Below are positions 1 through 64,000 of a stretch of 64,000 bases of DNA, one piece after another. The position numbers were made by a program, and so were the translations under genes. This DNA comes from Methanoculleus oceani (GTDB lineage: Archaea; Halobacteriota; Methanomicrobia; Methanomicrobiales; Methanoculleaceae): NCBI RefSeq assembly GCF_023702065.1, contig NZ_QFDM01000002.1:62001-126000 (forward strand), in the 5' to 3' direction. The notes beneath the pieces are model-generated. The model had not been told where the DNA came from. It saw only the letters and a program-made list of their open reading frames with translations, and did no database searches. The stretch's first letter is position 1, and each line of letters opens with the position of its first letter.

Positions 1-1892
1 AGCGACGGGAGGAGGGGAGTCGCAGCGTCGAGGAAGTTACGCCGGGTGATCGACGGCCATTTCCAGACAGGGTCCGCACCCCCCTCCCGGCAGACGGCGG
101 CGGCCTCTTCCAGGATACCGGGGGTAGAAGACTCCAGGTAGACGGTCCGGGCCCCACCCCGGCCGGCGGCCTCCGCACCCTCGAGGGTATCGGTGTAGAC
201 CGAGACCGACGGGAGCCGGGGTTCCCGGTGAGAACCTGCCGGGCGCTCCATCCCGGCAATCGCCGCATCGACCCGTTCGCGGGCCGCACGCACCGCATCC
301 AGCCCCGGACGCCGTGCGGCGAGCACGGCCTCCTCGACTTTCTCTAAGAATGCTCGCCGGACCCGGTTCAACTCCCCGAGCGGCGCAAAGAGCCCGCCCG
401 GGTAGCGGAGGTCCATCTTCCGGACCGTAAACGGCGTTCCCCCGGTCTTTGCAAGCTGCTCAGCGATCTGGTCCCGGGCAAGCGGCCGGCTCCTTGCCGG
501 CTCCATCCGGAGGTCCGGCCGGTAGCGCACCCGGAGCGGTTTCCCGCCGGGGACGGGAACCGTCGCCTCCAGGCAGGGCGTGCCGTCCTCCCAGGCGACC
601 GTCACGTCGATGGGCAACTGAGGAAGGGGCTTTTCCATGACCCGCTTTGCTCGCTCCTCGAGGTCGGCGCTCTTCGTCAGGAAGACCCGGGCGCCCTCTC
701 CCACGGGCGCGGGGACCGAAAGTCGCACCATACCGTTGCGGACGGCGGGGGTGCCGCGGACGACCGCTCCCACGCCCTCGTCGGGGTCCTGTGTGCAGAA
801 AGCCAGCCCGTCGCCGGAGCGGGGCGCGACGTCGCCGACGAGGCGCACGGTCGCCTCCTGCCGCCGCGGGTCGTAGCCAATGGCCGTGCCGAGCAGGACG
901 CCCCGGTTGCCGGGCCGGTCGCGGGCCATGATATCGGGAGCGCCGAGGAGGTAGCCCTCCGTGAACTCCCGGTTGAACGCGAGCGCAAGGTCCCGCATAT
1001 CCTCCCGCGAGGGGGACCAGGCCTCCCCGGCGGCGATCGCGTCGAGGGCACGCCGGTAGATGCTCACCACGGTGGCGACGTACTCCGCCGAGCGCATCCT
1101 CCCCTCGATCTTGAGCGACGCCACCGGTGAACGCGCGAGGAGGTCGAGGCGTGGATATACACAGAGATCGCGTGTCGAAAGCAGGTAACGGTCCTCTCCG
1201 GGCACAACACGGAGGTCTTTTGGGCGCCCAAAATCGTCCTTCCCGGCGACCACGAGCAGGTAGGGTTTCCGGCACGGCTGGGCGCACATCCCGCGGTTCC
1301 CGCTCCGCCCCCCGATGACCGAGGAGAGGAGGCACTGGCCTGAGTAGCAATAGCAGAGCGCACCGTGGGCAAAAACCTCGATGCCGACTTGCCGTGCCTC
1401 CGCGTCCCCGGCGATCCCCTCGATCTCCGCGAGGGTGAGTTCCCGCGCCAGCACCACGCGGGAGAACCCCTCCCTTGCGGCCCGGGTCACACCTTCGCGG
1501 TTGTGAACCGTCATCTGGGTCGAGGCATGAAGGGGGAGGTCCGGGACCACCTCCCGGGCAAGCGACGCCACCCCGGCGTCCTGCACCAGGACGGCATCGA
1601 CCCCGGTCTCGTAGAGCCGGAGGAGGTAACGCGCCGCGTCGGGGAGTTCGGTGTCCCGGACAAGGGTGTTGACGGTGACATAGACCCTGACTCCCCGGAG
1701 GTGTGCATAATCGACGGCGGAGCGGAGTTCCTCGTCGGAGAAGTTCGCCGCGTAATGCCGGGCCCCAAACCGTCTCCCGGCTAGGTAGACGGCGTCGGCG
1801 CCGGCGGCGACTGCTGCGGCCAGGGCCTCCGGCGACCCGGCCGGCGCAAGCAGTTCCGGCGACCCGGATCCCTGGTGGTGTTCGTGCGGCAT
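1..1892 (-). CDS. Peptidase U32 family protein (TrhP/RlhA-like), 3' end outside window
   Basis: About 630 codons are present and the gene runs off the left edge without a stop. The N-terminus has the U32 TIM-barrel start (ELLAPAGSPEALAAAVAAGA, residues 13-32). The family signature follows at about residues 172-190 (EVFAHGALC, then YSGQCLLS), with further Cys at about 203 and 207 in GMCAQPC; these four Cys suit an Fe-S site. A long C-terminal extension resembles the DUF3656-type region of long U32 proteins. Characterised U32 members (TrhP, RlhA) hydroxylate tRNA or rRNA pyrimidines, so RNA modification is more likely than proteolysis; the exact substrate is inferred. The start is the ATG at 1892, close behind a TATA box at 1919-1930. 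Confidence 0.9.
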   Translation of the reverse strand, partial: MPHEHHQGSGSPELLAPAGSPEALAAAVAAGADAVYLAGRRFGARHYAANFSDEELRSAVDYAHLRGVRVYVTVNTLVRDTELPDAARYLLRLYETGVDAVLVQDAGVASLAREVVPDLPLHASTQMTVHNREGVTRAAREGFSRVVLARELTLAEIEGIAGDAEARQVGIEVFAHGALCYCYSGQCLLSSVIGGRSGNRGMCAQPCRKPYLLVVAGKDDFGRPKDLRVVPGEDRYLLSTRDLCVYPRLDLLARSPVASLKIEGRMRSAEYVATVVSIYRRALDAIAAGEAWSPSREDMRDLALAFNREFTEGYLLGAPDIMARDRPGNRGVLLGTAIGYDPRRQEATVRLVGDVAPRSGDGLAFCTQDPDEGVGAVVRGTPAVRNGMVRLSVPAPVGEGARVFLTKSADLEERAKRVMEKPLPQLPIDVTVAWEDGTPCLEATVPVPGGKPLRVRYRPDLRMEPARSRPLARDQIAEQLAKTGGTPFTVRKMDLRYPGGLFAPLGELNRVRRAFLEKVEEAVLAARRPGLDAVRAARERVDAAIAGMERPAGSHREPRLPSVSVYTDTLEGAEAAGRGGARTVYLESSTPGILEEAAAVCREGGADPVWKWPSITRRNFLDAATPLLPS

Positions 1893-1918
1893 CTGCTTCG
1901 TACCGTTCGTCCCGCCGG

Positions 1919-1930
1919 CCTATATACTCC
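1919..1930 (-). promoter_or_regulatory. TATA box for the U32 gene
   Basis: GGAGTATATAGG read on the minus strand lies 27-38 bases before the ATG, giving a predicted leaderless or very short leader transcript. Confidence 0.5.
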
Positions 1931-1991
1931 ACCCAGGTGAAAGCGGGTATCTTTTTGGGAGAGAGAGTGATGTGAAGAGGAGGCCTGGAGT

Positions 1992-2792
1992 ATGGATTGT
2001 GTGGGGATTATCGGCTACGGACATATGGGCAGCATGCTGGTGAACGGGTTTCTCGCATCCGGTGCACTCCGCGTCGATGAGGTCGTGGTTGCTTCTCGCA
2101 GCCGGGAGAGCCGGGACGCATGCGCCGGAGCATGGCCGGGAATCGGCATCGCCGCAACGAACAGGGAACTCGCACGGCGGTGCCGCACGATCATCCTCGC
2201 CGTCAGGCCACGGGAGATACGCGGCGTCCTTAACGAAATAGTCTCCGTAATGGACGGCGACGAGCAGATCGTCTCGCTTGCCGCCGGCATCAGCCTCGAT
2301 GACCTTGAAGGATTGTTCCCGGGATCGGTCACCAGGGTCGTGCCCACGGTCACCTCCGCGGTCGGGCAGGGGACGACGCTGATCTGCCACGGGCGGCAGG
2401 TGGGCATGCACGATACCCTCCGGGTTGAAGGACTCTTCTCGTCCATCGGAGACGTGGTGCTTGTCGGGGAGGACGACCTCCCGGCGGCCACGATTCTTTC
2501 GAGCTGCGGGCCGGGGTTGTTTGCCGCCATCATCGATGAACTGGCGGGTGCGACGGCCCGTGCGAGCGGACTCCCGCCGGACCGGGCGCTTATGCTCGCA
2601 ACGGAGACGGTCGCGGCCACGGCCGCCTACCTCCGGGAGACCGGCGAGGCGCCGGGAGACCTGATCGAACGGGTTGCAACCGGCGGCGGCGTCACGGAGG
2701 CCGGGGTGCAGAGGCTCCGGGAACGGCTGCCTGGAGTCTTCGACGAGGCAGTCGCCGCCATGCTGCAGCGCTACGGTGCGGTGGGGAAGTGA
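1992..2792 (+). CDS. proC: Pyrroline-5-carboxylate reductase family protein
   Basis: The 266-residue protein has an N-terminal Rossmann dinucleotide fold (MDCVGIIGYGHMGSMLVNG, residues 1-19) and the C-terminal helical dimerisation domain of ProC (GPGLFAAIIDELAGATARASG, about 174-194; VATGGGVTEAG, about 229-239). ProC reduces 1-pyrroline-5-carboxylate to proline with NAD(P)H in the cytoplasm. Length and domain order match the family. The start has a purine-rich GAGGCCTGGAG just upstream. It precedes aroD on the same strand, 81 bases away, but aroD has its own TATA-like box. A role other than proline synthesis cannot be excluded, because ProC-like reductases are sometimes recruited elsewhere. 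Confidence 0.85.
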   Translation: MDCVGIIGYGHMGSMLVNGFLASGALRVDEVVVASRSRESRDACAGAWPGIGIAATNRELARRCRTIILAVRPREIRGVLNEIVSVMDGDEQIVSLAAGISLDDLEGLFPGSVTRVVPTVTSAVGQGTTLICHGRQVGMHDTLRVEGLFSSIGDVVLVGEDDLPAATILSSCGPGLFAAIIDELAGATARASGLPPDRALMLATETVAATAAYLRETGEAPGDLIERVATGGGVTEAGVQRLRERLPGVFDEAVAAMLQRYGAVGK

Positions 2793-2836
2793 CGGCGGGC
2801 CGTGGCCGCTCCTGATCTCCGAAAGATTGCAGGCAG

Positions 2837-2847
2837 ACCTTTAAGTG
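2837..2847 (+). promoter_or_regulatory. TATA-like box for aroD
   Basis: ACCTTTAAGTG lies about 30 bases before the aroD ATG at 2874, the spacing expected for a leaderless archaeal transcript. Confidence 0.45.
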
Positions 2848-2873
2848 ATAGGGCAGGTATACATCCGGTAAGT

Positions 2874-3503
2874 ATGAAGATCGTCGTCTCGGTGGAGAGT
2901 GCCGGCGTTATCGGCGAGGTGGTGGAGTACAACCCGACATTCATCGAGGTCAGGCTCGACCGGATGGAGGGGGACCTGCTGGACCAGGTCCGTGCGATCC
3001 GGGAGAAGACCGTCATCCCCCTGATTGCCACGCTCAGGAGCAGAGAGGAGGGAGGCCGGTTTGTCGGCGACGCGGACCTCTGGGCCCGGATCGTCGGCCC
3101 GATAGCACGATACGTCGATATCGTGGACGTGGAGGCACGCTACCGCGACCACGCGCCGTTCATCAAGAGCCAGGGCGTCCAGATCCTCGCATCGCTGCAC
3201 ACGAACGAGATGCCCACCCCGCCGGAGCTCGGAAGGATCGAGGAGATGCTCAGGTCCTACGGCGATATCCCGAAGATCGTCGTGAAACCCCGGACCCGGG
3301 AAGACCTCTTCGAACTCATCCAGTTCACCCATCAGGCCCAGAAACCCATCTGCACGAGCATCATGGGCGCCGAGTTCCGCTACGCCCGTGCAATCCTGCC
3401 CCTCTTCGGGTCGGAGTTCACGTTCAGCCATGCCGGCACCCCGACGGCAGAAGGGCAGTACCATATACGGGAGATGCGGCAGATCTCGGATCTGTTGAAG
3501 TGA
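2874..3503 (+). CDS. aroD: 3-dehydroquinate dehydratase, type I
   Basis: This 209-residue class I dehydroquinase starts MKIVVSVES. It is a TIM-barrel enzyme that forms a Schiff base with 3-dehydroquinate and removes water to give 3-dehydroshikimate. Visible family marks are EVRLDRMEG (substrate-binding Glu and Arg, about 26-34), the His region [24 protein letters not shown] with the candidate Schiff-base Lys, and the C-terminal [12 protein letters not shown] loop. The reading frame extends upstream to 2802, but homology and the TATA spacing favour the ATG at 2874. It is the only shikimate-pathway gene here outside the minus-strand aromatic operon, which lies convergent to it across repeat copy A. 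Confidence 0.93.
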
Positions 3504-3851
3504 GGGGGGAGAAGGGGCGGCACGGCCTCTGTTAAGGCTTTGGAGGCCAGATGATTCTTAACGTCAGGATGTGCCGCGCTTCTACGCGTTGGGGTTCGGG
3601 CCGACTACGCACCTGTGGTGCGAGTGAGGAGGCCGGAGGCCGGGTGAGGTGGGGTCACAGGTAGAACCTTACGGGATAGAGACAGGGGAGGGGGGCATGC
3701 CCCCCTCCCCGTCAGCCCCTTCCCCATGGCGATACCCCCACGGCCCACTGCACCGAGCTTAACTCGATATCCGTCGGTTTTGCAATCCTGATCACTATAA
3801 ATCAGCGACGTCTAGCAGGGAACGCAAACTCCGCCTCCCATCCCTATTTCT
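3504..3851. other. Convergent intergenic region holding repeat copy A
   Basis: No gene was found in these 348 bases between aroD (+) and aroC (-). Just after aroD a possible hairpin (GGCCTC at 3524-3529 pairing with GAGGCC at 3543-3548) may end its transcript. The rest is mainly the hairpin-rich repeat described separately. Confidence 0.7.
3608..3770 (+). repeat. Mosaic hairpin repeat, copy A
   Basis: The copy contains, in order, a small hairpin (CGCACC, loop TGT, GGTGCG, 3608-3622), the module GAGGAGGCCGGAGGCCGGG ending in GAGGTGGGG, a perfect 26-base palindrome centred on GCATGC (3685-3710, arms GGGGAGGGGG/CCCCCTCCCC), and a tail reading ATGGCGATACCCCCACGG then CCACTGCACCGAGCTT. Modules and order match copy B near 27.85-28.0 kb, and parts match copy C in reverse orientation near 35.4-35.7 kb. 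Confidence 0.85.
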
Positions 3852-4871
3852 TCAGGAACCGGCCCCATCGGCACGTCGCGCCCACTTCCAATACTTCCCC
3901 TGCTCGAGCATCGCATCGAGAATAACCAGCGCGAGCATGCACTCCGCGACCGGTACAACCCGCGGTGCGATGCAGGGGTCGTGCCGTCCTTCGACCGATA
4001 TCTCCCGCTCTTCCCCGGCGATATCGACGGTCTGCTGCACCCGGCGGATCGAGGGCGTCGGCTTGACGGCTATCCGGACGACGATCTCCTGCCCGGTGCT
4101 GATCCCGCCGAGGACGCCGCCCGCATGGTTGCTTGTAAACCCATCTGCCGTGATCGGGTCGTTCATCTCGCTTCCGAAGAGCCGGGCGGCGGCGAACCCC
4201 TCGCCAAGCTCGACGCCCTTCACCGCACCGATGCCCATCATCGCCCCGGCGATAGCCGCGTCGAGCTTCCCGAATACCGGGTCGCCGAGACCCGCCGGGC
4301 ACCCGGCGGCCGTCACCTCGACGACCCCGCCCACGGAGTCGCCCGCGTTGCGAGCGGCGCAGATCTCCTCCTCCATCGCTCCCGGATCCGTCGCGGCGTG
4401 CACCTCGACGACCCTCCCGCGGATCGCGATGCCGCAGGGTGCAAGGCAGCGCACCGCCACCGCTCCGGCCGCGACCCGGGCAAGGGTCTCCCGGCCGGAA
4501 CTCCTCCCGCCGCCGCGGTGATCGCGCAGGCCGTACTTCGCCTGCCAGGTGTAGTCCGCGTGCCCCGGCCGGAAGACGTCCCGGAGCGCGTCATAGTCCC
4601 CCGATTGGACGTCCCGGTTCCTGACGACGAGCGCGATCGGGGCGCCGGTCGTCCTGCCTTCAAACGTCCCCGAGAGGATCTCCACCCGGTCGGACTCCTG
4701 TCGTGCCGACTCAAGCGGGCTCTTCCCCGGCCGCCTCCTATCAAGGTAGGGCTGAATATCCGCCTCCGTGAGGGGGATATTGGGCGGGCAGCCGTCGACG
4801 ACCACGCCCACCGCCTTCCCGTGACTCTCGCCGAACGTCGTGCACCTGAAGTTTCTCCCGAACGTATTCAT
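3852..4871 (-). CDS. aroC: Chorismate synthase
   Basis: The 339-residue protein starts [18 protein letters not shown], the FMN-dependent chorismate synthase signature, followed by [18 protein letters not shown] and later [20 protein letters not shown] and [13 protein letters not shown]. It removes phosphate from 5-enolpyruvylshikimate-3-phosphate to make chorismate and needs reduced FMN. The ATG overlaps the stop of the upstream aroK-aroE gene in an ATGA. It is the last gene of the aromatic operon. The frame stays open far upstream of this ATG, but that part reads through aroE in another frame and is not coding. Confidence 0.96.
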
Positions 4872-6232
4872 GCCAGCATCTCCCGAACCAGCGCGGGCGG
4901 GACCGCTATCCCGGTTATCAGCCGGAACTGCTCCGCCGCCTGGTGGACGAACATCTCCGTGCCGGGTATCGTCTCGCACCCGGCCTCTCTCGCGGCCCTG
5001 ATGAGGGGCGTCTCCGGCGGCGTGTAGACGAGGTCGAATACGGTCGTCTTCCGCTCGAGGTCGCATGGGGCGAGCAGGCTCCGGGTGTCGGGCTCCATCC
5101 CGACCGGGGTTGCGTGTACCACTACATCGGCGTCGGCCCCCTTGAACTCTTCCAGTCCTCCCCACCGGCATCCGAACCGCTCTGCAAGCCTCTGCGCCGC
5201 ATCCGGCTTCCTGGAGAGCACCGTCACGTCCATATCGAGCGATACGAGGGCGTAGACCGCCGCAGCCGCCGCACCCCCGGCGCCGAGGACCACCGCCCGG
5301 GCGCCCTGCCGGTGGACGAGCGGGGCCCGGACCCCCAGCCAGTCGGTGTTATGGCCGTACATCCTTCCGCCGCACCGGACGACGGTGTTTGTCGCCCCGA
5401 TCGCTGCAGCGTGGTCGTCCACTTCGTCGAGGTGGCGTATCACGTCGGCCTTGAACGGGATGGTGACCGAGAGCCCTTTTAAGGGGAGGAGGGTCGCGAG
5501 GCGGACGATCGTCTCCGCATCCGGCCACTCGAAGCGGGTGTAATGGTAGTGCAGCCCAAAGTGCGCAAACAGCCGGTTGTAGAGGAGCGGGCTCTTGCTA
5601 TGGGCACACGGGTTGCCGGCGATGCCGCATACCAGAAGACCGGGATCGCGCTCGACCATCTCACGAACGGTCTCGAGCCCGAACTTCCCGAGGAGATCGT
5701 CGCGTTCGCGCCGGTCGCCGGGAGAGATACCCGTCTCTCCGTCGATCTGCCGGAGGATCGCGTCCGCAACCTCGCGGGGCGTGCGGGTGCCGGTATCGAT
5801 GCAGGCATCGGCCGCGCCCAGGTAGGCCTCCTTCCTCCGGGCAAGGAGTGTGCGCACCTCCTCTGCGGGGGGCAGACCGGTCAGCCCAGGACGGTCGCTC
5901 CCGGAGATCCGCTCGTGGATGAGATCGGGCGCGGCCGAGAGGAGAAAGACCGTGCCGTGCCACCGGAGGTCCGCGACGTTTGCCGGGTCGCAAACGACCC
6001 CGCCGCCGGTACCGATCACGCCCTCAGCCGTCCGGAGCGACGCGACCGCCTCCCGTTCGAGGGCCCGGAAGTGCGCCTCCCCGTGCTGGCCGAAGATCTC
6101 CGGGATCGGCATCCCCGCCCGGCGTTCGACCAGCGCATCGGTATCATGAAACGGCACCTGCAGCCGTTTTGCGAGGATGCGCCCGACCGAGGTTTTCCCG
6201 GTCCCCCTAAAGCCGATAAGGACGACCTTCAC
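4868..6232 (-). CDS. aroK-aroE: Fused shikimate kinase (bacterial AroK type) - shikimate dehydrogenase
   Basis: The 454-residue protein has two domains. Residues 1 to about 170 form a P-loop shikimate kinase of the bacterial AroK type: [15 protein letters not shown] (Walker A), [13 protein letters not shown] (shikimate binding) and GTGGGVV. From about 195 it is Aro[34 protein letters not shown] (catalytic Lys), [16 protein letters not shown] and the NADP-binding [12 protein letters not shown]. Together they reduce dehydroshikimate and phosphorylate shikimate. The start is a GTG at 6232 overlapping the aroA stop; it begins exactly at the kinase fold. Most archaea use an unrelated GHMP-family shikimate kinase, so this kinase domain suggests bacterial ancestry. 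Confidence 0.92.
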
Positions 6233-7497
6233 AGCAGTCCCTCCCTGTAGAGCGCCTCCCAGAACCCGGGGAAAGACTTCTCCACACACCCGGGTTCAAG
6301 AATCGCCATGCCCCCGACCGCGAGCCCGAGGACGGCAAACGCCATCGCCGTCCGGTGGTCGTCGTGCGGGTCGACGGCAACGCCGTGGAGGGGAGCGGGC
6401 GCGATCGTGAGGGAATCGTCCCTGACCTCGACACCCGCACCCATCCTCCGGAGGGTCTCCGCCGTCACCCCGACGCGGTCGCTCTCCTTGTACTGCAGGT
6501 GCGCCGTGCCGGTGATCGTCGTCGGCGACCCTGCCGTCGCCGCCACCGCCGCGAGCGTCTGGACGGTATCGGGGGACGAGGACATATCGATCTCGATACC
6601 CCCGAGGTCGCCCGTCCGCTCCACCGTCACCGCATCTGCGCCAGGGGTCACCCGGCATCCCATCGCCTCGAGGGCTTCGAGGAACCGCCGGTCGCCCTGG
6701 ACCGACGCCGGGTTCAAGCCGGTGACCGTGACCTTCCCGCCACAGACGGCCGCGACCGCGAAGAGGTATGACGCCGAGGAGTAATCGCCCTCGACCCGGT
6801 AGCCCCTCCCCCGGTAGGGTACGCCGCTCTTCACCCGGAACCAGTCGTAGCCGCGTCTCTCGACCCGGGCGCCGAACCCGAGCATCACGTCCGCGGTCAC
6901 GTCGAGGTAGGACCGGGAGGCGGGGGTCGCCGGGAGCGCGAGTTCCACGTCCTCGTCCGCGTACGGCGCCGCCATCAGGATGGACGATATGAACTGGCTG
7001 CTGATGCTCCCGTCGATCTGCGTCCTCCCTCCCCGGAGCCTGCCGGAGACCCGGATGGGCGGGTAGCCGGGCCGGCCGGTGAACGCGACGTCGCCGCCGA
7101 GGGCCCGGAGGGCATCGGCAAGGGGGCCGACCGGCCGCTCGAGCATCCTCTGACTCCCCGTCAGCACCACCGGGTGCCGGGCGAGGAGCGCCGCCGAGGT
7201 GAGGAGCCGCAGCGTCGTCCCGGAGTTCCCGCAGTCGATGGCGACCTCTCCCGGTGTGGGGAAGGTGCCGCCGCACCCGGCGACGGCGATCTCCTCCGGC
7301 AGCCACTCAACCGGCACCCCGAGGCTCTCGAGCCCCCGGGCGGTCAGTTCCGTATCGGCCGCCCGGAGCGGCCCCGCGATGCGCGATCTTCCCGAGGCGA
7401 GCGCTCCTGCGATCAGCGCCCGGTGGGTGTAACTCTTGGAGGGCGGAGCCGGAAACGTCGCGTCGACCGGGCCGATCCGGGATACCCTGACGATCAT
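6229..7497 (-). CDS. aroA: 3-phosphoshikimate 1-carboxyvinyltransferase (EPSP synthase)
   Basis: The 422-residue enzyme joins phosphoenolpyruvate to shikimate-3-phosphate. Visible marks are PPSKSYTHRALIAGALASG (about 16-34, catalytic Lys region), DCGNSGTTLRLLTS (PEP-binding loop), DGSISSQFISSILMAAP, EGDYSSASYLF, and KESDRV with DDHRTAMAFAVLGL near the C-terminus. The start is the ATG at 7497 (MIVRVSRIGP), which overlaps the stop of pheA; the frame stays open further upstream but there it only shadows pheA. Length is normal for the family. Confidence 0.96.
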   Translation of the reverse strand: MIVRVSRIGPVDATFPAPPSKSYTHRALIAGALASGRSRIAGPLRAADTELTARGLESLGVPVEWLPEEIAVAGCGGTFPTPGEVAIDCGNSGTTLRLLTSAALLARHPVVLTGSQRMLERPVGPLADALRALGGDVAFTGRPGYPPIRVSGRLRGGRTQIDGSISSQFISSILMAAPYADEDVELALPATPASRSYLDVTADVMLGFGARVERRGYDWFRVKSGVPYRGRGYRVEGDYSSASYLFAVAAVCGGKVTVTGLNPASVQGDRRFLEALEAMGCRVTPGADAVTVERTGDLGGIEIDMSSSPDTVQTLAAVAATAGSPTTITGTAHLQYKESDRVGVTAETLRRMGAGVEVRDDSLTIAPAPLHGVAVDPHDDHRTAMAFAVLGLAVGGMAILEPGCVEKSFPGFWEALYREGLL

Positions 7498-8288
7498 ATC
7501 CCCGGCACCTCCATGCGGGCGTAGCACCCGAGTTCCCTGACGGCGGTCATGGTTTTGAGTTCCTCCTTCGCTTCCCGCCACCCATCGGAGATCACCATGT
7601 CGATGAAGAACAGGTACTTCCCGATACCCCGGCGGGACGGCCGCGACTCGATCCGGGTCAGGTTGATCCCGCGCCGGGCGAAGACCGCGAGGATATCGGC
7701 AAGGAGCCCTATCCGGTCGATCTGAGGGTCCACGAGGAGGCTGCACTTCGTGCATCCTGCGATTCCGCGGGGGGCGGCGGATATCTCGACGAACCGGGTG
7801 GTGTTATCCCCGCTGTTCTGAACGTCCCGGACGGCAACCGGGAGACCATAGATCCGCGCCGCTGTCTCCGAGACGACTGCGCCGGCATGCTCGTCTCTCT
7901 GCATCGCCATCGCGCTCGCGGCGTTGCTGCTCGTGTGCACGACCTCCACCCCGAGGCTGTCGAGGAGGACGGAACACTGCTCGTGCGTCTGCGGGTGTGC
8001 GTAGATGACCGAGAGGCGTCCGGGCTCCCCCCGGGCCGCGAGGTGGTGCCGGATGGGCATGTAGGCCTCTCCGGTGATCGAGACGTCGAACTCCATGAGC
8101 CCCTGGAGCGTCTCCCCGACGCCGCCGGCCTCAGAGTTCTCGATCGGCACGAGCCCTTTCGCTGTGCCGGCTGCCACACGCTCGATGATGCTGCGGATGG
8201 TCGGCAGGAGCTCGATATCGGCTCCGTAGAGGTGAGCGGCGAGTTCGTGGCTGAACGTCCCGGCCGGCCCGAGTGTTGCGACGGTCAT
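7494..8288 (-). CDS. pheA: Prephenate dehydratase
   Basis: This 264-residue stand-alone prephenate dehydratase converts prephenate to phenylpyruvate. The N-terminus MTVATLGPAGTFSHELA, the motif LVPIENSEAGGVGETL and the catalytic NTTRF (about 161-165) are present. A C-terminal ACT domain (IGLLADILAVFARRGINLTRIESRPSR, with the ESRP motif) implies feedback control by phenylalanine. There is no chorismate mutase domain, unlike the enterobacterial P-protein. Its start overlaps the end of tyrA and its stop overlaps the aroA start. Confidence 0.95.
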   Translation of the reverse strand: MTVATLGPAGTFSHELAAHLYGADIELLPTIRSIIERVAAGTAKGLVPIENSEAGGVGETLQGLMEFDVSITGEAYMPIRHHLAARGEPGRLSVIYAHPQTHEQCSVLLDSLGVEVVHTSSNAASAMAMQRDEHAGAVVSETAARIYGLPVAVRDVQNSGDNTTRFVEISAAPRGIAGCTKCSLLVDPQIDRIGLLADILAVFARRGINLTRIESRPSRRGIGKYLFFIDMVISDGWREAKEELKTMTAVRELGCYARMEVPGI

Positions 8289-9118
8289 CGGTTCACCACG
8301 TGGTCGATGAGGTCGTCCGTCTCTTCAGTCGCGGCCGCGAGGTACGAGGCGTAGTGGCCGGCGTTCTCCGTAAAGAATGCCCGGAACCGCTCGTCGTCCC
8401 CGGACTCCACGATCTCCCGGAGCGTCCGGACCGCCTCCTCGAACGCCGCGAGCACCCCGGGGACCGCCGGGTTCATCTGCAGCATATCGCCGTAGAGCCC
8501 CGCGTCCTGGGCGAGGAGCCGTCCGACAAGTCCCATCTCGATACGGTAGACGGGGCTGGTGAAGAGAAGGGTCTCCGCGACGTCGGCACCGGTCCGGCGG
8601 ATGGCCTCCGCTTTTGCAAGCGTCCCGAAGTGGGTGAGCCCCTGGATCACCGCCATCATCCGGTCGTGGTCCTCCGGTGTCGAGAGAGTGATCGCCGCCC
8701 CCTGGTCGCGGAAGACGGAGAGGAGACCATCGAGGGTCTCTTTGCCGCACCGGGCCGGGGTTGCGACGATTGTCTGGCCCCTGAGTGATGCGGCGCCCGG
8801 ACCGAACATCGGGTGGAGCCCGATCACCTCCGCGCGAGAGGAGAGCATCGCCCGGACCGGTTCGACTTTGAGGGAGGTCAGGTCGCAGAAGACCTGCTCC
8901 TCCGCGAGCAGCGGGGCGACCTCCCGGATCACCCCGACGGTGGCGCGGATCGGCACCGAGACCATGACGAGGTCCGCCATCTCCGCGACGTCGGGGTTGG
9001 TGAGGGATGTCTTCGTCCCGGAGACGATCACCTCCCAGCCGGCTGTCTCGAAGACTCCGGCAAAGAACCGCCCCATCTGCCCCGTGCCGCCGATGATGCC
9101 TGCAAGCATTGCCGTCAT
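8285..9118 (-). CDS. tyrA: Prephenate dehydrogenase
   Basis: The 277-residue protein begins at an N-terminal Rossmann fold (MLAGIIGGTGQMGRFFAG), followed by MVSVPIRATVGVI, FCDLTSLKVEPV and GLHPMFGPG, and a helical C-terminal domain. It oxidises prephenate to 4-hydroxyphenylpyruvate. Neither an N-terminal chorismate mutase nor a C-terminal ACT domain is visible. The ATG at 9118 overlaps the aroB' stop. An in-frame second Met (residue 4, directly before LAGIIGG) is an alternative start. Confidence 0.93.
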   Translation of the reverse strand: MTAMLAGIIGGTGQMGRFFAGVFETAGWEVIVSGTKTSLTNPDVAEMADLVMVSVPIRATVGVIREVAPLLAEEQVFCDLTSLKVEPVRAMLSSRAEVIGLHPMFGPGAASLRGQTIVATPARCGKETLDGLLSVFRDQGAAITLSTPEDHDRMMAVIQGLTHFGTLAKAEAIRRTGADVAETLLFTSPVYRIEMGLVGRLLAQDAGLYGDMLQMNPAVPGVLAAFEEAVRTLREIVESGDDERFRAFFTENAGHYASYLAAATEETDDLIDHVVNR

Positions 9119-10101
9119 TTCTCCAGGATCGTCTCTTTGACCGCGACGCCGAAGTGCCGCCCGCCCTCCTCAACGCTGCCGAGCACCTTATCGCCCACCG
9201 CGAGGACGGCGACCGATACGGGCGTGCCGTCCTCCCGGACGAGCCGGATCGTCTCGGCGTTCTGGAGGACCAGGCTCACCTTTGCGTCGCCGGCCTTTGC
9301 CTCGACGAGGAGGAGCGGGCGGCGCTCGATCTTCACCCTGCCGACGACCGCCTCGTGCGTCGGGCCCGTGTGCTCCGCGACGAGCACCTTATCGCCAACC
9401 GCAAGGTCGGAGAGGTATGCGGTCTTTCCGTCGGGGAGGAGGATGTAGGCGTGCACCGCCCCGGCGTTCACCCGGAACGGGCGCGGCGCCACGTAGGGGT
9501 TCTCCAGGGTCTCGGGGTGCACCAGCAGGAACGCCGAGGAGGTGTTGCCGACGAGCATCCCCTCCCCGTCGGCGAGGATGGAGCAGGTGTCCACGCAGAC
9601 CCGGTCCCCCATGCCGACAGGGGCGATCCGGGTCACCTCGAACGGGACGAGGGGGACGGACGCGCCGGCGCCGGCGATTGCTTTCGCCACCCGCCGGATC
9701 TCTGCCGGGTCGTCGGTCGAAAGAAGGACGCCCGCCGCTCCGCGTTCGAGGACGGTCAGGGCGACCTTTGCCTCTTCGGCACTTCCGACCGCGGCGATGA
9801 TCCGGTTCGACTGCGCGACGAGGTTCTCGAGCGGGATGACCGTCCAGTCCCGTGTCCGGACGATGACAGAGGCCGTGCGGGATAGCCGGAGCGCCTCCTC
9901 CTCGGTCGCTTTATCCGTAATCTCGATCTCGAAGACGTCCTTTCCCGGTATAAGGTCGCCGTTCTCCGCGACCGTCGTCACCCGCCCGAGTTCCCGTACG
10001 CGCTCCGCGTCGTCCGTCACCAGGGCGTCCGCACCGCTCTCGATCGCGGTTGTCGCGAGGTCTTTCCTCCACGGCCTGAGATCGACCCAGAACTGTTTCA
10101 T
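9115..10101 (-). CDS. aroB': 3-dehydroquinate synthase II (archaeal AroB')
   Basis: The 328-residue protein starts MKQFWVDLRPWRKDLATTAIESGADAL and matches the archaeal 3-dehydroquinate synthase family (MJ1249 type), unrelated to bacterial AroB. It oxidatively deaminates and cyclises 2-amino-3,7-dideoxyheptulosonate to 3-dehydroquinate with NAD. Recognisable segments are GDRVCVDTCSILADGEGMLVG and the beta-rich C-terminal half. It sits directly after an ADH synthase homologue, its expected partner, and overlaps both neighbours by four bases. Confidence 0.95.
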   Translation of the reverse strand: MKQFWVDLRPWRKDLATTAIESGADALVTDDAERVRELGRVTTVAENGDLIPGKDVFEIEITDKATEEEALRLSRTASVIVRTRDWTVIPLENLVAQSNRIIAAVGSAEEAKVALTVLERGAAGVLLSTDDPAEIRRVAKAIAGAGASVPLVPFEVTRIAPVGMGDRVCVDTCSILADGEGMLVGNTSSAFLLVHPETLENPYVAPRPFRVNAGAVHAYILLPDGKTAYLSDLAVGDKVLVAEHTGPTHEAVVGRVKIERRPLLLVEAKAGDAKVSLVLQNAETIRLVREDGTPVSVAVLAVGDKVLGSVEEGGRHFGVAVKETILEK

Positions 10102-10889
10102 CGCTCCTTCTCCAGTGCCTCGGCCGGGTCTGCTCCCTCGTGAACCACCCGGCAGATCGAACCTATGAACCGGGCGGGGTCATCGCGCTGGAAGGCGTTC
10201 CTGCCCATGCAGACGCCCGCCGCGCCCGCCCCGATGGCCTCCCGGATGGTCGCGAGCGTCTCGATGTCCCCTCCCTTCTCGCCGCCGGCGATCATCACCG
10301 GCACCGAGCAGGCAGCGGTGATCCGGGCAAACGTCTCCGGATCCCCGGTGTAGTTCGTCTTGATCAGGTCGGCCCCGAGTTCTTCGGCGACCCGGACGCA
10401 GTGCCCGATCGCCTGCGGCGAGGTGGGGTCGATCCCCTTGCCGCGGGGGTAGATCATGATCAGGAGCGGTATTCCCCAGCGGTTGCAGTCCCGTACCACC
10501 TCACCCGCCGACTCGATCATCCTCGATTCGTTGGGCGCGCCGAGGTTGATGTGGATCGAGACGGCATCGGCGCCGAGCGCGACCGCCTCCTCCACGGTGC
10601 AGACGAGCACCTTGTCGTTCGGGTCCGGGTTCAAGGAGGTGCTTGCGGAGAGGTGTACGATGAGGCCGATATCCCTTCCGCGCTTCCGGTGTCCTCCTTT
10701 CACCATGCCCTTGTGGAGCACGATGGCGTTCGCCCCGCCCTCGCTCACCGCGTTGACGGTCTCGGTCATGTTGCAGAGCCCCTCGATCTGGCCCATCGTA
10801 AACCCGTGATCCATGGGAATGATCACGGCGCGGCCGGTGTTCCGGTCCATTATCCGCTCCAGGCGGATCTCTTTTCCTATCATATTCAT
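10098..10889 (-). CDS. ADH synthase / class I aldolase family (AroA'-type), paralogue 1
   Basis: The 263-residue TIM-barrel protein belongs to the DhnA-type aldolase family that contains MJ0400 (2-amino-3,7-dideoxy-D-threo-hept-6-ulosonate synthase) and MJ1585. It shows IIPMDHGFTMGQIEGL, GLIVHLSASTSLNPDPNDKV, GIPLLIMIYPRGKG, the Schiff-base Lys candidate in DLIKTNYTGD (about 183-192) and GVCMGRNAFQ. The ATG at 10889 has GAGG five bases upstream and shares one base with the preceding stop (TGATG); a GTG at 10892 and an ATG at 10883 are alternatives. Position directly before aroB' favours ADH synthase, but the roles of the two paralogues cannot be separated by eye. Confidence 0.88.
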   Translation of the reverse strand: MNMIGKEIRLERIMDRNTGRAVIIPMDHGFTMGQIEGLCNMTETVNAVSEGGANAIVLHKGMVKGGHRKRGRDIGLIVHLSASTSLNPDPNDKVLVCTVEEAVALGADAVSIHINLGAPNESRMIESAGEVVRDCNRWGIPLLIMIYPRGKGIDPTSPQAIGHCVRVAEELGADLIKTNYTGDPETFARITAACSVPVMIAGGEKGGDIETLATIREAIGAGAAGVCMGRNAFQRDDPARFIGSICRVVHEGADPAEALEKER

Positions 10890-11680
10890 CACGTCCTCAA
10901 AATCTCCATCGCTTCCTCTGCAGACCGCCCTTCATGAATGATCAGCGCAGCGGCACGGATCAGGCGTTCGGGCGCCGAATGCTGGAAAGCGTTCCTCCCG
11001 ATCGATATGCCGGCGGCACCCCCCTCCATCGAGCCCTCCACCAGGTCGAGGATCGCCCGGTCGTCGGTCTTCGAGCCTCCCGCGACCACGACCGGCACCG
11101 GGCAGCCCCCCGTCACCTCCCGAAACGAGTCCGCGTCCCCGGTGTAGACGGTCTTGACGATATCGGCGCCGAGCTCCGCCGCCACCCGTGCGGAGAGTTT
11201 GACGCTCTCGAGGTCGTGCTCGTCGCTGACCTTCCTGCCCCTCGGGTACATCATCGCGAGGAGCGGCATCCCCCAGTCCATGCACGCGACCGCGACCCTG
11301 CCCAGGTCCTCGAGCATCCTTGCCTCGGAGTCGGCCCCGACGTTGATGTGCACTGAGACGCCGTCGGCGCCCATCTTGAGGGCGTTCGTGACGGTGTTCA
11401 CGAGCACCTTGTCGTTCGGATCCGGGCCGATGCTGGTGCTCGCTGAGAGATGCATGATCAGGCCGACATCCCGCCCGTGCCCCCTATGGCCGTGCAGCGC
11501 AAGCCCCACGTGGCCGATCACCGCGTTCGCTCCCCCCTCGGCGACGAGGTCGATGGTTCTACCCACGTCGACCAGCCCCGGGATGGGGCCGAGCGTCACC
11601 CCGTGGTCGAGCGGCACGATGATGGTCTTGCCGGTGTTCCGATCCATGATACGTTCCAGACGAATCTCTTTTCCTCTCAT
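10889..11680 (-). CDS. ADH synthase / class I aldolase family, paralogue 2
   Basis: The protein is 263 residues from the chosen start [17 protein letters not shown], nearly the same opening as its neighbour, and is clearly homologous throughout: [47 protein letters not shown] with the Lys conserved, and [19 protein letters not shown] lies nine bases before this ATG but only about three before the other candidate at 11686. It is the first gene of the aromatic operon. In Methanocaldococcus, two such homologues supply 6-deoxy-5-ketofructose phosphate and condense it with aspartate semialdehyde; the tandem pair here could split the same steps, which is inference. Confidence 0.85.
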
Positions 11681-11686
11681 AACCAT

Positions 11687-11991
11687 AGTCCTCCCGGATT
11701 TTGATGATACAGTCTTCCGGGAACGATTAAAACTGGATAAACCAGATAAAATAGCGATAGAACGCTGCCGCTCCGAAATTACGGATATCGGCGGTCAAAA
11801 ACTGGCTATTCGCTCCTGCGCAAGTGGTGGTTACTCCGTTAACCGAGGTAAAAGCGGTCACCGGCGAAAAAACATTCACCACGCATTGGGTATACCGTTA
11901 AGCGTTCTTGTATAAAAATATGCCGGGTTTTCGCGCGAGAAATGAATCCGGGTCAGGGCCGGGCCCCGTGAAAAAAAGTATGGCGATTGCC
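11687..11991. promoter_or_regulatory. Leader/promoter region of the aromatic operon
   Basis: No gene was seen in these 305 bases. On the minus strand there are two TATA candidates: TATTTTATCT at 11743-11752, about 60 bases before the first ATG, and TTTTTATAC near 11910-11918. If the distal one is used, the leader would be near 200 bases and would include an inverted repeat GGTTA/TAACC (11828-11843) and a small dyad CTGG-ATAAA-CCAG (11733-11745). No known riboswitch was recognised. Confidence 0.4.
11971..11977 (-). terminator. T-run terminator after aMBF1
   Basis: Seven consecutive T on the minus strand, about 15 bases past the stop at 11992, fit an archaeal oligo-T terminator. Confidence 0.45.
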
Positions 11992-12480
11992 TTATTTCCG
12001 GGCCTTCTTGAACGATATGACGTCGCCGACGGTCATGGTCACCCGTCCCGGCCCGCCTGCGGAGGTGCTGTCTTCGGCCGAGTCGATCAGCCTGATATTG
12101 AGTGCTTTCTCAAGTTTTCGCCGGACGTCGTCTTCGGGAATGAGGTCTCCCTTCTCGATCTTCTTGACCAGGATCTCACGTTCCTTGATCGCCTGTGCGA
12201 GGTTGAGCGTAGACCACTCCTTCTCTTCGCGGGCGGCCCGGATCCGGTCGGCATAATCGTCGACGATCTCCCCTTCCATCAGGTCAAAAACGTCCCGTGG
12301 CCTCCTGCGGGTCTGTGGGGCGGCAACTCCCGGTTTCTGCTGCGGGGCACCTCTTCTTCGCGGTTGCTGGACTTCTGTACCGTGTTTTGCGCATCGAACG
12401 CAGACGCAGAGTTCTGCGCCCTCGATCTGGATGGTTTTCGACGGTCCCACTATGGGAGCGCCGCATAGTTCGCACTGCAT
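11992..12480 (-). CDS. Archaeal MBF1-type transcription factor (TIGR00270 type)
   Basis: The 162-residue protein has an N-terminal zinc ribbon (MQCELCG at the start and CVCVRCAKHG near residue 26), a low-complexity linker rich in Arg, Pro and Gln, and a Cro/C1-type helix-turn-helix (DYADRIRAAREEKEWSTLNLAQAIKEREILVKKIEKG, about 75-111). This is the layout of archaeal multiprotein-bridging factor 1, thought to link transcription factors, TBP or the ribosome. The ATG at 12480 begins exactly at the zinc ribbon; the frame stays open to 12507 but that would precede the likely transcription start. It is divergent from PAN, a common archaeal arrangement. Confidence 0.92.
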   Translation of the reverse strand: MQCELCGAPIVGPSKTIQIEGAELCVCVRCAKHGTEVQQPRRRGAPQQKPGVAAPQTRRRPRDVFDLMEGEIVDDYADRIRAAREEKEWSTLNLAQAIKEREILVKKIEKGDLIPEDDVRRKLEKALNIRLIDSAEDSTSAGGPGRVTMTVGDVISFKKARK

Positions 12481-12537
12481 AAGTCTCGCAAACAATTTTA
12501 TATTCATTTTAACCTATATAATTAATCGAGGAGACCC
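12481..12537. promoter_or_regulatory. Divergent promoter between aMBF1 and PAN
   Basis: Only 57 bases separate the two starts. TTTTATATT at about 12496-12504 can serve PAN on the plus strand, and ATTATATAGG (minus strand, near 12512-12521) can serve aMBF1. GAGGAG stands a few bases before the PAN ATG. Confidence 0.5.
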
Positions 12538-13776
12538 ATGGGAGATATCGCTCGGCAGGCACCAGAGAAGGATACCGGTGAAGACATCTACCAGTATCTC
12601 CTGGAACGGATTACGAACCTCGAAAACCGAAACCTGGAGCTACGCGAACAATTTCGCCAGATGGAGTCCGAGAAACGATACGTTGAAACCCAGAAGATCC
12701 GCTACGAGCGCGAACTGCGAAAACTGAAGAGCGAGATCGAACAACTCCGAAGCCCTCCTCTCGTGATCGGGACAGTTACCGACGTTATCGATAACAGCCG
12801 GGTGATTGTGCGAAGCAGTGCAGGACCGCGATTTCTGGTCCGTACGTCCCAGTTAATCGACCCCGATCTCCTCAAGCCGGGGGTACGGTGTACGCTCAAC
12901 CAGCAGTCTCTCGCGATCGTGGATGTGCTCCCCACAAGCTACGACGCGCAGATCTACGGCATGGAACTGGTCGAGTCACCGGACGAGACCTACGAGAGGA
13001 TCGGCGGCCTTGAACCCCAGATCGAGGAGGTCCGGGAAGCAGTCGAGCTTCCCCTGACGAAACCGCAACTCTTCGAGAAGGTCGGCATCTCCCCCCCGAA
13101 GGGCGTGCTGCTCCACGGGCCGCCCGGCACGGGGAAGACGCTTCTCGCACGCGCGGTAGCCCACCAGACGAACGCGCACTTCCTCCGCGTGGTCGGCTCG
13201 GAGCTGGTGCAGAAGTACATCGGTGAGGGGGCCCGCCTGGTCCGGGAACTCTTCGACCTCGCGAAACAGAAGTCGCCGTCGATCATCTTCATTGACGAGA
13301 TCGATGCGATCGGCGCGCACCGGAACGACTCGACGACGTCCGGGGACCGTGAAGTCCAGCGGACGCTGATGCAGCTCCTGGCGGAGATGGACGGCTTTGA
13401 CAACCGCGGGGACGTCAAGATCATCGCGGCGACGAACCGGATCGATATCCTCGACCGTGCCCTCCTCCGTCCGGGCCGGTTCGACCGGATGATCGAGATC
13501 CCGCTCCCCGACCACCAGGGGAGGCTTGCCATCTTGAAGATCCACACCCTGCACATGAACCTCGGCGAGGACGTCAACCTCTCGGAGGTCTCCCGGCTCA
13601 CCGAGGGGAAGAACGGCGCCGACCTCCGGGCGATATGCATGGAAGCAGGCATGTTCGCCATCAGGATGGAGCGCGATATGATCAACAGCGACGATTTCAT
13701 GAAGGCGATCGACAAACTCTCGGTGGACTTCGACCGCCACCACTTCCACACCACCTTCGGCGAGATGTTCGCCTGA
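12538..13776 (+). CDS. Proteasome-activating nucleotidase, paralogue 1
   Basis: The 412-residue AAA+ protein has a coiled coil (about 15-75), an OB domain (about 75-150) and an AAA+ module with GPPGTGKT (Walker A), [11 protein letters not shown] (Walker B), the pore loop KYIGEGARL and the Arg finger region [10 protein letters not shown]. It unfolds substrates and feeds them to the 20S proteasome. The C-terminus reads TFGEMFA: Phe stands where the HbYX docking motif has Tyr, so 20S gate opening may be weaker or different. A T-run follows the stop. A second PAN gene lies at 15010-16182. Confidence 0.95.
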
Positions 13777-13783
13777 AGGGTGC

Positions 13784-13793
13784 TTTCTTTTTT
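13784..13793 (+). terminator. T-run terminator after PAN paralogue 1
   Basis: TTTCTTTTTT begins seven bases after the stop codon, a typical archaeal oligo-T terminator. Confidence 0.55.
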
Positions 13794-13843
13794 GAATATC
13801 GATTTGTTGAACCGTATACAGAGCATCAACCCGTAGCCGGACG

Positions 13844-14437
13844 CTACTCCGTGAACGCCTCCCCCAGTGCCGAAAGACGCTCCGGGGTTAGATCGCTCGC
13901 GAGGAGGCCGAAGATCAGGCGATCGTAATATCCGCCCCTGGCATGCCAGTACTGCCTCTGGATACCCTCGAGGACAAAGCCGCATCTCTCCATCACCCGC
14001 CGCGATGCCGTATTGCCGGCGACGGTATCGCCGTTCAGCCGGTAACCGTCGAGCACGGTGAACGCGAAGTAGACCAGAAAGGTGCAGGCCAGGGTGCCGT
14101 AGCCTCTTTTCCAGTAGATATCGTCGAGCTGGTAGCCGATCAGAAACGATCCGGGGCTGAAATCGACCGGAAACAGTGCGCACTGCCCGACGAAGTCCTT
14201 GGTATCCTCCAGTCTTACCGTGAACACATGATGATCCGGCGTTCTCCCTTCCCAGAGCGCGGCCTGCACCTCCTCGATCAGGGGAAGAAAGTAGGATCGC
14301 GTGGCCTCATTCGTGTTCGGTCCGAAAAACAGCCACCTGCAGACCGACTCCTTCGAGAGCATCCGGGATATATCCGGAAGGTCGTGCTCGGTGCAGTAGG
14401 AGAACCTCAGACCGCCGCCGATCCAGCTCTGTTGCAT
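13844..14437 (-). CDS. GNAT family N-acetyltransferase (RimJ/RimL-like)
   Basis: The 197-residue protein has the GNAT fold: a beta strand then FVGQCALFPVD (about 78-88), an acetyl-CoA loop variant KRGYGTLACTFLVYFAFTVL (about 105-124) and the late motif GNTASRRVMERCGFVLEGIQRQYWHARGGYYDRLIFGLL (about 137-175), which is typical of RimJ/RimL-type enzymes acting on protein N-termini or small amines. The substrate is unknown. It is convergent with PAN paralogue 1, 67 bases away. Confidence 0.85.
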   Translation of the reverse strand: MQQSWIGGGLRFSYCTEHDLPDISRMLSKESVCRWLFFGPNTNEATRSYFLPLIEEVQAALWEGRTPDHHVFTVRLEDTKDFVGQCALFPVDFSPGSFLIGYQLDDIYWKRGYGTLACTFLVYFAFTVLDGYRLNGDTVAGNTASRRVMERCGFVLEGIQRQYWHARGGYYDRLIFGLLASDLTPERLSALGEAFTE

Positions 14438-14498
14438 GTAGCAATCTTCGATCTCCCTCTATAATAGTGGGAGGGCTTTCTGAAATGAGGAGGGGCCC

Positions 14499-14942
14499 CT
14501 ACCCGGCCGGATACTCCTCCCTGGTGCACCAGACCTCGAGCATCGTATCGCCGGGTTCGATCCGGTCGGCATATGCCTCCGGCGTCGTACCTTCATCCAT
14601 CCAGATGGTATCGACCATGTGGTCCCCCGAGATCCGGTAAAGGCAGCGGTATCTCCACGGGGACGCGGGCATCACGTCTCGCTCGTAGATCTGCCGGGCA
14701 AGGCCGGAAGAGCAGAAGATGCCCTCCCCGGGCTCGAAGAGGACCTCCTCGACATATCGCTGGATATACCACCGGAGTTCGGAAGCGAGTGCAAGCGCAC
14801 TCCCGAGCGACGCCGTCCGGATGCGTATACCGTACTCCAGCCGATCCGGCTGGTAAAAACGAAGGGCTCCCCTGCTGGTATCGGATTTGAGCAGGGTGGC
14901 ATAAAGGTCAACCCCCTCCGGCTGAATGAGGAGGACGTTCAT
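14499..14942 (-). CDS. Conserved-looking protein of unknown function
   Basis: The 147-residue soluble protein was not recognised. It has no signal peptide or membrane segment, begins with a beta-like strand (MNVLLIQPEGVDLYA) and ends in an acidic segment with a late Trp-Cys (VWCTREEYPAG). Codon use is like its neighbours, and the frame lies between two minus-strand genes, which supports a real gene. It is 61 bases upstream of the GNAT gene and could be cotranscribed with it. Confidence 0.6.
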   Translation of the reverse strand: MNVLLIQPEGVDLYATLLKSDTSRGALRFYQPDRLEYGIRIRTASLGSALALASELRWYIQRYVEEVLFEPGEGIFCSSGLARQIYERDVMPASPWRYRCLYRISGDHMVDTIWMDEGTTPEAYADRIEPGDTMLEVWCTREEYPAG

Positions 14943-15009
14943 CGCATATCTGGTGGGCCGGAGAGATCGATAAGGTTTCCTCTAAAATCCGGGGATGGAG
15001 GAATCCCCA

Positions 15010-16182
15010 TCAGGTATACATGCGGCTGTCGGGCGCCGCCACCTCGCGCTTCACCTTTCGGATCGCCGCGAGGAAGTCTTCCCGGTCGACGGCATCTGCG
15101 TCCCGCCGGATCGCCATCATGCCGGCCTCGCGGCAGATCGCCTGCAGCTCCGCACCGGTGGTGTCTCCGGCGAGCTCCGCAAGCGAGGCAAGGTCCACGT
15201 TCCCGGAAACATTCATCTTCGCGGTGTGGATCTTTAAGATCTCGAGGCGCGCTCCGGCGTCGGGCAGCGGAACCTGGATGATCCGGTCGAACCGGCCGGG
15301 GCGCAGAAGGGCCGGATCCAGCATGTCGATCCGGTTCGTCGCCGCCATGATCCGGACGTTGCCGCGGTTCCCGAAACCATCCATCTCGGCGAGAAGCTGC
15401 ATCAGCGTCCGCTGGACCTCGGCGCTGCCGGAGGTCCCGTCGTTGGTGCGCATACTCCCGATCGCGTCGATCTCGTCGATGAAGACGATCGCCGGAGCGC
15501 GTTCCCGGGCGAGGATGAAGAGTTCACGCACGAGCTGCGCGCCTTCCCCGATGTATTTGTGGACGAGTTCGCTCCCGGACATCCTGATGAACCGGGCCTG
15601 GGACTGGCGGGCAACCGCCTTTGCGATCAGGGTCTTTCCCGTGCCGGGCGGGCCGTAGAGGAGGATGCCTTTCGGGGGTTCCACGCCCACGCGCTCGTAG
15701 ATCTCGGGTTTCGTGAGCGGGTACTCGACGGCTTCCCGGACCTCTTCGATCTCTTCCTTCAGACCGCCGACCTGCTCGAACGTCACGTTCGGCTGTTCGT
15801 CGAGCTCCATGATCCTGACCCTCGCGTCGAAGATGTTGCCGATCGTCTTGACGATGGAGAGCGTATTGTTCACCGCCACCTTCATCCCGGGCTTGAGGGT
15901 GCGGTGGAGCTTCTCGTTGACTGCGGTGACGTATTCCTGGTTGTTGCCCTGCTGCCGGAGATATACTTCGCCGTTCTCAAGCACATCGACCACAGCGGCA
16001 ACAAACAGCGGCACCCTTTTTAGCTGACCGTTCTCCTTTCTGAGTTGCAGGAGCTCCTTTTCCAGCAACTCGTTCTTGAGTTTGTAATCCAGGATCTGCG
16101 CCTTCAGGTCCTGAATCTGGAGGGTGAGCATGTCGTGCTCGCTGCCAGGAGTGCTGCCAATGGTTTCGTCCATGTCACTCAT
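15010..16182 (-). CDS. pan: Proteasome-activating nucleotidase, paralogue 2
   Basis: The 390-residue AAA+ ATPase has an N-terminal coiled coil (about 18-55), an OB domain (about 57-125) and an AAA+ module with [23 protein letters not shown], the pore loop KYIGEGAQL and [10 protein letters not shown]. It ends RMYT, which fits the hydrophobic-Tyr-X motif used by PAN and Rpt proteins to dock in the 20S alpha ring and open its gate. By that criterion this, rather than the gene at 12538, looks like the canonical PAN. The ATG at 16182 is close to the palindromic TATA region at 16198-16215. Confidence 0.95.
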   Translation of the reverse strand: MSDMDETIGSTPGSEHDMLTLQIQDLKAQILDYKLKNELLEKELLQLRKENGQLKRVPLFVAAVVDVLENGEVYLRQQGNNQEYVTAVNEKLHRTLKPGMKVAVNNTLSIVKTIGNIFDARVRIMELDEQPNVTFEQVGGLKEEIEEVREAVEYPLTKPEIYERVGVEPPKGILLYGPPGTGKTLIAKAVARQSQARFIRMSGSELVHKYIGEGAQLVRELFILARERAPAIVFIDEIDAIGSMRTNDGTSGSAEVQRTLMQLLAEMDGFGNRGNVRIMAATNRIDMLDPALLRPGRFDRIIQVPLPDAGARLEILKIHTAKMNVSGNVDLASLAELAGDTTGAELQAICREAGMMAIRRDADAVDREDFLAAIRKVKREVAAPDSRMYT

Positions 16183-16197
16183 ATAGTTGGATCTCCA

Positions 16198-16215
16198 ACC
16201 ACATTATAATGTGGT
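16198..16215. promoter_or_regulatory. Palindromic TATA element of a divergent promoter
   Basis: ACCACATTATAATGTGGT is a perfect 18-base palindrome whose centre ATTATAAT reads as a TATA box on both strands. It lies between PAN paralogue 2 (ATG 16182, minus) and the phosphomevalonate dehydratase subunit (ATG 16226, plus). A second inverted repeat, GTTGGA-TC-TCCAAC (16184-16197), abuts it. The spacing fits the minus-strand gene well (about 16-27 bases); on the plus strand CATATAG near 16178-16184 may serve instead. Confidence 0.6.
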
Positions 16216-16225
16216 GGCAGTGATC

Positions 16226-16624
16226 ATGCAAGGCAGAAGTATATCCCGGGGTATTGCAGACGGGGAACTCCTCGTTTCGTCCGAACCCATATCGTTCCTC
16301 TCTGGCGTCGACCCGGAGACCGGCACCGTCGTCGAGCGCGGGCATCCGCTCGAGGGGCAATCCATCGCCGGACGCGTCCTCGCCTTTCCGTACGGGAAAG
16401 GGTCGACGGTCGGGTCATACGTGATCTACGCGCTGAAGCAGAACGACCTTGCCCCCGCGGCGATCATCAATACGGAGGCCGAACCGATCATCGCGGTTGG
16501 GGCGATCATCGCGGGGATTCCCATGGTCGACCGCCTCCCGCCGGAGTTCTCCGATCTCCCCCCCGGCACCCGGGTGACGGTGAACGGGGATACGGGCGAG
16601 GTATCATATAACGAGACCGCGTGA
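16226..16624 (+). CDS. Phosphomevalonate dehydratase small subunit (DUF126/AcnX type)
   Basis: The 132-residue protein matches the DUF126 family, the small subunit of the aconitase-like (AcnX) phosphomevalonate dehydratase: GRSISRGIADGELLVSSEPISF at the start, VVERGHPLEGQSIAGRVLAFPYGKGSTVGSYVI and AIIAGIPMVDR. In the archaeal mevalonate pathway the two-subunit, Fe-S enzyme dehydrates 5-phosphomevalonate toward trans-anhydromevalonate 5-phosphate for membrane lipids. The large subunit is not in this window. The start at 16226 (MQGRSISRG) is chosen by homology; a GTG six bases earlier is possible. Confidence 0.88.
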   Translation: MQGRSISRGIADGELLVSSEPISFLSGVDPETGTVVERGHPLEGQSIAGRVLAFPYGKGSTVGSYVIYALKQNDLAPAAIINTEAEPIIAVGAIIAGIPMVDRLPPEFSDLPPGTRVTVNGDTGEVSYNETA

Positions 16625-16649
16625 TAGGGTGAGACCGCGGGGTGCCCCT

Positions 16650-17078
16650 GTGCAGACCTACTACGATATCCTGGGCGTCGCCCCCGACGCCACCCCTGAA
16701 GAGATCCGGACGGCTTACCGGACGCTTGCTAAACAGTGCCACCCGGATATCAACCCGGACCCGGACGCGAGCGAGCGGTTCATCGCCATCCAGCAGGCAT
16801 ACGAGACGCTGATCGACCCCGACAGGTGGGCGCGCTACGACCTCGCCCTCAGGACCGGTGCCGGTTCTGCGCCGCACGATCCGTTCCAGCGGTACAGTCC
16901 CGGCGGGCAGACGGCGTGGACGCCGGGATTCTCGTGGCAGGGACAGGTGCCCACGTCAGGAATCGGCAGGATCGGTGTTATACTCCTCCTGTTATTCGGA
17001 GGCATCCTGATCGTCCTCATGCTCGTGCTGTCGCTCCTCATCCGTGCTGTTACGGGCGGCAGGCGGCAGGACTCCTAG
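16650..17078 (+). CDS. J-domain protein with one membrane segment
   Basis: The 142-residue protein opens with a J-domain (VQTYYDILGVAPDATPEEIRTAYRTLA, then KQCHPDINPDPDASERFIAIQQAYETLIDP), including the HPD tripeptide at about 33-35 that stimulates DnaK ATPase. A Pro/Gly/Gln linker leads to a single hydrophobic helix (IGVILLLLFGGILIVLMLVLSLLI, about 112-135) and a short basic tail. It is therefore likely a membrane-tethered J-protein. GTG at 16650 is chosen because GGGGTG stands five bases before it; GTG at 16629 would add seven residues. Confidence 0.82.
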   Translation: MQTYYDILGVAPDATPEEIRTAYRTLAKQCHPDINPDPDASERFIAIQQAYETLIDPDRWARYDLALRTGAGSAPHDPFQRYSPGGQTAWTPGFSWQGQVPTSGIGRIGVILLLLFGGILIVLMLVLSLLIRAVTGGRRQDS

Positions 17079-17228
17079 AACCCTTTTAGCGGAGGGGACA
17101 CCTTCCGCCGACAACCTGCCCCGTGATCCGGAGAACAGGGAGGACCTGTGCCTGCGGCGGACAGGAGAAGCGAAACCTTATCAGGTGAAACCGCCTTCGT
17201 GCCGGATGATTCTCGTGAGGTGAACGTG

Positions 17229-17621
17229 ATGCCTATGGAGAAAGTGAAACGATACCGGTGCAAATACTGCAATTACGTCTACTCCCCGATGCGGGGAGAG
17301 CCTCATCGCGGCGTTCCGGCGGGTACTGCGTTTGAAGACCTGCCCGAGGACTATGTGTGTCCTGTCTGCGGTGCGACCGGAAAAGGACAGATCGGGAAAT
17401 GGGGATTCGAGCTCTGGGAACCGACCAAGTACGTCTGCAAGATCTGCGGCTACGTCTACGACAAAAACCGGGGCGAGCCGCTCCGCGGCTACCCGAAGGG
17501 GACCGCATTCGAAGACCTGCCGGAGGACTACGTATGCCCGGTCTGCGGGATGGACCCGCAGATTTCAAGTTTCCACGGCCCGGTCGGCAAGTCGCAGTTC
17601 GAACCCATCCTGGATATCTGA
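17229..17621 (+). CDS. Tandem double rubredoxin
   Basis: The 130-residue protein carries two complete rubredoxin domains. The first runs from [10 protein letters not shown] to YVCPVCG (about 11-50) and the second from CKICGYVYD to YVCPVCG (about 71-108); each has two Cys-x2-Cys pairs to bind one iron. They share [17 protein letters not shown], so they arose by duplication. The protein should carry single electrons in oxidative-stress defence or other redox reactions. ATG 17229 follows GAGGTGA at a good distance; a TATA-like ACCTTATCAG lies near 17171-17180. No rubrerythrin or flavodiiron partner is adjacent. Confidence 0.92.
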
Positions 17622-17909
17622 CCGGAGAGCGGTGGTTCGACCCACCTCTCTTCCGGGATCATGCCCCGCAGCCTGCAGGGGGATCCGGGACTCCGGCACA
17701 ATGCATGGTTTTTACGGCGGCACTCTTTTATGAATCCATAACACCCATTATAGTCTATACCCGCCTGTCTACACAAACCGGTCCTTTCAAATAGTGGCCG
17801 GCGCATCAATCGTAGAAAAACAGCGGTTGCCTCCTCCACGGGTAACCGTTTAGAGGGAGTGCAGCGTTGAAGAATCGTGGAGTAAACGAGCAGCGGCAGA
17901 TGGTGTCGG

Positions 17910-20900
17910 ATGGATTTCTTCGGTAATATTCTGGGTCAGGGGAAGAATGCAAACCCCTCGATAAAACAGGGGATGTCTCAGTTTGAGGCCGGGAACTACA
18001 GTGAAGCGGTGAAGAGTTTCGAGAAGGCGCTCAAGGTCGATCCTGAGAACGGCCCGGTCAGGCTACTTATGGGCCAGGCGCTCGCCTGTCTCGGCAAGGA
18101 CGGCGAAGCCGCTGAGTGGCTGAGAAAGGCTCTCGAGTCGTCTCCCGGCGACGCCGAAACACTGCGGGCGCTGGGACACGTCCTCGCCCGGGCCGGCGTC
18201 TACGAAGAGGCGGCCGGATGTTTCGCGAGGGTCGTCGAAGGGAAACCCGCAGACACGAACGCCTCGTACTGGCAGGGAGAGATGCTCGAGAAGCTCGGCC
18301 GGTACGCCGACGCTGCGGCAGCCTACGCTCGAGCGCTGGCCGGAAATCCGGAGGACGTTGTCCTGCGGGAGAAGCACGGGAGGATGCTCGAGCGGACCGG
18401 CGACTACCGGGAAGCAGCGGCCTCTTTTGAGAAGATCCTCAGGGTGAACCCCGGCAGCACCGATGCTCTCGCACGCATCGGGACCGCTCTTTTGTACCGC
18501 GGGGATTACCCCGGGGCCGTCGAGACGTTCGCCCGGCTGCTTGAGTCGGAACCCCTCAACCTCGACGCGCTCTACGGCAAAGCCCGGGCGCTCGAGTACC
18601 TCGGCCGGTTCCAGGACGCTGCCGTCTGCTACCGGGATATCGCCGCCGTCGAGCCCAACATCCCCGCCTGGTATCACCGCGGTTCGCTGCTCCTCCGGGC
18701 AGGAAAGTATGCAGAGGCGATGGACTGCTTCGATAAGGTCGCTCTCGCCGACCCGGACCACATCCCGGTGCGCTACTCCATGGGGATGGTCTACGATACG
18801 CTCGGCCGCTACGACCGGGCGGTCAAGAGTTTCGACCAGATCCTGAAGCACGATCAGGGTCAGGTCCAGGTCTGGTACGCCCGCGGCATGGCGCTCTTCC
18901 GTCTCGGCCAGTACGCCGAGGCAGTCAGGTCGTTCGACCGCGTGCTCGAGAACCGGGCGATGACCGGGATGAAGTGGATCGGGAGCAGCACCGACCTTGC
19001 GCTCTTCGAGAGGGACGAGCAGGGCACTCCCCGGAAGCAGAAGCCGTTGAAGTTCGACGCGTTGAACGAGATCGTCTACAACTGCCGGGGGATTGCGCTG
19101 CTCCACCTCGGGCGGTATGCAGAGGCGCAGAAAGACTTCGAGAACGTTCTCGAGGTCGACCCCGGGAACGTCTCCATTCTGCAGCGGAGCTGTACCGCAC
19201 TCCTCCACCTCGGCAGGTACGACGAGGCTAACCTCTGTCTGGATGCGATCCTCGAGAAAGAACCGCATAACACCGTCGCCCGCTCGATGAAAGCGGATCT
19301 CCTCATGAACCTCGGCAGGTACGGCGATGCGCTGGCGTCTTTCGACCGGATGCAGGACGCCGGCGGAGACGACCTCCATCTCCTGCACAGGAAGGGAACT
19401 GCCCTGCTCCACCTCTCGCGGTACGCGGAGGCGGCGGAGACGTTCGATGCCGTCCTCAAGATCAATCCCGGGGATACGGCGGCGGAGAAGAGCAGGGGAG
19501 ACGCGCTCCTGCACCTCGGGCGGTATGAGGAGGCGCTCGCATGCTTCGACCGGGTACTCCCGGGAGACTCCGCCGACCGGGTCGCCCTGCTCGGCAGGAG
19601 CATGGCGCTTGAGCGCCTCGGGCGATACGAAGAGGCGCTCGAAGCCGTCGACCGGGTGACACGGGCAATTCCCGGGGACATCGGGACGCTTGCCCGGAAG
19701 GCCCGGATCCTCGAGGGGCTCGGGCGCTATGCTGCGGCGGCCGGGTGCTACGAAGCGCTCCTTGCAGCCGATCCGGATGCCGGCGGTTACCTGGTGAACC
19801 TCGGGTTCGTTCTTGCCACGCTCGGCCGGTATGAGGAGGCCGCCGGGCGCTTTAAGCAGGCCGTCGAGACCGATCCGGGCGACCTCGTTGCGTGGTTCAA
19901 CCGGGGCCGGGCCCTGGAGAGGATGGGGCAGTACGCGGATGCAGCGGAGTGTTATGCGAAAGTGACCGAAGGGCGGCCGGGAGATACCGGCGCCTGCTTT
20001 GCACTCGCCGTTACGCTCGCACGGCTCGGCAGACACCAGAAAGCGATCGAGTGCTGCGACCGGGTGCTCGCCGCCGACGCCTCGAATGCCGCGGTTGCAA
20101 AGATCCGGGCGGATATGCTGGAAGCCATCGGCAGGCACGAAGAGGCGGGAGCAGCATACGAGCACTACCTGGGGATCTCCCCCGACGACCGTGATGCGAG
20201 AATGGCGTTCGGCATGGCACTCGAGAGGGACGGGAGGTTCGGCGACGCGATCAGGCAGTACGCGCTGGTGCTCGAAGGCGACGAGCGTGACGCCGAAGCA
20301 TGGTACACCCTCGAGAGTGCCCTCGTTCACATGGGGCGGTATGAAGAGGCGCTCGAGTGTTCCGACAGTATCGTCAGGGCCGGCCCGGAGAACTGGGCTG
20401 CCTGGCAGCGGCGCGGGGAGATCTTCATGTGGCTCGGGCGCTATGCCGATGCGGTGGAATGCTTCGAGAAGGCGCTCAAGGCCGATCCAGCGGATGCCCT
20501 CACCCTGCGAAGACTCGGGGAGGCCCACGAGAAGGCCGGCAGGTACGAGGATGCCCTCGCCGCCTACACGCAGGTGCTGGACCGGGAACCGGCCAGCATC
20601 GAGACCCTCCATGCCCGCTCATCGGCCCTTATCCACCTCGGACGTTACGGGGAGGCGGTCAAGTCGATCGACAAGATCATCGTCCTCCAGGACGAGAACC
20701 CCGCCGCCCTCTTTATGCGGGGGACGGTGCTCGAGAAGGCGGGCAGGTACGACGACGCCCTGATGAGTTACGAAAAGGCGCTCTCGGTCGACCCGAAGAA
20801 CGCGGCCGTCTGGAACGCTACCGGGGTGCTCACGGATGCACTGGGACGGCATGCCGACGCCGTCAGGGCGTTTGACAGGGCAATCGAACTGGGTGACGGG

Positions 20901-21110
20901 GACGTCCATGCCTGGCTTGCGAAGGGGCTCGCCCTCGATCACCTGGGCAAATCCGATCAGGCGACCGCCTGCTTCGATAAAGTCCTCTCGGCCGATCCCC
21001 ACCATGCACGTGCATGGTACCTGAAAGGGAAAGCACTCGACCGGCAGGGCAGGTTTGCAGAAGCGGCGGAGTGTTTCAGGAAGGCGCTCGAGGGCGAGGG
21101 AGAACTATGA
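17910..21110 (+). CDS. Giant TPR protein, 30 tetratricopeptide repeats
   Basis: The 1066-residue protein is almost wholly made of 34-residue TPR units, 30 by my alignment, with the recurring LGRYxEA and DPxN/D signatures. Repeats 1-10 cover about residues 13-350 and repeats 11-30 about 382-1066. One insertion of about 31 residues between repeats 10 and 11 (MTGMKWIGSSTDLALFERDE onward, about 350-381) does not fit the repeat. No signal peptide or membrane helix is visible, so it should form a cytoplasmic superhelical scaffold for protein binding. Its stop overlaps the start of the FKBP lipoprotein gene (ATGA), so the two are translationally coupled. Partners are unknown. Confidence 0.93.
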   Translation: MDFFGNILGQGKNANPSIKQGMSQFEAGNYSEAVKSFEKALKVDPENGPVRLLMGQALACLGKDGEAAEWLRKALESSPGDAETLRALGHVLARAGVYEEAAGCFARVVEGKPADTNASYWQGEMLEKLGRYADAAAAYARALAGNPEDVVLREKHGRMLERTGDYREAAASFEKILRVNPGSTDALARIGTALLYRGDYPGAVETFARLLESEPLNLDALYGKARALEYLGRFQDAAVCYRDIAAVEPNIPAWYHRGSLLLRAGKYAEAMDCFDKVALADPDHIPVRYSMGMVYDTLGRYDRAVKSFDQILKHDQGQVQVWYARGMALFRLGQYAEAVRSFDRVLENRAMTGMKWIGSSTDLALFERDEQGTPRKQKPLKFDALNEIVYNCRGIALLHLGRYAEAQKDFENVLEVDPGNVSILQRSCTALLHLGRYDEANLCLDAILEKEPHNTVARSMKADLLMNLGRYGDALASFDRMQDAGGDDLHLLHRKGTALLHLSRYAEAAETFDAVLKINPGDTAAEKSRGDALLHLGRYEEALACFDRVLPGDSADRVALLGRSMALERLGRYEEALEAVDRVTRAIPGDIGTLARKARILEGLGRYAAAAGCYEALLAADPDAGGYLVNLGFVLATLGRYEEAAGRFKQAVETDPGDLVAWFNRGRALERMGQYADAAECYAKVTEGRPGDTGACFALAVTLARLGRHQKAIECCDRVLAADASNAAVAKIRADMLEAIGRHEEAGAAYEHYLGISPDDRDARMAFGMALERDGRFGDAIRQYALVLEGDERDAEAWYTLESALVHMGRYEEALECSDSIVRAGPENWAAWQRRGEIFMWLGRYADAVECFEKALKADPADALTLRRLGEAHEKAGRYEDALAAYTQVLDREPASIETLHARSSALIHLGRYGEAVKSIDKIIVLQDENPAALFMRGTVLEKAGRYDDALMSYEKALSVDPKNAAVWNATGVLTDALGRHADAVRAFDRAIELGDGDVHAWLAKGLALDHLGKSDQATACFDKVLSADPHHARAWYLKGKALDRQGRFAEAAECFRKALEGEGEL

Positions 21111-21622
21111 GGCAGGGGTACGTGCATGGCATCCTGCTGCTGATCGCGTGCGTCCTCGTCTTCTGTTCGGGCTGTACCGGGAACGTCGGCGAACAGGCGC
21201 GGGTGAAGCCCGGAGATAGGGTGTTGGTCCACTATACCGGCACCTTAGAGAACGGAACGGTCTTTGACAGTTCCCTCGGCGGCGAGCCGCTCGGGTTCAC
21301 CGTCGGCAGCGGTGCAGTGGTCCCGGGGTTCGACGCTGGCGTCGTCGGGATGCAGGTGGGAGAGGAAAAGACACTCCATATTCCGGCCGACCAGGCCTAC
21401 GGGCCGTATCGGGAGGATCTCGTCTTTGCCGTCGACCCGGCCGGCATCTTCGGCGCCGAGAACCTGACCGTCGGAGAACCGGTCGGGATAACCCTGCAAA
21501 ACGGGCAGGTGCTGCCCGGGACGATCACCGGCATCTCGCCCGATGCTGTCACCATCGATGCGAACCATCGCCTCGCGGGCGAAGACCTCACGTTCACCGT
21601 CAGCCTCGTTGAGATCGTATAG
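21107..21622 (+). CDS. FKBP-type (SlyD-like) peptidyl-prolyl isomerase, exported lipoprotein
   Basis: The 171-residue protein has a short charged start, a hydrophobic segment (GILLLIACVLVFCSGC, about 8-23) ending in a lipobox-like CSGC, then an FKBP domain: DRVLVHYTGTLENGTVFDSS, GFTVGSGAVVPGFDAGVVGMQVGEE. The region from DLVFAVDPAGIF to LAGEDLTF fits the insert-in-flap domain of SlyD-like FKBPs, which adds chaperone activity. It should fold proteins on the outer face of the membrane. The ATG overlaps the TPR gene stop. Confidence 0.9.
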   Translation: MRQGYVHGILLLIACVLVFCSGCTGNVGEQARVKPGDRVLVHYTGTLENGTVFDSSLGGEPLGFTVGSGAVVPGFDAGVVGMQVGEEKTLHIPADQAYGPYREDLVFAVDPAGIFGAENLTVGEPVGITLQNGQVLPGTITGISPDAVTIDANHRLAGEDLTFTVSLVEIV

Positions 21623-21625
21623 GGA

Positions 21626-22942
21626 TTACTCTTTTTTCTCCTCTCCGGCAGCCACCGGAGCGACCAGCACCTTGTCGACCCTGTGGCCGTCCATATCGAG
21701 AACCTCAAACCGGAGATCGTTCCAGACGAACCGGTCTCCGGTATTCGGCGCCCGCTCGAGATACATCATCACGAACCCGCCGAGCGTCTGGTAATACCCG
21801 CGACCCTCCCCGGGCAGGGTGCCCACGTCGAGGAGATCATGGAACTCGTCGACCGGGAGCATCCCGTCGAGGAGCCACGACCCGTCCGGACGACGGACCG
21901 CCGGACCCTCGGGCGGGTGCTCGGCCGACGGGATGCCGCCGACGATCGACTCCATGATGTCGTGGATGGTAACCAGACCCTGGATACTCCCGTACTCGTC
22001 GGTGACGAGGGCGATCCGCGCCCCGGAGGTTTTGAACTCGTCGAGAACCGAGAGTGCCGGGACGCTCTCGGGCACGAAGAAGGCGGGTTCGATTGCTTTC
22101 GACAGGTCGGGAGACTCGCCCGCGATCATCCGCGCCCAGAGGCTGCGGACCGAGACGACGCCGAGCAGGTTGTCCAGGCGGTCGCGGTAGACCGGAAAAT
22201 AAACATGCCCGGAATCCACCATCTTTTGCCAGTTCTCTTCGGCGGGGTCCTCGACGTCCACGGCCACGATGTCGGGCCGCGGGGTCATCAGCACGCTGAC
22301 CCGCCGGTCGGCGAGGCGGAAGACGCTCTCCACCATATCCTGTTCCGCCTCCTCAAAGACACCCGCCCGGGTGGCCTGCCCGATCAGGACCCTGACGTCC
22401 TCCTCCGTAACCTCGGGTTCTGACGGCTGCCGCACCCGAAGTACCGCGAGGACCCCCTCGGTCGAGGCACTCAGCAGCCGGACGAGCGGTGCGGCGACCA
22501 GCGAGAGGAGCCGTATCGGGCGCGAGACCAACGATGCAATCCGGTCGGCGTGAGTCATAGCCACCCGCTTCGGCACCAGCTCCCCGACGACGAGCGTTAA
22601 GTAGGTGATGGCGGCGACGACGGTTACGACCGCGAGCGGGCCGCTGTAAGGCGCGATCAAGGGAAATCCGGCGAATCCTTCTGCAAGAGGCCCCGCGAGC
22701 GTCGCCCCACCGAAAGCTCCTGCCAGGATCCCGACGAGGGTTATACCAATCTGGATGGTGGAGAGGAACTGCGTCGGGTCCGCGGCAAGTTCGAGGGCGG
22801 TCGCCGCCCCGGCGTCGCCTTCCGCTGCTCTCTTCTGCAGGCGTGTCATCCTTGCAGAGACGAGCGCGAACTCCGCCATCGAAAAGAAGCCGTTTACGAG
22901 TATCAGGAGGACGATGATCGCAATATCGGTGGCAGGCGGCAT
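21626..22942 (-). CDS. CNNM/HlyC-CorC family membrane protein
   Basis: The 438-residue protein has the DUF21 (CNNM) membrane domain with about four helices (IAIIVLLILVNGFFSMAEFALVSAR, about 8-32; ITYLTLVVGELVPKRVA), a CBS pair (MTPRPDIVAVDVEDP; TDEYGSIQGLVTIHDIMESIVG) and a C-terminal CorC_HlyC domain. Members are linked to Mg or Co transport and are often labelled hemolysins without evidence. The ATG at 22942 (MPPATDIAI) is just downstream of a TATA-like GTTTAAGG (22966-22973). Its stop is three bases from the convergent FKBP stop. Confidence 0.9.
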   Translation of the reverse strand: MPPATDIAIIVLLILVNGFFSMAEFALVSARMTRLQKRAAEGDAGAATALELAADPTQFLSTIQIGITLVGILAGAFGGATLAGPLAEGFAGFPLIAPYSGPLAVVTVVAAITYLTLVVGELVPKRVAMTHADRIASLVSRPIRLLSLVAAPLVRLLSASTEGVLAVLRVRQPSEPEVTEEDVRVLIGQATRAGVFEEAEQDMVESVFRLADRRVSVLMTPRPDIVAVDVEDPAEENWQKMVDSGHVYFPVYRDRLDNLLGVVSVRSLWARMIAGESPDLSKAIEPAFFVPESVPALSVLDEFKTSGARIALVTDEYGSIQGLVTIHDIMESIVGGIPSAEHPPEGPAVRRPDGSWLLDGMLPVDEFHDLLDVGTLPGEGRGYYQTLGGFVMMYLERAPNTGDRFVWNDLRFEVLDMDGHRVDKVLVAPVAAGEEKKE

Positions 22943-22965
22943 TGTAATGTTCTTGCCAGCAGGAG

Positions 22966-22973
22966 CCTTAAAC
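22966..22973 (-). promoter_or_regulatory. TATA-like box of the CNNM gene
   Basis: GTTTAAGG on the minus strand, 24-31 bases before the ATG at 22942. Confidence 0.4.
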
Positions 22974-23092
22974 CTGCGGGACACACCCGGCAGCCCTTCG
23001 GGCAACGGGCGAGCAGCGGCCGGGTGCAGGAGTCGCCGTCGGTCCGGTACACGGCGAATAGCCGGGAGGGGGCGGGCAGGATTGGTCGTGAG

Positions 23093-23105
23093 AAAATTTT
23101 ATCAG
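23093..23105 (+). promoter_or_regulatory. TATA box of the peroxiredoxin gene
   Basis: AAAATTTTATCAG is a distinct AT-rich patch in GC-rich surroundings, about 35-45 bases before the ATG at 23139. Confidence 0.45.
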
Positions 23106-23138
23106 TGTCGGGACCGGAGTCTCACCCGGTGACGTACG

Positions 23139-23633
23139 ATGGTCGAGGTCGGCGAACAGGCTCAGGATTTCTTGATACCGGACCAGAACGGGAATGAAAT
23201 CCGGTTATCGGACTTCCCGGGGAAGCGGGTAATCCTCTCGTTTCACCCGCTGGCCTGGACCAGCATCTGTGCCAGGCAGATGGAGGCGCTCGAGGCGAAC
23301 CGGGAGGCATTCGACGCCCTTGGTGCCGTCGCCCTCGGGATCAGCGTGGACTCCGTCCCCTGCAAGCGGGCGTGGGCGGTGAGACTCGGTATTAACAGGA
23401 CCCGGCTTCTTGCGGACTTCTGGCCGCACGGCGAAGTAGCGCAGATGTACGATGTCTTCGATAGCCAAAAGGGCTACTCCCGGCGGGCAAACATCGTCGT
23501 AGACGAGTTCCGGCACATCATATTCGTCGGTGAATACCCGGCGACCACGGTTCCCGATATGCAGGATGTTCTTGACGTCCTCCAGGCACAGGAGAAGAGC
23601 AGGCGGGCAGAGGAGCAGGTGCCGGAGATCTGA
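23139..23633 (+). CDS. Peroxiredoxin (AhpC/TSA family)
   Basis: The 164-residue thioredoxin-fold protein has the peroxiredoxin core: QDFLIPDQNGNEIRLSDFPGKRVILSFHPLAWTSICARQM, in which Cys at about residue 44 is the peroxidatic Cys of the T-x-x-C site and Arg follows it. Later segments ALGISVDSVPCKRAWAVRLGI and TRLLADFWPHGEVAQMYDV are typical. The Cys in VPCKRAW is a candidate but unproven resolving Cys. It should reduce hydroperoxides in the cytoplasm. Within the family it resembles PrxQ/AhpE-type monomers, which is a tentative placement. Confidence 0.9.
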   Translation: MVEVGEQAQDFLIPDQNGNEIRLSDFPGKRVILSFHPLAWTSICARQMEALEANREAFDALGAVALGISVDSVPCKRAWAVRLGINRTRLLADFWPHGEVAQMYDVFDSQKGYSRRANIVVDEFRHIIFVGEYPATTVPDMQDVLDVLQAQEKSRRAEEQVPEI

Positions 23634-23651
23634 ATCAGGTCGGGCCTTACC

Positions 23652-24956
23652 TCATCCCGTGACCCGGAGGAAACTGCCGATGAGCGTGATCAGCAGGATT
23701 GCCGGAACGCAGTAGCGGATGAGCGCCATATAGACCCTCTGCTGCCACCTGCACCCGCCGATCTCCGCGCAGATCCGGGTGCGGCCCATAAACCATCCGC
23801 CGACGAGGCTCACGATCAGCGCTGCGACGATGAGGCCGATCGTCCCGAACACGTAATCGGCGAGGTCGAGGAACGGAGTCCCGAAGACCGCGAGTTTCAG
23901 GGAGGTGTAACTCAGGGCGGACGGGAGCCCGAGGAGTATGACTGCGGCGAAGACGAGGAGCGTGGCACGCTTCCGGGGATAGCCGTACGAGTCCATCAGC
24001 GCCGCCACCGGGACCTCGAGCATGGAGACCGCCGAGGTGAGCGCTGCGGTAAAGAGCATCAGGAAGAAGAGCGCTCCGAGCAGCATGCCGTACCGGATCT
24101 CCATAAAGGCGGAGGGCAGGGTGATGAATGCAAGGTTCACCCCGGCTGCGGGGTCGAGACCCGCGGTGAAGACCAGCGGGAAGATTACGAGCCCTGCAAG
24201 GATTGCAATCACCATATCGGCGACGGCGATGATCGATGCATCCCGGAAGAGGTTTCCACTCTTGAGGTAACTCCCGAAGGTGAGCAGAATTCCCATGCCC
24301 ACGGAGAGCGAGAAGAAAGCCTGCCCGAACGCCGCGATCCAGACGGCCGGGTCGGTCAGCCTCGAGTAATCCGGGGAGAGGTAGAACCCGACTCCCTCGA
24401 GCGCCCCGGGCTCTGTGAGCGAGAAGATTACGAGGAAGAGGAGGATCACGACGAGGACCGGGACGAGGTACCGGGAGACCTTCTCGATCCCCTCCCTGAC
24501 GCCGGATCGCACCGTCATGAAGACGGTGATCCCCGAGAGGAGGAAGAAGACGAGCGGGAGGTAGGAGCCGGTGAACGCTCCGAAGTCCATGGGCCGGTTG
24601 AAGGCAAAGAAGACTGCATACGCGAGCACCCAGCTCGTGATCACGAGGTAGTAGCCGAGGATCAGGCTGACGATGGCGACGATGACGAGGCCTCCCGCGG
24701 CGAACCGTTGCCGTATGGACCGGAAGGCGGAGACGACCGACGTCCCCATGGAGCGTCCGATGGCGAGTTCCAGCACCATCAGGGGGAGGGCGAAGAGGAG
24801 GACGGAGATCAGGTACGGGACCAGGAACGCGCCGCCCCCGTTGGCGCCCACGACGTAGGGGAACCGCCATATGTTCCCGATCCCTATAGCCGAGCCGATG
24901 CTTGCAAGAATGAAGCCCAGCGTCGACGACCACTCTTCTCTTCCCATACCACTCAC
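23652..24956 (-). CDS. Sodium-dependent neurotransmitter:sodium symporter (NSS/SNF) family transporter
   Basis: The 434-residue membrane protein starts like LeuT: LGFILASIGSAIGIGNIWRFPYVVGANGGGAF, containing the unwound TM1 motif GNIWRFPY. About 11-12 membrane helices follow, with the conserved FFSLSVGMGILLTFGSY region of TM6. Prokaryotic members import amino acids with Na ions; the substrate here is not deducible. ATG at 24956 is used; the Met three codons later (MGREEW) is an alternative. Confidence 0.92.
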   Translation of the reverse strand: MSGMGREEWSSTLGFILASIGSAIGIGNIWRFPYVVGANGGGAFLVPYLISVLLFALPLMVLELAIGRSMGTSVVSAFRSIRQRFAAGGLVIVAIVSLILGYYLVITSWVLAYAVFFAFNRPMDFGAFTGSYLPLVFFLLSGITVFMTVRSGVREGIEKVSRYLVPVLVVILLFLVIFSLTEPGALEGVGFYLSPDYSRLTDPAVWIAAFGQAFFSLSVGMGILLTFGSYLKSGNLFRDASIIAVADMVIAILAGLVIFPLVFTAGLDPAAGVNLAFITLPSAFMEIRYGMLLGALFFLMLFTAALTSAVSMLEVPVAALMDSYGYPRKRATLLVFAAVILLGLPSALSYTSLKLAVFGTPFLDLADYVFGTIGLIVAALIVSLVGGWFMGRTRICAEIGGCRWQQRVYMALIRYCVPAILLITLIGSFLRVTG

Positions 24957-24996
24957 CCTGCGGGGCCTGTCTCCTCAGGGTAGGGAGGCGCTCTTT

Positions 24997-25006
24997 CTTT
25001 ATATGT
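24997..25006 (-). promoter_or_regulatory. TATA box of the NSS transporter gene
   Basis: ACATATAAAG read on the minus strand, about 41-50 bases before the ATG at 24956, implying a leader of roughly 15 bases. Confidence 0.5.
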
Positions 25007-25163
25007 GTACCCGGCTAGATCGTCGAGCGGCCCCGGAGTCCGGCGACGGGTTTTGCCGTATCCGCCGACCAGTGCACTTTTGTACCGGGTGTCTCCATAC
25101 GACTGCGATTGGAAGCGGCATGAGCATCACGTTCCGGATCTGCTCCTGCAGGGGGACGGGGGG

Positions 25164-25955
25164 TTGAACGGCCGATACCCGTTCCTCGTCTCGATCCCCC
25201 ATGGCGGCACCTCCGTTCCGCCCGAGGTCCGCGGTCTCGTCAACCTCACGCACAAGGAGATCGTCTTCAACAGCGATCCCCATACCCGCCTCCTCTACGG
25301 GTTCGACGACGCGGTGGAAGCGCTGGTCGATTTCGACGTCTCAAGGGTCTTCGTCGACACCAACCGGGCACCCTATGATTACCCGCCACGATCCCAGGAC
25401 GGAGTGGTCAAGGTCATCACGCAGGACGGGACGCCGGTGTTCCGGAAGGGCCGGACGCCCGGCAGGGAACTGATAGGGGCCCTTCTGCAGAACTATTACC
25501 ACCCGTTCCACGGGCGGCTGACCGGAGCCCTCGACACCCTCCCTATCGAGATCGCCTTCGACTGCCACAGCATGCTGCCCAGGTCCCCGCCGGTCAGGAT
25601 GGACGCCGGACGGCCTCGCCCGCTCTTCTGCCTGAGCAACCGGGGAGACCGGAACGGGAAGCCCAAAACGGCAGGCGGTCTCGTGACCTGTCCCCCGGAG
25701 TGGCTCCGGGCGCTCGCCCGGTCGTTCCAGGCGGAGTTCGAGGGTGAGGGGCGGGTTGCGATGAACGATCCCTTCCGGGGCGGGTTCATCTCGGTGGCGC
25801 ACTACCGGCGTAGAAGGATCCCCTGGGTCCAGGTCGAGATCAACCGCGGCTTCTACGAGACCCCGGATCGCGAGGTCGACGAAGCACGGCTCGCCGGACT
25901 CCGGGGGAGGATCTTCTCCGCCGTCGCCGGGTTCTGGGACGAGGTCTCGGGCTGA
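25164..25955 (+). CDS. N-formylglutamate amidohydrolase family protein
   Basis: From the chosen TTG the protein has 263 residues. It contains YPFLVSIPHGGTSVPPEV (metal-site His), NSDPHTRLLYGF, VFVDTNRAPYDYPPRSQDGVV, IAFDCHSMLPRSPP and VQVEINRGFYETPD, all typical of the zinc-dependent N-formylglutamate amidohydrolase family. The family hydrolyses N-formylglutamate to glutamate and formate; the role in a methanogen is unclear. There is no ATG near the fold start: TTG at 25164 follows a G-rich stretch, GTG at 25089 would add 25 residues and ATG at 25005 would add 53. The start is uncertain, the function call is not. Confidence 0.85.
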   Translation: MNGRYPFLVSIPHGGTSVPPEVRGLVNLTHKEIVFNSDPHTRLLYGFDDAVEALVDFDVSRVFVDTNRAPYDYPPRSQDGVVKVITQDGTPVFRKGRTPGRELIGALLQNYYHPFHGRLTGALDTLPIEIAFDCHSMLPRSPPVRMDAGRPRPLFCLSNRGDRNGKPKTAGGLVTCPPEWLRALARSFQAEFEGEGRVAMNDPFRGGFISVAHYRRRRIPWVQVEINRGFYETPDREVDEARLAGLRGRIFSAVAGFWDEVSG

Positions 25956-26037
25956 GGACTCTGCTCAATCGGACCGCATTCCGCCGGATTTTCGGAGCCG
26001 AAGAGACTATGCCGACTGAGCGCCCACTTATATAGTG

Positions 26038-27333
26038 ATGGATCGCCTGAACCTGATCCTGCAGCGTTACTTCGGACATTCGGCGTTTAACCCCTACCAG
26101 CGGGAGATCATCGAGGACCTCCTTGCCGGGCGCGACGTCCTCGCGGTGCTTGCGACCGGAGGCGGCAAGTCGCTCTGCTACCAGGTCCCCGGGCTCATGG
26201 GCGACGGCGTCACGCTGGTAATATCGCCCCTCATCGCCCTGATGAAGGATCAGGTCGACGACCTGCAGGCCCGGGGGATCGGGGCGGAAGCGCTGAACTC
26301 CTCGGGCTCCTACGCAACGACACGCCGGATCCTCTCGGAACTCGAAGAGGGGCTGGTCCAGATCCTCTACGTCTCGCCGGAGAAGGCGGTCGACGACGAC
26401 TTCCTCGACCTTATGGCGTCCCTTCCGGTCACGCTGATCGCGGTCGACGAGGCGCACTGCATATCTATGTGGGGACACCAGTTCCGCCCGGAGTACCGGT
26501 CGCTGCGGCTTCTCAAGGAGCGGTTTCCCGGGGTGCCGATGGTTGCCCTGACGGCGACCGCGACGCCGGATGTCCGCGATGACATAGCACGGCAGCTCGA
26601 TCTCGCGGACCCGTCGGTCTACGTCGGGAGTTTCAACCGGGATAACCTCCGCTACACCGTCGTCCCGAAGGAAGAGGGCGCATACGAACGACTCCGTGCC
26701 TACCTGCGGGGCCACAGGAAGGATTCCGGGATCGTCTATGTGGGAACGAGAGAGGGGGCCGAGACGCTTGCGGCACGGCTGCGGGCCGGCGGAGTTTCGG
26801 CGCTCCCCTATCATGCCGGGATGACGGCGGCCGCCCGGGCAGAGACACAGGACCGGTTCATAAGCGGGAAGGTTCCGGTCGTCTGTGCGACGAGCGCGTT
26901 CGGCATGGGGATCGATAAGCCGGATGTGCGGTTCGTCGTCCACTACGATATGCCAAAGACCCTCGAGGCCTACTACCAGGAGAGCGGCCGGGCGGGGAGG
27001 GACGGCGGCGAGAGCGACTGCATCCTCTTCTATAACGACGACACTGCAAGACGCCTCCGGTCCTTCATCGACCGCGACCTCCCGTCCGAGTTCCAGCGCG
27101 AAGTCGCACGCTCGAAACTGCAGAGCATGGCGGACTACTGCACCACGACGGAGTGCCGGAGGGAGCGGCTCCTCGAGTACTTCGGGGAGTGTTTCAAGGC
27201 TCCCTGCGGCGGATGCGATGCCTGCGCCCCGTCCGGCATCCCGGCCGCCGGCCGGGAGGAGAGCCGGACCGGGACGGCCCGTCCCCGGTCCGGGCGCCGG
27301 AAGCGCGGCGCCGCACGCTCAGCATCCGGCTGA
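26038..27333 (+). CDS. recQ: RecQ-family DNA helicase, short form
   Basis: The 431-residue SF2 helicase has Walker A in VLATGGGKSLCYQVP (about 41-55), DEAH at about 137-140, SAT-like ALTATATP, and motif VI in YYQESGRAGRDGG (about 316-328). A RecQ zinc-binding segment follows with four Cys (CTTTECRRERLLEYFGECF, then CGGCDAC). The winged-helix and HRDC domains of full-length RecQ are missing; instead the chain ends in a basic tail (RPRSGRRKRGAARSASG). It should unwind DNA in repair or replication restart. ATG at 26038 follows a GTG three bases earlier. Confidence 0.92.
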   Translation: MDRLNLILQRYFGHSAFNPYQREIIEDLLAGRDVLAVLATGGGKSLCYQVPGLMGDGVTLVISPLIALMKDQVDDLQARGIGAEALNSSGSYATTRRILSELEEGLVQILYVSPEKAVDDDFLDLMASLPVTLIAVDEAHCISMWGHQFRPEYRSLRLLKERFPGVPMVALTATATPDVRDDIARQLDLADPSVYVGSFNRDNLRYTVVPKEEGAYERLRAYLRGHRKDSGIVYVGTREGAETLAARLRAGGVSALPYHAGMTAAARAETQDRFISGKVPVVCATSAFGMGIDKPDVRFVVHYDMPKTLEAYYQESGRAGRDGGESDCILFYNDDTARRLRSFIDRDLPSEFQREVARSKLQSMADYCTTTECRRERLLEYFGECFKAPCGGCDACAPSGIPAAGREESRTGTARPRSGRRKRGAARSASG

Positions 27334-27410
27334 GCGGGTGGGTACCGGTGTCCCCCTTCCCGGGGAAACACCTATTACGGAGACGGGAAAAGACTTGCCC
27401 GGGAGTTGTC

Positions 27411-27635
27411 ATGGCAAAGAAATTAACCCGTTCGACGTCCGACCGGTGGGTTGCCGGGATATGCGGCGGCATCGGAGAGTACCTCGAGATCGACCCGAAC
27501 GTCATCCGGGCCATCTGGGTCATCGTTACCGTGCTCACGGGGTTCCTGCCCGGGATCATCATCTATATCCTGCTCTGGCTCATCCTGCCGGAGCAGGGGC
27601 AGGCGCGCCCGGTTGGAACGTTTGGCGAAGCGTAA
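27411..27635 (+). CDS. Small PspC-domain membrane protein
   Basis: The 74-residue protein is a single PspC domain: KKLTRSTSDRWVAGICGGIGEYLEIDPNVIR followed by a strongly hydrophobic helix (AIWVIVTVLTGFLPGIIIYILLWLIL, about 34-59). PspC proteins take part in membrane-stress responses in bacteria; the archaeal role is unknown. The ATG follows GGGAG at five bases' distance. It lies 77 bases after recQ, and repeat copy B begins after its stop. Confidence 0.88.
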   Translation: MAKKLTRSTSDRWVAGICGGIGEYLEIDPNVIRAIWVIVTVLTGFLPGIIIYILLWLILPEQGQARPVGTFGEA

Positions 27636-28113
27636 TGGAGGTTGGGGTGCGGTCGGGAGACTGCATCCGGTTCTTTTCGCGGATGGTGACCGGCTGTGCG
27701 GGCTCCTCTTGCGCAGGATTACTTAGTTCTCCATTGATTGCTCGCCCGTACGCGGCTTTCCATTGGACATCGCCACGCACTGCCCCCGCCCCTCTGGGGC
27801 GGGGAACGACTGCCGGGAGCGTAGCGGACGGCGGGAATTTGAGCACCGTCAGGTGCGGAGGAGGAGGCCGGAGGCCGGGCGAGGTGGGGCTTGACGAAAA
27901 GTGCAGCTCTTTGCGAACCAGAGACAGGAGAGGGGGGCATGCCCCCCTCCCCGTCAGCCCCTCCCCCAATGGCGATACTCCCACGGTCCACTGTACCGAG
28001 CTTTTTCATCGTTTTGACCGTTCAATCTGCCAGAGGAAATTGCGGAGGGCGTCACTTACCTCGTCGCAGCCCCTCCGGGGCCCATACTACTGCAACCTGG
28101 ATCGCCGGATCTC
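27636..28113. other. Convergent intergenic region holding repeat copy B
   Basis: These 478 bases between pspC (+) and uvrB (-) contain no convincing gene. Repeat copy B occupies about 27770-28003. The part before it (27650-27770) contains ATCCGGTTCTT, which recurs near 35600 in the copy C region, so the repeat unit may be larger than the obvious core. Confidence 0.65.
27770..28003 (+). repeat. Mosaic hairpin repeat, copy B
   Basis: In order: CGCCACGCACTG, hairpin CCCCGCCCC-TCT-GGGGCGGGG (27784-27804), hairpin GCACC-GTCA-GGTGC (27843-27856), the GAGGAGGCCGGAGGCCGGG module, then GAGACAGG and a near-perfect palindrome centred on GCATGC (about 27927-27952, one mismatch pair), and the tail ending CCACTGTACCGAGCTT. 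The last two-thirds match copy A closely; the first hairpin matches copy C1. Confidence 0.85.
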
Positions 28114-30054
28114 TCACCGCCGGCCCCCGACCGTCCCCCCTTCCTGCAGCTTCTTTATCATATCCCTGAGCGCAATCGCCCGCTCGAACTCCAGGCGTTC
28201 CGCCGCCTCCCGCATATCGGCCTCGAGCTCGATGATCAGGTTCGGGACTTCGGACTTCGGGACGTGTTTGATATCAGTGATATCGACCTCTCTCTCCCGG
28301 ATCGGCTTTTTGATCGTCTGCGGCGTGATGCCGTGCCGGGCGTTGTAGTCGAGCTGCATCGTGCGCCGCCGCCCGGTCTCGGCCATCGCCTTCTTGATCG
28401 AGTCGGTCATGGTGTCCGCGTAGAGCACCACCTTCGCGTTCACGTTCCGGGCGGCCCGCCCGATGGTCTGGACCAGGCTTCTCGCGTCGCGGAGGAACCC
28501 CTCCTTGTCGGCATCCAGGATCCCGACGAACCCGACCTCCGGGATGTCGAGCCCCTCCCGCAGGAGGTTGATCCCCACGAGCACGTCGTACTTCCCGAGA
28601 CGGAGCTGCCGGATGATCTCGGTCCGCTCGATGGTATTGATCTCGGAGTGGAGGTAACAGGTCTTGATCCCCTGGTCGGCCAGGTACTCCGAGAGTTCCT
28701 CGGCGAGCCGTTTTGTAAGGGTCGTCAGCAGTATGCGGTCGCCGCGGTCGATGGTGGCGCGGATCTCGGCGATCACATCCGGGATCTGCCCCTCGATCGG
28801 CCGGACCTCGACCGCCGGGTCCACGAGCCCCGTCGGCCGGATGATCTGCTCCGCGACGCTCGAGCGCTTCAGTTCGTAGTCACCCGGGGTCGCCGAGACG
28901 AAGATGACGTTTCGCATGTAGCCCGAGAACTCGTCGAACTTCAGCGGCCGGTTGTCGAACGCCGACGGGAGCCGGAACCCATAGTCCACGAGGGACTTCT
29001 TCCGCGAGTAGTCGCCGTTGTACATGCCGCGGACCTGGGGAAGGGTCTGGTGGCTCTCGTCGATCACCATCAGGAAATCCTCCGGGAAGTAGTCCAGCAG
29101 GCAGTAGGGCTGCTCCCCGGGTTTCCGCCCGTCGAAGTGGCGGGAGTAGTTCTCGATCCCCTTGCAGGTCCCGGTTTCGCGGATCATATCGAGGTCGTAG
29201 AGCGTCCTCTGGCGCAGGCGGTGCGCTTCGAGCATACCGAGGTTCGGGAGCCACTCCTCGAGTTCCTGCTCGATGGAGACGATCGCCCGCTCCTTCTCCT
29301 CCTCCGGGGCGACGAAGTGCCGGGCCGGGTAGACGAAGAAGTAGTCCATCGCTTCAAGCCGCTCCCCCGAGGTCTTGTCGATCTCGCTGATCCGGTCTAC
29401 CTCGTCCCCGAAGAGTTCGATACGGATGATGTTGTTGAAGTAGCCGGGGACGAGGTCGATGGTGTCGCCCTTCACCCGGAACCGGCCGGGTGCGAGTTCC
29501 ATATCGTTTCGCTCGAACTGGATATCGACGAGTCTCCGAATAATATCGTCCCGTCGCATCCGGTCCCGGACCTTCACCTCGAACCCCATCCCCCGGAAAT
29601 TCGCGGGGTTCCCGAGGCCGTAGATGCAGGAGACCGAGGCGACGACGACGGTGTCGGGGCGCGAAAGGATCGATGCGGTGGCCGCAAGCCGCATCTGCTC
29701 GATCTTGGGATTGATCTGGGCGTCCTTCTCGATGTAGAGGTCGCGTTTCGGGATGTAGGACTCGGGCTGGTAGTAGTCGTAGTAGGAGACGAAGTACTCC
29801 ACCCGGTTCTCGGGGAAGAACGATTTGAACTCGTTGTAGAGCTGGGCGGCAAGCGTCTTGTTGTGGGCGATGACGAGGGTGGGCTTCCGGACCTCCTCGA
29901 CGACGTTTGCTATCGTGAACGTCTTGCCCGAGCCCGTGACCCCGAGGAGGGTCTGGAAACGCTCGCCGCGGCTGAGTCCGCCGGTGAGTTTTCGGATGGC
30001 GTCGGGCTGCGAGCCCGTAGGCACAAAATCCGCCTTAAGTTGGAACTCCGTCAT
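28114..30054 (-). CDS. uvrB: Excinuclease ABC subunit B
   Basis: The 646-residue helicase-like protein has Walker A in TLLGVTGSGKTFTIANV (about 37-53), the YFVSYYDYYQPESYIP region leading into the beta-hairpin used to probe damage, VIDESHQTLPQ (motif II), QTIGRAARN (motif VI) and a C-terminal UVR motif (LIIELEADMREAAERLEFERAIALRD). It verifies DNA lesions after UvrA loading and recruits UvrC. ATG at 30054 overlaps the uvrC stop. Length matches bacterial UvrB, in line with the bacterial origin of uvrABC in methanogens. Confidence 0.97.
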   Translation of the reverse strand: MTEFQLKADFVPTGSQPDAIRKLTGGLSRGERFQTLLGVTGSGKTFTIANVVEEVRKPTLVIAHNKTLAAQLYNEFKSFFPENRVEYFVSYYDYYQPESYIPKRDLYIEKDAQINPKIEQMRLAATASILSRPDTVVVASVSCIYGLGNPANFRGMGFEVKVRDRMRRDDIIRRLVDIQFERNDMELAPGRFRVKGDTIDLVPGYFNNIIRIELFGDEVDRISEIDKTSGERLEAMDYFFVYPARHFVAPEEEKERAIVSIEQELEEWLPNLGMLEAHRLRQRTLYDLDMIRETGTCKGIENYSRHFDGRKPGEQPYCLLDYFPEDFLMVIDESHQTLPQVRGMYNGDYSRKKSLVDYGFRLPSAFDNRPLKFDEFSGYMRNVIFVSATPGDYELKRSSVAEQIIRPTGLVDPAVEVRPIEGQIPDVIAEIRATIDRGDRILLTTLTKRLAEELSEYLADQGIKTCYLHSEINTIERTEIIRQLRLGKYDVLVGINLLREGLDIPEVGFVGILDADKEGFLRDARSLVQTIGRAARNVNAKVVLYADTMTDSIKKAMAETGRRRTMQLDYNARHGITPQTIKKPIREREVDITDIKHVPKSEVPNLIIELEADMREAAERLEFERAIALRDMIKKLQEGGTVGGRR

Positions 30055-31597
30055 GGTGTCACCGTCTTCTTCCTGAGCGTTCTGTGATACGTGATCGCGA
30101 ACCGGTGCGCTTCGTCGCGGATCTCCTGGAGGAAGAGCGACGCCTTCTCGTGCCTCTCAAGCGGCAGGGGGTGGGAGAAGCCCGGCACGAAGACCTCCTC
30201 CTCGCGCTTGGCGATGGATGCGATCGGGACCGTGATCCCGAGTTCTCTGAGCACCGCCACGGCCGCGGCGAGCTGCCCTTTCCCGCCGTCGATGAGGATC
30301 AGGTCGGGGAGTTCGCCGCCCTCCTTTTTCAGCCGCGAGTAGCGGCGCCTGACCACCTCGGCGATGGCCGCGAAGTCGTCGACGCCCTCGACCGTCCGTA
30401 TCCGGAACCGGCGGTAGTTCCGCCTGTCGGGTTTTCCCCAGAGGAACCGGACCATCGATCCCACCATCGCCGTCCCGGAGAGGTGGGAGATATCGAAGCA
30501 CTCGATCGTGACCGGGAGGTCCGGGAGGTGCAGGCGGCGTTTCAGCTCGTCGAGCTTGATCCGGTCGCCGAAGAACGCGATCTCCACGTTCTTCCTGACA
30601 AGGTCGAGCAGGTTCTTCTTCTCCCCCCGCTGCGGCACGACCGTACGGACCCTGCCGCCCCGGAGATGGGAGAGGTAGCCGGGAAGCGCGTCGTCCACGG
30701 GTGCGGGCAGGATCACCTCTTCCGGGGGTTCGTTCTCTGCATAGTAGCGGGCGAGGAACTCCTCGAGGAACCCCTCCGTCTCGTCGAATGTGTACTCGCG
30801 CTTCCCGGCAAGCGTTCCCCGGTCGACGTTGAAGAGCATCAGAAAGACGGTTCCCTCGCTCACGATATAGTTGACGATATCCTCGTTGTAGGTCTTCTGC
30901 CGGTCCACGTGCTGGCGCTCGCGCAGCCCCTCGAGGGCCGCGACCTGGTCGCGGAGTTCCATCGCTCTCTCGTACTCCTGCCGCTCTGCAGAGGCCGCCA
31001 TCTCCTCACGGAGCGTCCGGATGAGACCGGCGATATCCCCTTTCAGGACCGCCTCGGCCCTCCTGACCCGTTCCCGGTATTCGTCCTCGATTATCCTCCC
31101 GGTGCAGGGGGCGCTGCACGAGCCGATGTGCGCACGGAGGCACGGACGCCGGGGGAGGCGCCTGCAGGACCGGAGGCCGAAGAGGGATTTTAAAAGACGG
31201 AGGAGGTCTTCGCGCTCCCGGCCGGAGACGAACGGCCCGTAATACCGGCCGTTCCCGTCGGGTTGGCGGGCAGTGTGGATCCGGGGGTAGGGCTCGTCGG
31301 TGACGTGGATGTAGGCGTACCTCTTCGAGTCCTTTAAGTCGATGTTGTACTTCGGCTGGTGCTTCTTGATCAGGGTGTTCTCGAGGATGAACGCCTCGAC
31401 CTCGGTGTCGGTGACGATGAAGTCGAGCCCGGCGATCGCGGCGACGAGGTTTTCGGTCTTCCGGTCGAGGTCGTGCCGGGAGAAGTAACTCGATACGCGT
31501 CGTTTGAGGTTCTTTGCCTTTCCTACGTAGATGATGGTGCCCGTATCATCGGAGAAGAGGTAGCACCCGGGTTCGGTCGGCAGGTTGGCGGGGTCGA

Positions 31598-31601
<4 letters not shown>
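30051..31601 (-). CDS. uvrC: Excinuclease ABC subunit C, lacking the C-terminal HhH domain
   Basis: The 516-residue nuclease has the GIY-YIG domain (PGCYLFSDDTGTIIYVGKAKNLKRRVSSYF, about 11-40), a UVR motif (ASAERQEYERAMELRDQVAALE, about 200-221) and the RNase H-like nuclease (ITIECFDISHLSGT-like segment near 365-378 and DLILIDGGKGQL, about 446-457). It ends shortly after FLQEIRDEAHRFAITYHR, where longer bacterial UvrC proteins (about 600 residues) continue into a tandem helix-hairpin-helix domain. The two nucleases cut 3' and 5' of the lesion. ATG at 31601 overlaps the uvrA stop. Confidence 0.96.
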
Positions 31602-34405
<2,804 letters not shown>

Positions 34406-34460
34406 TGGTGCGTGCAGATATGTTTGTCTTCCTACCTCATAGCCGTTTGCCGATATCAAA

Positions 34461-34470
34461 ATTTAAATAG
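34461..34470 (-). promoter_or_regulatory. TATA box of the uvrACB operon
   Basis: CTATTTAAAT on the minus strand lies about 55-65 bases before the uvrA ATG, implying a leader near 30 bases. Confidence 0.45.
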
Positions 34471-34599
34471 AATGGGTGAACGGAGCCCGGAACGCAGGCG
34501 GTTCGGAGGGGGCCGGGGGGATGCATCACCAGGAGAGAGGGTGCGCCTCTCCCGGCAAACCCCCTGCAGGGGCACTCTTTTTGTTTTTCCCGGTCCAAT

Positions 34600-34609
34600 C
34601 GATATACAC
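34600..34609 (+). promoter_or_regulatory. TATA box of the ArcS-core gene
   Basis: CGATATACAC, 21-30 bases before the ATG at 34630, predicts a leaderless transcript. Confidence 0.45.
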
Positions 34610-34629
34610 CAATAACGGAACACTTTTTC

Positions 34630-35355
34630 ATGCAGAAGGATCGGATAGTGCAGGGTGCGGGCGCCCCCCGGCGGGTCGTCGAGGTCGTGCAGGACAGGCA
34701 CGGGAACCGGATCGAGATATTCGACCCCCCGTTCTACCGCAAAGAGTTCGAGGACGCCTACCGGTTCATCATCGACGAATATCGGGTGGCGCAAAAGGAG
34801 ATCGGCCTCTTCCTCCCCTGCGCTGTGCGGAAACCCTACAGTCAGAGCCCGAGCCACCAGCTCTTCAGGCGGATCATCGACGGCGTCCTTGACCCGGCGG
34901 ACTACCATATCGTCGTGTTCGGCACCTGCGGGACCGTGCCTGCGGAGCTCGAGTGCATGTACCCTTACCAGAACTACCACTACATGCTCGGCAAGACCAC
35001 GGACGAACGGGTCCGGCGGGACTTCCACCGGATCGAGGTCTACCGGCTGAAGGGCTACCTCGAGAAGACCCGCGACACCTACCGGCACCGGCTCGCCTAC
35101 TGCATCGGGCCGTTTAGGAAGGCGATGGTGGAGGCGTCGGAGGAGACGGGGATCGCCGTCGACCTCCTCCCCTCCGACCCGATGATCGAGCGGCTCTACG
35201 ACATCGACTGCCCGTTCCCGGAGGGCAGCCTCTCGATGCAGGGCTACATCGACGAGTTCCGGGAGGGGCTCGTGAGGCTGGCGGGGATGGTCCATGGGAG
35301 CGGAGCGGCGGCCGTGGACAGGGATTCGGTGCGGCGGGGGCCGGTGAGGGCGTGA
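34630..35355 (+). CDS. Single-domain archaeosine synthase (ArcS) core protein, DUF5591
   Basis: The 241-residue protein contains PCAVRKPYSQSPSH at about 58-71, an exact match to the PC-x3-KPY-x2-S-x2-H motif of the archaeosine synthase core domain, plus VVFGTCGTVPAELECMYPYQNYHY. ArcS modifies the preQ0 base at position 15 of archaeal tRNA, with the radical-SAM partner RaSEA completing archaeosine. Canonical euryarchaeal ArcS also has a TGT-like N-terminal region and a PUA domain; neither is present. The C-terminal tail after about residue 215 (HGSGAAAVDRDSVRRGPVRA) looks unstructured. The partner gene is not in the window. Confidence 0.8.
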   Translation: MQKDRIVQGAGAPRRVVEVVQDRHGNRIEIFDPPFYRKEFEDAYRFIIDEYRVAQKEIGLFLPCAVRKPYSQSPSHQLFRRIIDGVLDPADYHIVVFGTCGTVPAELECMYPYQNYHYMLGKTTDERVRRDFHRIEVYRLKGYLEKTRDTYRHRLAYCIGPFRKAMVEASEETGIAVDLLPSDPMIERLYDIDCPFPEGSLSMQGYIDEFREGLVRLAGMVHGSGAAAVDRDSVRRGPVRA

Positions 35356-35379
35356 GGGGGTGCGTGAAAACTTCGAGTT

Positions 35380-35465
35380 GTACGCGATCAGCCCCCACCC
35401 CACCCGGCCTCCGGCCTCCTCCCCCGCCCCCTGGGGCGGGGGCAGTGCGTGGCGATATCCCCCCG
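35380..35465 (-). repeat. Mosaic hairpin repeat, copy C1 (reverse orientation)
   Basis: Read on the minus strand this has ATCGCCACGCACTG, then hairpin arms CCCCCGCCCC/GGGGCGGGGG (35421-35442, two-base loop), then GAGGAGGCCGGAGGCCGGG and GGGGTGGGGGCTGA, matching the left half of copy B. Confidence 0.8.
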
Positions 35466-35589
35466 TAAGCCGAGCACAGGATCTCGACTGGTGGAGGGTG
35501 CAAGTTACAACCTGAACTTCAGAGCAACGAACCTCAATACAGTACTGCTCCAGGTTACACAGGCAAAAACAGTGGCTGGAATGGGTTGC

Positions 35590-35705
35590 AGGATAACCGA
35601 ATCCGGTTCTTCTCCCGAGTTGTCCCCGGGCAGTGGACCGTGGTGGATATCGCCACGGGGGGAGGGGTCGGGGAGGGGGAGACCCCCTCCCCGTCTGATA
35701 AGGCA
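35590..35705 (-). repeat. Mosaic hairpin repeat, copy C2 (reverse orientation)
   Basis: A hairpin with arms GGGGAGGGGG/CCCCCTCCCC and loop AGA (35670-35692) is followed on the minus strand by the CGTGGCGATATCC and CACGGTCCACTGCCC tail, matching the right half of copies A and B. The stem equals theirs while the loop differs. Confidence 0.8.
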
Positions 35706-35751
35706 CGGGATGGGTCCCATGGAAATAGCGGGGACTTCTTGTCAAAACCCC

Positions 35752-37044
35752 TCACTTCGGCTTATAATGTCCCCACTTCTCGAGCGCTCCCTTCAGTTCA
35801 GGGGCCTTCTTCGCCTTCTCCTCAAGGGTTTCGCCCTCCTTCCAGGCCTCGATCGCCTGCATGGTGGCCTCCGCGCCCGCTCGCGTGCCCTTCGGGTGGC
35901 CGTGGATGCCGCCGCTCACGAGGAGGACGAGTTCGGTGCCGTAGATATCGAGCACGTCCGGGACGAGCCCGGGGTGGAGCCCGCCCGACGAGACGGGGAA
36001 GGCGCTCCTGATATTGCCCCAGTCCTGGTCGAGGGCCATGTGGTCGACGGCGTTCGTATGCTTCTCCCGGAGCATGTCCGCAAGCAGCATGGCCTCCGCC
36101 CGGGTGCCGACCAGTTTGCCCACGGCGGTCCCGGTGTGGATCTGCGCAACACCGATGAGCCGCATCATCTTTGCCAGGAACTGCATCGTGATCCCGTGCC
36201 TCTCGTCCCGGTCGAAGGCCGCGTGCATCGCCCGGTGGGCGTGGATCGCGAGCCCGAGGTCGGAGCAGTAGTCCCGGAGGGTCGCGACGGCGGCCGTCCC
36301 GGCCACCACGACGTCGATCATGGCGTAGTTCCAGCCGTAGTCCGCGAGCATCTTCGCCCGCTTCTCCATCGTCTCCGTATCGGCCGTGATATTGATGAAC
36401 GCAGACTTCACGTCGCCGGTCTCCTGCTCGGCCTTATCGCGCATCTTCGTCATCGCCCGGACGCGGTCGTCGAACCGGTTGAACGACTGGGACGTCAGGT
36501 TCTCGTCGTCTTTGACGAAGTCGAACCCGCCCATCCAGGTCTCGTAGCCGGCCTCGGCGTGTTCCTGTGCGGTGAACCCCACCTTCGGCTTCGGGACCGC
36601 GCCCGTAAGCGGCCGCCCCCGGATCTTCATCATATCCCGGATCCCTTCCATGCCGAAGTGCGGCCCCTTGAAGTGGCGGAGATACTCCGCCGGGAGCGAA
36701 GCGTCGATCAGCCGGAGGCGGTCGAGCGCCTTCATCCCGAAGACGTTCCCGGCGATCCCGCTCAGGAGCTGGGCCGCGTTCCCCTCCTCCCAGAGGGCGA
36801 GCGGGTATGCGATCTTTACGTAGTTCCCCTCGATCTCGAACGCCTTCGCCTGGAGGTCGCGCATCCGGGGCGGCAGGGTAAAGAGTGTCGTCCAGGTTCC
36901 GGTCGAACTCTCGGACGCGACTCTCCCGACAGCCTCCTCCCTGCTGATCCCCTCCGCAGGCTCGAAGTAGTAGAGGGCTACGAGTTCGTCCGGGCCGGGA
37001 GTATGGTTTAAATCAACAAACTCTTCGTACCAGTCAATCGCCAT
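35752..37044 (-). CDS. rbcL: Ribulose-bisphosphate carboxylase large chain, archaeal form III type
   Basis: The 430-residue protein has the RuBisCO signature FDFVKDDENLTSQSFNRF (about 186-203, with the carbamylated Lys in the KDDE motif), the active-site GAVPKPKVGFT, VAGTAAVATLRDYC, the AIHAHRAMHAAFDRD loop and LVSGGIHGHPKGTRAGA. It fixes CO2 onto ribulose-1,5-bisphosphate; in archaea form III works in AMP/nucleoside salvage or, in some Methanomicrobiales with phosphoribulokinase, in the reductive hexulose-phosphate pathway. No small subunit, phosphoribulokinase or AMP phosphorylase is nearby. ATG 37044 follows GAGGTGA. Confidence 0.93.
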   Translation of the reverse strand: MAIDWYEEFVDLNHTPGPDELVALYYFEPAEGISREEAVGRVASESSTGTWTTLFTLPPRMRDLQAKAFEIEGNYVKIAYPLALWEEGNAAQLLSGIAGNVFGMKALDRLRLIDASLPAEYLRHFKGPHFGMEGIRDMMKIRGRPLTGAVPKPKVGFTAQEHAEAGYETWMGGFDFVKDDENLTSQSFNRFDDRVRAMTKMRDKAEQETGDVKSAFINITADTETMEKRAKMLADYGWNYAMIDVVVAGTAAVATLRDYCSDLGLAIHAHRAMHAAFDRDERHGITMQFLAKMMRLIGVAQIHTGTAVGKLVGTRAEAMLLADMLREKHTNAVDHMALDQDWGNIRSAFPVSSGGLHPGLVPDVLDIYGTELVLLVSGGIHGHPKGTRAGAEATMQAIEAWKEGETLEEKAKKAPELKGALEKWGHYKPK

Positions 37045-37184
37045 AGAATCACCTCTTGAAGGAAGGGGTGCCCCGGTAGAAAAACCTTCCATTCGGAGCA
37101 GGGTAAAGAATGCCGGAATCACTTTCTCCCCGCAGGCGCCGGGTTTATCTGCCGGCAGGTCGAGAGGAAAGCAGAAGGAGTCTT

Positions 37185-38021
37185 ATGGAACGAACCGCCG
37201 ATAATTTGCGCCCGCTCTTTGATTACGATGCAGAGAGACCGCCCGCGATCGAGATTGCCGGCACCGACGTCTCGGTCACCGACCTGACCTACCAGACTGC
37301 CCCGGATCGGGGGGTTCGGGCCTACCTGGTGGCCCCGGCAGAAGTTGACCGGTCGAAACGCTCCGCTGCCATTCTCTTCCTCCACCCGGGACTGGGTTCC
37401 CGCGCCACGTTCCTCGCCGAGGCCGTGGCCCTTGCCGGGATGGGTGCGGCCTCCCTGCTCGTCGACGCTCCCTGGGCCGCCGATACGGCAGCAGCCTGGG
37501 GCCAGGCAGTCACGGATCCCGGGGAGGCCGTGCGGGAGCATAACCGGACGGTGATCGACCTTCGCCGCGGGATAGATCTCCTCGTAGCGCAGCCGGGCGT
37601 CGAACCGGACCGGATCGGGTTCGTGGGCCACAGTGTCGGGGCGCTTTTCGGGGCGGTGCTCGCCGGCGTCGATCGGCGCCTTGCGGCCGCCGTCCTGATG
37701 ACGGGCACCGGAAGGTTCGTCGACGTCGCCGCCGTGAACCTGCCCGACCTGCAGGGCGAGAAATTCGAGCATTACCGCCGGACGCTCGCGGAACTCGACC
37801 CTGCCGTCTGGGTCGGCCGTGCCGCACCCACCCCGCTCTTCTTCCAGGCCGCTCTTCGCGACGAGTTCTTCACGGAGGAGCAGGCCCGGGAGTTCTTCGA
37901 GCGGGCGAATGATCCTAAGTCAATGAAGTGGTACGACGCGGGCCATTACCTCGACGAAGCGGCCCGCCGCGACCGTGTCGCGTGGCTTGCCGGGATGCTC
38001 TCGCTGGAGCGTTCCCGGTAG
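37185..38021 (+). CDS. Alpha/beta hydrolase, dienelactone-hydrolase-like
   Basis: The 278-residue protein shows ILFLHPGLGSRATFLAEAVALA, the nucleophile elbow VGHSVGALFGAVLAG (Ser at about residue 149), a late Asp candidate in FFQAALRDEFFTEEQ and the His in WYDAGHYLDEAARRD, making a Ser-Asp-His triad. No signal peptide is visible, so it is cytoplasmic. The substrate is unknown. ATG 37185 follows AGAAGGAG by four bases, and TTTATC near 37144-37149 may be its TATA box. It is divergent from rbcL. Confidence 0.88.
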   Translation: MERTADNLRPLFDYDAERPPAIEIAGTDVSVTDLTYQTAPDRGVRAYLVAPAEVDRSKRSAAILFLHPGLGSRATFLAEAVALAGMGAASLLVDAPWAADTAAAWGQAVTDPGEAVREHNRTVIDLRRGIDLLVAQPGVEPDRIGFVGHSVGALFGAVLAGVDRRLAAAVLMTGTGRFVDVAAVNLPDLQGEKFEHYRRTLAELDPAVWVGRAAPTPLFFQAALRDEFFTEEQAREFFERANDPKSMKWYDAGHYLDEAARRDRVAWLAGMLSLERSR

Positions 38022-38198
38022 CGGGAAAGAAGGGGCAATTGCTACGAATGCAATTTTTTGTTATAAAGGATAAACATTATTATGCGGTGAGTTCTTACCA
38101 ATACGTGGCCAGGCGACGATGGAACCTGCCTGCGCCTCGTCCATCCACCCTGCAGCGCGCTACTGCATGTCCTTCATACACCCGATCACTTTTTAGCG
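38022..38198. other. Convergent intergenic region without repeat
   Basis: An AT-rich segment with six T (38052-38057) and TTGTTATAAAGG may end the hydrolase transcript. Unlike the other long convergent gaps, no copy of the hairpin repeat is seen. Confidence 0.5.
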
Positions 38199-38540
38199 TC
38201 ACTCGGAGATCCCGTCGAGAACCTTCTCGATCCTGTCCACCTTCGCCTCGATCCGCTCCATCGACTGCCGCAGCATCTGGAGTTCCCCGCCGGCCGCACC
38301 GCTCTTCTGTCCCGCCGCACTCGCGATCTGGTCTTCGATCCACTCCTTGAGCCTTAAGACGATGATGAAGAGCAGCGTCAGAACACCAAGATTAATGATA
38401 ACAATGAAGGACCCGGCGAGCACGGCATTCAAGGAGTTCGAACCGCCGAGCAAGCCGGCGATGAGGCTGCTGATCACGAGCAATGCAATAACGGCGCCCC
38501 AGAGCACCTTCAGGTAGAGCTTCCACCTATCCTGTTTCAT
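38199..38540 (-). CDS. Small membrane protein with C-terminal coiled coil
   Basis: The 113-residue protein has two membrane helices (VLWGAVIALLVISSLIAGLL, about 12-31, and VLAGSFIVIINLGVLTLLFIIVL, about 40-62) and a coiled coil (LQMLRQSMERIEAKVDRIEKVLDGIS, about 87-112). The family was not recognised. ATG 38540 follows AGAGGTC and overlaps the end of the regulator gene by 14 bases, so the two are probably one unit, with the regulator possibly controlling this protein. Confidence 0.7.
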   Translation of the reverse strand: MKQDRWKLYLKVLWGAVIALLVISSLIAGLLGGSNSLNAVLAGSFIVIINLGVLTLLFIIVLRLKEWIEDQIASAAGQKSGAAGGELQMLRQSMERIEAKVDRIEKVLDGISE

Positions 38541-38850
38541 CCTTTGACCTCTGTAGCGATGTAATGACATCCAGATTCAGCACCACCTCAAACGGCACCG
38601 CCCGGTAGCACCTCCGGAGGTACGGCGGCTCGTCCGACGCCCGGCTGTTCCCCTCCGCGAGACCGAGTTTCTCCAGCTGCCGGAGATAAATGGCAGCCAG
38701 CGGCCGCGATATCCCGAGCTCTTCGGCAATCTCGCGGGCATACTTCTCTTCGGCCGCGATCGCCCCGAGTACAGCAAGCCGCTGCTCGTTCCCGAGCAGG
38801 GAGAGCAGCCGCGCCAGTTCGGGAAGGGTGCTGAAAGATAACGTCAACAT
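38527..38850 (-). CDS. ArsR-type winged-helix transcriptional regulator
   Basis: The 107-residue protein has a winged helix: LARLLSLLGNEQRLAVLGAIAAEEKYAREIAEELGISRPLAAIYLRQLEKLGLAEG (about 11-66) with the recognition helix in SRPLAAIYLRQL, then a wing and YRAVPFEVVLNLDVI. ATG 38850 (MLTLSFSTLP) is chosen by fold; the open frame reaches 39003. No metal-binding Cys cluster is visible, so the inducer is unknown. An inverted repeat spanning its start region suggests autoregulation. Confidence 0.83.
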   Translation of the reverse strand: MLTLSFSTLPELARLLSLLGNEQRLAVLGAIAAEEKYAREIAEELGISRPLAAIYLRQLEKLGLAEGNSRASDEPPYLRRCYRAVPFEVVLNLDVITSLQRSKDETG

Positions 38851-38872
38851 GTGTTTAATGTTTTTTACACAT
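38849..38872. promoter_or_regulatory. Inverted repeat at the ArsR-type gene start
   Basis: ATGTGT (38849-38854) and ACACAT (38867-38872) form a six-base inverted repeat with a 12-base AT-rich spacer overlapping the start and promoter, a candidate operator. CATATGTGTA just upstream on the minus strand may be the TATA box. Confidence 0.4.
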
Positions 38873-39569
38873 ATGAGTGTTGCGGTACGACGTCTCATAC
38901 GCTGCCCGTGTGCTGCCTCGCCCGGGGCAACAGCCAACCTGCGGCACCGCCACCTAAAACCGAACTTCGATAGCACCTTGCGCCCCTGCTGCACGACAGT
39001 CACGAACAGAAGAGATCGAAGACCTATACGTAGGATTCGCCACGAACAAACGAAGGAAGAAGGTTTGGTTCAACGGACTTCGGGGAGGACTCCCCGGGGA
39101 TGTGCCGGCCCGGGGTTGGTCTGGCGGATCAGGATAAGGTGGGTTGTAGGAGAACCGCTCAAACGTTGGGAGGGCGCCGGCCTTCCCCGCGTTACGCTCT
39201 TCTCCCCGCCGGCATCGCCGGGCCGGGCAGGTTTTGCAGGATCCGTCCGGGAGTGCATCCGGTCACGGGTCAGGCCTTTCGCGACGATACCCCTGCGTGG
39301 GCACCGCCGTTCGGGTGCTGCCCAAACCCGGAGTGTTCGGGGCAATCGCCTGAGTACATGCCTGTGTGGTCCGGCCGAAGCGCCCTCCCGGGGTCCGCCG
39401 CAGATGCCGGAGGTGCGACGGCCATGAGAGGGAGAGACGTTCCGGGCAGGATTGTCGTGTAGCCCCCTGCGGTGGGAATGATTCCGCACCGGCATACATG
39501 ACTCGGCCCGGCCTGTGATATATTGCTACGGCGGCCGCGGTGAAAGCATTGAACCGCCCGGTTCAACCC
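38873..39569. other. About 700 bases without a convincing gene
   Basis: Several short open frames overlap here with none standing out. One plus-strand frame (39100-39462) contains FGCCPNPECSGQ, faintly like the zinc-ribbon start of a transposase, but it does not continue as such. The region could be decayed mobile DNA or a regulatory space between the regulator and the end of the moeB-tfuA operon. Confidence 0.4.
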
Positions 39570-40226
39570 TCACGGCAGGCCCCGGGCCAGGTCCCTGATG
39601 CGTTCGAGCGCGAGCAGTGCGTCGCCGCGTTTCCGGTCGACGGCATGCTCCCCGGCAAACGCCAGGAAGCGGGCAAGGTCTTCCGGTTCCGCCTTCCCTT
39701 CCGCCGCCTCGACGACCGCATCGTAGGTCCGTTCGGGAAAATAGAGCGCCCGGGCGGCGTCGAGAAGTGCCCGGGCGGCGTCGGCGCCGATCACGTTGCA
39801 CTCAAGTGCCCGCTGAATGGTCGCCCGGATGTTCACGAGCGGTTCCGAGAGCGGGATGAACGTCTCGGGGTCGAAGAGGAGCGCCACCTCGTCGTCGGCG
39901 ACGAGCCTTCCCTCCCGGTAGGCCCGGTAGATCTCCCCGACGCCCTCCATCCCGAGGCTGTCGAGCTCCGCGGCACGGAGCGCTCCCATGCTGGAGGCGC
40001 CGACAACCCGCACCCCGGCCCGGAGCGCGGCGAGGATCTCCCGGTGGGCGACGGCGCAGTCCTGGAAGAAGACGCCGTCGATCAGCCCGATGATCCGGGC
40101 CCCGGCGTCTGCTGCCCGGGTTATGTCGCCCCGTTTTGCCGGAGGACGGTAATCGGCGTCGAGGATCTTCCGGGCGGTCGCGTGGTCACAGCTGGGACCG
40201 AGGAAGACGACGACTTCGTGCGTCAC
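39570..40226 (-). CDS. tfuA: TfuA-like protein, partner of YcaO
   Basis: The 218-residue protein has the TfuA core: VVVFLGPSCDHATARKILDADYRPPAKRGDI, ARIIGLIDGVFFQDCAVAHREIL and VRVVGASSMGALRAAELDSLGM. In methanogens TfuA works with YcaO to install thioglycine in McrA, the methyl-coenzyme M reductase alpha subunit, and is thought to bring or activate the sulfur. Its start lies 41 bases inside the end of ycaO, which supports coupling. It is the last gene of the operon. Confidence 0.93.
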   Translation of the reverse strand: MTHEVVVFLGPSCDHATARKILDADYRPPAKRGDITRAADAGARIIGLIDGVFFQDCAVAHREILAALRAGVRVVGASSMGALRAAELDSLGMEGVGEIYRAYREGRLVADDEVALLFDPETFIPLSEPLVNIRATIQRALECNVIGADAARALLDAARALYFPERTYDAVVEAAEGKAEPEDLARFLAFAGEHAVDRKRGDALLALERIRDLARGLP

Positions 40227-41400
40227 GGCACCTCCTCCCCATCCGGTCCTGGTCCATCGCGTACATCTCCAGCCCCGGCACGATCACCCGGACGACCGGG
40301 ATGCCGATCTCCGGCCGGGTGAGGTCGACCACGATGGCCCGGGAGAGCCCGGCTGTGTTGAGGCGGTCGGTGACGTGGTTGATGTCGGTGAGGAAGTCGT
40401 CGCTGTCAAACGACGGCATGGCCGCGAACTCGACCGTTTCGGAATCAGCGAACCAGTGCCTGTTCAGCCGTTTCGTCCGGTCGTAACCGATCTTCTTCCT
40501 GACGTCCGCCGTATCGGTATCCTCCCGGGCGCCGTGGATCTGGGTCAGTCTGCTCTGCGCGACCTCCGTGAGCGCCCGGAGGACCGCGATCCCGGCACTC
40601 GTGTGCGACCCCATCCCGATCGTGAGGAGCGCGGGGTCCCTGAGCACCACGTCGTCGGCCACCGCGGCCACCGTGGGTATCCCGATATCGCTCGTGATAT
40701 CCTTGAGGGTGACCTCAACGCCGGCGGCCGCGAACTTCGCGAGCAGATCGGCCGCAAGCCCGTCGGCGACCCCCTCGATCCGGGGGCCGGTGTTCCGGGT
40801 CACCTCCACGAGCGACCAGGCATCGCGCTCGACCACCTCCATCAGGGCATGGAAGGTCGCCTCCTCGATGGTGTTCCCTGAAGCAAGCCCGTTGGTGTTG
40901 GTCCTGAAAAGGCGGCCGCAGGTCAGGGGGAGGGGGTGGAAGACCGCGTGGACCGGGACGAGCACCTCCTCCTCCTGCACGATGTCGTATCCCCCGACCC
41001 AGGGGACCGCTATATCGGCCGGGACCATGGTCGGGAGGATCAGGTCCGCCGGGTCGAGCGCGGCCTTCTCGGCCGAGACCTCGCTGTACCTCCCGATCAC
41101 GGTCTCCCTGCCGTCCATCTCTCCCGAGTAGCGCTCGATCCCCTCCATCATCGCCGAGACCTCCGCCTCGACGGGGGTGGCGCCTTTCCCGTTGTAGACC
41201 GATATCGCTCCCGCTTCAGCGGTCGGCCGGATACTCGAGAAGACCGGGATCCCGATCCGGTCGAGGTTCGTGATATCGGCGACCCGGGTGATCCCTGCCG
41301 CCGGAAGCCTCGCCCGGGCCAGAAGAAGCGTCTCTTCGGGCGGGACCGTACGCTGGGTCTCCTTCGAGTAAGCCTTCCGGCACGACCGCAGCCGGATCAT
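40186..41400 (-). CDS. ycaO: YcaO-type thioamidation enzyme (methanogenesis marker 1)
   Basis: The 404-residue YcaO-domain protein has the ATP/Mg-binding segments AISVYNGKGATPVEAEVSAMMEGIERYSGE (about 66-95) and SGNTIEEATFHALMEVVERDAW (about 171-192), then GMGSHTSAGIAVLRALTEVAQSRLTQIHGAREDT. It activates a peptide amide with ATP so that sulfur replaces oxygen; with TfuA it is the enzyme for McrA thioglycine. ATG 41400 overlaps the moaE stop, which ties it to the MoaD/MoaE/MoeB genes upstream. Its C-terminus overlaps tfuA. Confidence 0.94.
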   Translation of the reverse strand: MIRLRSCRKAYSKETQRTVPPEETLLLARARLPAAGITRVADITNLDRIGIPVFSSIRPTAEAGAISVYNGKGATPVEAEVSAMMEGIERYSGEMDGRETVIGRYSEVSAEKAALDPADLILPTMVPADIAVPWVGGYDIVQEEEVLVPVHAVFHPLPLTCGRLFRTNTNGLASGNTIEEATFHALMEVVERDAWSLVEVTRNTGPRIEGVADGLAADLLAKFAAAGVEVTLKDITSDIGIPTVAAVADDVVLRDPALLTIGMGSHTSAGIAVLRALTEVAQSRLTQIHGAREDTDTADVRKKIGYDRTKRLNRHWFADSETVEFAAMPSFDSDDFLTDINHVTDRLNTAGLSRAIVVDLTRPEIGIPVVRVIVPGLEMYAMDQDRMGRRCRDARSRRLPRSQL

Positions 41401-41810
41401 GCGTCGCCCCCGTGGGACTCGCCCGGAACCCAGCGCTCGCCGTCCTCCCCGATCTCCTTCTTCCAGATCGGGACGCTCTCCTTGATCCGCTCGAGAATGA
41501 ACTCGCAGGCGTCGAAAGCCTCTTTCCGGTGGCTGGCGCCGACGACGATGAGGAGGATGTTCTCCCCGACCCGGAGCCGTCCGATCCGGTGGATGATCTC
41601 GACCGCCCCGATCGGGAACTCTGCAAACGCCTCATCCCGTATCGACGCGAGCTCCTTCTTCGCGACCTCCTCGTAGGCTTCAAGTTCCATAACCTCGATC
41701 CTGTCGTCCCTGACGACGCCGAGGAAGGTGACCAGGGCGCCCATATCGGCCCTCCTCACCCGATCGATCACGGCATTCACGTCAAAATCGTCTCTTGTTA
41801 CGCTGATCAT
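41397..41810 (-). CDS. moaE: Molybdopterin synthase catalytic subunit
   Basis: From ATG 41810 the protein has 137 residues. It shows ALVTFLGVVRD, LEAYEEVAKKELASI, HRIGRLRVGENILLIVVGASHRKEAFDACEFILERIKESVPIWKKE, with the active-site Lys residues in HRKEAF and IWKKE. MoaE transfers sulfur from the MoaD thiocarboxylate into precursor Z to make molybdopterin, used by formylmethanofuran and formate dehydrogenases. GGAGGT five bases before this ATG favours it over the GTG at 41828. Confidence 0.93.
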   Translation of the reverse strand: MISVTRDDFDVNAVIDRVRRADMGALVTFLGVVRDDRIEVMELEAYEEVAKKELASIRDEAFAEFPIGAVEIIHRIGRLRVGENILLIVVGASHRKEAFDACEFILERIKESVPIWKKEIGEDGERWVPGESHGGDA

Positions 41811-41824
41811 CCTGACCTCCTCCG

Positions 41825-42103
41825 TCACCCGCCCGCCACCGGCGGGAAGAGTGCGACCTCGTCCCCGTCGGCGAGGGTGAGCGTCCCGGCCTCCGCTCGC
41901 CGCACGCGCCTGCCGTTGTGCATCAGTATTACGTACCCCCGGAGTTCTCCGCTCTCCTCAAAGAGCGCCTCCCCCGCCTGCTCCGAGGTCCCCCCGACCG
42001 CCACAAGCAGCCGGCTCATCGTCGCTCCCTCGGGGACCTCCAGCGTGAGGTCACCCCCGATGGCCTCCCGCAACCGGGCAAATGCCCTGACCCGAACCTG
42101 CAT
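41825..42103 (-). CDS. moaD: MoaD-family sulfur carrier protein
   Basis: The 92-residue beta-grasp protein starts MQVRVRAFARLREAIGGDLTLEVPEG and ends ADGDEVALFPPVAGG. The C-terminal Gly-Gly is where an E1-like enzyme adenylates it and sulfur is added as a thiocarboxylate. It lies between its likely E1 (moeB) and MoaE. ATG 42115, four codons upstream and overlapping the moeB stop as ATGA, is an equally possible start. Confidence 0.92.
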   Translation of the reverse strand: MQVRVRAFARLREAIGGDLTLEVPEGATMSRLLVAVGGTSEQAGEALFEESGELRGYVILMHNGRRVRRAEAGTLTLADGDEVALFPPVAGG

Positions 42104-42111
42104 CTCTCTTC

Positions 42112-42855
42112 TCATCTCCTCGAGCACCGATCGATCCCGCACGCGCTGCAGTCTTCCTGCCGGTCGACCGGCAGAGTCGCCATCGTGGCGGCCCATCCGT
42201 CCCAGACGAGGAGCCGGTTCGTCAGAAGGTCGCCGGTGCCGGTGATGTACTTGATCGTCTCGTTCGCCTGGACAAGCCCGATGATCCCGGGCGTGGTGCC
42301 GACCACAGGAATGACGTCCTCCCGGGGAGGGGCTACCGGAAATATGCATTCCAGGCAGGCCGTCTTCCCGGGGATGATCGTCGTCGCCTGCCCGTCGAAT
42401 CCCCTGACCGCCCCGTGGACGAGCGGCACGCGGGCGCCGAGCGCTACCCGGTTGAGGATGTAGCGTACGGGGAAATTATCGGTTGCGTCGACGATGAGGT
42501 CGGCCCCGGCCGCGAGTGCGGCGGCGTTCGCTTCGTCGAGGGTTGCACGGGTCGCGACGACCGTGATATCCGGGTTCTGCGCCCGGAGTTTCCCGGCCGC
42601 CGACTCGACCTTTGCCCGCCCGACGTCATCGTCTCCATGGAGCACCTGCCGGTTCAGGTTGGTCCGGTCCACGACGTCGCCGTCGACCAGCCGGACCTCA
42701 CCGATACCGGCAGCGGCAAGGTAGAGAGCGACCGGGCACCCGAGCCCGCCGGCCCCGACGATGACGACCCGGGCGCTCGCGAGCCGTTCCTGCGCCTCCT
42801 CTCCAAAGAGTGCGACCTGCCGCCGATAGCGTTCCAGTTCCCGATCCGTGAGCAT
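42112..42855 (-). CDS. moeB: MoeB/ThiF-family E1-like adenylyltransferase
   Basis: The 247-residue protein begins RELERYRRQVALFGEEAQERL, then VVIVGAGGLGCPVALYLAAAGIG (ATP-binding Gly-rich loop, about 30-52), LVDGDVVDRTNLNRQVLH, DATDNFPVRYILN and zinc Cys pairs CLEC (about 165-168) and CSAC near the C-terminus. It should adenylate the MoaD C-terminus. No rhodanese domain is fused. It leads the moeB-moaD-moaE-ycaO-tfuA operon; a TATA-like element lies near 42915-42925 on the minus strand. Confidence 0.92.
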   Translation of the reverse strand: MLTDRELERYRRQVALFGEEAQERLASARVVIVGAGGLGCPVALYLAAAGIGEVRLVDGDVVDRTNLNRQVLHGDDDVGRAKVESAAGKLRAQNPDITVVATRATLDEANAAALAAGADLIVDATDNFPVRYILNRVALGARVPLVHGAVRGFDGQATTIIPGKTACLECIFPVAPPREDVIPVVGTTPGIIGLVQANETIKYITGTGDLLTNRLLVWDGWAATMATLPVDRQEDCSACGIDRCSRR

Positions 42856-42914
42856 TCTCCGTCAGTCCTCCTCTCCGGTGCAGAGGCAGCTTTCGTGTCC
42901 GCAGATGAATACGC

Positions 42915-42925
42915 AGTTTATGTGG
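42915..42925 (-). promoter_or_regulatory. TATA-like box of the moeB operon
   Basis: CACATAAACTG on the minus strand, about 60-70 bases before the moeB ATG; GAGAGGAGG precedes the start. Confidence 0.35.
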
Positions 42926-43017
42926 TGTCCCGGGCGATTTTAACATTGTGATTCCATGGAGTTGCCGCTGTCGGCAGCCGGGTCGGGGAGCCGGTGACCG
43001 GCTCAATTCAGCGGAAT

Positions 43018-43027
43018 GTATATATTT
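43018..43027 (+). promoter_or_regulatory. TATA box of the FemAB-like gene
   Basis: GTATATATTT, followed about 55 bases later by the GGAGTGA ribosome-binding site of the gene. Confidence 0.5.
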
Positions 43028-43083
43028 CAGACCATGGATACTCCGCCGGGACCGGCACCGGTGCCTGAACAGGGAGTGAGAGC

Positions 43084-44112
43084 ATACCAACAGGACTTAT
43101 CGACGATAAAGAGAGATGGGATACGTTCGTGGACGAGAGCGCCTCCGGCCGCCTTTTCCATAAATGGGACTTCATGAAGATTACAGAGAAGCATACCGGC
43201 TTTCGGTTCCTCCCTTACGGGATCTTCAAGGGCAACGAGTTGATCTGCATCTTCCCACTCTTCCAGAAGCAGATGCACGGTGTCAACGTCCTCCTCTCCC
43301 CGCCTCCCCTCCAGTCGGTGATACCGTATCTCGGGTTCGTCATGGGCCGTCGCTACGATACCGCCAAACAGAACAGGAAGGAGTCGATGCTCAAGGTCGT
43401 CGGGGAACACCTCGAGGATGAACTCGCGGCCCTGGCCCCGAACTACCTCGCCATAACCCAGGTCCCGGGGTTTATCGATGTCCGGCAGTTCCTCCGGGAG
43501 GGCTACGATGCCCGGATCCACTTCTCGTACGTCATCGATCTCGAGCCGCCGCTCCCGGAGATCTGGAACGGCTTCTCATCCAGCCTCCGCACCAAACTGC
43601 GAAAGGTCGAGAAGAACGGCTACCGCTTCGAGAAGAGCAACGATCTATCGGTCTTCTACTCCACGGTCGCGGAGCGGTTCAGCGACCCGGAGATGAACAT
43701 ACCGATGATCAGTCGGGCCTATTTCGAGGACCTCTTTCGTGCGTATCCCGACGAACTCGGGCTTTACTACCTCTACGACGCTCTCGGCACCGTTACGGGC
43801 GTGCAGGCCACTCAGGAGTACAAGACCTTCACCCTGTGGATGGGGGCGCCGAAGATGACTGCAATGCCCGGCAATGAGTTCCTGCAGTGGCTCCTCCTCC
43901 GGCGGGCGAAGGAGGAGGGGTACCGGAAGATGGAGAATGTCGGGGCGAACAACGAGAACTTAAACCTCTTCAAGTCCAAGTTCAACCCCTCACTCACCCT
44001 GTTTCTGGAACTGAGCCGGCAGGATCTCTTCGGCAGGGTTGCACGGTGGGCCTACAGTACCATCGCGAGCAAGGGTCCGGTGAAGCGCAAGGTCCTCTCA
44101 TACATCGAGTGA
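43084..44112 (+). CDS. FemAB/GNAT-like peptidyl or amino-acid transferase, unusual start
   Basis: The 342-residue protein is a double-GNAT (FemAB/BioF2-like) transferase: LFHKWDFMKI, LPYGIFKGNELICIFPLF, GFSSSLRTKLRKVEKNGYRFEKSNDL (about 158-183) and FTLWMGAPKMTAMPGNEFLQWLLLRRAKEEGYRKMENVGANNENLNLFKSKF. Such proteins attach amino acids to cell-wall or surface polymers or form lipids; the substrate is unknown. The first standard in-frame start is GTG at 43129, but the frame upstream encodes plausible sequence (LIDDKERWDTFVDES) back to ATA at 43084, which follows GGAGTGA by four bases. The true start may be this rare ATA, or the sequence holds an error. Confidence 0.75.
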   Translation: MPTGLIDDKERWDTFVDESASGRLFHKWDFMKITEKHTGFRFLPYGIFKGNELICIFPLFQKQMHGVNVLLSPPPLQSVIPYLGFVMGRRYDTAKQNRKESMLKVVGEHLEDELAALAPNYLAITQVPGFIDVRQFLREGYDARIHFSYVIDLEPPLPEIWNGFSSSLRTKLRKVEKNGYRFEKSNDLSVFYSTVAERFSDPEMNIPMISRAYFEDLFRAYPDELGLYYLYDALGTVTGVQATQEYKTFTLWMGAPKMTAMPGNEFLQWLLLRRAKEEGYRKMENVGANNENLNLFKSKFNPSLTLFLELSRQDLFGRVARWAYSTIASKGPVKRKVLSYIE

Positions 44113-44125
44113 CGGCCCGGCGTGA

Positions 44126-44818
44126 CTACTCCCTGCCTTCGAACCGGGCCAGCGCCTGCGAGGACGGTCTTCCGACGACTGCCAGGGCATCGGATATGCG
44201 GTCGGTGATCGCGAGAGTGCCGCCGGTCCTCTCCCGGTACTCCCGGGCGAGATAGGCGATGTGGTAGCGGTACGTCCGGTCCCGGGTGACAAAGATCAGG
44301 TCCTCCTCAAGGTTCGAAAGCAGCGTCTCCCAGATGAGCTCGTCGCCGATGGTATCCGTGCCCGTGCTCTTCGGGGGATTGCCGAGAAGTTTTCGGCGAT
44401 GAGCCCGCGTGACGAGTTCGTCGGTCCGGTACAGGACCCGCACGGCGGAGTTGCCGGACAGATCGGCGAAGGCCCGGGCGACCGGGTCGGCGGCGGGCTC
44501 TGCGATCATGCTCTCGATATCGTCGTAGAGTGCACCGACCGCCCGGTTGTACTCCTCCCCGGCGCGCTGAAGCGCGGCAACGTTCGGGTTCTCCCGGATG
44601 ATGGACGGCAGGCGGACCTCGTCGGTCTCCCGCCTCCGCACCTCGTCGGCAATCCGGTCGAGGATCCGGGACCGGTTGCGGAGGAACTCATCGAGGATGA
44701 TATCGGGGAAGACGAGATGCTCCCGGAGCGCCCCGATATCTGCAAAGATCTCTCCCGGATCTTCGTAAGACTCGTAGAGTTCGAGAAAGAGGTTCGTATC
44801 AACACATACAGCTGTCAT
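44126..44818 (-). CDS. PIN-domain protein (putative nuclease)
   Basis: The 230-residue protein opens with the PIN fold: AVCVDTNLFLELYESYED, with the first metal-binding Asp at about residue 6, then HLVFPDIILDEFLRNRSRIL with Asp/Glu, and further acids in TDTIGDELIWETLL (about 176-189) and LIFVTRDRTYRY. It resembles the longer PIN-like proteins of the DUF4935 type rather than short VapC toxins, and no antitoxin-like gene lies beside it. ATG 44818 is chosen because the fold starts there; the open frame extends to 44932. Confidence 0.75.
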   Translation of the reverse strand: MTAVCVDTNLFLELYESYEDPGEIFADIGALREHLVFPDIILDEFLRNRSRILDRIADEVRRRETDEVRLPSIIRENPNVAALQRAGEEYNRAVGALYDDIESMIAEPAADPVARAFADLSGNSAVRVLYRTDELVTRAHRRKLLGNPPKSTGTDTIGDELIWETLLSNLEEDLIFVTRDRTYRYHIAYLAREYRERTGGTLAITDRISDALAVVGRPSSQALARFEGRE

Positions 44819-44978
44819 CCTACCGGCGGATGATAGCACCGGGCGTGATAATGGTTTCTCAGATCGGTGCCGGCGGAGAATACGGCGACCTCCATGGTAA
44901 GCTTTATCTGCCGAAATATAGAAAAATTTCACTTATTTTTAAGGAACAAGGATACCAATGACGAATCGCAAATACTTA

Positions 44979-44990
44979 AGGTTTATATCG
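44979..44990 (+). promoter_or_regulatory. TATA box of the REC-PAS histidine kinase gene
   Basis: GGTTTATATCGC, 28-39 bases before the ATG at 45018, in an AT-rich patch. Confidence 0.5.
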
Positions 44991-45017
44991 CCTATCTTTG
45001 TATAACAGGTTGGGCGC

Positions 45018-47810
45018 ATGTTCCGTATTCTCGTAGTCGACGACGAGCCGACCCTTCTCGAACTGAGCCGGATCTACCTGGAGCAATCCGGAGATCTTCA
45101 GGTCGAGACGACGTCATCGCCGTTGCAGGGGCTCGATATGCTTTCGAGAGCCTCGTACGACGCCATCGTTGCCGACTACGAGATGCCGGAGATGGATGGT
45201 ATCGCGTTCTTAAAAGAGGTCCGGCGAAGGGGCATGGGGACGCCGGTCATCATCTTTTCCGGGCGCGGCCGCGAAGAGATCGTCATCCAGGCGATCAACA
45301 GCGGAGCGGACTTCTACCTCCAGAAAGGCGGCAACCCTTCCGCGCAGTTTGCCGAGCTCCGGAACACGATCCTCCAGGCGGCCAGGCGGAGGCAGGCCGA
45401 GGTGGAGGGGCAGCGGACCGGAGATCTGTACCGGAGTATCTTCGAACACACCGGCTCTGCCACCATCATCATCGAGGGCGATATGACGATTGCCCTCGCA
45501 AACAGCGAGTTCGAACACCTTACCGGCTACTCCCGGGAGGAGGTTGAGGGGAAGATGCCCTGGACGGTATTCGTCGCCGCAGGGGACGTTGAGCGTCTCA
45601 AGGACTATCACCGGCAACGGCGGATAGACCCCGGCTCGGCACCGAGGAACTACGAGTTCCGGCTGGTCGACCGGCACGGCAGGCAAAAAGACCTGCACAT
45701 GACGATCGGGACCATCCCGGATACGGATCGCTCCGTTGCGTCGATGATCGATGTATCCGACCGGAAACTGTTCGAGGAGGAGCTGAGCGCGGCGCACGAG
45801 CAGATAACCGCGGCGTTCGAGGAGGCGAAGGCGAGCCAGGAGTCGCTCGCGGCGCAGTGCCGCGAGATGGAGGATTACCAGGCAAACCTCCAGGGCATCA
45901 TCGATTTTCTTCCCGATCCGACGTTTGTGCTCGACCGTTCCGGAAGAGTGGCCATCTGGAACCGGGCAATCGAGCAGGTGACCGGGATCCCGAAAGACCG
46001 GATCGTCGGGTCGAGGCCGGGAGCCATCCGCGAGGTGCTACCCGGGTTATGCACCCCGCTGCTCGCGGAGACCGTCCTCTCCCGGGGGGATGCCGGGAAC
46101 ATCGCCCGGGAGGTCTGTATCACTTCGCCCCACACCGGAGAGGAGATCTGCCTCTGGGGGAAGGCATCGCCGCTCTACGATGCGCAGGGAAGGCTCTCCG
46201 GCTCGATCGAGTCGCTCCGGGACATCACCGAATCGAAACGGATGGAAGCGCAGATCCGGCACCGGGTCGACCTCGAGCAGGTGGTGAGTTCGATCTCCGC
46301 GCGGTTCATCGCCCTGGACCCTGCCGACCTCGAGGAAGCCCTGGAGGGGACGCTCCGGGTGCTCGGTTCGTTCCTGAATATCGACCGGAGTTACATCTAC
46401 CGCCTCTCCGCCGACCTCACCCGTGTGCAGGACACCCACGAGTGGTGTGCTGAGGGGATCGAGCCACAGATTGATGTACTGCAGGCTCTGCCGACCAACG
46501 TGGTTGCCTGGGGGATGGCGGAGATCGAGGCCCGGAAGACGATCTGTATCCCCGATGTGGACGAACTCCCGGAAGAGGCAGCGGCGGAGCGCGAGTTCCT
46601 CCAGGAGTACGGGGTCCGGTCACTGATCCTGGTCCCGATCACGACCGCCGACGAGGTCCTCGGGGCTCTCGGGTTTGAGACCGCACGGCAGACGCGGACC
46701 TGGTCGGACGAGGACATCACGCTGCTCGAGGTCGTCGGCAACCTCTTCGCCGACCTCTTCTCCCGGATTCGCGCGCATGAACGGCTCGGGGAGAGCGAAG
46801 AGCGGTTCAGAACCCTCGTGGAACAGTCGCACGACTGCTACATTCGTGCGACTACGGCCCCGCCGGCGATCAAGTACATCAGCCCTTCACTGGAGACTCT
46901 GACCGGGTACTCCCGGGAAGAGGTTCTGAGCGACCCGCAGATCATCAGGCGGTCGATTCACCCTGAAGACCGGAAGACGTTCCTTGCCCTGATGCAGGAG
47001 CGGGATGCGTGTGCCGGCCGGCTATACATCTTCCGGGTGCGCCGGAAAGACGGGCGCTACATCTGGGTTGAGGTCTGCACTATCCCCGTTTACGGGGATG
47101 ACGGGCGCCCGGTCGCGATCGATTACGCGGTCCACGACATCGACGCCTGGAAACAGACCGAGGCGGCACTCATCCAGGCAAACAAGAACCTCACCCTGAT
47201 GAACAGCATCGTGCGGCACGACATCTTAAACCAGGTCACGGTGGTGCTCGGGCATATCGCCCTTCTCCGGGACCGGCCGCTCGACCCGACCGTCGCCGCC
47301 GCCCTCGATAAGCAGCAGGCCGCCGTCGAGATAATACAGTCGCAGATCGAGTTCACGCGGGATTACCAGGACCTCGGCATCCGGGCCCCCGGGTGGTTCC
47401 CCGTCGGGCCACTGGTCACGGGGGCGGCAAGAGCGCTCCGGCCGGCCGGGATCAAGTTTGCTGCCGATCTCGACGGACTTTCTGTCTACGCCGATCCGCT
47501 CCTCTCTTCGGTCTTCTATAACCTCCTGGAGAACGCCATACGGCACGGCAGGACCGTGACCGAGATCCGGGTCACGGCCGTTCCGGACGGCGGTGTCCGG
47601 ATCGTCTGGGAGGACAACGGCGTCGGTGTCCCCGCCGAGAATAAGGAGCGGATATTCGAGCGGGGTTTCGGGAGCCACACGGGGCTCGGACTCTTCCTGG
47701 TAAAAGAGATCCTCTCGATCACCGGGATCGCCATCCGGGAGACCGGCGAGCCCGGGAAGGGGGCGCGGTTCGAGATTGCGGTGCCGGAGCGGTACGCCCG
47801 GTACGGATGA
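45018..47810 (+). CDS. Multi-sensor histidine kinase with N-terminal receiver domain
   Basis: The 930-residue cytoplasmic protein has, in order, a receiver domain (1 to about 120; ILVVDDEP, phospho-acceptor Asp53 in VADYEMPEMDG, Lys103 in YLQKGG), a PAS domain (about 137-250), a coiled linker, a second PAS (about 292-405), a GAF (about 425-580), a third PAS (about 600-715), a His-containing segment (NSIVRHDILNQVTVVLGH) and a HATPase domain (FYNLLENAIRHG, EDNGVGVPAENKERIFERGFG, TGLGLFLVKEI). No membrane helix is seen. Receiver-first kinases of this type are common in Methanomicrobiales. No separate response regulator is adjacent. Confidence 0.93.
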   Translation: MFRILVVDDEPTLLELSRIYLEQSGDLQVETTSSPLQGLDMLSRASYDAIVADYEMPEMDGIAFLKEVRRRGMGTPVIIFSGRGREEIVIQAINSGADFYLQKGGNPSAQFAELRNTILQAARRRQAEVEGQRTGDLYRSIFEHTGSATIIIEGDMTIALANSEFEHLTGYSREEVEGKMPWTVFVAAGDVERLKDYHRQRRIDPGSAPRNYEFRLVDRHGRQKDLHMTIGTIPDTDRSVASMIDVSDRKLFEEELSAAHEQITAAFEEAKASQESLAAQCREMEDYQANLQGIIDFLPDPTFVLDRSGRVAIWNRAIEQVTGIPKDRIVGSRPGAIREVLPGLCTPLLAETVLSRGDAGNIAREVCITSPHTGEEICLWGKASPLYDAQGRLSGSIESLRDITESKRMEAQIRHRVDLEQVVSSISARFIALDPADLEEALEGTLRVLGSFLNIDRSYIYRLSADLTRVQDTHEWCAEGIEPQIDVLQALPTNVVAWGMAEIEARKTICIPDVDELPEEAAAEREFLQEYGVRSLILVPITTADEVLGALGFETARQTRTWSDEDITLLEVVGNLFADLFSRIRAHERLGESEERFRTLVEQSHDCYIRATTAPPAIKYISPSLETLTGYSREEVLSDPQIIRRSIHPEDRKTFLALMQERDACAGRLYIFRVRRKDGRYIWVEVCTIPVYGDDGRPVAIDYAVHDIDAWKQTEAALIQANKNLTLMNSIVRHDILNQVTVVLGHIALLRDRPLDPTVAAALDKQQAAVEIIQSQIEFTRDYQDLGIRAPGWFPVGPLVTGAARALRPAGIKFAADLDGLSVYADPLLSSVFYNLLENAIRHGRTVTEIRVTAVPDGGVRIVWEDNGVGVPAENKERIFERGFGSHTGLGLFLVKEILSITGIAIRETGEPGKGARFEIAVPERYARYG

Positions 47811-47875
47811 AGGGAACTGCATTCCTGGAACTTTACCAGCCGCCGGGGCTCGCCGGCGTGTTCCTGATCGACCTC

Positions 47876-47881
47876 TAAAAA
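47876..47881 (-). terminator. Possible T-run terminator of the NEW3/ABC operon
   Basis: CTCTTTTTAGAG on the minus strand combines a small dyad with five T, about 20 bases after the stop at 47900. Confidence 0.35.
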
Positions 47882-47899
47882 GAGTGACGGGGTTCGGTC

Positions 47900-49327
47900 T
47901 TACCGTCGCCCGTACTTCCTGAACATATACCAGAGCCCTGCGGCGACCCCGGCCATCACCAGGAGACCGAGCACCGCGACGTAGGACTGCTCCTTCACCA
48001 CGATCCGGTACTCGTCCTCCTCTTCATCCTGGTCGCTCTTCACCAGGGCGACGACCTTGTATTCGCCGGCCACGATATCGGCCGGCGGGACCACCGTCAC
48101 CTGCACCGTTGCCCGTTCACCGGCTTCAAGGCTCGCGACCGATGCCGGATCGACGGTCACCCGCCACCCTTGCGGCGCGCTCATGTTGATCCCGATGTTC
48201 GTCAGCGCTCCCCCGGTGCCGGCGTTCGTAACCGTTACATCGAACGTGAGGGTGTCCCCGCGGTTGATATCATGGCGGTAACTCTTCGCGTAGGTCCGCA
48301 TGTCGTAGGACCCCCGGAGCCGGAGCGTCAGGTTCTCCTCGTACTCCCGGGCAGCCGATCCGATCACCGCCGTGAAGTTGTACTCGCCGACGTCCACCGA
48401 GTAGGGCGGAATGAGATCGAGGTACAGGGTCTTCTCCTCACCGGATGGGACGTAGATCTCCGAGACCTCCTCGGCGGCATCCCGGCTCTCCTTGAACCGG
48501 GCGTACCACTGCTCGGGAAGGCCCTGGACGGAGAGGGTGTACGTGTCGTCGTTTCTGCCGGCGTTCTTCAGGGTCATCTCGTACTGCGGGTTCGAGCCGA
48601 TCGCCGCCATCCGGGACGGGGACTTCACCCGGACCTCGGCAAAGAAGTTCTCTTTCTCGAGCGGCACGATGCCGAGATCGGTCGTCTTACCGATCCTGAC
48701 CTCGACGTTCTCCTTCTCCCACGGCCGGTAGCCGGGCCGGGTGACCCTGACGGTGTAGGTACCCATCGGAGCGCCGATGCTCACCTTGCCCTCGGCGGTC
48801 GCGAGCATCCCCTCGACCCGGGTATCGCGGTTGTAGACGCCGACATCGGCGCCCTTCACCACGTTTCCTTCCTTATCGACCACGGTGGCCTCGAGGGTTC
48901 CTGTCTCGCCGCTGTGGGTCTTCGTGACCCTGACATAGAGCCAGATCGTGCCCTCGCCGATGCCCACCCGGATGGGGTATTCCCCTACCGCGGCATGGCC
49001 GGAGGTCTCGGCAACCAGGCGGACGGTCTTTGTCTCGCCGGCCGGGATCAGCATCCTGTAGACTTCGCGGTCTTCAGCCTCGAACCGGATCTTCCACCCG
49101 TCGGTGCCGCGGAACGTCCAGTAGTTGAGGAGGCACGTCCCGGTCTCTCCCCGGTTCGTGACCGCGAGGTCGAATACGGCGGTGTCGCCGGCTTCAATCA
49201 TCTCACCAGGGAAGCCGCACCGGATCTCCGTCTGTATCGTCCCGCCCTGTGCGGCCGCTGCTCCCGGGACGGCCGACGCCGCGAGGAGGAGAACGAGGAG
49301 GACAAGGGAGATTCTTCTGTCGATCAT
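47900..49327 (-). CDS. Secreted, membrane-anchored NEW3-type protein linked to an ABC exporter
   Basis: The 475-residue protein has a signal peptide (ISLVLLVLLLAASAVPGAAAAQ, about 6-27), several Ig-like beta domains, including a carboxypeptidase-regulatory-like segment (GTLEATVVDKEGNVVKGADVGVYN, about 140-165) and two NEW3-like repeats (QYEMTLKNAGRNDDTYTLSV; LTFDVTVTNAGTGGALTNI), and a C-terminal helix (YVAVLGLLVMAGVAAGLWYMF) with a basic tail. It is therefore anchored outside the cell. It follows the ABC permease by four bases, so it is probably an extracytoplasmic partner of that transporter. Confidence 0.85.
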   Translation of the reverse strand: MIDRRISLVLLVLLLAASAVPGAAAAQGGTIQTEIRCGFPGEMIEAGDTAVFDLAVTNRGETGTCLLNYWTFRGTDGWKIRFEAEDREVYRMLIPAGETKTVRLVAETSGHAAVGEYPIRVGIGEGTIWLYVRVTKTHSGETGTLEATVVDKEGNVVKGADVGVYNRDTRVEGMLATAEGKVSIGAPMGTYTVRVTRPGYRPWEKENVEVRIGKTTDLGIVPLEKENFFAEVRVKSPSRMAAIGSNPQYEMTLKNAGRNDDTYTLSVQGLPEQWYARFKESRDAAEEVSEIYVPSGEEKTLYLDLIPPYSVDVGEYNFTAVIGSAAREYEENLTLRLRGSYDMRTYAKSYRHDINRGDTLTFDVTVTNAGTGGALTNIGINMSAPQGWRVTVDPASVASLEAGERATVQVTVVPPADIVAGEYKVVALVKSDQDEEEDEYRIVVKEQSYVAVLGLLVMAGVAAGLWYMFRKYGRR

Positions 49328-49331
49328 CTTC

Positions 49332-50432
49332 TCACCTGATATCCATCCGCATGAACTTCACGTAGGTCGCTGCGAAGAAGGCCGACGGGAAGACGATGAG
49401 CGCGGCGATGTTCATCCAGACCCGGCCGAGAGCTTCGGCAAGGCCGGGCTTCTCCTCCGGCGCCATACCGCCGTAGGGTGCGGGTGCGTCCATCATCGCC
49501 ATGACCTGCGGTTGCGTCACCGCTATCGCGACGGTGTAGTAGTTCATCTGCGGCGAGAGGAGGTTCGAGATATCGCTGATGAGCCTCCGTTTCTCGATGT
49601 AGGTCTTCATATCCTCTTCGTATGCCTTCCACTCCGGGTCTTCGGTCCCGCCGTACACCACGGTCTGCGCAACGGAGGTGGTAGAATACCCGCCGCTGCT
49701 CGCGGTGCGCACGATCTCTTTCATGGGGCCCATTTCGGGCGGCTCGGGGGGATCGCCCGCGAAAGCGTCTGCGGCCATCATTCCGAACATCGGGAGGAGC
49801 GAGGAGACGGCAAAGAAGATCACCAGGGTGTAGATCAACGCGTTCCCGCTCTCTTTTGAGACCGTCGACATCGTGAGCGCAACGGCGAAGTAAGCGAGCA
49901 GGAACCCGAGCGAGACCGCCCCGAAGATCAGGATGGCGGCGAACTCGTCTGCCGTCGGGACGACCGAGAAGAGGAGAAGCATGGCGACGGCGATGGCGAG
50001 CGCGAGCGCCATGGCGAACCCGAGCGCGCCGACACCCCCGAGCGCCTTGCCGTTGATGATCTCGTCGCGGTAGAGCGGGTGCGAGAGGAGCGTCTTTAAC
50101 GAGCGGGTCTCTTTCTCCTTTGAGACCAGGTCGAACCCGATAGCGATGGCAAGGATGCCGCCGAGCATCGTCATGTAACTCATCATGGTTATGAAGACGT
50201 ACATGATCGAGGGTTTCGAGGGCATCCAGCTTGAATAGGGGTCTTGAAACTCCTCCATATGCTGGAGTTGCTCGGTATACGCCTCCAGGCTCTCATTATA
50301 CTGTTCGATGCCCTCATAGATGCTGATCGTCGATATCACGAGAAGCAGGCCGAGGATGATGATGAACCGCCTGCTGGTGATGTGGTCGGAGAACTCCTTT
50401 CGTGCTACGTTGAGTAATCGATCGAGTGCCAT
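49332..50432 (-). CDS. ABC transporter permease (ABC-2 type)
   Basis: The 366-residue permease has an N-terminal helix (FIIILGLLLVISTISIYEG, about 22-40), a long extracytoplasmic loop, then a cluster of helices (MTMLGGILAIAIGFDLVSKEKE, with the loop typical of ABC-2 exporters, LGFAMALALAIAVAMLLLF, AAILIFGAVSLGFLLAYFAVAL, ALIYTLVIFFAVSSLLPMFG), a second large loop (about 210-320) and a last helix (IAALIVFPSAFFAATYV). It starts MALDRLLNVARKEF, the usual opening. It is five bases downstream of its ATPase; the substrate is unknown. Confidence 0.9.
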   Translation of the reverse strand: MALDRLLNVARKEFSDHITSRRFIIILGLLLVISTISIYEGIEQYNESLEAYTEQLQHMEEFQDPYSSWMPSKPSIMYVFITMMSYMTMLGGILAIAIGFDLVSKEKETRSLKTLLSHPLYRDEIINGKALGGVGALGFAMALALAIAVAMLLLFSVVPTADEFAAILIFGAVSLGFLLAYFAVALTMSTVSKESGNALIYTLVIFFAVSSLLPMFGMMAADAFAGDPPEPPEMGPMKEIVRTASSGGYSTTSVAQTVVYGGTEDPEWKAYEEDMKTYIEKRRLISDISNLLSPQMNYYTVAIAVTQPQVMAMMDAPAPYGGMAPEEKPGLAEALGRVWMNIAALIVFPSAFFAATYVKFMRMDIR

Positions 50433-50436
50433 CGTG

Positions 50437-51342
50437 TCACCTCCGGTAGGCCGCCATGAAGACGTCCTCGATCTCCGGCTCTTCGACCCGCATCTCCCGT
50501 ACGTGCAGCCCCTGCTCGAAGAGGGTCGCGGCAAGCCGGTCCCGGATATCGGTCTTCGCCCGGACGACCGCCCGGTTCCCGTTCCCTTCGACGGAGATGA
50601 TCGCCGGGTCCTCGATCGGCGGCAGGCGTTCCCGGGTCTCGACCACGATACGGACGGCGTCGCCGTCGGATGGTGCGAGCGCCCGGGCGACCTCCTCGAG
50701 CGTCCCCTGCGCGACAAGTTTTCCGTTTGCGAGCAGCCCGACGGTCCGGCAGACCTCCCGGACCTCGGAGAGGATATGAGAGGAGACAAAGACCGTCTTT
50801 CCTTCACCGGCGAGGTGCGTGACGAGTTCCCGGTACTCCCGGACGCCCTCGGGGTCGAGGTTTGCCGTCGGTTCGTCGAGGAAAAGCACCTTTGGATCGT
50901 TGATCAGCGCCTGAGCGAGCCCGAGCCGCTGTTTCATCCCGCGGGAGTACTCTCCGGCCTTCTGGGTGACGCCGTCGAGGTGGACGAGTTCGAGCAGTTC
51001 GGCTATCCGCTCCCTTCTCTCTTTCACGTCCATCCCGTAGAACCGGGCGAAGTAGTCCAGGTTCTGCTCGCCGGTCATGTTCCCGTAGAACCCGACGTCT
51101 TCAGGGAGGTAGCCGATGATCTCCTTCACGTTCAGGGGGTCTCTGGCGACCTCGATCCCGTCGACGAAGCACCGTCCGCCGGTGGGCTCGATCATGCCGG
51201 TGAGCATCAGGATCGTCGTGCTCTTCCCCGCTCCGTTCGGGCCGAGGAAGCCGAATATCTCGCCTTCCCCGACCTCGAGGTCCAGGCCGTCGACGGCCGC
51301 TTTTCCGTTGTATACTTTCGTGAGGTTCTCTGTCCGTATCAT
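50437..51342 (-). CDS. ABC transporter ATP-binding protein
   Basis: The 301-residue ATPase has Walker A GFLGPNGAGKSTTILML (about 31-47), the Q-loop region IIGYLPEDVGFYGNMTGEQNL, signature YSRGMKQRLGLAQALI, Walker B VLFLDEPTANLDP and the switch His in VFVSSHI. The extra C-terminal domain (about 215-301) is typical of NatA/CcmA-type exporters. It forms an exporter with the adjacent ABC-2 permease and is the first gene of the three-gene operon. Confidence 0.94.
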   Translation of the reverse strand: MIRTENLTKVYNGKAAVDGLDLEVGEGEIFGFLGPNGAGKSTTILMLTGMIEPTGGRCFVDGIEVARDPLNVKEIIGYLPEDVGFYGNMTGEQNLDYFARFYGMDVKERRERIAELLELVHLDGVTQKAGEYSRGMKQRLGLAQALINDPKVLFLDEPTANLDPEGVREYRELVTHLAGEGKTVFVSSHILSEVREVCRTVGLLANGKLVAQGTLEEVARALAPSDGDAVRIVVETRERLPPIEDPAIISVEGNGNRAVVRAKTDIRDRLAATLFEQGLHVREMRVEEPEIEDVFMAAYRR

Positions 51343-51743
51343 TTCACACCCCGCCCGGGTCGCTCCGGCGGCGTTCTACTGCAGACTTAGATATCCTCTT
51401 ATTAACGTTTTCTGTGACAAACGTCTACACGTCGAGGGGGAATTATGATTTCTGGAATTGCCAAGCCATGATTCTCCCTAAGGAGCCCGGTGATCCGCCG
51501 TATCTACGGCGATTGCCCGCGTACCGCTCCCCGCGCGGCATGAGTCCCGGGACCGGGATACTCTGCAGTGACGCCCCAATGAGGATGCAGCCCTGCTCGC
51601 TCATCCATCAGGCAGTCTACGCCAGAGTATGGGCGGGAACGGGAGATAAGGCGATGGTTAACTACGAAAAAAATCGGACCTATAAGAAGGGCCGCAATGC
51701 AAAAACCTTTTCTCCCGCCGGCCTGATGGTTCTCCTGATTGGT
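51343..51743. promoter_or_regulatory. Divergent intergenic region before the PGF-CTERM lipoprotein
   Basis: No gene was accepted in these 401 bases. CCTATAAGAAGG (51679-51690) is the likely TATA box for the plus-strand lipoprotein gene. The part next to the ABC ATPase (51390-51450) is AT-rich and probably holds that operon's promoter. Confidence 0.45.
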
Positions 51744-52754
51744 ATGAGAGGGTTATTCGGTGCAGCAGCGGTCACCGTGCTCCTGTCCCTGGTGCTTGCG
51801 GCCGGGTGCATGTCGTCCCAGCCCCAGGCGGGGTACGTGACCATCCGGGGCGTGGACATCAGCATCCCGGACGGCCAGCCGCCGTCAAACGTCACCCGGG
51901 TCACGGCAGTCCCGTACCTCGACGCGGTCTATGACGACGTCGACGATATCGACCTGCAGGTCAGCGTGAAGGAGGCCGGGACGGATATCGTCGTCGAGGA
52001 GACGGTTCTCTCCATCGGCACCCTGGCGTCGGGGAAGACCGAAAAAGAGGAGGTTACGCTCGCGCTCGAGAACGGCAGGCGGTACGACATCTGGGTGACG
52101 GTGTGGCAGGACGGGCGCATGCGGGAGTCGGGTTCGGTGAACGTCTTCCTCCCGGACAGGACGACTGCCGGACAGCGGCTGGCCTACTCGCTCCTCTCCG
52201 TCTCCGCGATAGACGTCATGACCCCGGACCTCGACGCCGACCCGATCACGCTCGATATTATCACCGCCATCAAAAACGGCGGCGGCGCCTCCTCCGGGGA
52301 CCTGACGATGGAGATCCGGGTCGTGAACCTCCAGACCGGGATCACGGCCGTCCGCGAATCCCGGCCGCTCGGGGCGGTTCCCGGGAACTCGGCCACGAAG
52401 CAGGTAAGCGTCACGGTGCCGAACGGCTACGACTACGAGATCAGCATCCGGCTCATCGAGGGCGGGGCGGCCTTTGCGACCAGCACCGGCCGGATCACCC
52501 TGGCCCCGCCGCCGCAGGTGGTCTTCGCCGACGGTACGGTGTTCAGCCCCGCGAGGAGCACGTCGCCGGTCGCTCTCACGTTTCCGACCCCGGTCCCCAC
52601 CCCGGGAAAGCCGTCCTCCGCAGAGGTCGGGCAGTTCAGGGTCCAGAGCAGCGGTGCGCCGATGCCGACGTATTCTCCGGGGTTCGAGGCCGCGCTCGCC
52701 GCCGCCGGGCTCTTCGGCGCCGGAATCGCGGTGCTTGCGGGAAGGAGGAGGTAG
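51744..52754 (+). CDS. Surface protein with lipobox and PGF-CTERM-like sorting signal
   Basis: The 336-residue protein begins MRGLFGAAAVTVLLSLVLAAGCMSS, a signal peptide ending in the lipobox LAAGC. Two related beta-rich halves follow (about 40-150 and 150-270; RLAYSLLSVSAIDVMTPDLD starts the second), resembling DUF7490-type methanogen surface proteins. A Pro/Thr/Ser-rich stretch leads to YSPGFEAALAAAGLFGAGIA and VLAGRRR, a PGF-CTERM-like tripartite signal for archaeosortase. So it could be lipid-anchored at either end. ATG 51726 (six residues more) is an alternative start. Confidence 0.8.
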   Translation: MRGLFGAAAVTVLLSLVLAAGCMSSQPQAGYVTIRGVDISIPDGQPPSNVTRVTAVPYLDAVYDDVDDIDLQVSVKEAGTDIVVEETVLSIGTLASGKTEKEEVTLALENGRRYDIWVTVWQDGRMRESGSVNVFLPDRTTAGQRLAYSLLSVSAIDVMTPDLDADPITLDIITAIKNGGGASSGDLTMEIRVVNLQTGITAVRESRPLGAVPGNSATKQVSVTVPNGYDYEISIRLIEGGAAFATSTGRITLAPPPQVVFADGTVFSPARSTSPVALTFPTPVPTPGKPSSAEVGQFRVQSSGAPMPTYSPGFEAALAAAGLFGAGIAVLAGRRR

Positions 52755-52759
52755 GTAGC

Positions 52760-53005
52760 GTGCCGGAGGAGGGCCTCACCGCGTGGAAAGCCTACCTCTA
52801 CACCGTCTCGTTCATCGCGCTCATCGTCGCGATAGCCGGAGCGGTGAACCTCATCGCCGTCGCAATCGAGGTCTTCGTCTACCCGCCGCCCCAGCCCTAC
52901 CCGGCGCCGCAGTATTACCCCGATCTCCCGGGGAGCGTGGCGCAGGTCGTGGTGGGGCTCGTCGTCTGGGGGTATCACTGGATGCGGCTGCAGAAGGAGC
53001 ACTGA
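52760..53005 (+). CDS. Small two-helix membrane protein
   Basis: The 81-residue protein starts at GTG 52760 behind AAGGAGGAGG. It has one clear helix (YTVSFIALIVAIAGAVNLIAVAIEVFV, about 14-40), a Pro/Tyr-rich loop (PPPQPYPAPQYYPD) and a second weaker helix (SVAQVVVGLVVWGYHWM). It resembles DUF5671-type proteins only loosely. Five bases separate it from the PGF-CTERM protein gene, so the two are likely cotranscribed. Confidence 0.7.
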   Translation: MPEEGLTAWKAYLYTVSFIALIVAIAGAVNLIAVAIEVFVYPPPQPYPAPQYYPDLPGSVAQVVVGLVVWGYHWMRLQKEH

Positions 53006-53872
53006 AGGTTGTTTTAGGTCCAGATGTCCTGAGGATCACCCGGAACACTCCTCCTCTCTTTTCGTCGGCGCTGGTGTGCTCGATCTGTGTCGAGGCTCCG
53101 ATCCCGAGGACAGCGAGCAGGCTGCGGACCCGGCAGGCGACCATGGTGCAGCACTTCGGGAAGGTCGACCGAACCGCCCCTCCTCCGCCATTGCGCCCTG
53201 ACAGGCCCGGCCGGAAAGAATCTATTACTCCCAAAATGCGATCCCGGGGCATTAGAATCTCTGTTTTCGTGAGGTTTCCTCTGCCTGCTCATCGATTCCC
53301 TGAAACGAAACAATTTTTCTTGAATGGGGCAGCATTTTTAAATGTTATTCAAAACGTAACAATTACAGGAAAATATTACTCCGATATGATTTAATACAAG
53401 GAGTTTCGGTTCTTTCGAAAAAACCTCCTCTTCCCGGGAATCGACAATGCCTTTCTTACGCGAGGTTACATACCCTTTTGACGAATATCTGCGCTTTCCT
53501 CGTTCATTGTCGCATTGACCTCTTGAATCGATCAGTGGAAAATTATATATATTATAACAAACTCAAGTAGCCCCATGCTCAGGTGCCGAACTTCATCCCC
53601 CATTTGGCCGCTCCGGTCCGGAGGATGGCCGCCCCCCTCCTTCCGGCGGGCAGTGACGCGGATGGGTGAAGAGCAGCGTATGGATGTGTTTCTGTGAAAT
53701 CGGAGTGGATACCGTTCTATGCAGAGTGCGTGACCCTCCCGGGGCATGATGCAGTCAATAGCAGCGTCTTGGCCGCCAGCGTGAGTGATAAGCCCTGCTG
53801 TTGTGGGATACACCAGAAGCAGGAAACGTTCTCAACCCTGGTTCCCGTGCCCGCACCCCAGGAGGAGCTGCG
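53006..53872. other. Long gap before the polysaccharide cluster
   Basis: No gene was accepted here. The left part is GC-rich; 53290-53570 is AT-rich, with a strong AT element near 53539-53562 (AAAATTATATATATTATAAC) that looks like a promoter for the glycosyltransferase genes, implying a leader near 300 bases. A 60-codon frame (GTG 53694 to 53876) ends exactly in an ATGA overlap with the first glycosyltransferase, but its product is not recognised. Confidence 0.45.
53539..53562 (+). promoter_or_regulatory. AT-rich promoter candidate of the polysaccharide cluster
   Basis: An uninterrupted run of A/T with ATATATATTATAA stands out from the surrounding sequence. No other gene start is near on either strand. 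Confidence 0.4.
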
Positions 53873-54994
53873 ATGAACGCCTGCGCGACCGGACAGAACG
53901 CCAGGCACGGCGGTAACGGGGGAGAAGTAACCCATCTCGTCAAGGATCCGGCAACCTGCAATCCTGAAGAGCGGGCGAGGCAGCAGGTCGGCACCGTGCG
54001 GACCCTCGTCGCCATGCCCGCCTACAATGAAGAGGCATACATCGCAAAGACCATTGTCGGTGCGCAGCAGCACGCCGACGCCGTCCTCGTTGTCGACGAT
54101 GGCTCAAAGGACGACACCGTCCGGATTGCCGAGGCGCTCGGGGCGATCATCGTCCGGCACGAGACCAATAAAGGCTACGGCGGTGCTCTGCAGACCATCT
54201 TTGCCACCGCCCGGGAGATGGGTGCGGAGGAGCTCGTCATCATCGACTCCGACGGCCAGCACAACCCCGGGGATATCCCCCTGCTCCTTGCCGAGCTCCG
54301 GCGCGGCAAGGATGTCGTCATCGGTTCCCGGTTTATTGACGGCTCGACCGCCGAGATCCCAGCCTACCGCAAGGTCGGGATGAAGGTCCTCGATACCGTG
54401 ACCACGATAGCGGGAACCAACCTTGCGATCACCGACTCCCAGAGCGGTTTTAGAGCCTACGGGAGAAAGGCGATCGAGGCCATCTGTATCAGCGACGAGG
54501 GGATGAGTGCTGGCTCCGAGATCCTGATCCAGGCGAGCGACCTTCAGCTGAAGGTCGCCGAGGTGCCTATCCGGGTGCGCTACGACATCGAGGGAACTTC
54601 GAACGAGAACCCGGTTTCCCACGGGATCGGGGTGCTCATGAACATTGTCAGGCTCATCAGTCTCCGCCGGCCCCTCGTTTTCTTCGGCATTCCGGGTCTG
54701 TTCTGCACCCTCTTTGGCCTCGGTGCGGAGCTCCATACTTTCTCCGAATACTATCGCACCAGCGAGTTCCACTACATCCTCTTCACCGGCGGCTTCTCCA
54801 TGCTCATCCTCGGGCTCCTGCTTGTCGCGGTGGGGATGATCCTGTATCCGCTCGTGCAGATCATTCTGCAGGGACAGAGGGGAGGGAGGGAGGCGGTCTC
54901 CGCTTCCGGCCCCGCAGTTACCTTCCTGCCCGCAGAGGGGGCCGGGATGGCCGAAGAGAGGACATCCTATCCTCTCGAGAGGGTCCCGGAATGA
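53873..54994 (+). CDS. Family 2 glycosyltransferase, dolichol-phosphate mannosyltransferase-like
   Basis: The 373-residue protein has a GT2 (GT-A fold) domain: TLVAMPAYNEEAYIAKTI (about 43-60), VLVVDDGSKDDTVRIAE, NKGYGGALQTIFATAREMGAEELVIIDSDGQHNPGDIP with the DSD metal motif, and SQSGFRAYGRKA. Two C-terminal membrane helices follow (LVFFGIPGLFCTLFGLGAEL; ILFTGGFSMLILGLLLVAVGMIL). It should transfer a sugar from a nucleotide to a lipid carrier. ATG 53873 follows GGAGGAG at a good distance; the frame extends upstream to 53801. It overlaps the decayed wecB gene. Confidence 0.9.
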   Translation: MNACATGQNARHGGNGGEVTHLVKDPATCNPEERARQQVGTVRTLVAMPAYNEEAYIAKTIVGAQQHADAVLVVDDGSKDDTVRIAEALGAIIVRHETNKGYGGALQTIFATAREMGAEELVIIDSDGQHNPGDIPLLLAELRRGKDVVIGSRFIDGSTAEIPAYRKVGMKVLDTVTTIAGTNLAITDSQSGFRAYGRKAIEAICISDEGMSAGSEILIQASDLQLKVAEVPIRVRYDIEGTSNENPVSHGIGVLMNIVRLISLRRPLVFFGIPGLFCTLFGLGAELHTFSEYYRTSEFHYILFTGGFSMLILGLLLVAVGMILYPLVQIILQGQRGGREAVSASGPAVTFLPAEGAGMAEERTSYPLERVPE

Positions 54995-55233
54995 TTGCGA
55001 TTGTTCTCGGCACCCGGCCGGAGATCGTCAAGATGTCCCCGAACATCCAAGAGTATGAAGCGAGAAATCTCGACTGCTCCATCCTTCATTCCGGGCAGAC
55101 CGTCAGGATCCTGACCGGCGTCGAGAAGATCCTTGTCCGGGCGGAGCCTGATGTAGACTTGTCCTGGGCGACACCCGGTTCAGCGAAGTCACAGCCTTTC
55201 GTACGATCGATTAAAGTGCTAAATCGGGTGTAA
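54991..55233 (+). pseudogene. Decayed UDP-N-acetylglucosamine 2-epimerase (wecB remnant)
   Basis: The 80-codon frame starts exactly like WecB (MIAIVLGTRPEIVKMSPNIQ, then EYEARNLDCSILHSGQT), then jumps to GVEKILVRAEPDV, a segment that in full-length enzymes comes some 40-50 residues later, and ends after about 30 unrelated residues. Full WecB has about 360-380 residues. So there is an internal deletion and a lost C-terminus. Its ATG overlaps the upstream glycosyltransferase stop (ATGA), so it once followed that gene in an operon. Base composition becomes AT-rich right after it. Confidence 0.8.
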
Positions 55234-55234
55234 A

Positions 55235-56239
55235 ATGAACGAACACTTTATTTCAGTGATTGTGGCGGTAAAAAACGAAGAGGAACATATTGAAAGATGT
55301 TTATTGTCTTTAATAAACCAAAACTACCCAAAAGACTCCTACTGCATCGTTGTTGTCGATGGACTGTCCGTAGATCGGACAACAAATATTGTAAACGAGT
55401 ATCGATCGAGATACAGTAACTTTATTCGTCTGTATCATAACCCAAAGGGGTGGCAGGCAGCAGGCAGGAACCTAGCGATCGAAAATGAGGAACAGAGCGA
55501 TCTGGTTGCCTATATCGACGGCCACTGTATCGCAGAGAAAAACTGGCTGAAGAATTTGTCTGACGTTCTGCTACACTCGGATGTGGATGTAGCTGGTGTT
55601 GGATCGATTATCAAAAGTCCTTCAGACGAATCCGGTTTGGGAAGGGCGATAGATAGAGTATTTTCGACGACTCTTGGTGCGGCGGGAACGTCTTATATCC
55701 CCAAAAAAGAATTAACAGTCGTTGATACGGTTCCTTTTGTGCTGTATCGCAAGGAGGCACTCTTTAAGGTCGGTTTATACGACGAAGAGATGAGATACGG
55801 CGAGGACTATTCGCTCAATTTCAAGTTGCGGAGAGCAGGCTACCGGTTACTGGTAAATCCAGATGCTAAGGTTTATTATTACAAAAGAAAAAATGTGGCC
55901 GAATTCTATAATCAGATGTACAATTATGGAGTTACCAAGGCTATTCTCGGAAAGAAGTACCCGGCCTCGTTAAAGTCAATTCACTATCTACCGAGTTTCT
56001 CGTTAGCAGTGCTCTTGTCATTCGGTTTTCTTGGAATTGTTGTTAGTGAGGCATTATATGTCCTTGGATTTATCATTGCTGCATATTTATGCCTCATATG
56101 CCTGACTTCCATCTACTTTTCAGTAAAGGAAGGGAACTGGGATTACATCATTTCGATTCCTACTGCGTATCTCGTTGAACATATAGGCTACAGTGTTGGT
56201 TTCATAGTTGGATTTAGAAAGCAAGGATGGATACAATGA
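55235..56239 (+). CDS. Family 2 glycosyltransferase with C-terminal membrane helices
   Basis: The 334-residue protein has a GT2 domain: FISVIVAVKNEEEHIERCLLSLINQNYP (about 5-32), CIVVVDGLSVDRTTNIVNEY, NPKGWQAAGRNLAIENE, LVAYIDGHCIAEKNW (the DGH of ExoA-like enzymes in place of DxD), and YGEDYSLNFKLRRAGYRL. Two or three membrane helices occupy about 250-325. It resembles ExoA-type transferases of exopolysaccharide synthesis. Its AT-rich codons, unlike the GC-rich genes before it, suggest transfer. It begins two bases after the wecB remnant. Confidence 0.88.
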   Translation: MNEHFISVIVAVKNEEEHIERCLLSLINQNYPKDSYCIVVVDGLSVDRTTNIVNEYRSRYSNFIRLYHNPKGWQAAGRNLAIENEEQSDLVAYIDGHCIAEKNWLKNLSDVLLHSDVDVAGVGSIIKSPSDESGLGRAIDRVFSTTLGAAGTSYIPKKELTVVDTVPFVLYRKEALFKVGLYDEEMRYGEDYSLNFKLRRAGYRLLVNPDAKVYYYKRKNVAEFYNQMYNYGVTKAILGKKYPASLKSIHYLPSFSLAVLLSFGFLGIVVSEALYVLGFIIAAYLCLICLTSIYFSVKEGNWDYIISIPTAYLVEHIGYSVGFIVGFRKQGWIQ

Positions 56240-56301
56240 AGATCTGTTTCTTGACAGTTACCGAATTCCAGAAACCAGCATACATTGTCGCGTTACAGTG
56301 A
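56236..56301 (+). pseudogene. Possible start fragment of a lost glycosyltransferase
   Basis: The ATG overlaps the stop of the previous gene (ATGA) and opens a 21-codon frame, MKICFLTVTEFQKPAYIVAL plus one residue, ending TGA. The start is like many GT4 enzymes, but nothing follows before the next gene. It could be a remnant or simply a chance frame. Confidence 0.3.
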
Positions 56302-56311
56302 GGGAGCACTT

Positions 56312-57481
56312 ATGAAGGTCTTACTGATGCAACTCAACGGCAAGGGGGGCACACAGTTGTATCTCTCGCAACTGGCGGCTGCCCTTTCCGAGACGGATAA
56401 TGAAGTTGTTGTTTTAACAAGTCGGTATCTCTATGAGGAGGCACACTATCCGGATAATAATGTCAAACTCATCCTGTTTGATTTTCATCCGACATACGGA
56501 AGAGCGTTACTGAGTACTATCAATCCGCTAACCTACTTTAGACTATTAAGAGTAATCGGCTCTGAAAAACCCGATGTTATTCATTTATTGTTTGAAGATG
56601 CACTGGCTGCAATAACCCTTTATCTTATCCGGCGTAGGTTTGCCATCATCCTAACCGAGCACGACCCTGCTCCCCATGCAGGCGAACATATTCTGGTAAA
56701 ATTAAATTGGTCTTTCGCTCGCTCACTCTTGGAACCGATCAGCAGCAGGATAATTGTCCATGGCAAGAATTTGAAGGATGTACTGTTGTCAAGAGGCATT
56801 CCCGAGGCAAAAATAGCCGTAATTCCTCACGGCGATTACTCCTACTATACGAAATGGCGTGACGAGAGCATAGAATCTAATGGCGAAACAATACTCTTTT
56901 TCGGATCGATAAAAGAGTATAAAGGTTTACGGTACTTGATTAAAGCGGTTCCAGCCGTTTGTTCTCATCATCCGAAGGCGAATGTGATCATTGCGGGAGG
57001 AGGGGATTTTTCGAAGTACGAAACTATGGAAGAGTATCGGAAATATAAATCTGTTTTTGAAGTGCACAATGACTACATTCCGGATGAGGACATCGCGCCC
57101 CTCTTTCAGAGAGCCACTGTAGTTGTACTTCCCTATATCGATGCTTCACAGTCGGGGATCATCCCTATCGCATACGCGTTTCGAAAACCGGTTATTGTGA
57201 CCGATGTAGGCAGCATTGCAGAGGTGGTTGAGCAGGGCAAGACAGGGATAATAATACCTCCAAAAGATGAAAAAGCCCTTGCCGATGCAATTATCGCGGT
57301 TTTGAACGACAAACAAGCGTGTGATGAGATGGCGCAGAATGCTTACGCATTTATGAAAGAAAACCTCTCCTGGGCGACGATCGCAAAAAGAATGCACGCC
57401 GTCTATCACGAGGTGGCTTCTCGTGAAAGAAAACCTTCCGGGGTGCAATTTCAGACAAGTTCCGGCAGCAAGTCTGAGTAA
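56312..57481 (+). CDS. Family 4 (GT-B) glycosyltransferase
   Basis: The 389-residue protein starts MKVLLMQLNGKGGTQLYLSQLAAAL, a GT-B donor/acceptor fold opening, and contains RIIVHGKNLKDVLLSRGIPEAKIAVIPHGDYSYY (about 145-178), ILFFGSIKEYKGLRYLIKAVP and the late VVVLPYIDASQSGIIPIAYAFRKPVIVTDVGSIAEVVEQGKTGIIIPP, with the E-x7-E-like region altered to DASQSGIIPIA. ATG 56312 follows GTGAGGGAG; the frame extends to 56285. AT-rich codon use matches the preceding gene. Confidence 0.9.
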   Translation: MKVLLMQLNGKGGTQLYLSQLAAALSETDNEVVVLTSRYLYEEAHYPDNNVKLILFDFHPTYGRALLSTINPLTYFRLLRVIGSEKPDVIHLLFEDALAAITLYLIRRRFAIILTEHDPAPHAGEHILVKLNWSFARSLLEPISSRIIVHGKNLKDVLLSRGIPEAKIAVIPHGDYSYYTKWRDESIESNGETILFFGSIKEYKGLRYLIKAVPAVCSHHPKANVIIAGGGDFSKYETMEEYRKYKSVFEVHNDYIPDEDIAPLFQRATVVVLPYIDASQSGIIPIAYAFRKPVIVTDVGSIAEVVEQGKTGIIIPPKDEKALADAIIAVLNDKQACDEMAQNAYAFMKENLSWATIAKRMHAVYHEVASRERKPSGVQFQTSSGSKSE

Positions 57482-57576
57482 GTGACCGTTTCCAAGTCAT
57501 CAGGGGTTGCGTGCAATTGAACGACAGATATCCAGTTGCTAAACTATCGATTAGACGGAAGGAAAAGGGTACCCAT

Positions 57577-58698
57577 ATGGATAAGCATAATATCGGCGTA
57601 GTTACCTTTCCCATGTATAAATCCGGCAACCAGCCTCTCTCAAACCTGATGGATATCATAGTTCTTTGGTCAGAAGAGACCTCTCTGGTTACCGGAAATG
57701 ATGGATACACTCTCTTCAGGGCAGATTCCCGGTTTAACGTTAGTGGAACCGATCATACACCGGGAAAATTCCTTGTCTCCAGGATTTTCAGGTATCTATG
57801 CACCCAGGTCAGGGTCTCCTATCTGGTGCTTCAAAGAACTCCATACGTCGATAAATGGATATTTTTCTTTGGTGGGACCGGCTTACTCCTGCCTCTCCTC
57901 ATCACAAAGATGTATTGTAAGCGTACTGCGTTGCTCCGTGCCGACGGTGGGGTTAGACTTGCCGAGGCTTCCCAGGATCCCCTCTCCTTCGTCCTAAAGG
58001 CAGTCTTCCGCCTGACCCATACTCTGTCAGATAAGGTTATTCTTTATTCTCCGGGTCTTATCAACGAATGGGACCTCGAGAATTATCGCCACAAAGTCCT
58101 CATTGCGCACGAGCATTTCCTGAATTTCGACGCCTTCAACGTCATCACCCCTCTGTCCAACCGGCCCCCCCTCATCGGCTATATCGGCCGGTTGAGCAGG
58201 GAGAAAGGCGTCGGGGATTTTGCCCGGGCACTTCCTGCTATCCTCGGCGACCGGCAGGATCTCCGCGTGCTCATCGGTGGTGACGGGGAGTTAAAAGAGA
58301 TGATTGAGGCCACCCTGCAGGAAGAGGGAGTCGCCGCCCGCGCCAATCTCCCGGGCTGGATATCTCACGAAGACCTCCCCAACTATCTGAATCAGCTGCG
58401 CCTCCTCGTTCTCCCTTCTTACACTGAAGGGCTCCCGAACATCATGCTCGAGGCGATGGCCTGCGGGACCCCGGTGCTCGCGACGCCGGTCGGGGCGATA
58501 CCGGACATTATCGTAGATGGGATAACTGGATTTATTATGGAGAATAACGCCCCGGAGTGCATTGCAGAGAACGTGATGCGGGCGCTGAACTCTCCGGAGC
58601 TGGAGCAGATCGCGGAGAATGGGAGGCGGTTCGTGGGGGAGAATTTCTCTTTTGAATCCACAGCTGCCCGGTGGAAAGCAGTGCTCGAAGAGATCTAA
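57577..58698 (+). CDS. Family 4 (GT-B) glycosyltransferase
   Basis: The 373-residue protein has an atypical N-terminal half (MDKHNIGVVTFPMYKSGNQPL; KWIFFFGGTGLLLPLLITKMYCKRTALLRADGG) and a clear GT4 C-terminal half: PPLIGYIGRLSREKGVGDFARALPAIL (about 206-232), VLIGGDGELKEMIEATLQEE, and LVLPSYTEGLPNIMLEAMACGTPVLATPVGAIPDIIVDGITGFIMENN with the E-x7-E motif. Base composition shifts back toward GC in its second half, so the gene may be a mosaic. ATG 57577 is preferred; GTG 57511 would add 22 residues. Confidence 0.88.
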   Translation: MDKHNIGVVTFPMYKSGNQPLSNLMDIIVLWSEETSLVTGNDGYTLFRADSRFNVSGTDHTPGKFLVSRIFRYLCTQVRVSYLVLQRTPYVDKWIFFFGGTGLLLPLLITKMYCKRTALLRADGGVRLAEASQDPLSFVLKAVFRLTHTLSDKVILYSPGLINEWDLENYRHKVLIAHEHFLNFDAFNVITPLSNRPPLIGYIGRLSREKGVGDFARALPAILGDRQDLRVLIGGDGELKEMIEATLQEEGVAARANLPGWISHEDLPNYLNQLRLLVLPSYTEGLPNIMLEAMACGTPVLATPVGAIPDIIVDGITGFIMENNAPECIAENVMRALNSPELEQIAENGRRFVGENFSFESTAARWKAVLEEI

Positions 58699-58699
58699 T

Positions 58700-60583
58700 A
58701 TGGGGTTTAAAAACTCGTTTCTCCTGCGGGACCCGGATAAGACGCTCGCCATTGCAGGAGTTATTCTCTCATTGATCCTGATTGCCTACCTCTGCAGGGA
58801 GTTCGGCCGGGTGGTTTATCTGCTTACCGGGGTTCTGGCCCTCGTCTCTTGCCTCTTATGGTTGGCGATCCGGAAAAGCCATACCTTCGAGTTTCATATC
58901 CCGGAGTCCCGAACCCTGACCATTTTATGTGCGACCTGTTTTTTCGGGCTCTACACCCTGAGCGTTCTCTCGGTCCATTTCCGACCGGAACTCTATGAGC
59001 GTCCCCTCATTTACCTTATCCTGACAGCGCTCATGGCGGGCATAACTGCCTGTGAGATCTTCACCTCAGGCAGGCAACATGCCGGCCTCATCCTCATCCA
59101 GATCCTGCTGCTGGGCGTGAGCATCGCGTGGTCTCAACTGCTGATCTTCCCAAGTCTCCTCGGAGTGGATCCCTGGTATCACTCTGCTTTCACCGGCCGG
59201 ATTGTCAATGAAGGCTTTATCTCTGAGGGTTATGAATACTCGAAACTACCGTTTTTCCATCTCATCATAGCTGCGACCTCGCTCATTGCCGGCCTTCCCT
59301 ACAAGTTTGCAGCGATGGTATCGGTGAGTCTCGGGCAGATCGGCTGCAACGCTGTGTTTGTATTCCTTATTGCCAATTATTTATTCAAGAGTCACCGGAT
59401 AGGATTGCTCGCTGCTCTCATGGTGATGATCGCAAACCATCACATCTTCATGTCCTACTGGTCCATCCCAAACGCTTTCGCCGCCGTATTTATCCCGGTT
59501 GCCCTTTATCTGCTTCTGCCCAGATTTAAAGAGGGATCTCGCTTGGCATCCGCCATACTCTGTACGATGGCGTTAGCACCTATCATTCTGACACACACCA
59601 TTACGGCTATATGCATGGCCATACTTCTTTTCGTCACCTGGGGTGCGCTAGTCTTTTATCGGTCCTTTTATGGGAAGGCAGAGAATTACGTTCCGCTATC
59701 GGTCCCGATAATCTTTACAACAGCGATGCTTGCCTGGTGGACATATGCCTCGGACTGCATAGGAACATTAATTGACCTTATCAAATCAGGATTCAGCATA
59801 GATTTTTTTGTGAAGACTCCCGAAGAACTTCGGAGTTATGCAGCAGTTGTCCCGCTTGGAGAGCAGCTGTTCGAAAACCTCGGGATGTTCCTGTTTTTTG
59901 CCGTCTCGTTCATCGGTATCTTCTACATGATCTCACGAAAGAGGAGTAACTCAACATTTGCTATGGCATGGGTAGGAATGACCCCCCTTGCAATCGGGTT
60001 CTTCTCACTCATCTCCGGGCACACTGTGATTGAACATCGGTGGTGGTACTTTGCTCAGATTCTCCTGAGTATCCCGCTGGCGGTCGCGATTTGCCTGGTG
60101 GGGACATGGAAATTTAAAAAGCCTCTTTACACCTACGGCTTTGTTTTCAGTTCTATTGTGGTCTTGAGCATCTTGCTGATCATGAGCACGCCGGCGAACA
60201 TTGACAACCACATTCTTTCTCCCACCATCGGCTCCACTTTTGCCTATACCCAGTCGGAGATAGCAGCCAGTGAATTTTTCGCTGTAAACGCAGTAAATGG
60301 GCTTTCCTCGGATTTCTATTATTGTACGAATCCAAGCAGCAGTATATATATCCATGCTTACTCAATTGATCCGGAACGGTTACTCACTCTGGACGATTCA
60401 CTGGTTTCCGGTAAATTCGATCATGACGGATCGATAAAGATTTTACGATCCAAATGGCGTCGTGAGACTCTTAAGAGAGGGGAAGTTGCACTTTACATAC
60501 ATCTCGGCATAAACGCTTACATATCGAACTCAGGCTTTAGCAAGATATATGATAGCCCTGCTATGACTGGCTATACCGGATAA
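58700..60583 (+). CDS. Large polytopic membrane protein, GT-C-like
   Basis: The 627-residue protein has about 12-13 membrane helices over residues 15-510 and a small soluble C-terminal part. After the fourth or fifth helix it has LLGVDPWYHSAFTGRIVNEGFI, an acidic loop like the first external loop of GT-C enzymes such as AglB and oligosaccharyltransferases; HRWWYFAQILLSIPLAV occurs later. It may use a lipid-linked sugar donor at the outer membrane face, as a transferase or polymerase of the cluster. The role is inferred. It begins one base after the upstream stop. Confidence 0.7.
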   Translation: MGFKNSFLLRDPDKTLAIAGVILSLILIAYLCREFGRVVYLLTGVLALVSCLLWLAIRKSHTFEFHIPESRTLTILCATCFFGLYTLSVLSVHFRPELYERPLIYLILTALMAGITACEIFTSGRQHAGLILIQILLLGVSIAWSQLLIFPSLLGVDPWYHSAFTGRIVNEGFISEGYEYSKLPFFHLIIAATSLIAGLPYKFAAMVSVSLGQIGCNAVFVFLIANYLFKSHRIGLLAALMVMIANHHIFMSYWSIPNAFAAVFIPVALYLLLPRFKEGSRLASAILCTMALAPIILTHTITAICMAILLFVTWGALVFYRSFYGKAENYVPLSVPIIFTTAMLAWWTYASDCIGTLIDLIKSGFSIDFFVKTPEELRSYAAVVPLGEQLFENLGMFLFFAVSFIGIFYMISRKRSNSTFAMAWVGMTPLAIGFFSLISGHTVIEHRWWYFAQILLSIPLAVAICLVGTWKFKKPLYTYGFVFSSIVVLSILLIMSTPANIDNHILSPTIGSTFAYTQSEIAASEFFAVNAVNGLSSDFYYCTNPSSSIYIHAYSIDPERLLTLDDSLVSGKFDHDGSIKILRSKWRRETLKRGEVALYIHLGINAYISNSGFSKIYDSPAMTGYTG

Positions 60584-60839
60584 GTGGCCTGAAGTCCGAT
60601 CTACGGCTGGAAGGTCTTATCAGCCTCATCCCAAAAGAGTCTGAAGTTCGAGGATAAATCTGCACTCGGACAGCCTAATCTGCCCTTTCACCGATTTATT
60701 CCGGATATCGATCCATCACTCATCTAAAAAATCCCCGCTCTCACCCTTCGGGGAAGAATCGGGAGGAGTATACCCGGTCATATGAATTTTAGGAGGACCG
60801 TTAATTCAATCTGCATTTCATAAATGGTCCGAATATAGG
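60584..60839. other. Convergent gap without repeat
   Basis: No gene or hairpin-repeat copy is seen. Six A at 60726-60731 (T-run on the minus strand) could terminate the flippase transcript. Confidence 0.4.
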
Positions 60840-62414
60840 TTACCGGATCCTCGTTATCAGGCCAAATAGTCCTATGGATTGTTTCCATCCTTGCGGCAAA
60901 TATGATTCAAACAATTGTTTTTCAAAAGGAGTAAGGCCAAAACCCAGTAATATGACCCCATATAAAAGCATAATCCCAGTTCCTGCGACCGCCAGCATAA
61001 TAGGCGAGTACAGGGAAGTTGTGGCAGCAATGCCTGCCGCCGCTCCCCCTATGAGCATCACTGCAAGGGCTCCGGGGACTACGGATCTGATATACGTAGT
61101 CATTCGAACATTTAGTACTCTGCCTGCATACCAGGGAACAAAGAGTATATGCCGGAAGGTGAGGATGAGCACCCCCGCCACAGCGACGCCGTAATACCCC
61201 CATCCGGTCACGAGAGGTACTGCTATCGCCAGTATCAGGTTTGCGGTTCCAAGCAGTATCGTCATGACGCCCGGAATCCTGACTCTGTTGTAAGCGACGT
61301 TGACCGAAAATAACGGTTGAACACTCATGTTTACTGCAAGATGGGCGGTGAGGAGCACCATCAGGGGTGCAAGATTCGCATGCTCGGCCCCGACCCAGAG
61401 GGTGAGCAATTGGGGGGCGAAGCCACAGATCAGGCCTGTCGGGAGGGCCAGAGCAAGCCCCATCAGTTTGACGGCGCTTCGGGTGATCTTAATCAGGGCC
61501 TCAGTTTGTTTCAGGGCATAATAGGCCAGTATCGTTGGTGTGAGAACGCTGGCAAGTATCCCTACAATCGCCTGCAAAAGGATGACCCATTGCAGAGCGA
61601 TGGCGTATTCACCCGCCATAAGAGCCCCGAAGAGCAGGTTCACGACGATGAGGTCTACCTGGGAGAGGAGCAGATAACCAGTCTGATCTACGACCACCCA
61701 CCCCCCCATCCCGCTGATCTCCTTCAACTTTGTGCGGTCAAAAGCGCTGATCGAGATCCGGAGGTACGGGCAGACCCGTCGGGCAAGAACGATCGAGACC
61801 ACAGAAGCCACGACCGCCCCGGCCAGGTACGCTCCGCCAATGAGGGACAGGTCCGGGCCGAAGAGGGTGAAGAGGAGGACGATCAGCCCGACCTGGACGG
61901 TGAGGTTTGTGAGGTTGACGAGGTTCTGGAGGTCGAGGCGGTTGTAGGCAAAGAGTTGGACCGTAAAGTTCCCACTCCAGAACCGGATCAGCAGGGCGGC
62001 AGAGACCCCAAGGAAGAGGAGGACCGCACCGGCCTCCTGCCCGGCCGGAACGTTGAAGATCGACGGGGCAAAGTACGCGACCGCGAGGACGACCGGGACC
62101 ATCAGTAGAAGAACCGCGGAAAGTCCAAAGAGAGCAGTGTTGAAGGTCCGGTTCGCTGCGGTATAGTCCTCTCTCTGGAGGTCGACGGTAAGAAACCTGG
62201 TGACGGCGGTGTTGAGCGACTGGACGACGATCGCCACGTACCCGGTGATCGAAGTCGCGAGGGGAATGAGCCCGTAGGCCGCGACCCCGAGTGTGTCGAT
62301 GAAGTACGGGACCAGGAGGACGCCGATGACGATGTTGACCAGGAAGTAGGCAATGTTCGCCGCGAGGTTGCGGGGGAACTGAGCGGCAAAACGCTGGTTG
62401 GTTTCGGTCTGCAT
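60840..62414 (-). CDS. Polysaccharide flippase (Wzx / MATE-like MOP superfamily)
   Basis: The 524-residue membrane protein has about 14 helices and the family opening RNLAANIAYFLVNIVIGVLLVPYFIDTLGVAAYGLIPLATSI (about 15-56). It matches polysaccharide-biosynthesis flippases that move lipid-linked sugars across the membrane. Other marks are MGGWVVVDQTGYLLLSQVDLIVVNLLFGALMAGEYAIALQW (about 233-273) and NRVRIPGVMTILLGTANL. It is convergent with the glycosyltransferase cluster and is presumably its export step. GC content is higher again than in the cluster's AT-rich part. Confidence 0.9.
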   Translation of the reverse strand: MQTETNQRFAAQFPRNLAANIAYFLVNIVIGVLLVPYFIDTLGVAAYGLIPLATSITGYVAIVVQSLNTAVTRFLTVDLQREDYTAANRTFNTALFGLSAVLLLMVPVVLAVAYFAPSIFNVPAGQEAGAVLLFLGVSAALLIRFWSGNFTVQLFAYNRLDLQNLVNLTNLTVQVGLIVLLFTLFGPDLSLIGGAYLAGAVVASVVSIVLARRVCPYLRISISAFDRTKLKEISGMGGWVVVDQTGYLLLSQVDLIVVNLLFGALMAGEYAIALQWVILLQAIVGILASVLTPTILAYYALKQTEALIKITRSAVKLMGLALALPTGLICGFAPQLLTLWVGAEHANLAPLMVLLTAHLAVNMSVQPLFSVNVAYNRVRIPGVMTILLGTANLILAIAVPLVTGWGYYGVAVAGVLILTFRHILFVPWYAGRVLNVRMTTYIRSVVPGALAVMLIGGAAAGIAATTSLYSPIMLAVAGTGIMLLYGVILLGFGLTPFEKQLFESYLPQGWKQSIGLFGLITRIR

Positions 62415-62875
62415 GGTCTGTCCCCGGGTTGAAGAGCTAACGGACTGGCGGAGAAACGGAGTAACAGTCCTTCAGTGCGTGTTCGTCCGCAACTCCTGCC
62501 CACCTTTCCCCTGCAGGATTCCTTCTTTTCCGGAAGGATCCATTCACCGTATTTCCGGCAGCTGGCAGCATCGAACCGGTGAACCTGGCAGACCCTGCCT
62601 CAGGCACGGCGAGACCCGGGAACCGGGTGCGACCGGCCGGGGCAGAGAGTGCTGAAAGACTGCCGCCGGCCCTGCTCACGGGAGAGGGGACGGCTATCGG
62701 TATGGGCATACCATGCACATACCGGCAGCAGATATAAAACTTCGTTCTGCGGTCCTGCAGGGAAGGCGGCACCCCTGAGAACTAGAGATAGACCGTTATC
62801 ACAGCATTCTCAGGGCCGTCCGCCGGCAGACATCCGGGAGGGTTTTCTCCACGGGAAACAAACACTTGTCTCTTA
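62415..62875. other. Intergenic region between flippase and histidine kinase
   Basis: No gene was accepted in these 461 bases. AAGTTTTATATC on the minus strand (about 62732-62743) is a good TATA box; if it drives the flippase gene, the leader would be about 290 bases. Short frames on both strands have no family resemblance. Confidence 0.4.
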
Positions 62876-64000
62876 TCAAGTTATCCGGCCGTCAGCCTCC
62901 AAAACCGCCCGATGTCCCCGCTCCTTATCTACCTCGTCCCCGAACCGCCACCCCCCATTCAACACCCTCACCTCAAACCGGGCCCCCTCCCCGAAGATCC
63001 CCGTCTCCCTGATAATCATCCCCGTGATCCCGAGAATCCCCGCGACCAGGAACAGCCCGTGGCCGTGCCGCCGCTTATAGGTCTCGCGGAAGATTGCCTC
63101 CTTCTCGCCGTCCGGAATGCCGTTGCCGTCGTCCTCGCAGAGGAGCACCAGGTCCTGCCCGGTTCTCTCGTACGAGAACCGGACCTCCGTCACCTTCCCG
63201 CCGTGGCGGGCGGCGTTGTCGATGAGGTTGTAGAAGACCTTCTTCACCATCGGGTCCGCGTAGACCTCCAGACCCGCAAGATCAACCCGGACCCTGACCC
63301 CTTCCGGGAGGGCGAGCTCCGAGACGCTCTCCCCGATGAGGTCCGCCGGCCTCTGCCAGCCGGGTTCGTTCACCCCCATGTCCTGGTAGTCCCGGCTGAA
63401 CTCGATCTGCTTCTGGATCTCGTCCACGGCGGCCCGGGAACGCGCCAGGCAGGCCTGGACCCCGGGATTCTCGCTGTCTTCCCCGGCGAAGTCGATGTAG
63501 GCGCGTGCGACGGTGACCTGGTTGAGGATGTCGTGGCGCGTGATCCCCGCAAGAAGGTTCAGTTTGGCGTTCGCCTGCCGGAGCGCCTCCTCGGCATGCT
63601 GCCGCTCGGTGATGTCCTCACCGGAACTGAGCGTCCCGCAGACGACGCCGTTTCTGTCCCGGAGCACGGTGGTGTGCCACGCGATGATCCGCTCGCCGCC
63701 GCCGGCGGTGAGGACCGGTGCACTCGCATACTCCGCAGGCCCGATATCCCCCTGCATCAACCCGAGAAAGAGCGCACGATAACGCTCCCGCACCGCCGGG
63801 GGGACGAACCGCTCGACCCAGGGCTCGCCCACGACCGCATCCGCCGGATAGCCGAGGACCTCGGACGCACGACGGTTGATGAGGGCGACGCGCCCGTCCT
63901 TATCGAGGACGACGAAGAGAGCGCCGGCGATATCCAGGTACTGCCCGAGCCGGTCCTTCTCCCGCCGGAGCCGCTCCTCGCTCGCCACGAGACCGGTGAA
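62876..64000 (-). CDS. PAS-domain histidine kinase, 5' end outside window
   Basis: About 374 codons of the C-terminal part are present and the frame is open at the right edge. It has a PAS domain (DIAGALFVVLDKDGRVALINRRASEVLGYPADAVVGEPW), a PAC-like segment (GGERIIAWHTTVLRDRNGVVCGTLSSGEDITERQ), a His segment (LLAGITRHDILNQVTVARAYIDFA) and a HATPase domain (FYNLIDNAARHGG, CEDDGNGIPDGEKEAIF, GHGLFLVAGILGITG). The catalytic core is closely related to that of the kinase at 45018-47810 (RHDILNQVTV in both). No membrane segment is seen in the part present. Confidence 0.92.
   Translation of the reverse strand, partial: FTGLVASEERLRREKDRLGQYLDIAGALFVVLDKDGRVALINRRASEVLGYPADAVVGEPWVERFVPPAVRERYRALFLGLMQGDIGPAEYASAPVLTAGGGERIIAWHTTVLRDRNGVVCGTLSSGEDITERQHAEEALRQANAKLNLLAGITRHDILNQVTVARAYIDFAGEDSENPGVQACLARSRAAVDEIQKQIEFSRDYQDMGVNEPGWQRPADLIGESVSELALPEGVRVRVDLAGLEVYADPMVKKVFYNLIDNAARHGGKVTEVRFSYERTGQDLVLLCEDDGNGIPDGEKEAIFRETYKRRHGHGLFLVAGILGITGMIIRETGIFGEGARFEVRVLNGGWRFGDEVDKERGHRAVLEADGRIT

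Follow-up and report, generated by a model that had tools for sequence, protein, structure and literature searches.

A structured, mosaic repeat family of Methanoculleus that probably represents a non-autonomous IS5-family element

Introduction

Three of the spaces between convergent genes in the 64,000-nucleotide stretch of the Methanoculleus oceani genome analysed here (the window) are occupied by a hairpin-rich mosaic repeat. What kind of element is this, how did it spread, and why does it lie where genes end? A sequence-only reading of the window had offered several answers: a bidirectional terminator, a REP-like element, a MITE-like element or a structured RNA. The MITE-like answer is the one that gained ground, through the identification in related genomes of copies with terminal inverted repeats (TIRs) and 8-bp target site duplications (TSDs), and of an IS5-family insertion sequence (IS) with a matching end. 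These three features together define a non-autonomous element of the IS5 type, and we consider it very probable that the repeats are such an element (MITE), spread through Methanoculleus. A terminator or RNA role for them is at most hypothetical.

Results

Copies in the window

The three copies, with their shared ordered modules, were found where the sequence-only reading had placed them, and a repeat search of the window recovered them as repeats D7, D11 and I3-I6 (77-96% identity over 26-61 nt). Their neighbours are indeed convergent in each case: genes for 3-dehydroquinase (DHquinase_I) and chorismate synthase around copy A, PspC and UvrB around copy B, and DUF5591 and the RuBisCO large chain around copy C, which is inverted relative to the other two, as had been reported.

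Across the family, the core reads, from X to Y: X end (CCCGTGCACGGMTTTCCA), inner repeat ATATCGCCA, hairpin 1 (CCCCGCCCC/GGGGCGGGG), hairpin 2 (arms GGCC/GGCC or GCGC/GCGC), a long-range helix (GGGGTGGGG/CCCCWCCCC) enclosing a variable linker of ~25 nt and hairpin 3 (GGGGAGGGGG/CCCCCTCCCC), and then inner repeat TGGCGATAT and the Y end (CCACGGTCCACTGTACCGGGCTTTT). Only copy B is complete (27747..28011, plus strand). It comprises the X end (27747..27766), inner inverted-repeat arm ATCGCCACG (27769..27777), hairpin 1 (27785..27804), one nested double-hairpin unit of the 43-bp type inserted 3' of hairpin 1 (27805..27858, delimited by comparison with copies devoid of it), hairpin 2 (27866..27876), the linker, hairpin 3 (27927..27952), inner arm TGGCGATA (27970..27977) and a Y end with a T-run (CCACGGTCCACTGTACCGAGCTTTTTCATCG; 27981..28011). 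Copy A (3609..3763, plus strand) is a partial element without X end and hairpin 1; it retains hairpin 2 (GGCC-GGA-GGCC, 3631..3641; other copies have compensatory GGCC<->GCGC variants), hairpin 3 (GGGGAGGGGGG-CATG-CCCCCCTCCCC, 3685..3710), inner arm TGGCGATA (3727..3734) and the Y end (3738..3763). Copy C (minus strand) is permuted, with Y joined to X (35393-35695): X, inner repeat, hairpin 1 and hairpin 2 occupy 35393..35500, while hairpin 3, inner repeat and Y occupy 35631..35695, so that the minus strand reads hp3-Y ... X-hp1-hp2 with a spacer of 130-150 bp. Its right arm is similar to that of the TIR-ended subfamily described below for ~20 nt past Y. No recognisable TIR or TSD was detected at any of the window copies, which counts against the MITE reading.

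A copy without nested units folds as RNA at -113 kcal/mol (z = -5). For copy B, nested unit included, folding as DNA gives a z of only -1.6. In an alignment of 18 copies, 91% of cells in the proposed pairs are compatible with pairing, compared with ~50-57% in slid controls. Changes on both sides were seen at 10 of 56 pairs (shuffle mean 5.7), and the main stems contribute few of these; true double changes fall mainly in hairpin 2 (GGCC<->GCGC) and in the stems of nested units. The earlier observation that loops vary and stems hold is correct as far as it goes, yet the main stems are too invariant to test pairing much, and the selection on structure deduced from it is weakly indicated by these counts. 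Support from covariation in the stems is real but thin.

Copy number and distribution

The proposal that many more copies exist per genome was well founded: the 2.46-Mb genome containing the window (M. oceani, below) has 44 copy clusters and one further copy found through its ends, i.e. ~45. The family is present in 34 of 35 Methanoculleus genomes. Outside the genus, strong matches were obtained in one genome only (G080, of another genus of the same family; E = 4e-42), the remaining matches being weak and short. A congener of G080 (G081) gave no matches to the element, so that its presence in G080 may reflect transfer or contamination. An Rfam scan of the window yielded no family at the gathering threshold.

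All three M. oceani contigs end in or near copies (C1:121-197 and 1011465-1011535; C2:1-74 and 921442-921572; C3:1-59 and 521804-521862). At two of these ends, implausible poly-G/poly-C runs occur inside hairpin 3, which indicates failure of sequencing or assembly at this point. A copy in G003 (L239) is flanked by genes of one C1 end and one C3 end of M. oceani. The family accounts for breaks in Methanoculleus assemblies.

Gene context

The repeats had been said to sit only between convergent genes. With neighbour orientation taken from a home-made hexamer gene caller, 19 of the M. oceani copies are convergent, 14 tandem and 4 divergent, six lie at contig ends and one inside a predicted gene. 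The rule does not hold, and what remains is a strong excess. The convergent share is 19/37 classifiable copies, against 15% of the other gaps in the same stretches (Fisher p = 4e-6), a background drawn from stretches that were themselves chosen around copies; set against intergenic length, the excess has p = 8e-10. Three relatives, with 22 convergent, 16 tandem and 2 divergent copies (p = 4e-9), bear it out, and the TIR-ended copies with both neighbours known (n = 15) are distributed as 11, 4 and 0, respectively. Relative to tandem genes the M. oceani copies show no orientation bias (8 same, 6 opposite). Convergent gaps without a copy have a median length of 20-38 bp, and those with a copy contain ~255 bp of extra DNA.

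Orthologous sites

Comparison between species revealed both filled and empty sites. The uvrB-side site (copy B) is occupied in most Methanoculleus genomes, in both orientations; at the aroC site (copy A), about ten species have a copy, and three species with the same neighbour have none (L118, L125, L126). Sites shared with M. oceani account for 10 of 13 sampled copies in G003, 5 of 6 places in G007 and about 5 of 17 in G026; the G003 value is steadier than expected of an active element and counts against the MITE reading. At 18 shared sites the orientation is the same in 12 and flipped in 6. As a probe of vertical inheritance, the linker could be compared at five of these 18 sites, and the ortholog was the best match at one.

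Gaps at empty orthologous sites measure ~0-60 bp and those at filled sites ~370-620 bp. Filled sites exceed empty ones by 370-560 bp, more than the 200-270 bp between X and Y, and a scan for TSDs at the X/Y ends of 33 paired M. oceani-type copies gave nothing above shuffles. Both results indicate that the element does not terminate at X and Y.

Terminal inverted repeats and target duplications

The real ends were recognised in relatives. In G026, the ends of a 518-bp unit that contains one copy read GGCCCTGTTGAAA/TTTCAACAGAGCC, and the 8-bp duplication flanking it, CTTTTTCC, is exact. The arm past Y was found in 23 of 35 genomes, in up to 14 copies each, mostly stopping at the same terminal base. 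In relatives, ~18 loci have the TIR GGCTYTGTTGAAACCC at either end; the core resides there within complete elements of 223-817 bp whose interiors consist of hairpins and repeats only, with no coding sequence of their own. Exact 8-bp TSDs flank L226/L258, L262, L263, L265, L268, L269, L281 and L282. As L263 and L282 agree in both the duplication and the adjoining flank and may stem from a single event, the number of independent insertions is seven or eight. Three further elements have 8-bp TSDs with one mismatch. L275 and L276, from two genomes, likewise look like a single event.

The 63 distinct 8-mers beside TIRs, which include single-ended and shared insertions and hence are not 63 fully independent sites, are 66% AT, compared with 45% in the flanks. 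They follow the pattern S-W6-S, with G/C favoured at both outer positions and A/T inside, and 17 of the 63 contain A/T runs of at least 5.

The core, from X to Y, is common to the M. oceani copies and the TIR-ended elements, mostly at 75-80% identity and over up to ~240 bp. One M. oceani copy (L083) matches a TIR-ended copy at 79.8% over ~240 bp (E = 2e-51); the alignment extends past X by ~26 nt and past Y by ~45 nt, and GATCGGAATAGGGT is kept beside the expected end. A profile search of the M. oceani stretches with the TIR-ended arms returned two significant, partial matches only (L083 and L090). The Y arms of this genome have a conserved stretch of their own of ~45 nt, unlike the TIR-ended subfamily, which counts against the MITE reading; neither alignment nor all-against-all comparison of M. 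oceani-type copies revealed an outer end beyond it, and a k-mer search for such ends was swamped by orthologous gene sequence. An arm of hairpin 3 is kept in 40-42 of 45 M. oceani copies, and anything TIR-like occurs within 200 bp in three. The near-invariance of core arms in copies that have lost their ends also speaks against the MITE reading. Another Y arm of ~150 nt (CCCGGGATCTCTCACGGTTATGG...) was noticed in L062, L230, L240, L242 and L249, at two or more sites, and possibly marks a further subfamily with its own ends.

A candidate partner insertion sequence

In G014 and G026, many contig ends bear the TIR GGCTYTGTTGAATTCC, as would be the case for an IS present in multiple copies, and the C-terminus encoded at these ends led us to a complete IS in G001. 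This 1010-bp element (L304:1501-2510) is flanked by an exact 8-bp TSD, CAAGCATC, and has the ends GGCTCTGTTGAATTCC and GGCTCTGTTGAAACCC; across 16 bp, the latter does not differ from the end of the MITE. It encodes a 288-aa transposase of the IS5 family (NF033579, E = 1.9e-68, 231 bits against a cut-off of 140; Pfam DDE_Tnp_1, 78 bits against 23). Beyond the terminal 16 bp the MITE and the IS have little in common, which counts against the MITE reading, and the M. oceani genome contains no such IS or transposase and no TIR-ended right arm.

The IS6 family had been suspected from the start of the TIR and the 8-bp TSD. It was rejected: no IS6 transposase scored above the cut-off in the 35 genomes, and G014, G018 and G026 gave no IS6 matches at all. 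Two transposase-like genes of G000 (C2:843223-845644) reach 111 and 48 bits, short of the 125 bits required for IS6, with no convincing matching TIRs near them.

Nested units and rearranged copies

A second small repeat family, with a fixed linker of the GGAGCATGAG type, occurs nested in the first and in tandem arrays. Its units of ~43 bp have the structure hairpin - GGAGCATGAG - hairpin and are found inside hairpin 1, inside hairpin 3, after TGGCGATA and beside X (besides the unit of copy B, examples are L250:4945-5070 and C2:515209-515334). Stem sequence varies between units and pairing is kept. A stricter scan detected 29 units in 441 kb of M. oceani stretches; the reversed sequence yielded 1, and 325 kb surrounding aroC in other genera yielded none. 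The mobility of these units rests on one case, a three-unit array cleanly gained or lost after an oligo-T tract (L250 vs L092 of M. oceani).

Larger rearrangements were also observed. The core is inverted relative to X/Y in 4 of 22 scorable copies. Permuted or dimeric copies, with Y joined to X by 25-150 bp, comprise window copy C, L090, L229 and L279; in L279 one TIR pair encloses two cores.

Discussion

The origin and spread of the repeats

The proposed complete form is TIR, left arm, X, hairpins 1, 2 and 3, Y, right arm and TIR, flanked by an 8-bp duplication. A resident IS5-family transposase, encoded by an IS with the same 16-bp end, would presumably cut at the TIRs in trans. The preferred insertion sites would be AT-rich 8-mers of the form S-W6-S, which in many cases are oligo-T or oligo-A tracts. 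The location of these tracts at the 3' ends of archaeal genes, together with the minimal harm done by insertion there, could explain the accumulation of copies between convergent genes and their scarcity between divergent ones. Archaeal terminators use U-tracts (PMC8716108), and AT-rich, oligo-T targets are therefore a plausible cause of the bias towards gene 3' ends, one that offers a concrete and testable reason why repeats gather between convergent genes. Lower harm at 3' ends, as argued for the BOX, RUP and SPRITE repeats (PMC3049150), may be another.

The mosaic character of the family would have three sources: double-hairpin units of ~43 bp that enter the element and multiply there as tandem arrays; inversions, either of the core or of the element as a whole, of the kind produced by recombination between inverted arms, which is presumably also the cause of the orientation flips between species; and the formation of dimer-like or permuted copies.

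As the genome of the window has neither the transposase nor TIR-ended copies, the window copies look like either old, immobile copies with eroded ends, or members of a sister subfamily with other, unrecognised ends. We infer that they once had IS5-type TIR ends. That core arms are better kept than ends is a puzzle: selection, gene conversion or the possession of different ends would all fit. It is doubtful, though conceivable, that the hairpin core was maintained after mobility was lost, either as domesticated, orientation-independent 3'-end or chromatin elements used genus-wide or through homogenisation by gene conversion; this idea draws on the near-invariant core arms of end-less copies and on sites that are shared between species in either orientation.

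Alternative explanations

A different history, which we regard as unlikely, would make the hairpin core an independent element, bounded by its own ends X and Y, which an IS5-type MITE took up in some species, the window copies never having been part of that MITE. The ~45 M. oceani copies with no TIR-ended right arm, their different Y arm, and the resemblance (by eye) of X and Y to imperfect inverted repeats of each other would suit this history. Against it, the filled sites show that more than the X-Y segment came in, no TSD is associated with X/Y, and the L083 alignment passes both X and Y and preserves a motif by the expected end. If true, it would change the history of the repeats and not their class.

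Considerably less probable is that the repeats are bidirectional terminators or 3'-end structures that belong to the host and are preserved by selection where genes end. The excess between convergent genes, the conserved multi-hairpin RNA fold, a T-run just outside Y in 17/31 ends, the many sites occupied across species and the conservation of core arms where ends are lost would all be expected of such structures. The T-run, however, is a feature of the Y side (1/35 on the X side), 18 of 37 classifiable M. oceani copies are not between convergent genes, and tandem gaps show no strand bias, so that the repeats do not look like intrinsic or bidirectional terminators. Moreover, the short convergent gaps free of copies evidently need none, the repeats are essentially restricted to one genus with many sites empty in relatives, and the TIR and TSD account for their spread. 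Least credible of all, to a degree that leaves it little room, is an origin as REP/BIME-type palindromes moved by a Y1 (RAYT/IS200-like) HUH transposase: high copy number, extragenic location, hairpins, mosaic structure and a preference for gene 3' ends are shared, but complete copies are bounded by inverted terminal repeats and flanked by 8-bp duplications, and the enzyme of the IS with the matching end is of the DDE (IS5) type. HUH elements are not known to make such a target duplication.

Comparison with known elements

The interpretation as an IS5-type MITE provides Methanoculleus, a genus common in biogas plants, with a defined MITE, an IS with a matching end and a target preference. No earlier description of the family was found in the literature searched, which left out most subscription journals; the family is new and its class familiar, with an interior that is unusually structured and nested. 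The closest relatives in kind are the archaeal MITEs derived from IS5-family elements (for example derivatives of ISMbu10, ISMba19, ISMma12 and ISMac15; PMC3852290), which likewise are short, lack coding sequence, occur in many copies and have ~16-bp TIRs that link them to an IS5-family IS. They measure 140-252 bp with direct repeats of 0-3 bp, whereas the Methanoculleus element has 8-bp duplications, a conserved three-hairpin interior and nested repeats; the paper describing them does not name Methanoculleus.

In architecture and placement, the family recalls BOX, RUP and SPRITE of Streptococcus pneumoniae (PMC3049150), which also combine modular hairpins with variable inner modules, are in excess between convergent genes and are restricted to a lineage. 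About half of their insertions are common to all strains, and they are read as slow parasites (PMC3049150); they are also nested in one another (PMC10969869). The likeness is one of description: the host belongs to another domain, and the Methanoculleus copies provide TIR, TSD and a matching transposase.

The nested units of ~43 bp are comparable with the SMRs of Haloquadratum walsbyi (PMC3119063), which insert into mobile elements without target duplication, just as these units show no clear duplication, and, again by description, with mitochondrial double-hairpin elements (PMC2800124), which vary their stems and keep two hairpins. Finally, the occurrence of either orientation at an orthologous site has a parallel in Wolbachia, where ISs are inverted by TIR-TIR recombination (PMC3004938); such flips affect 9% of loci there, compared with 6 of 18 sites between species in Methanoculleus.
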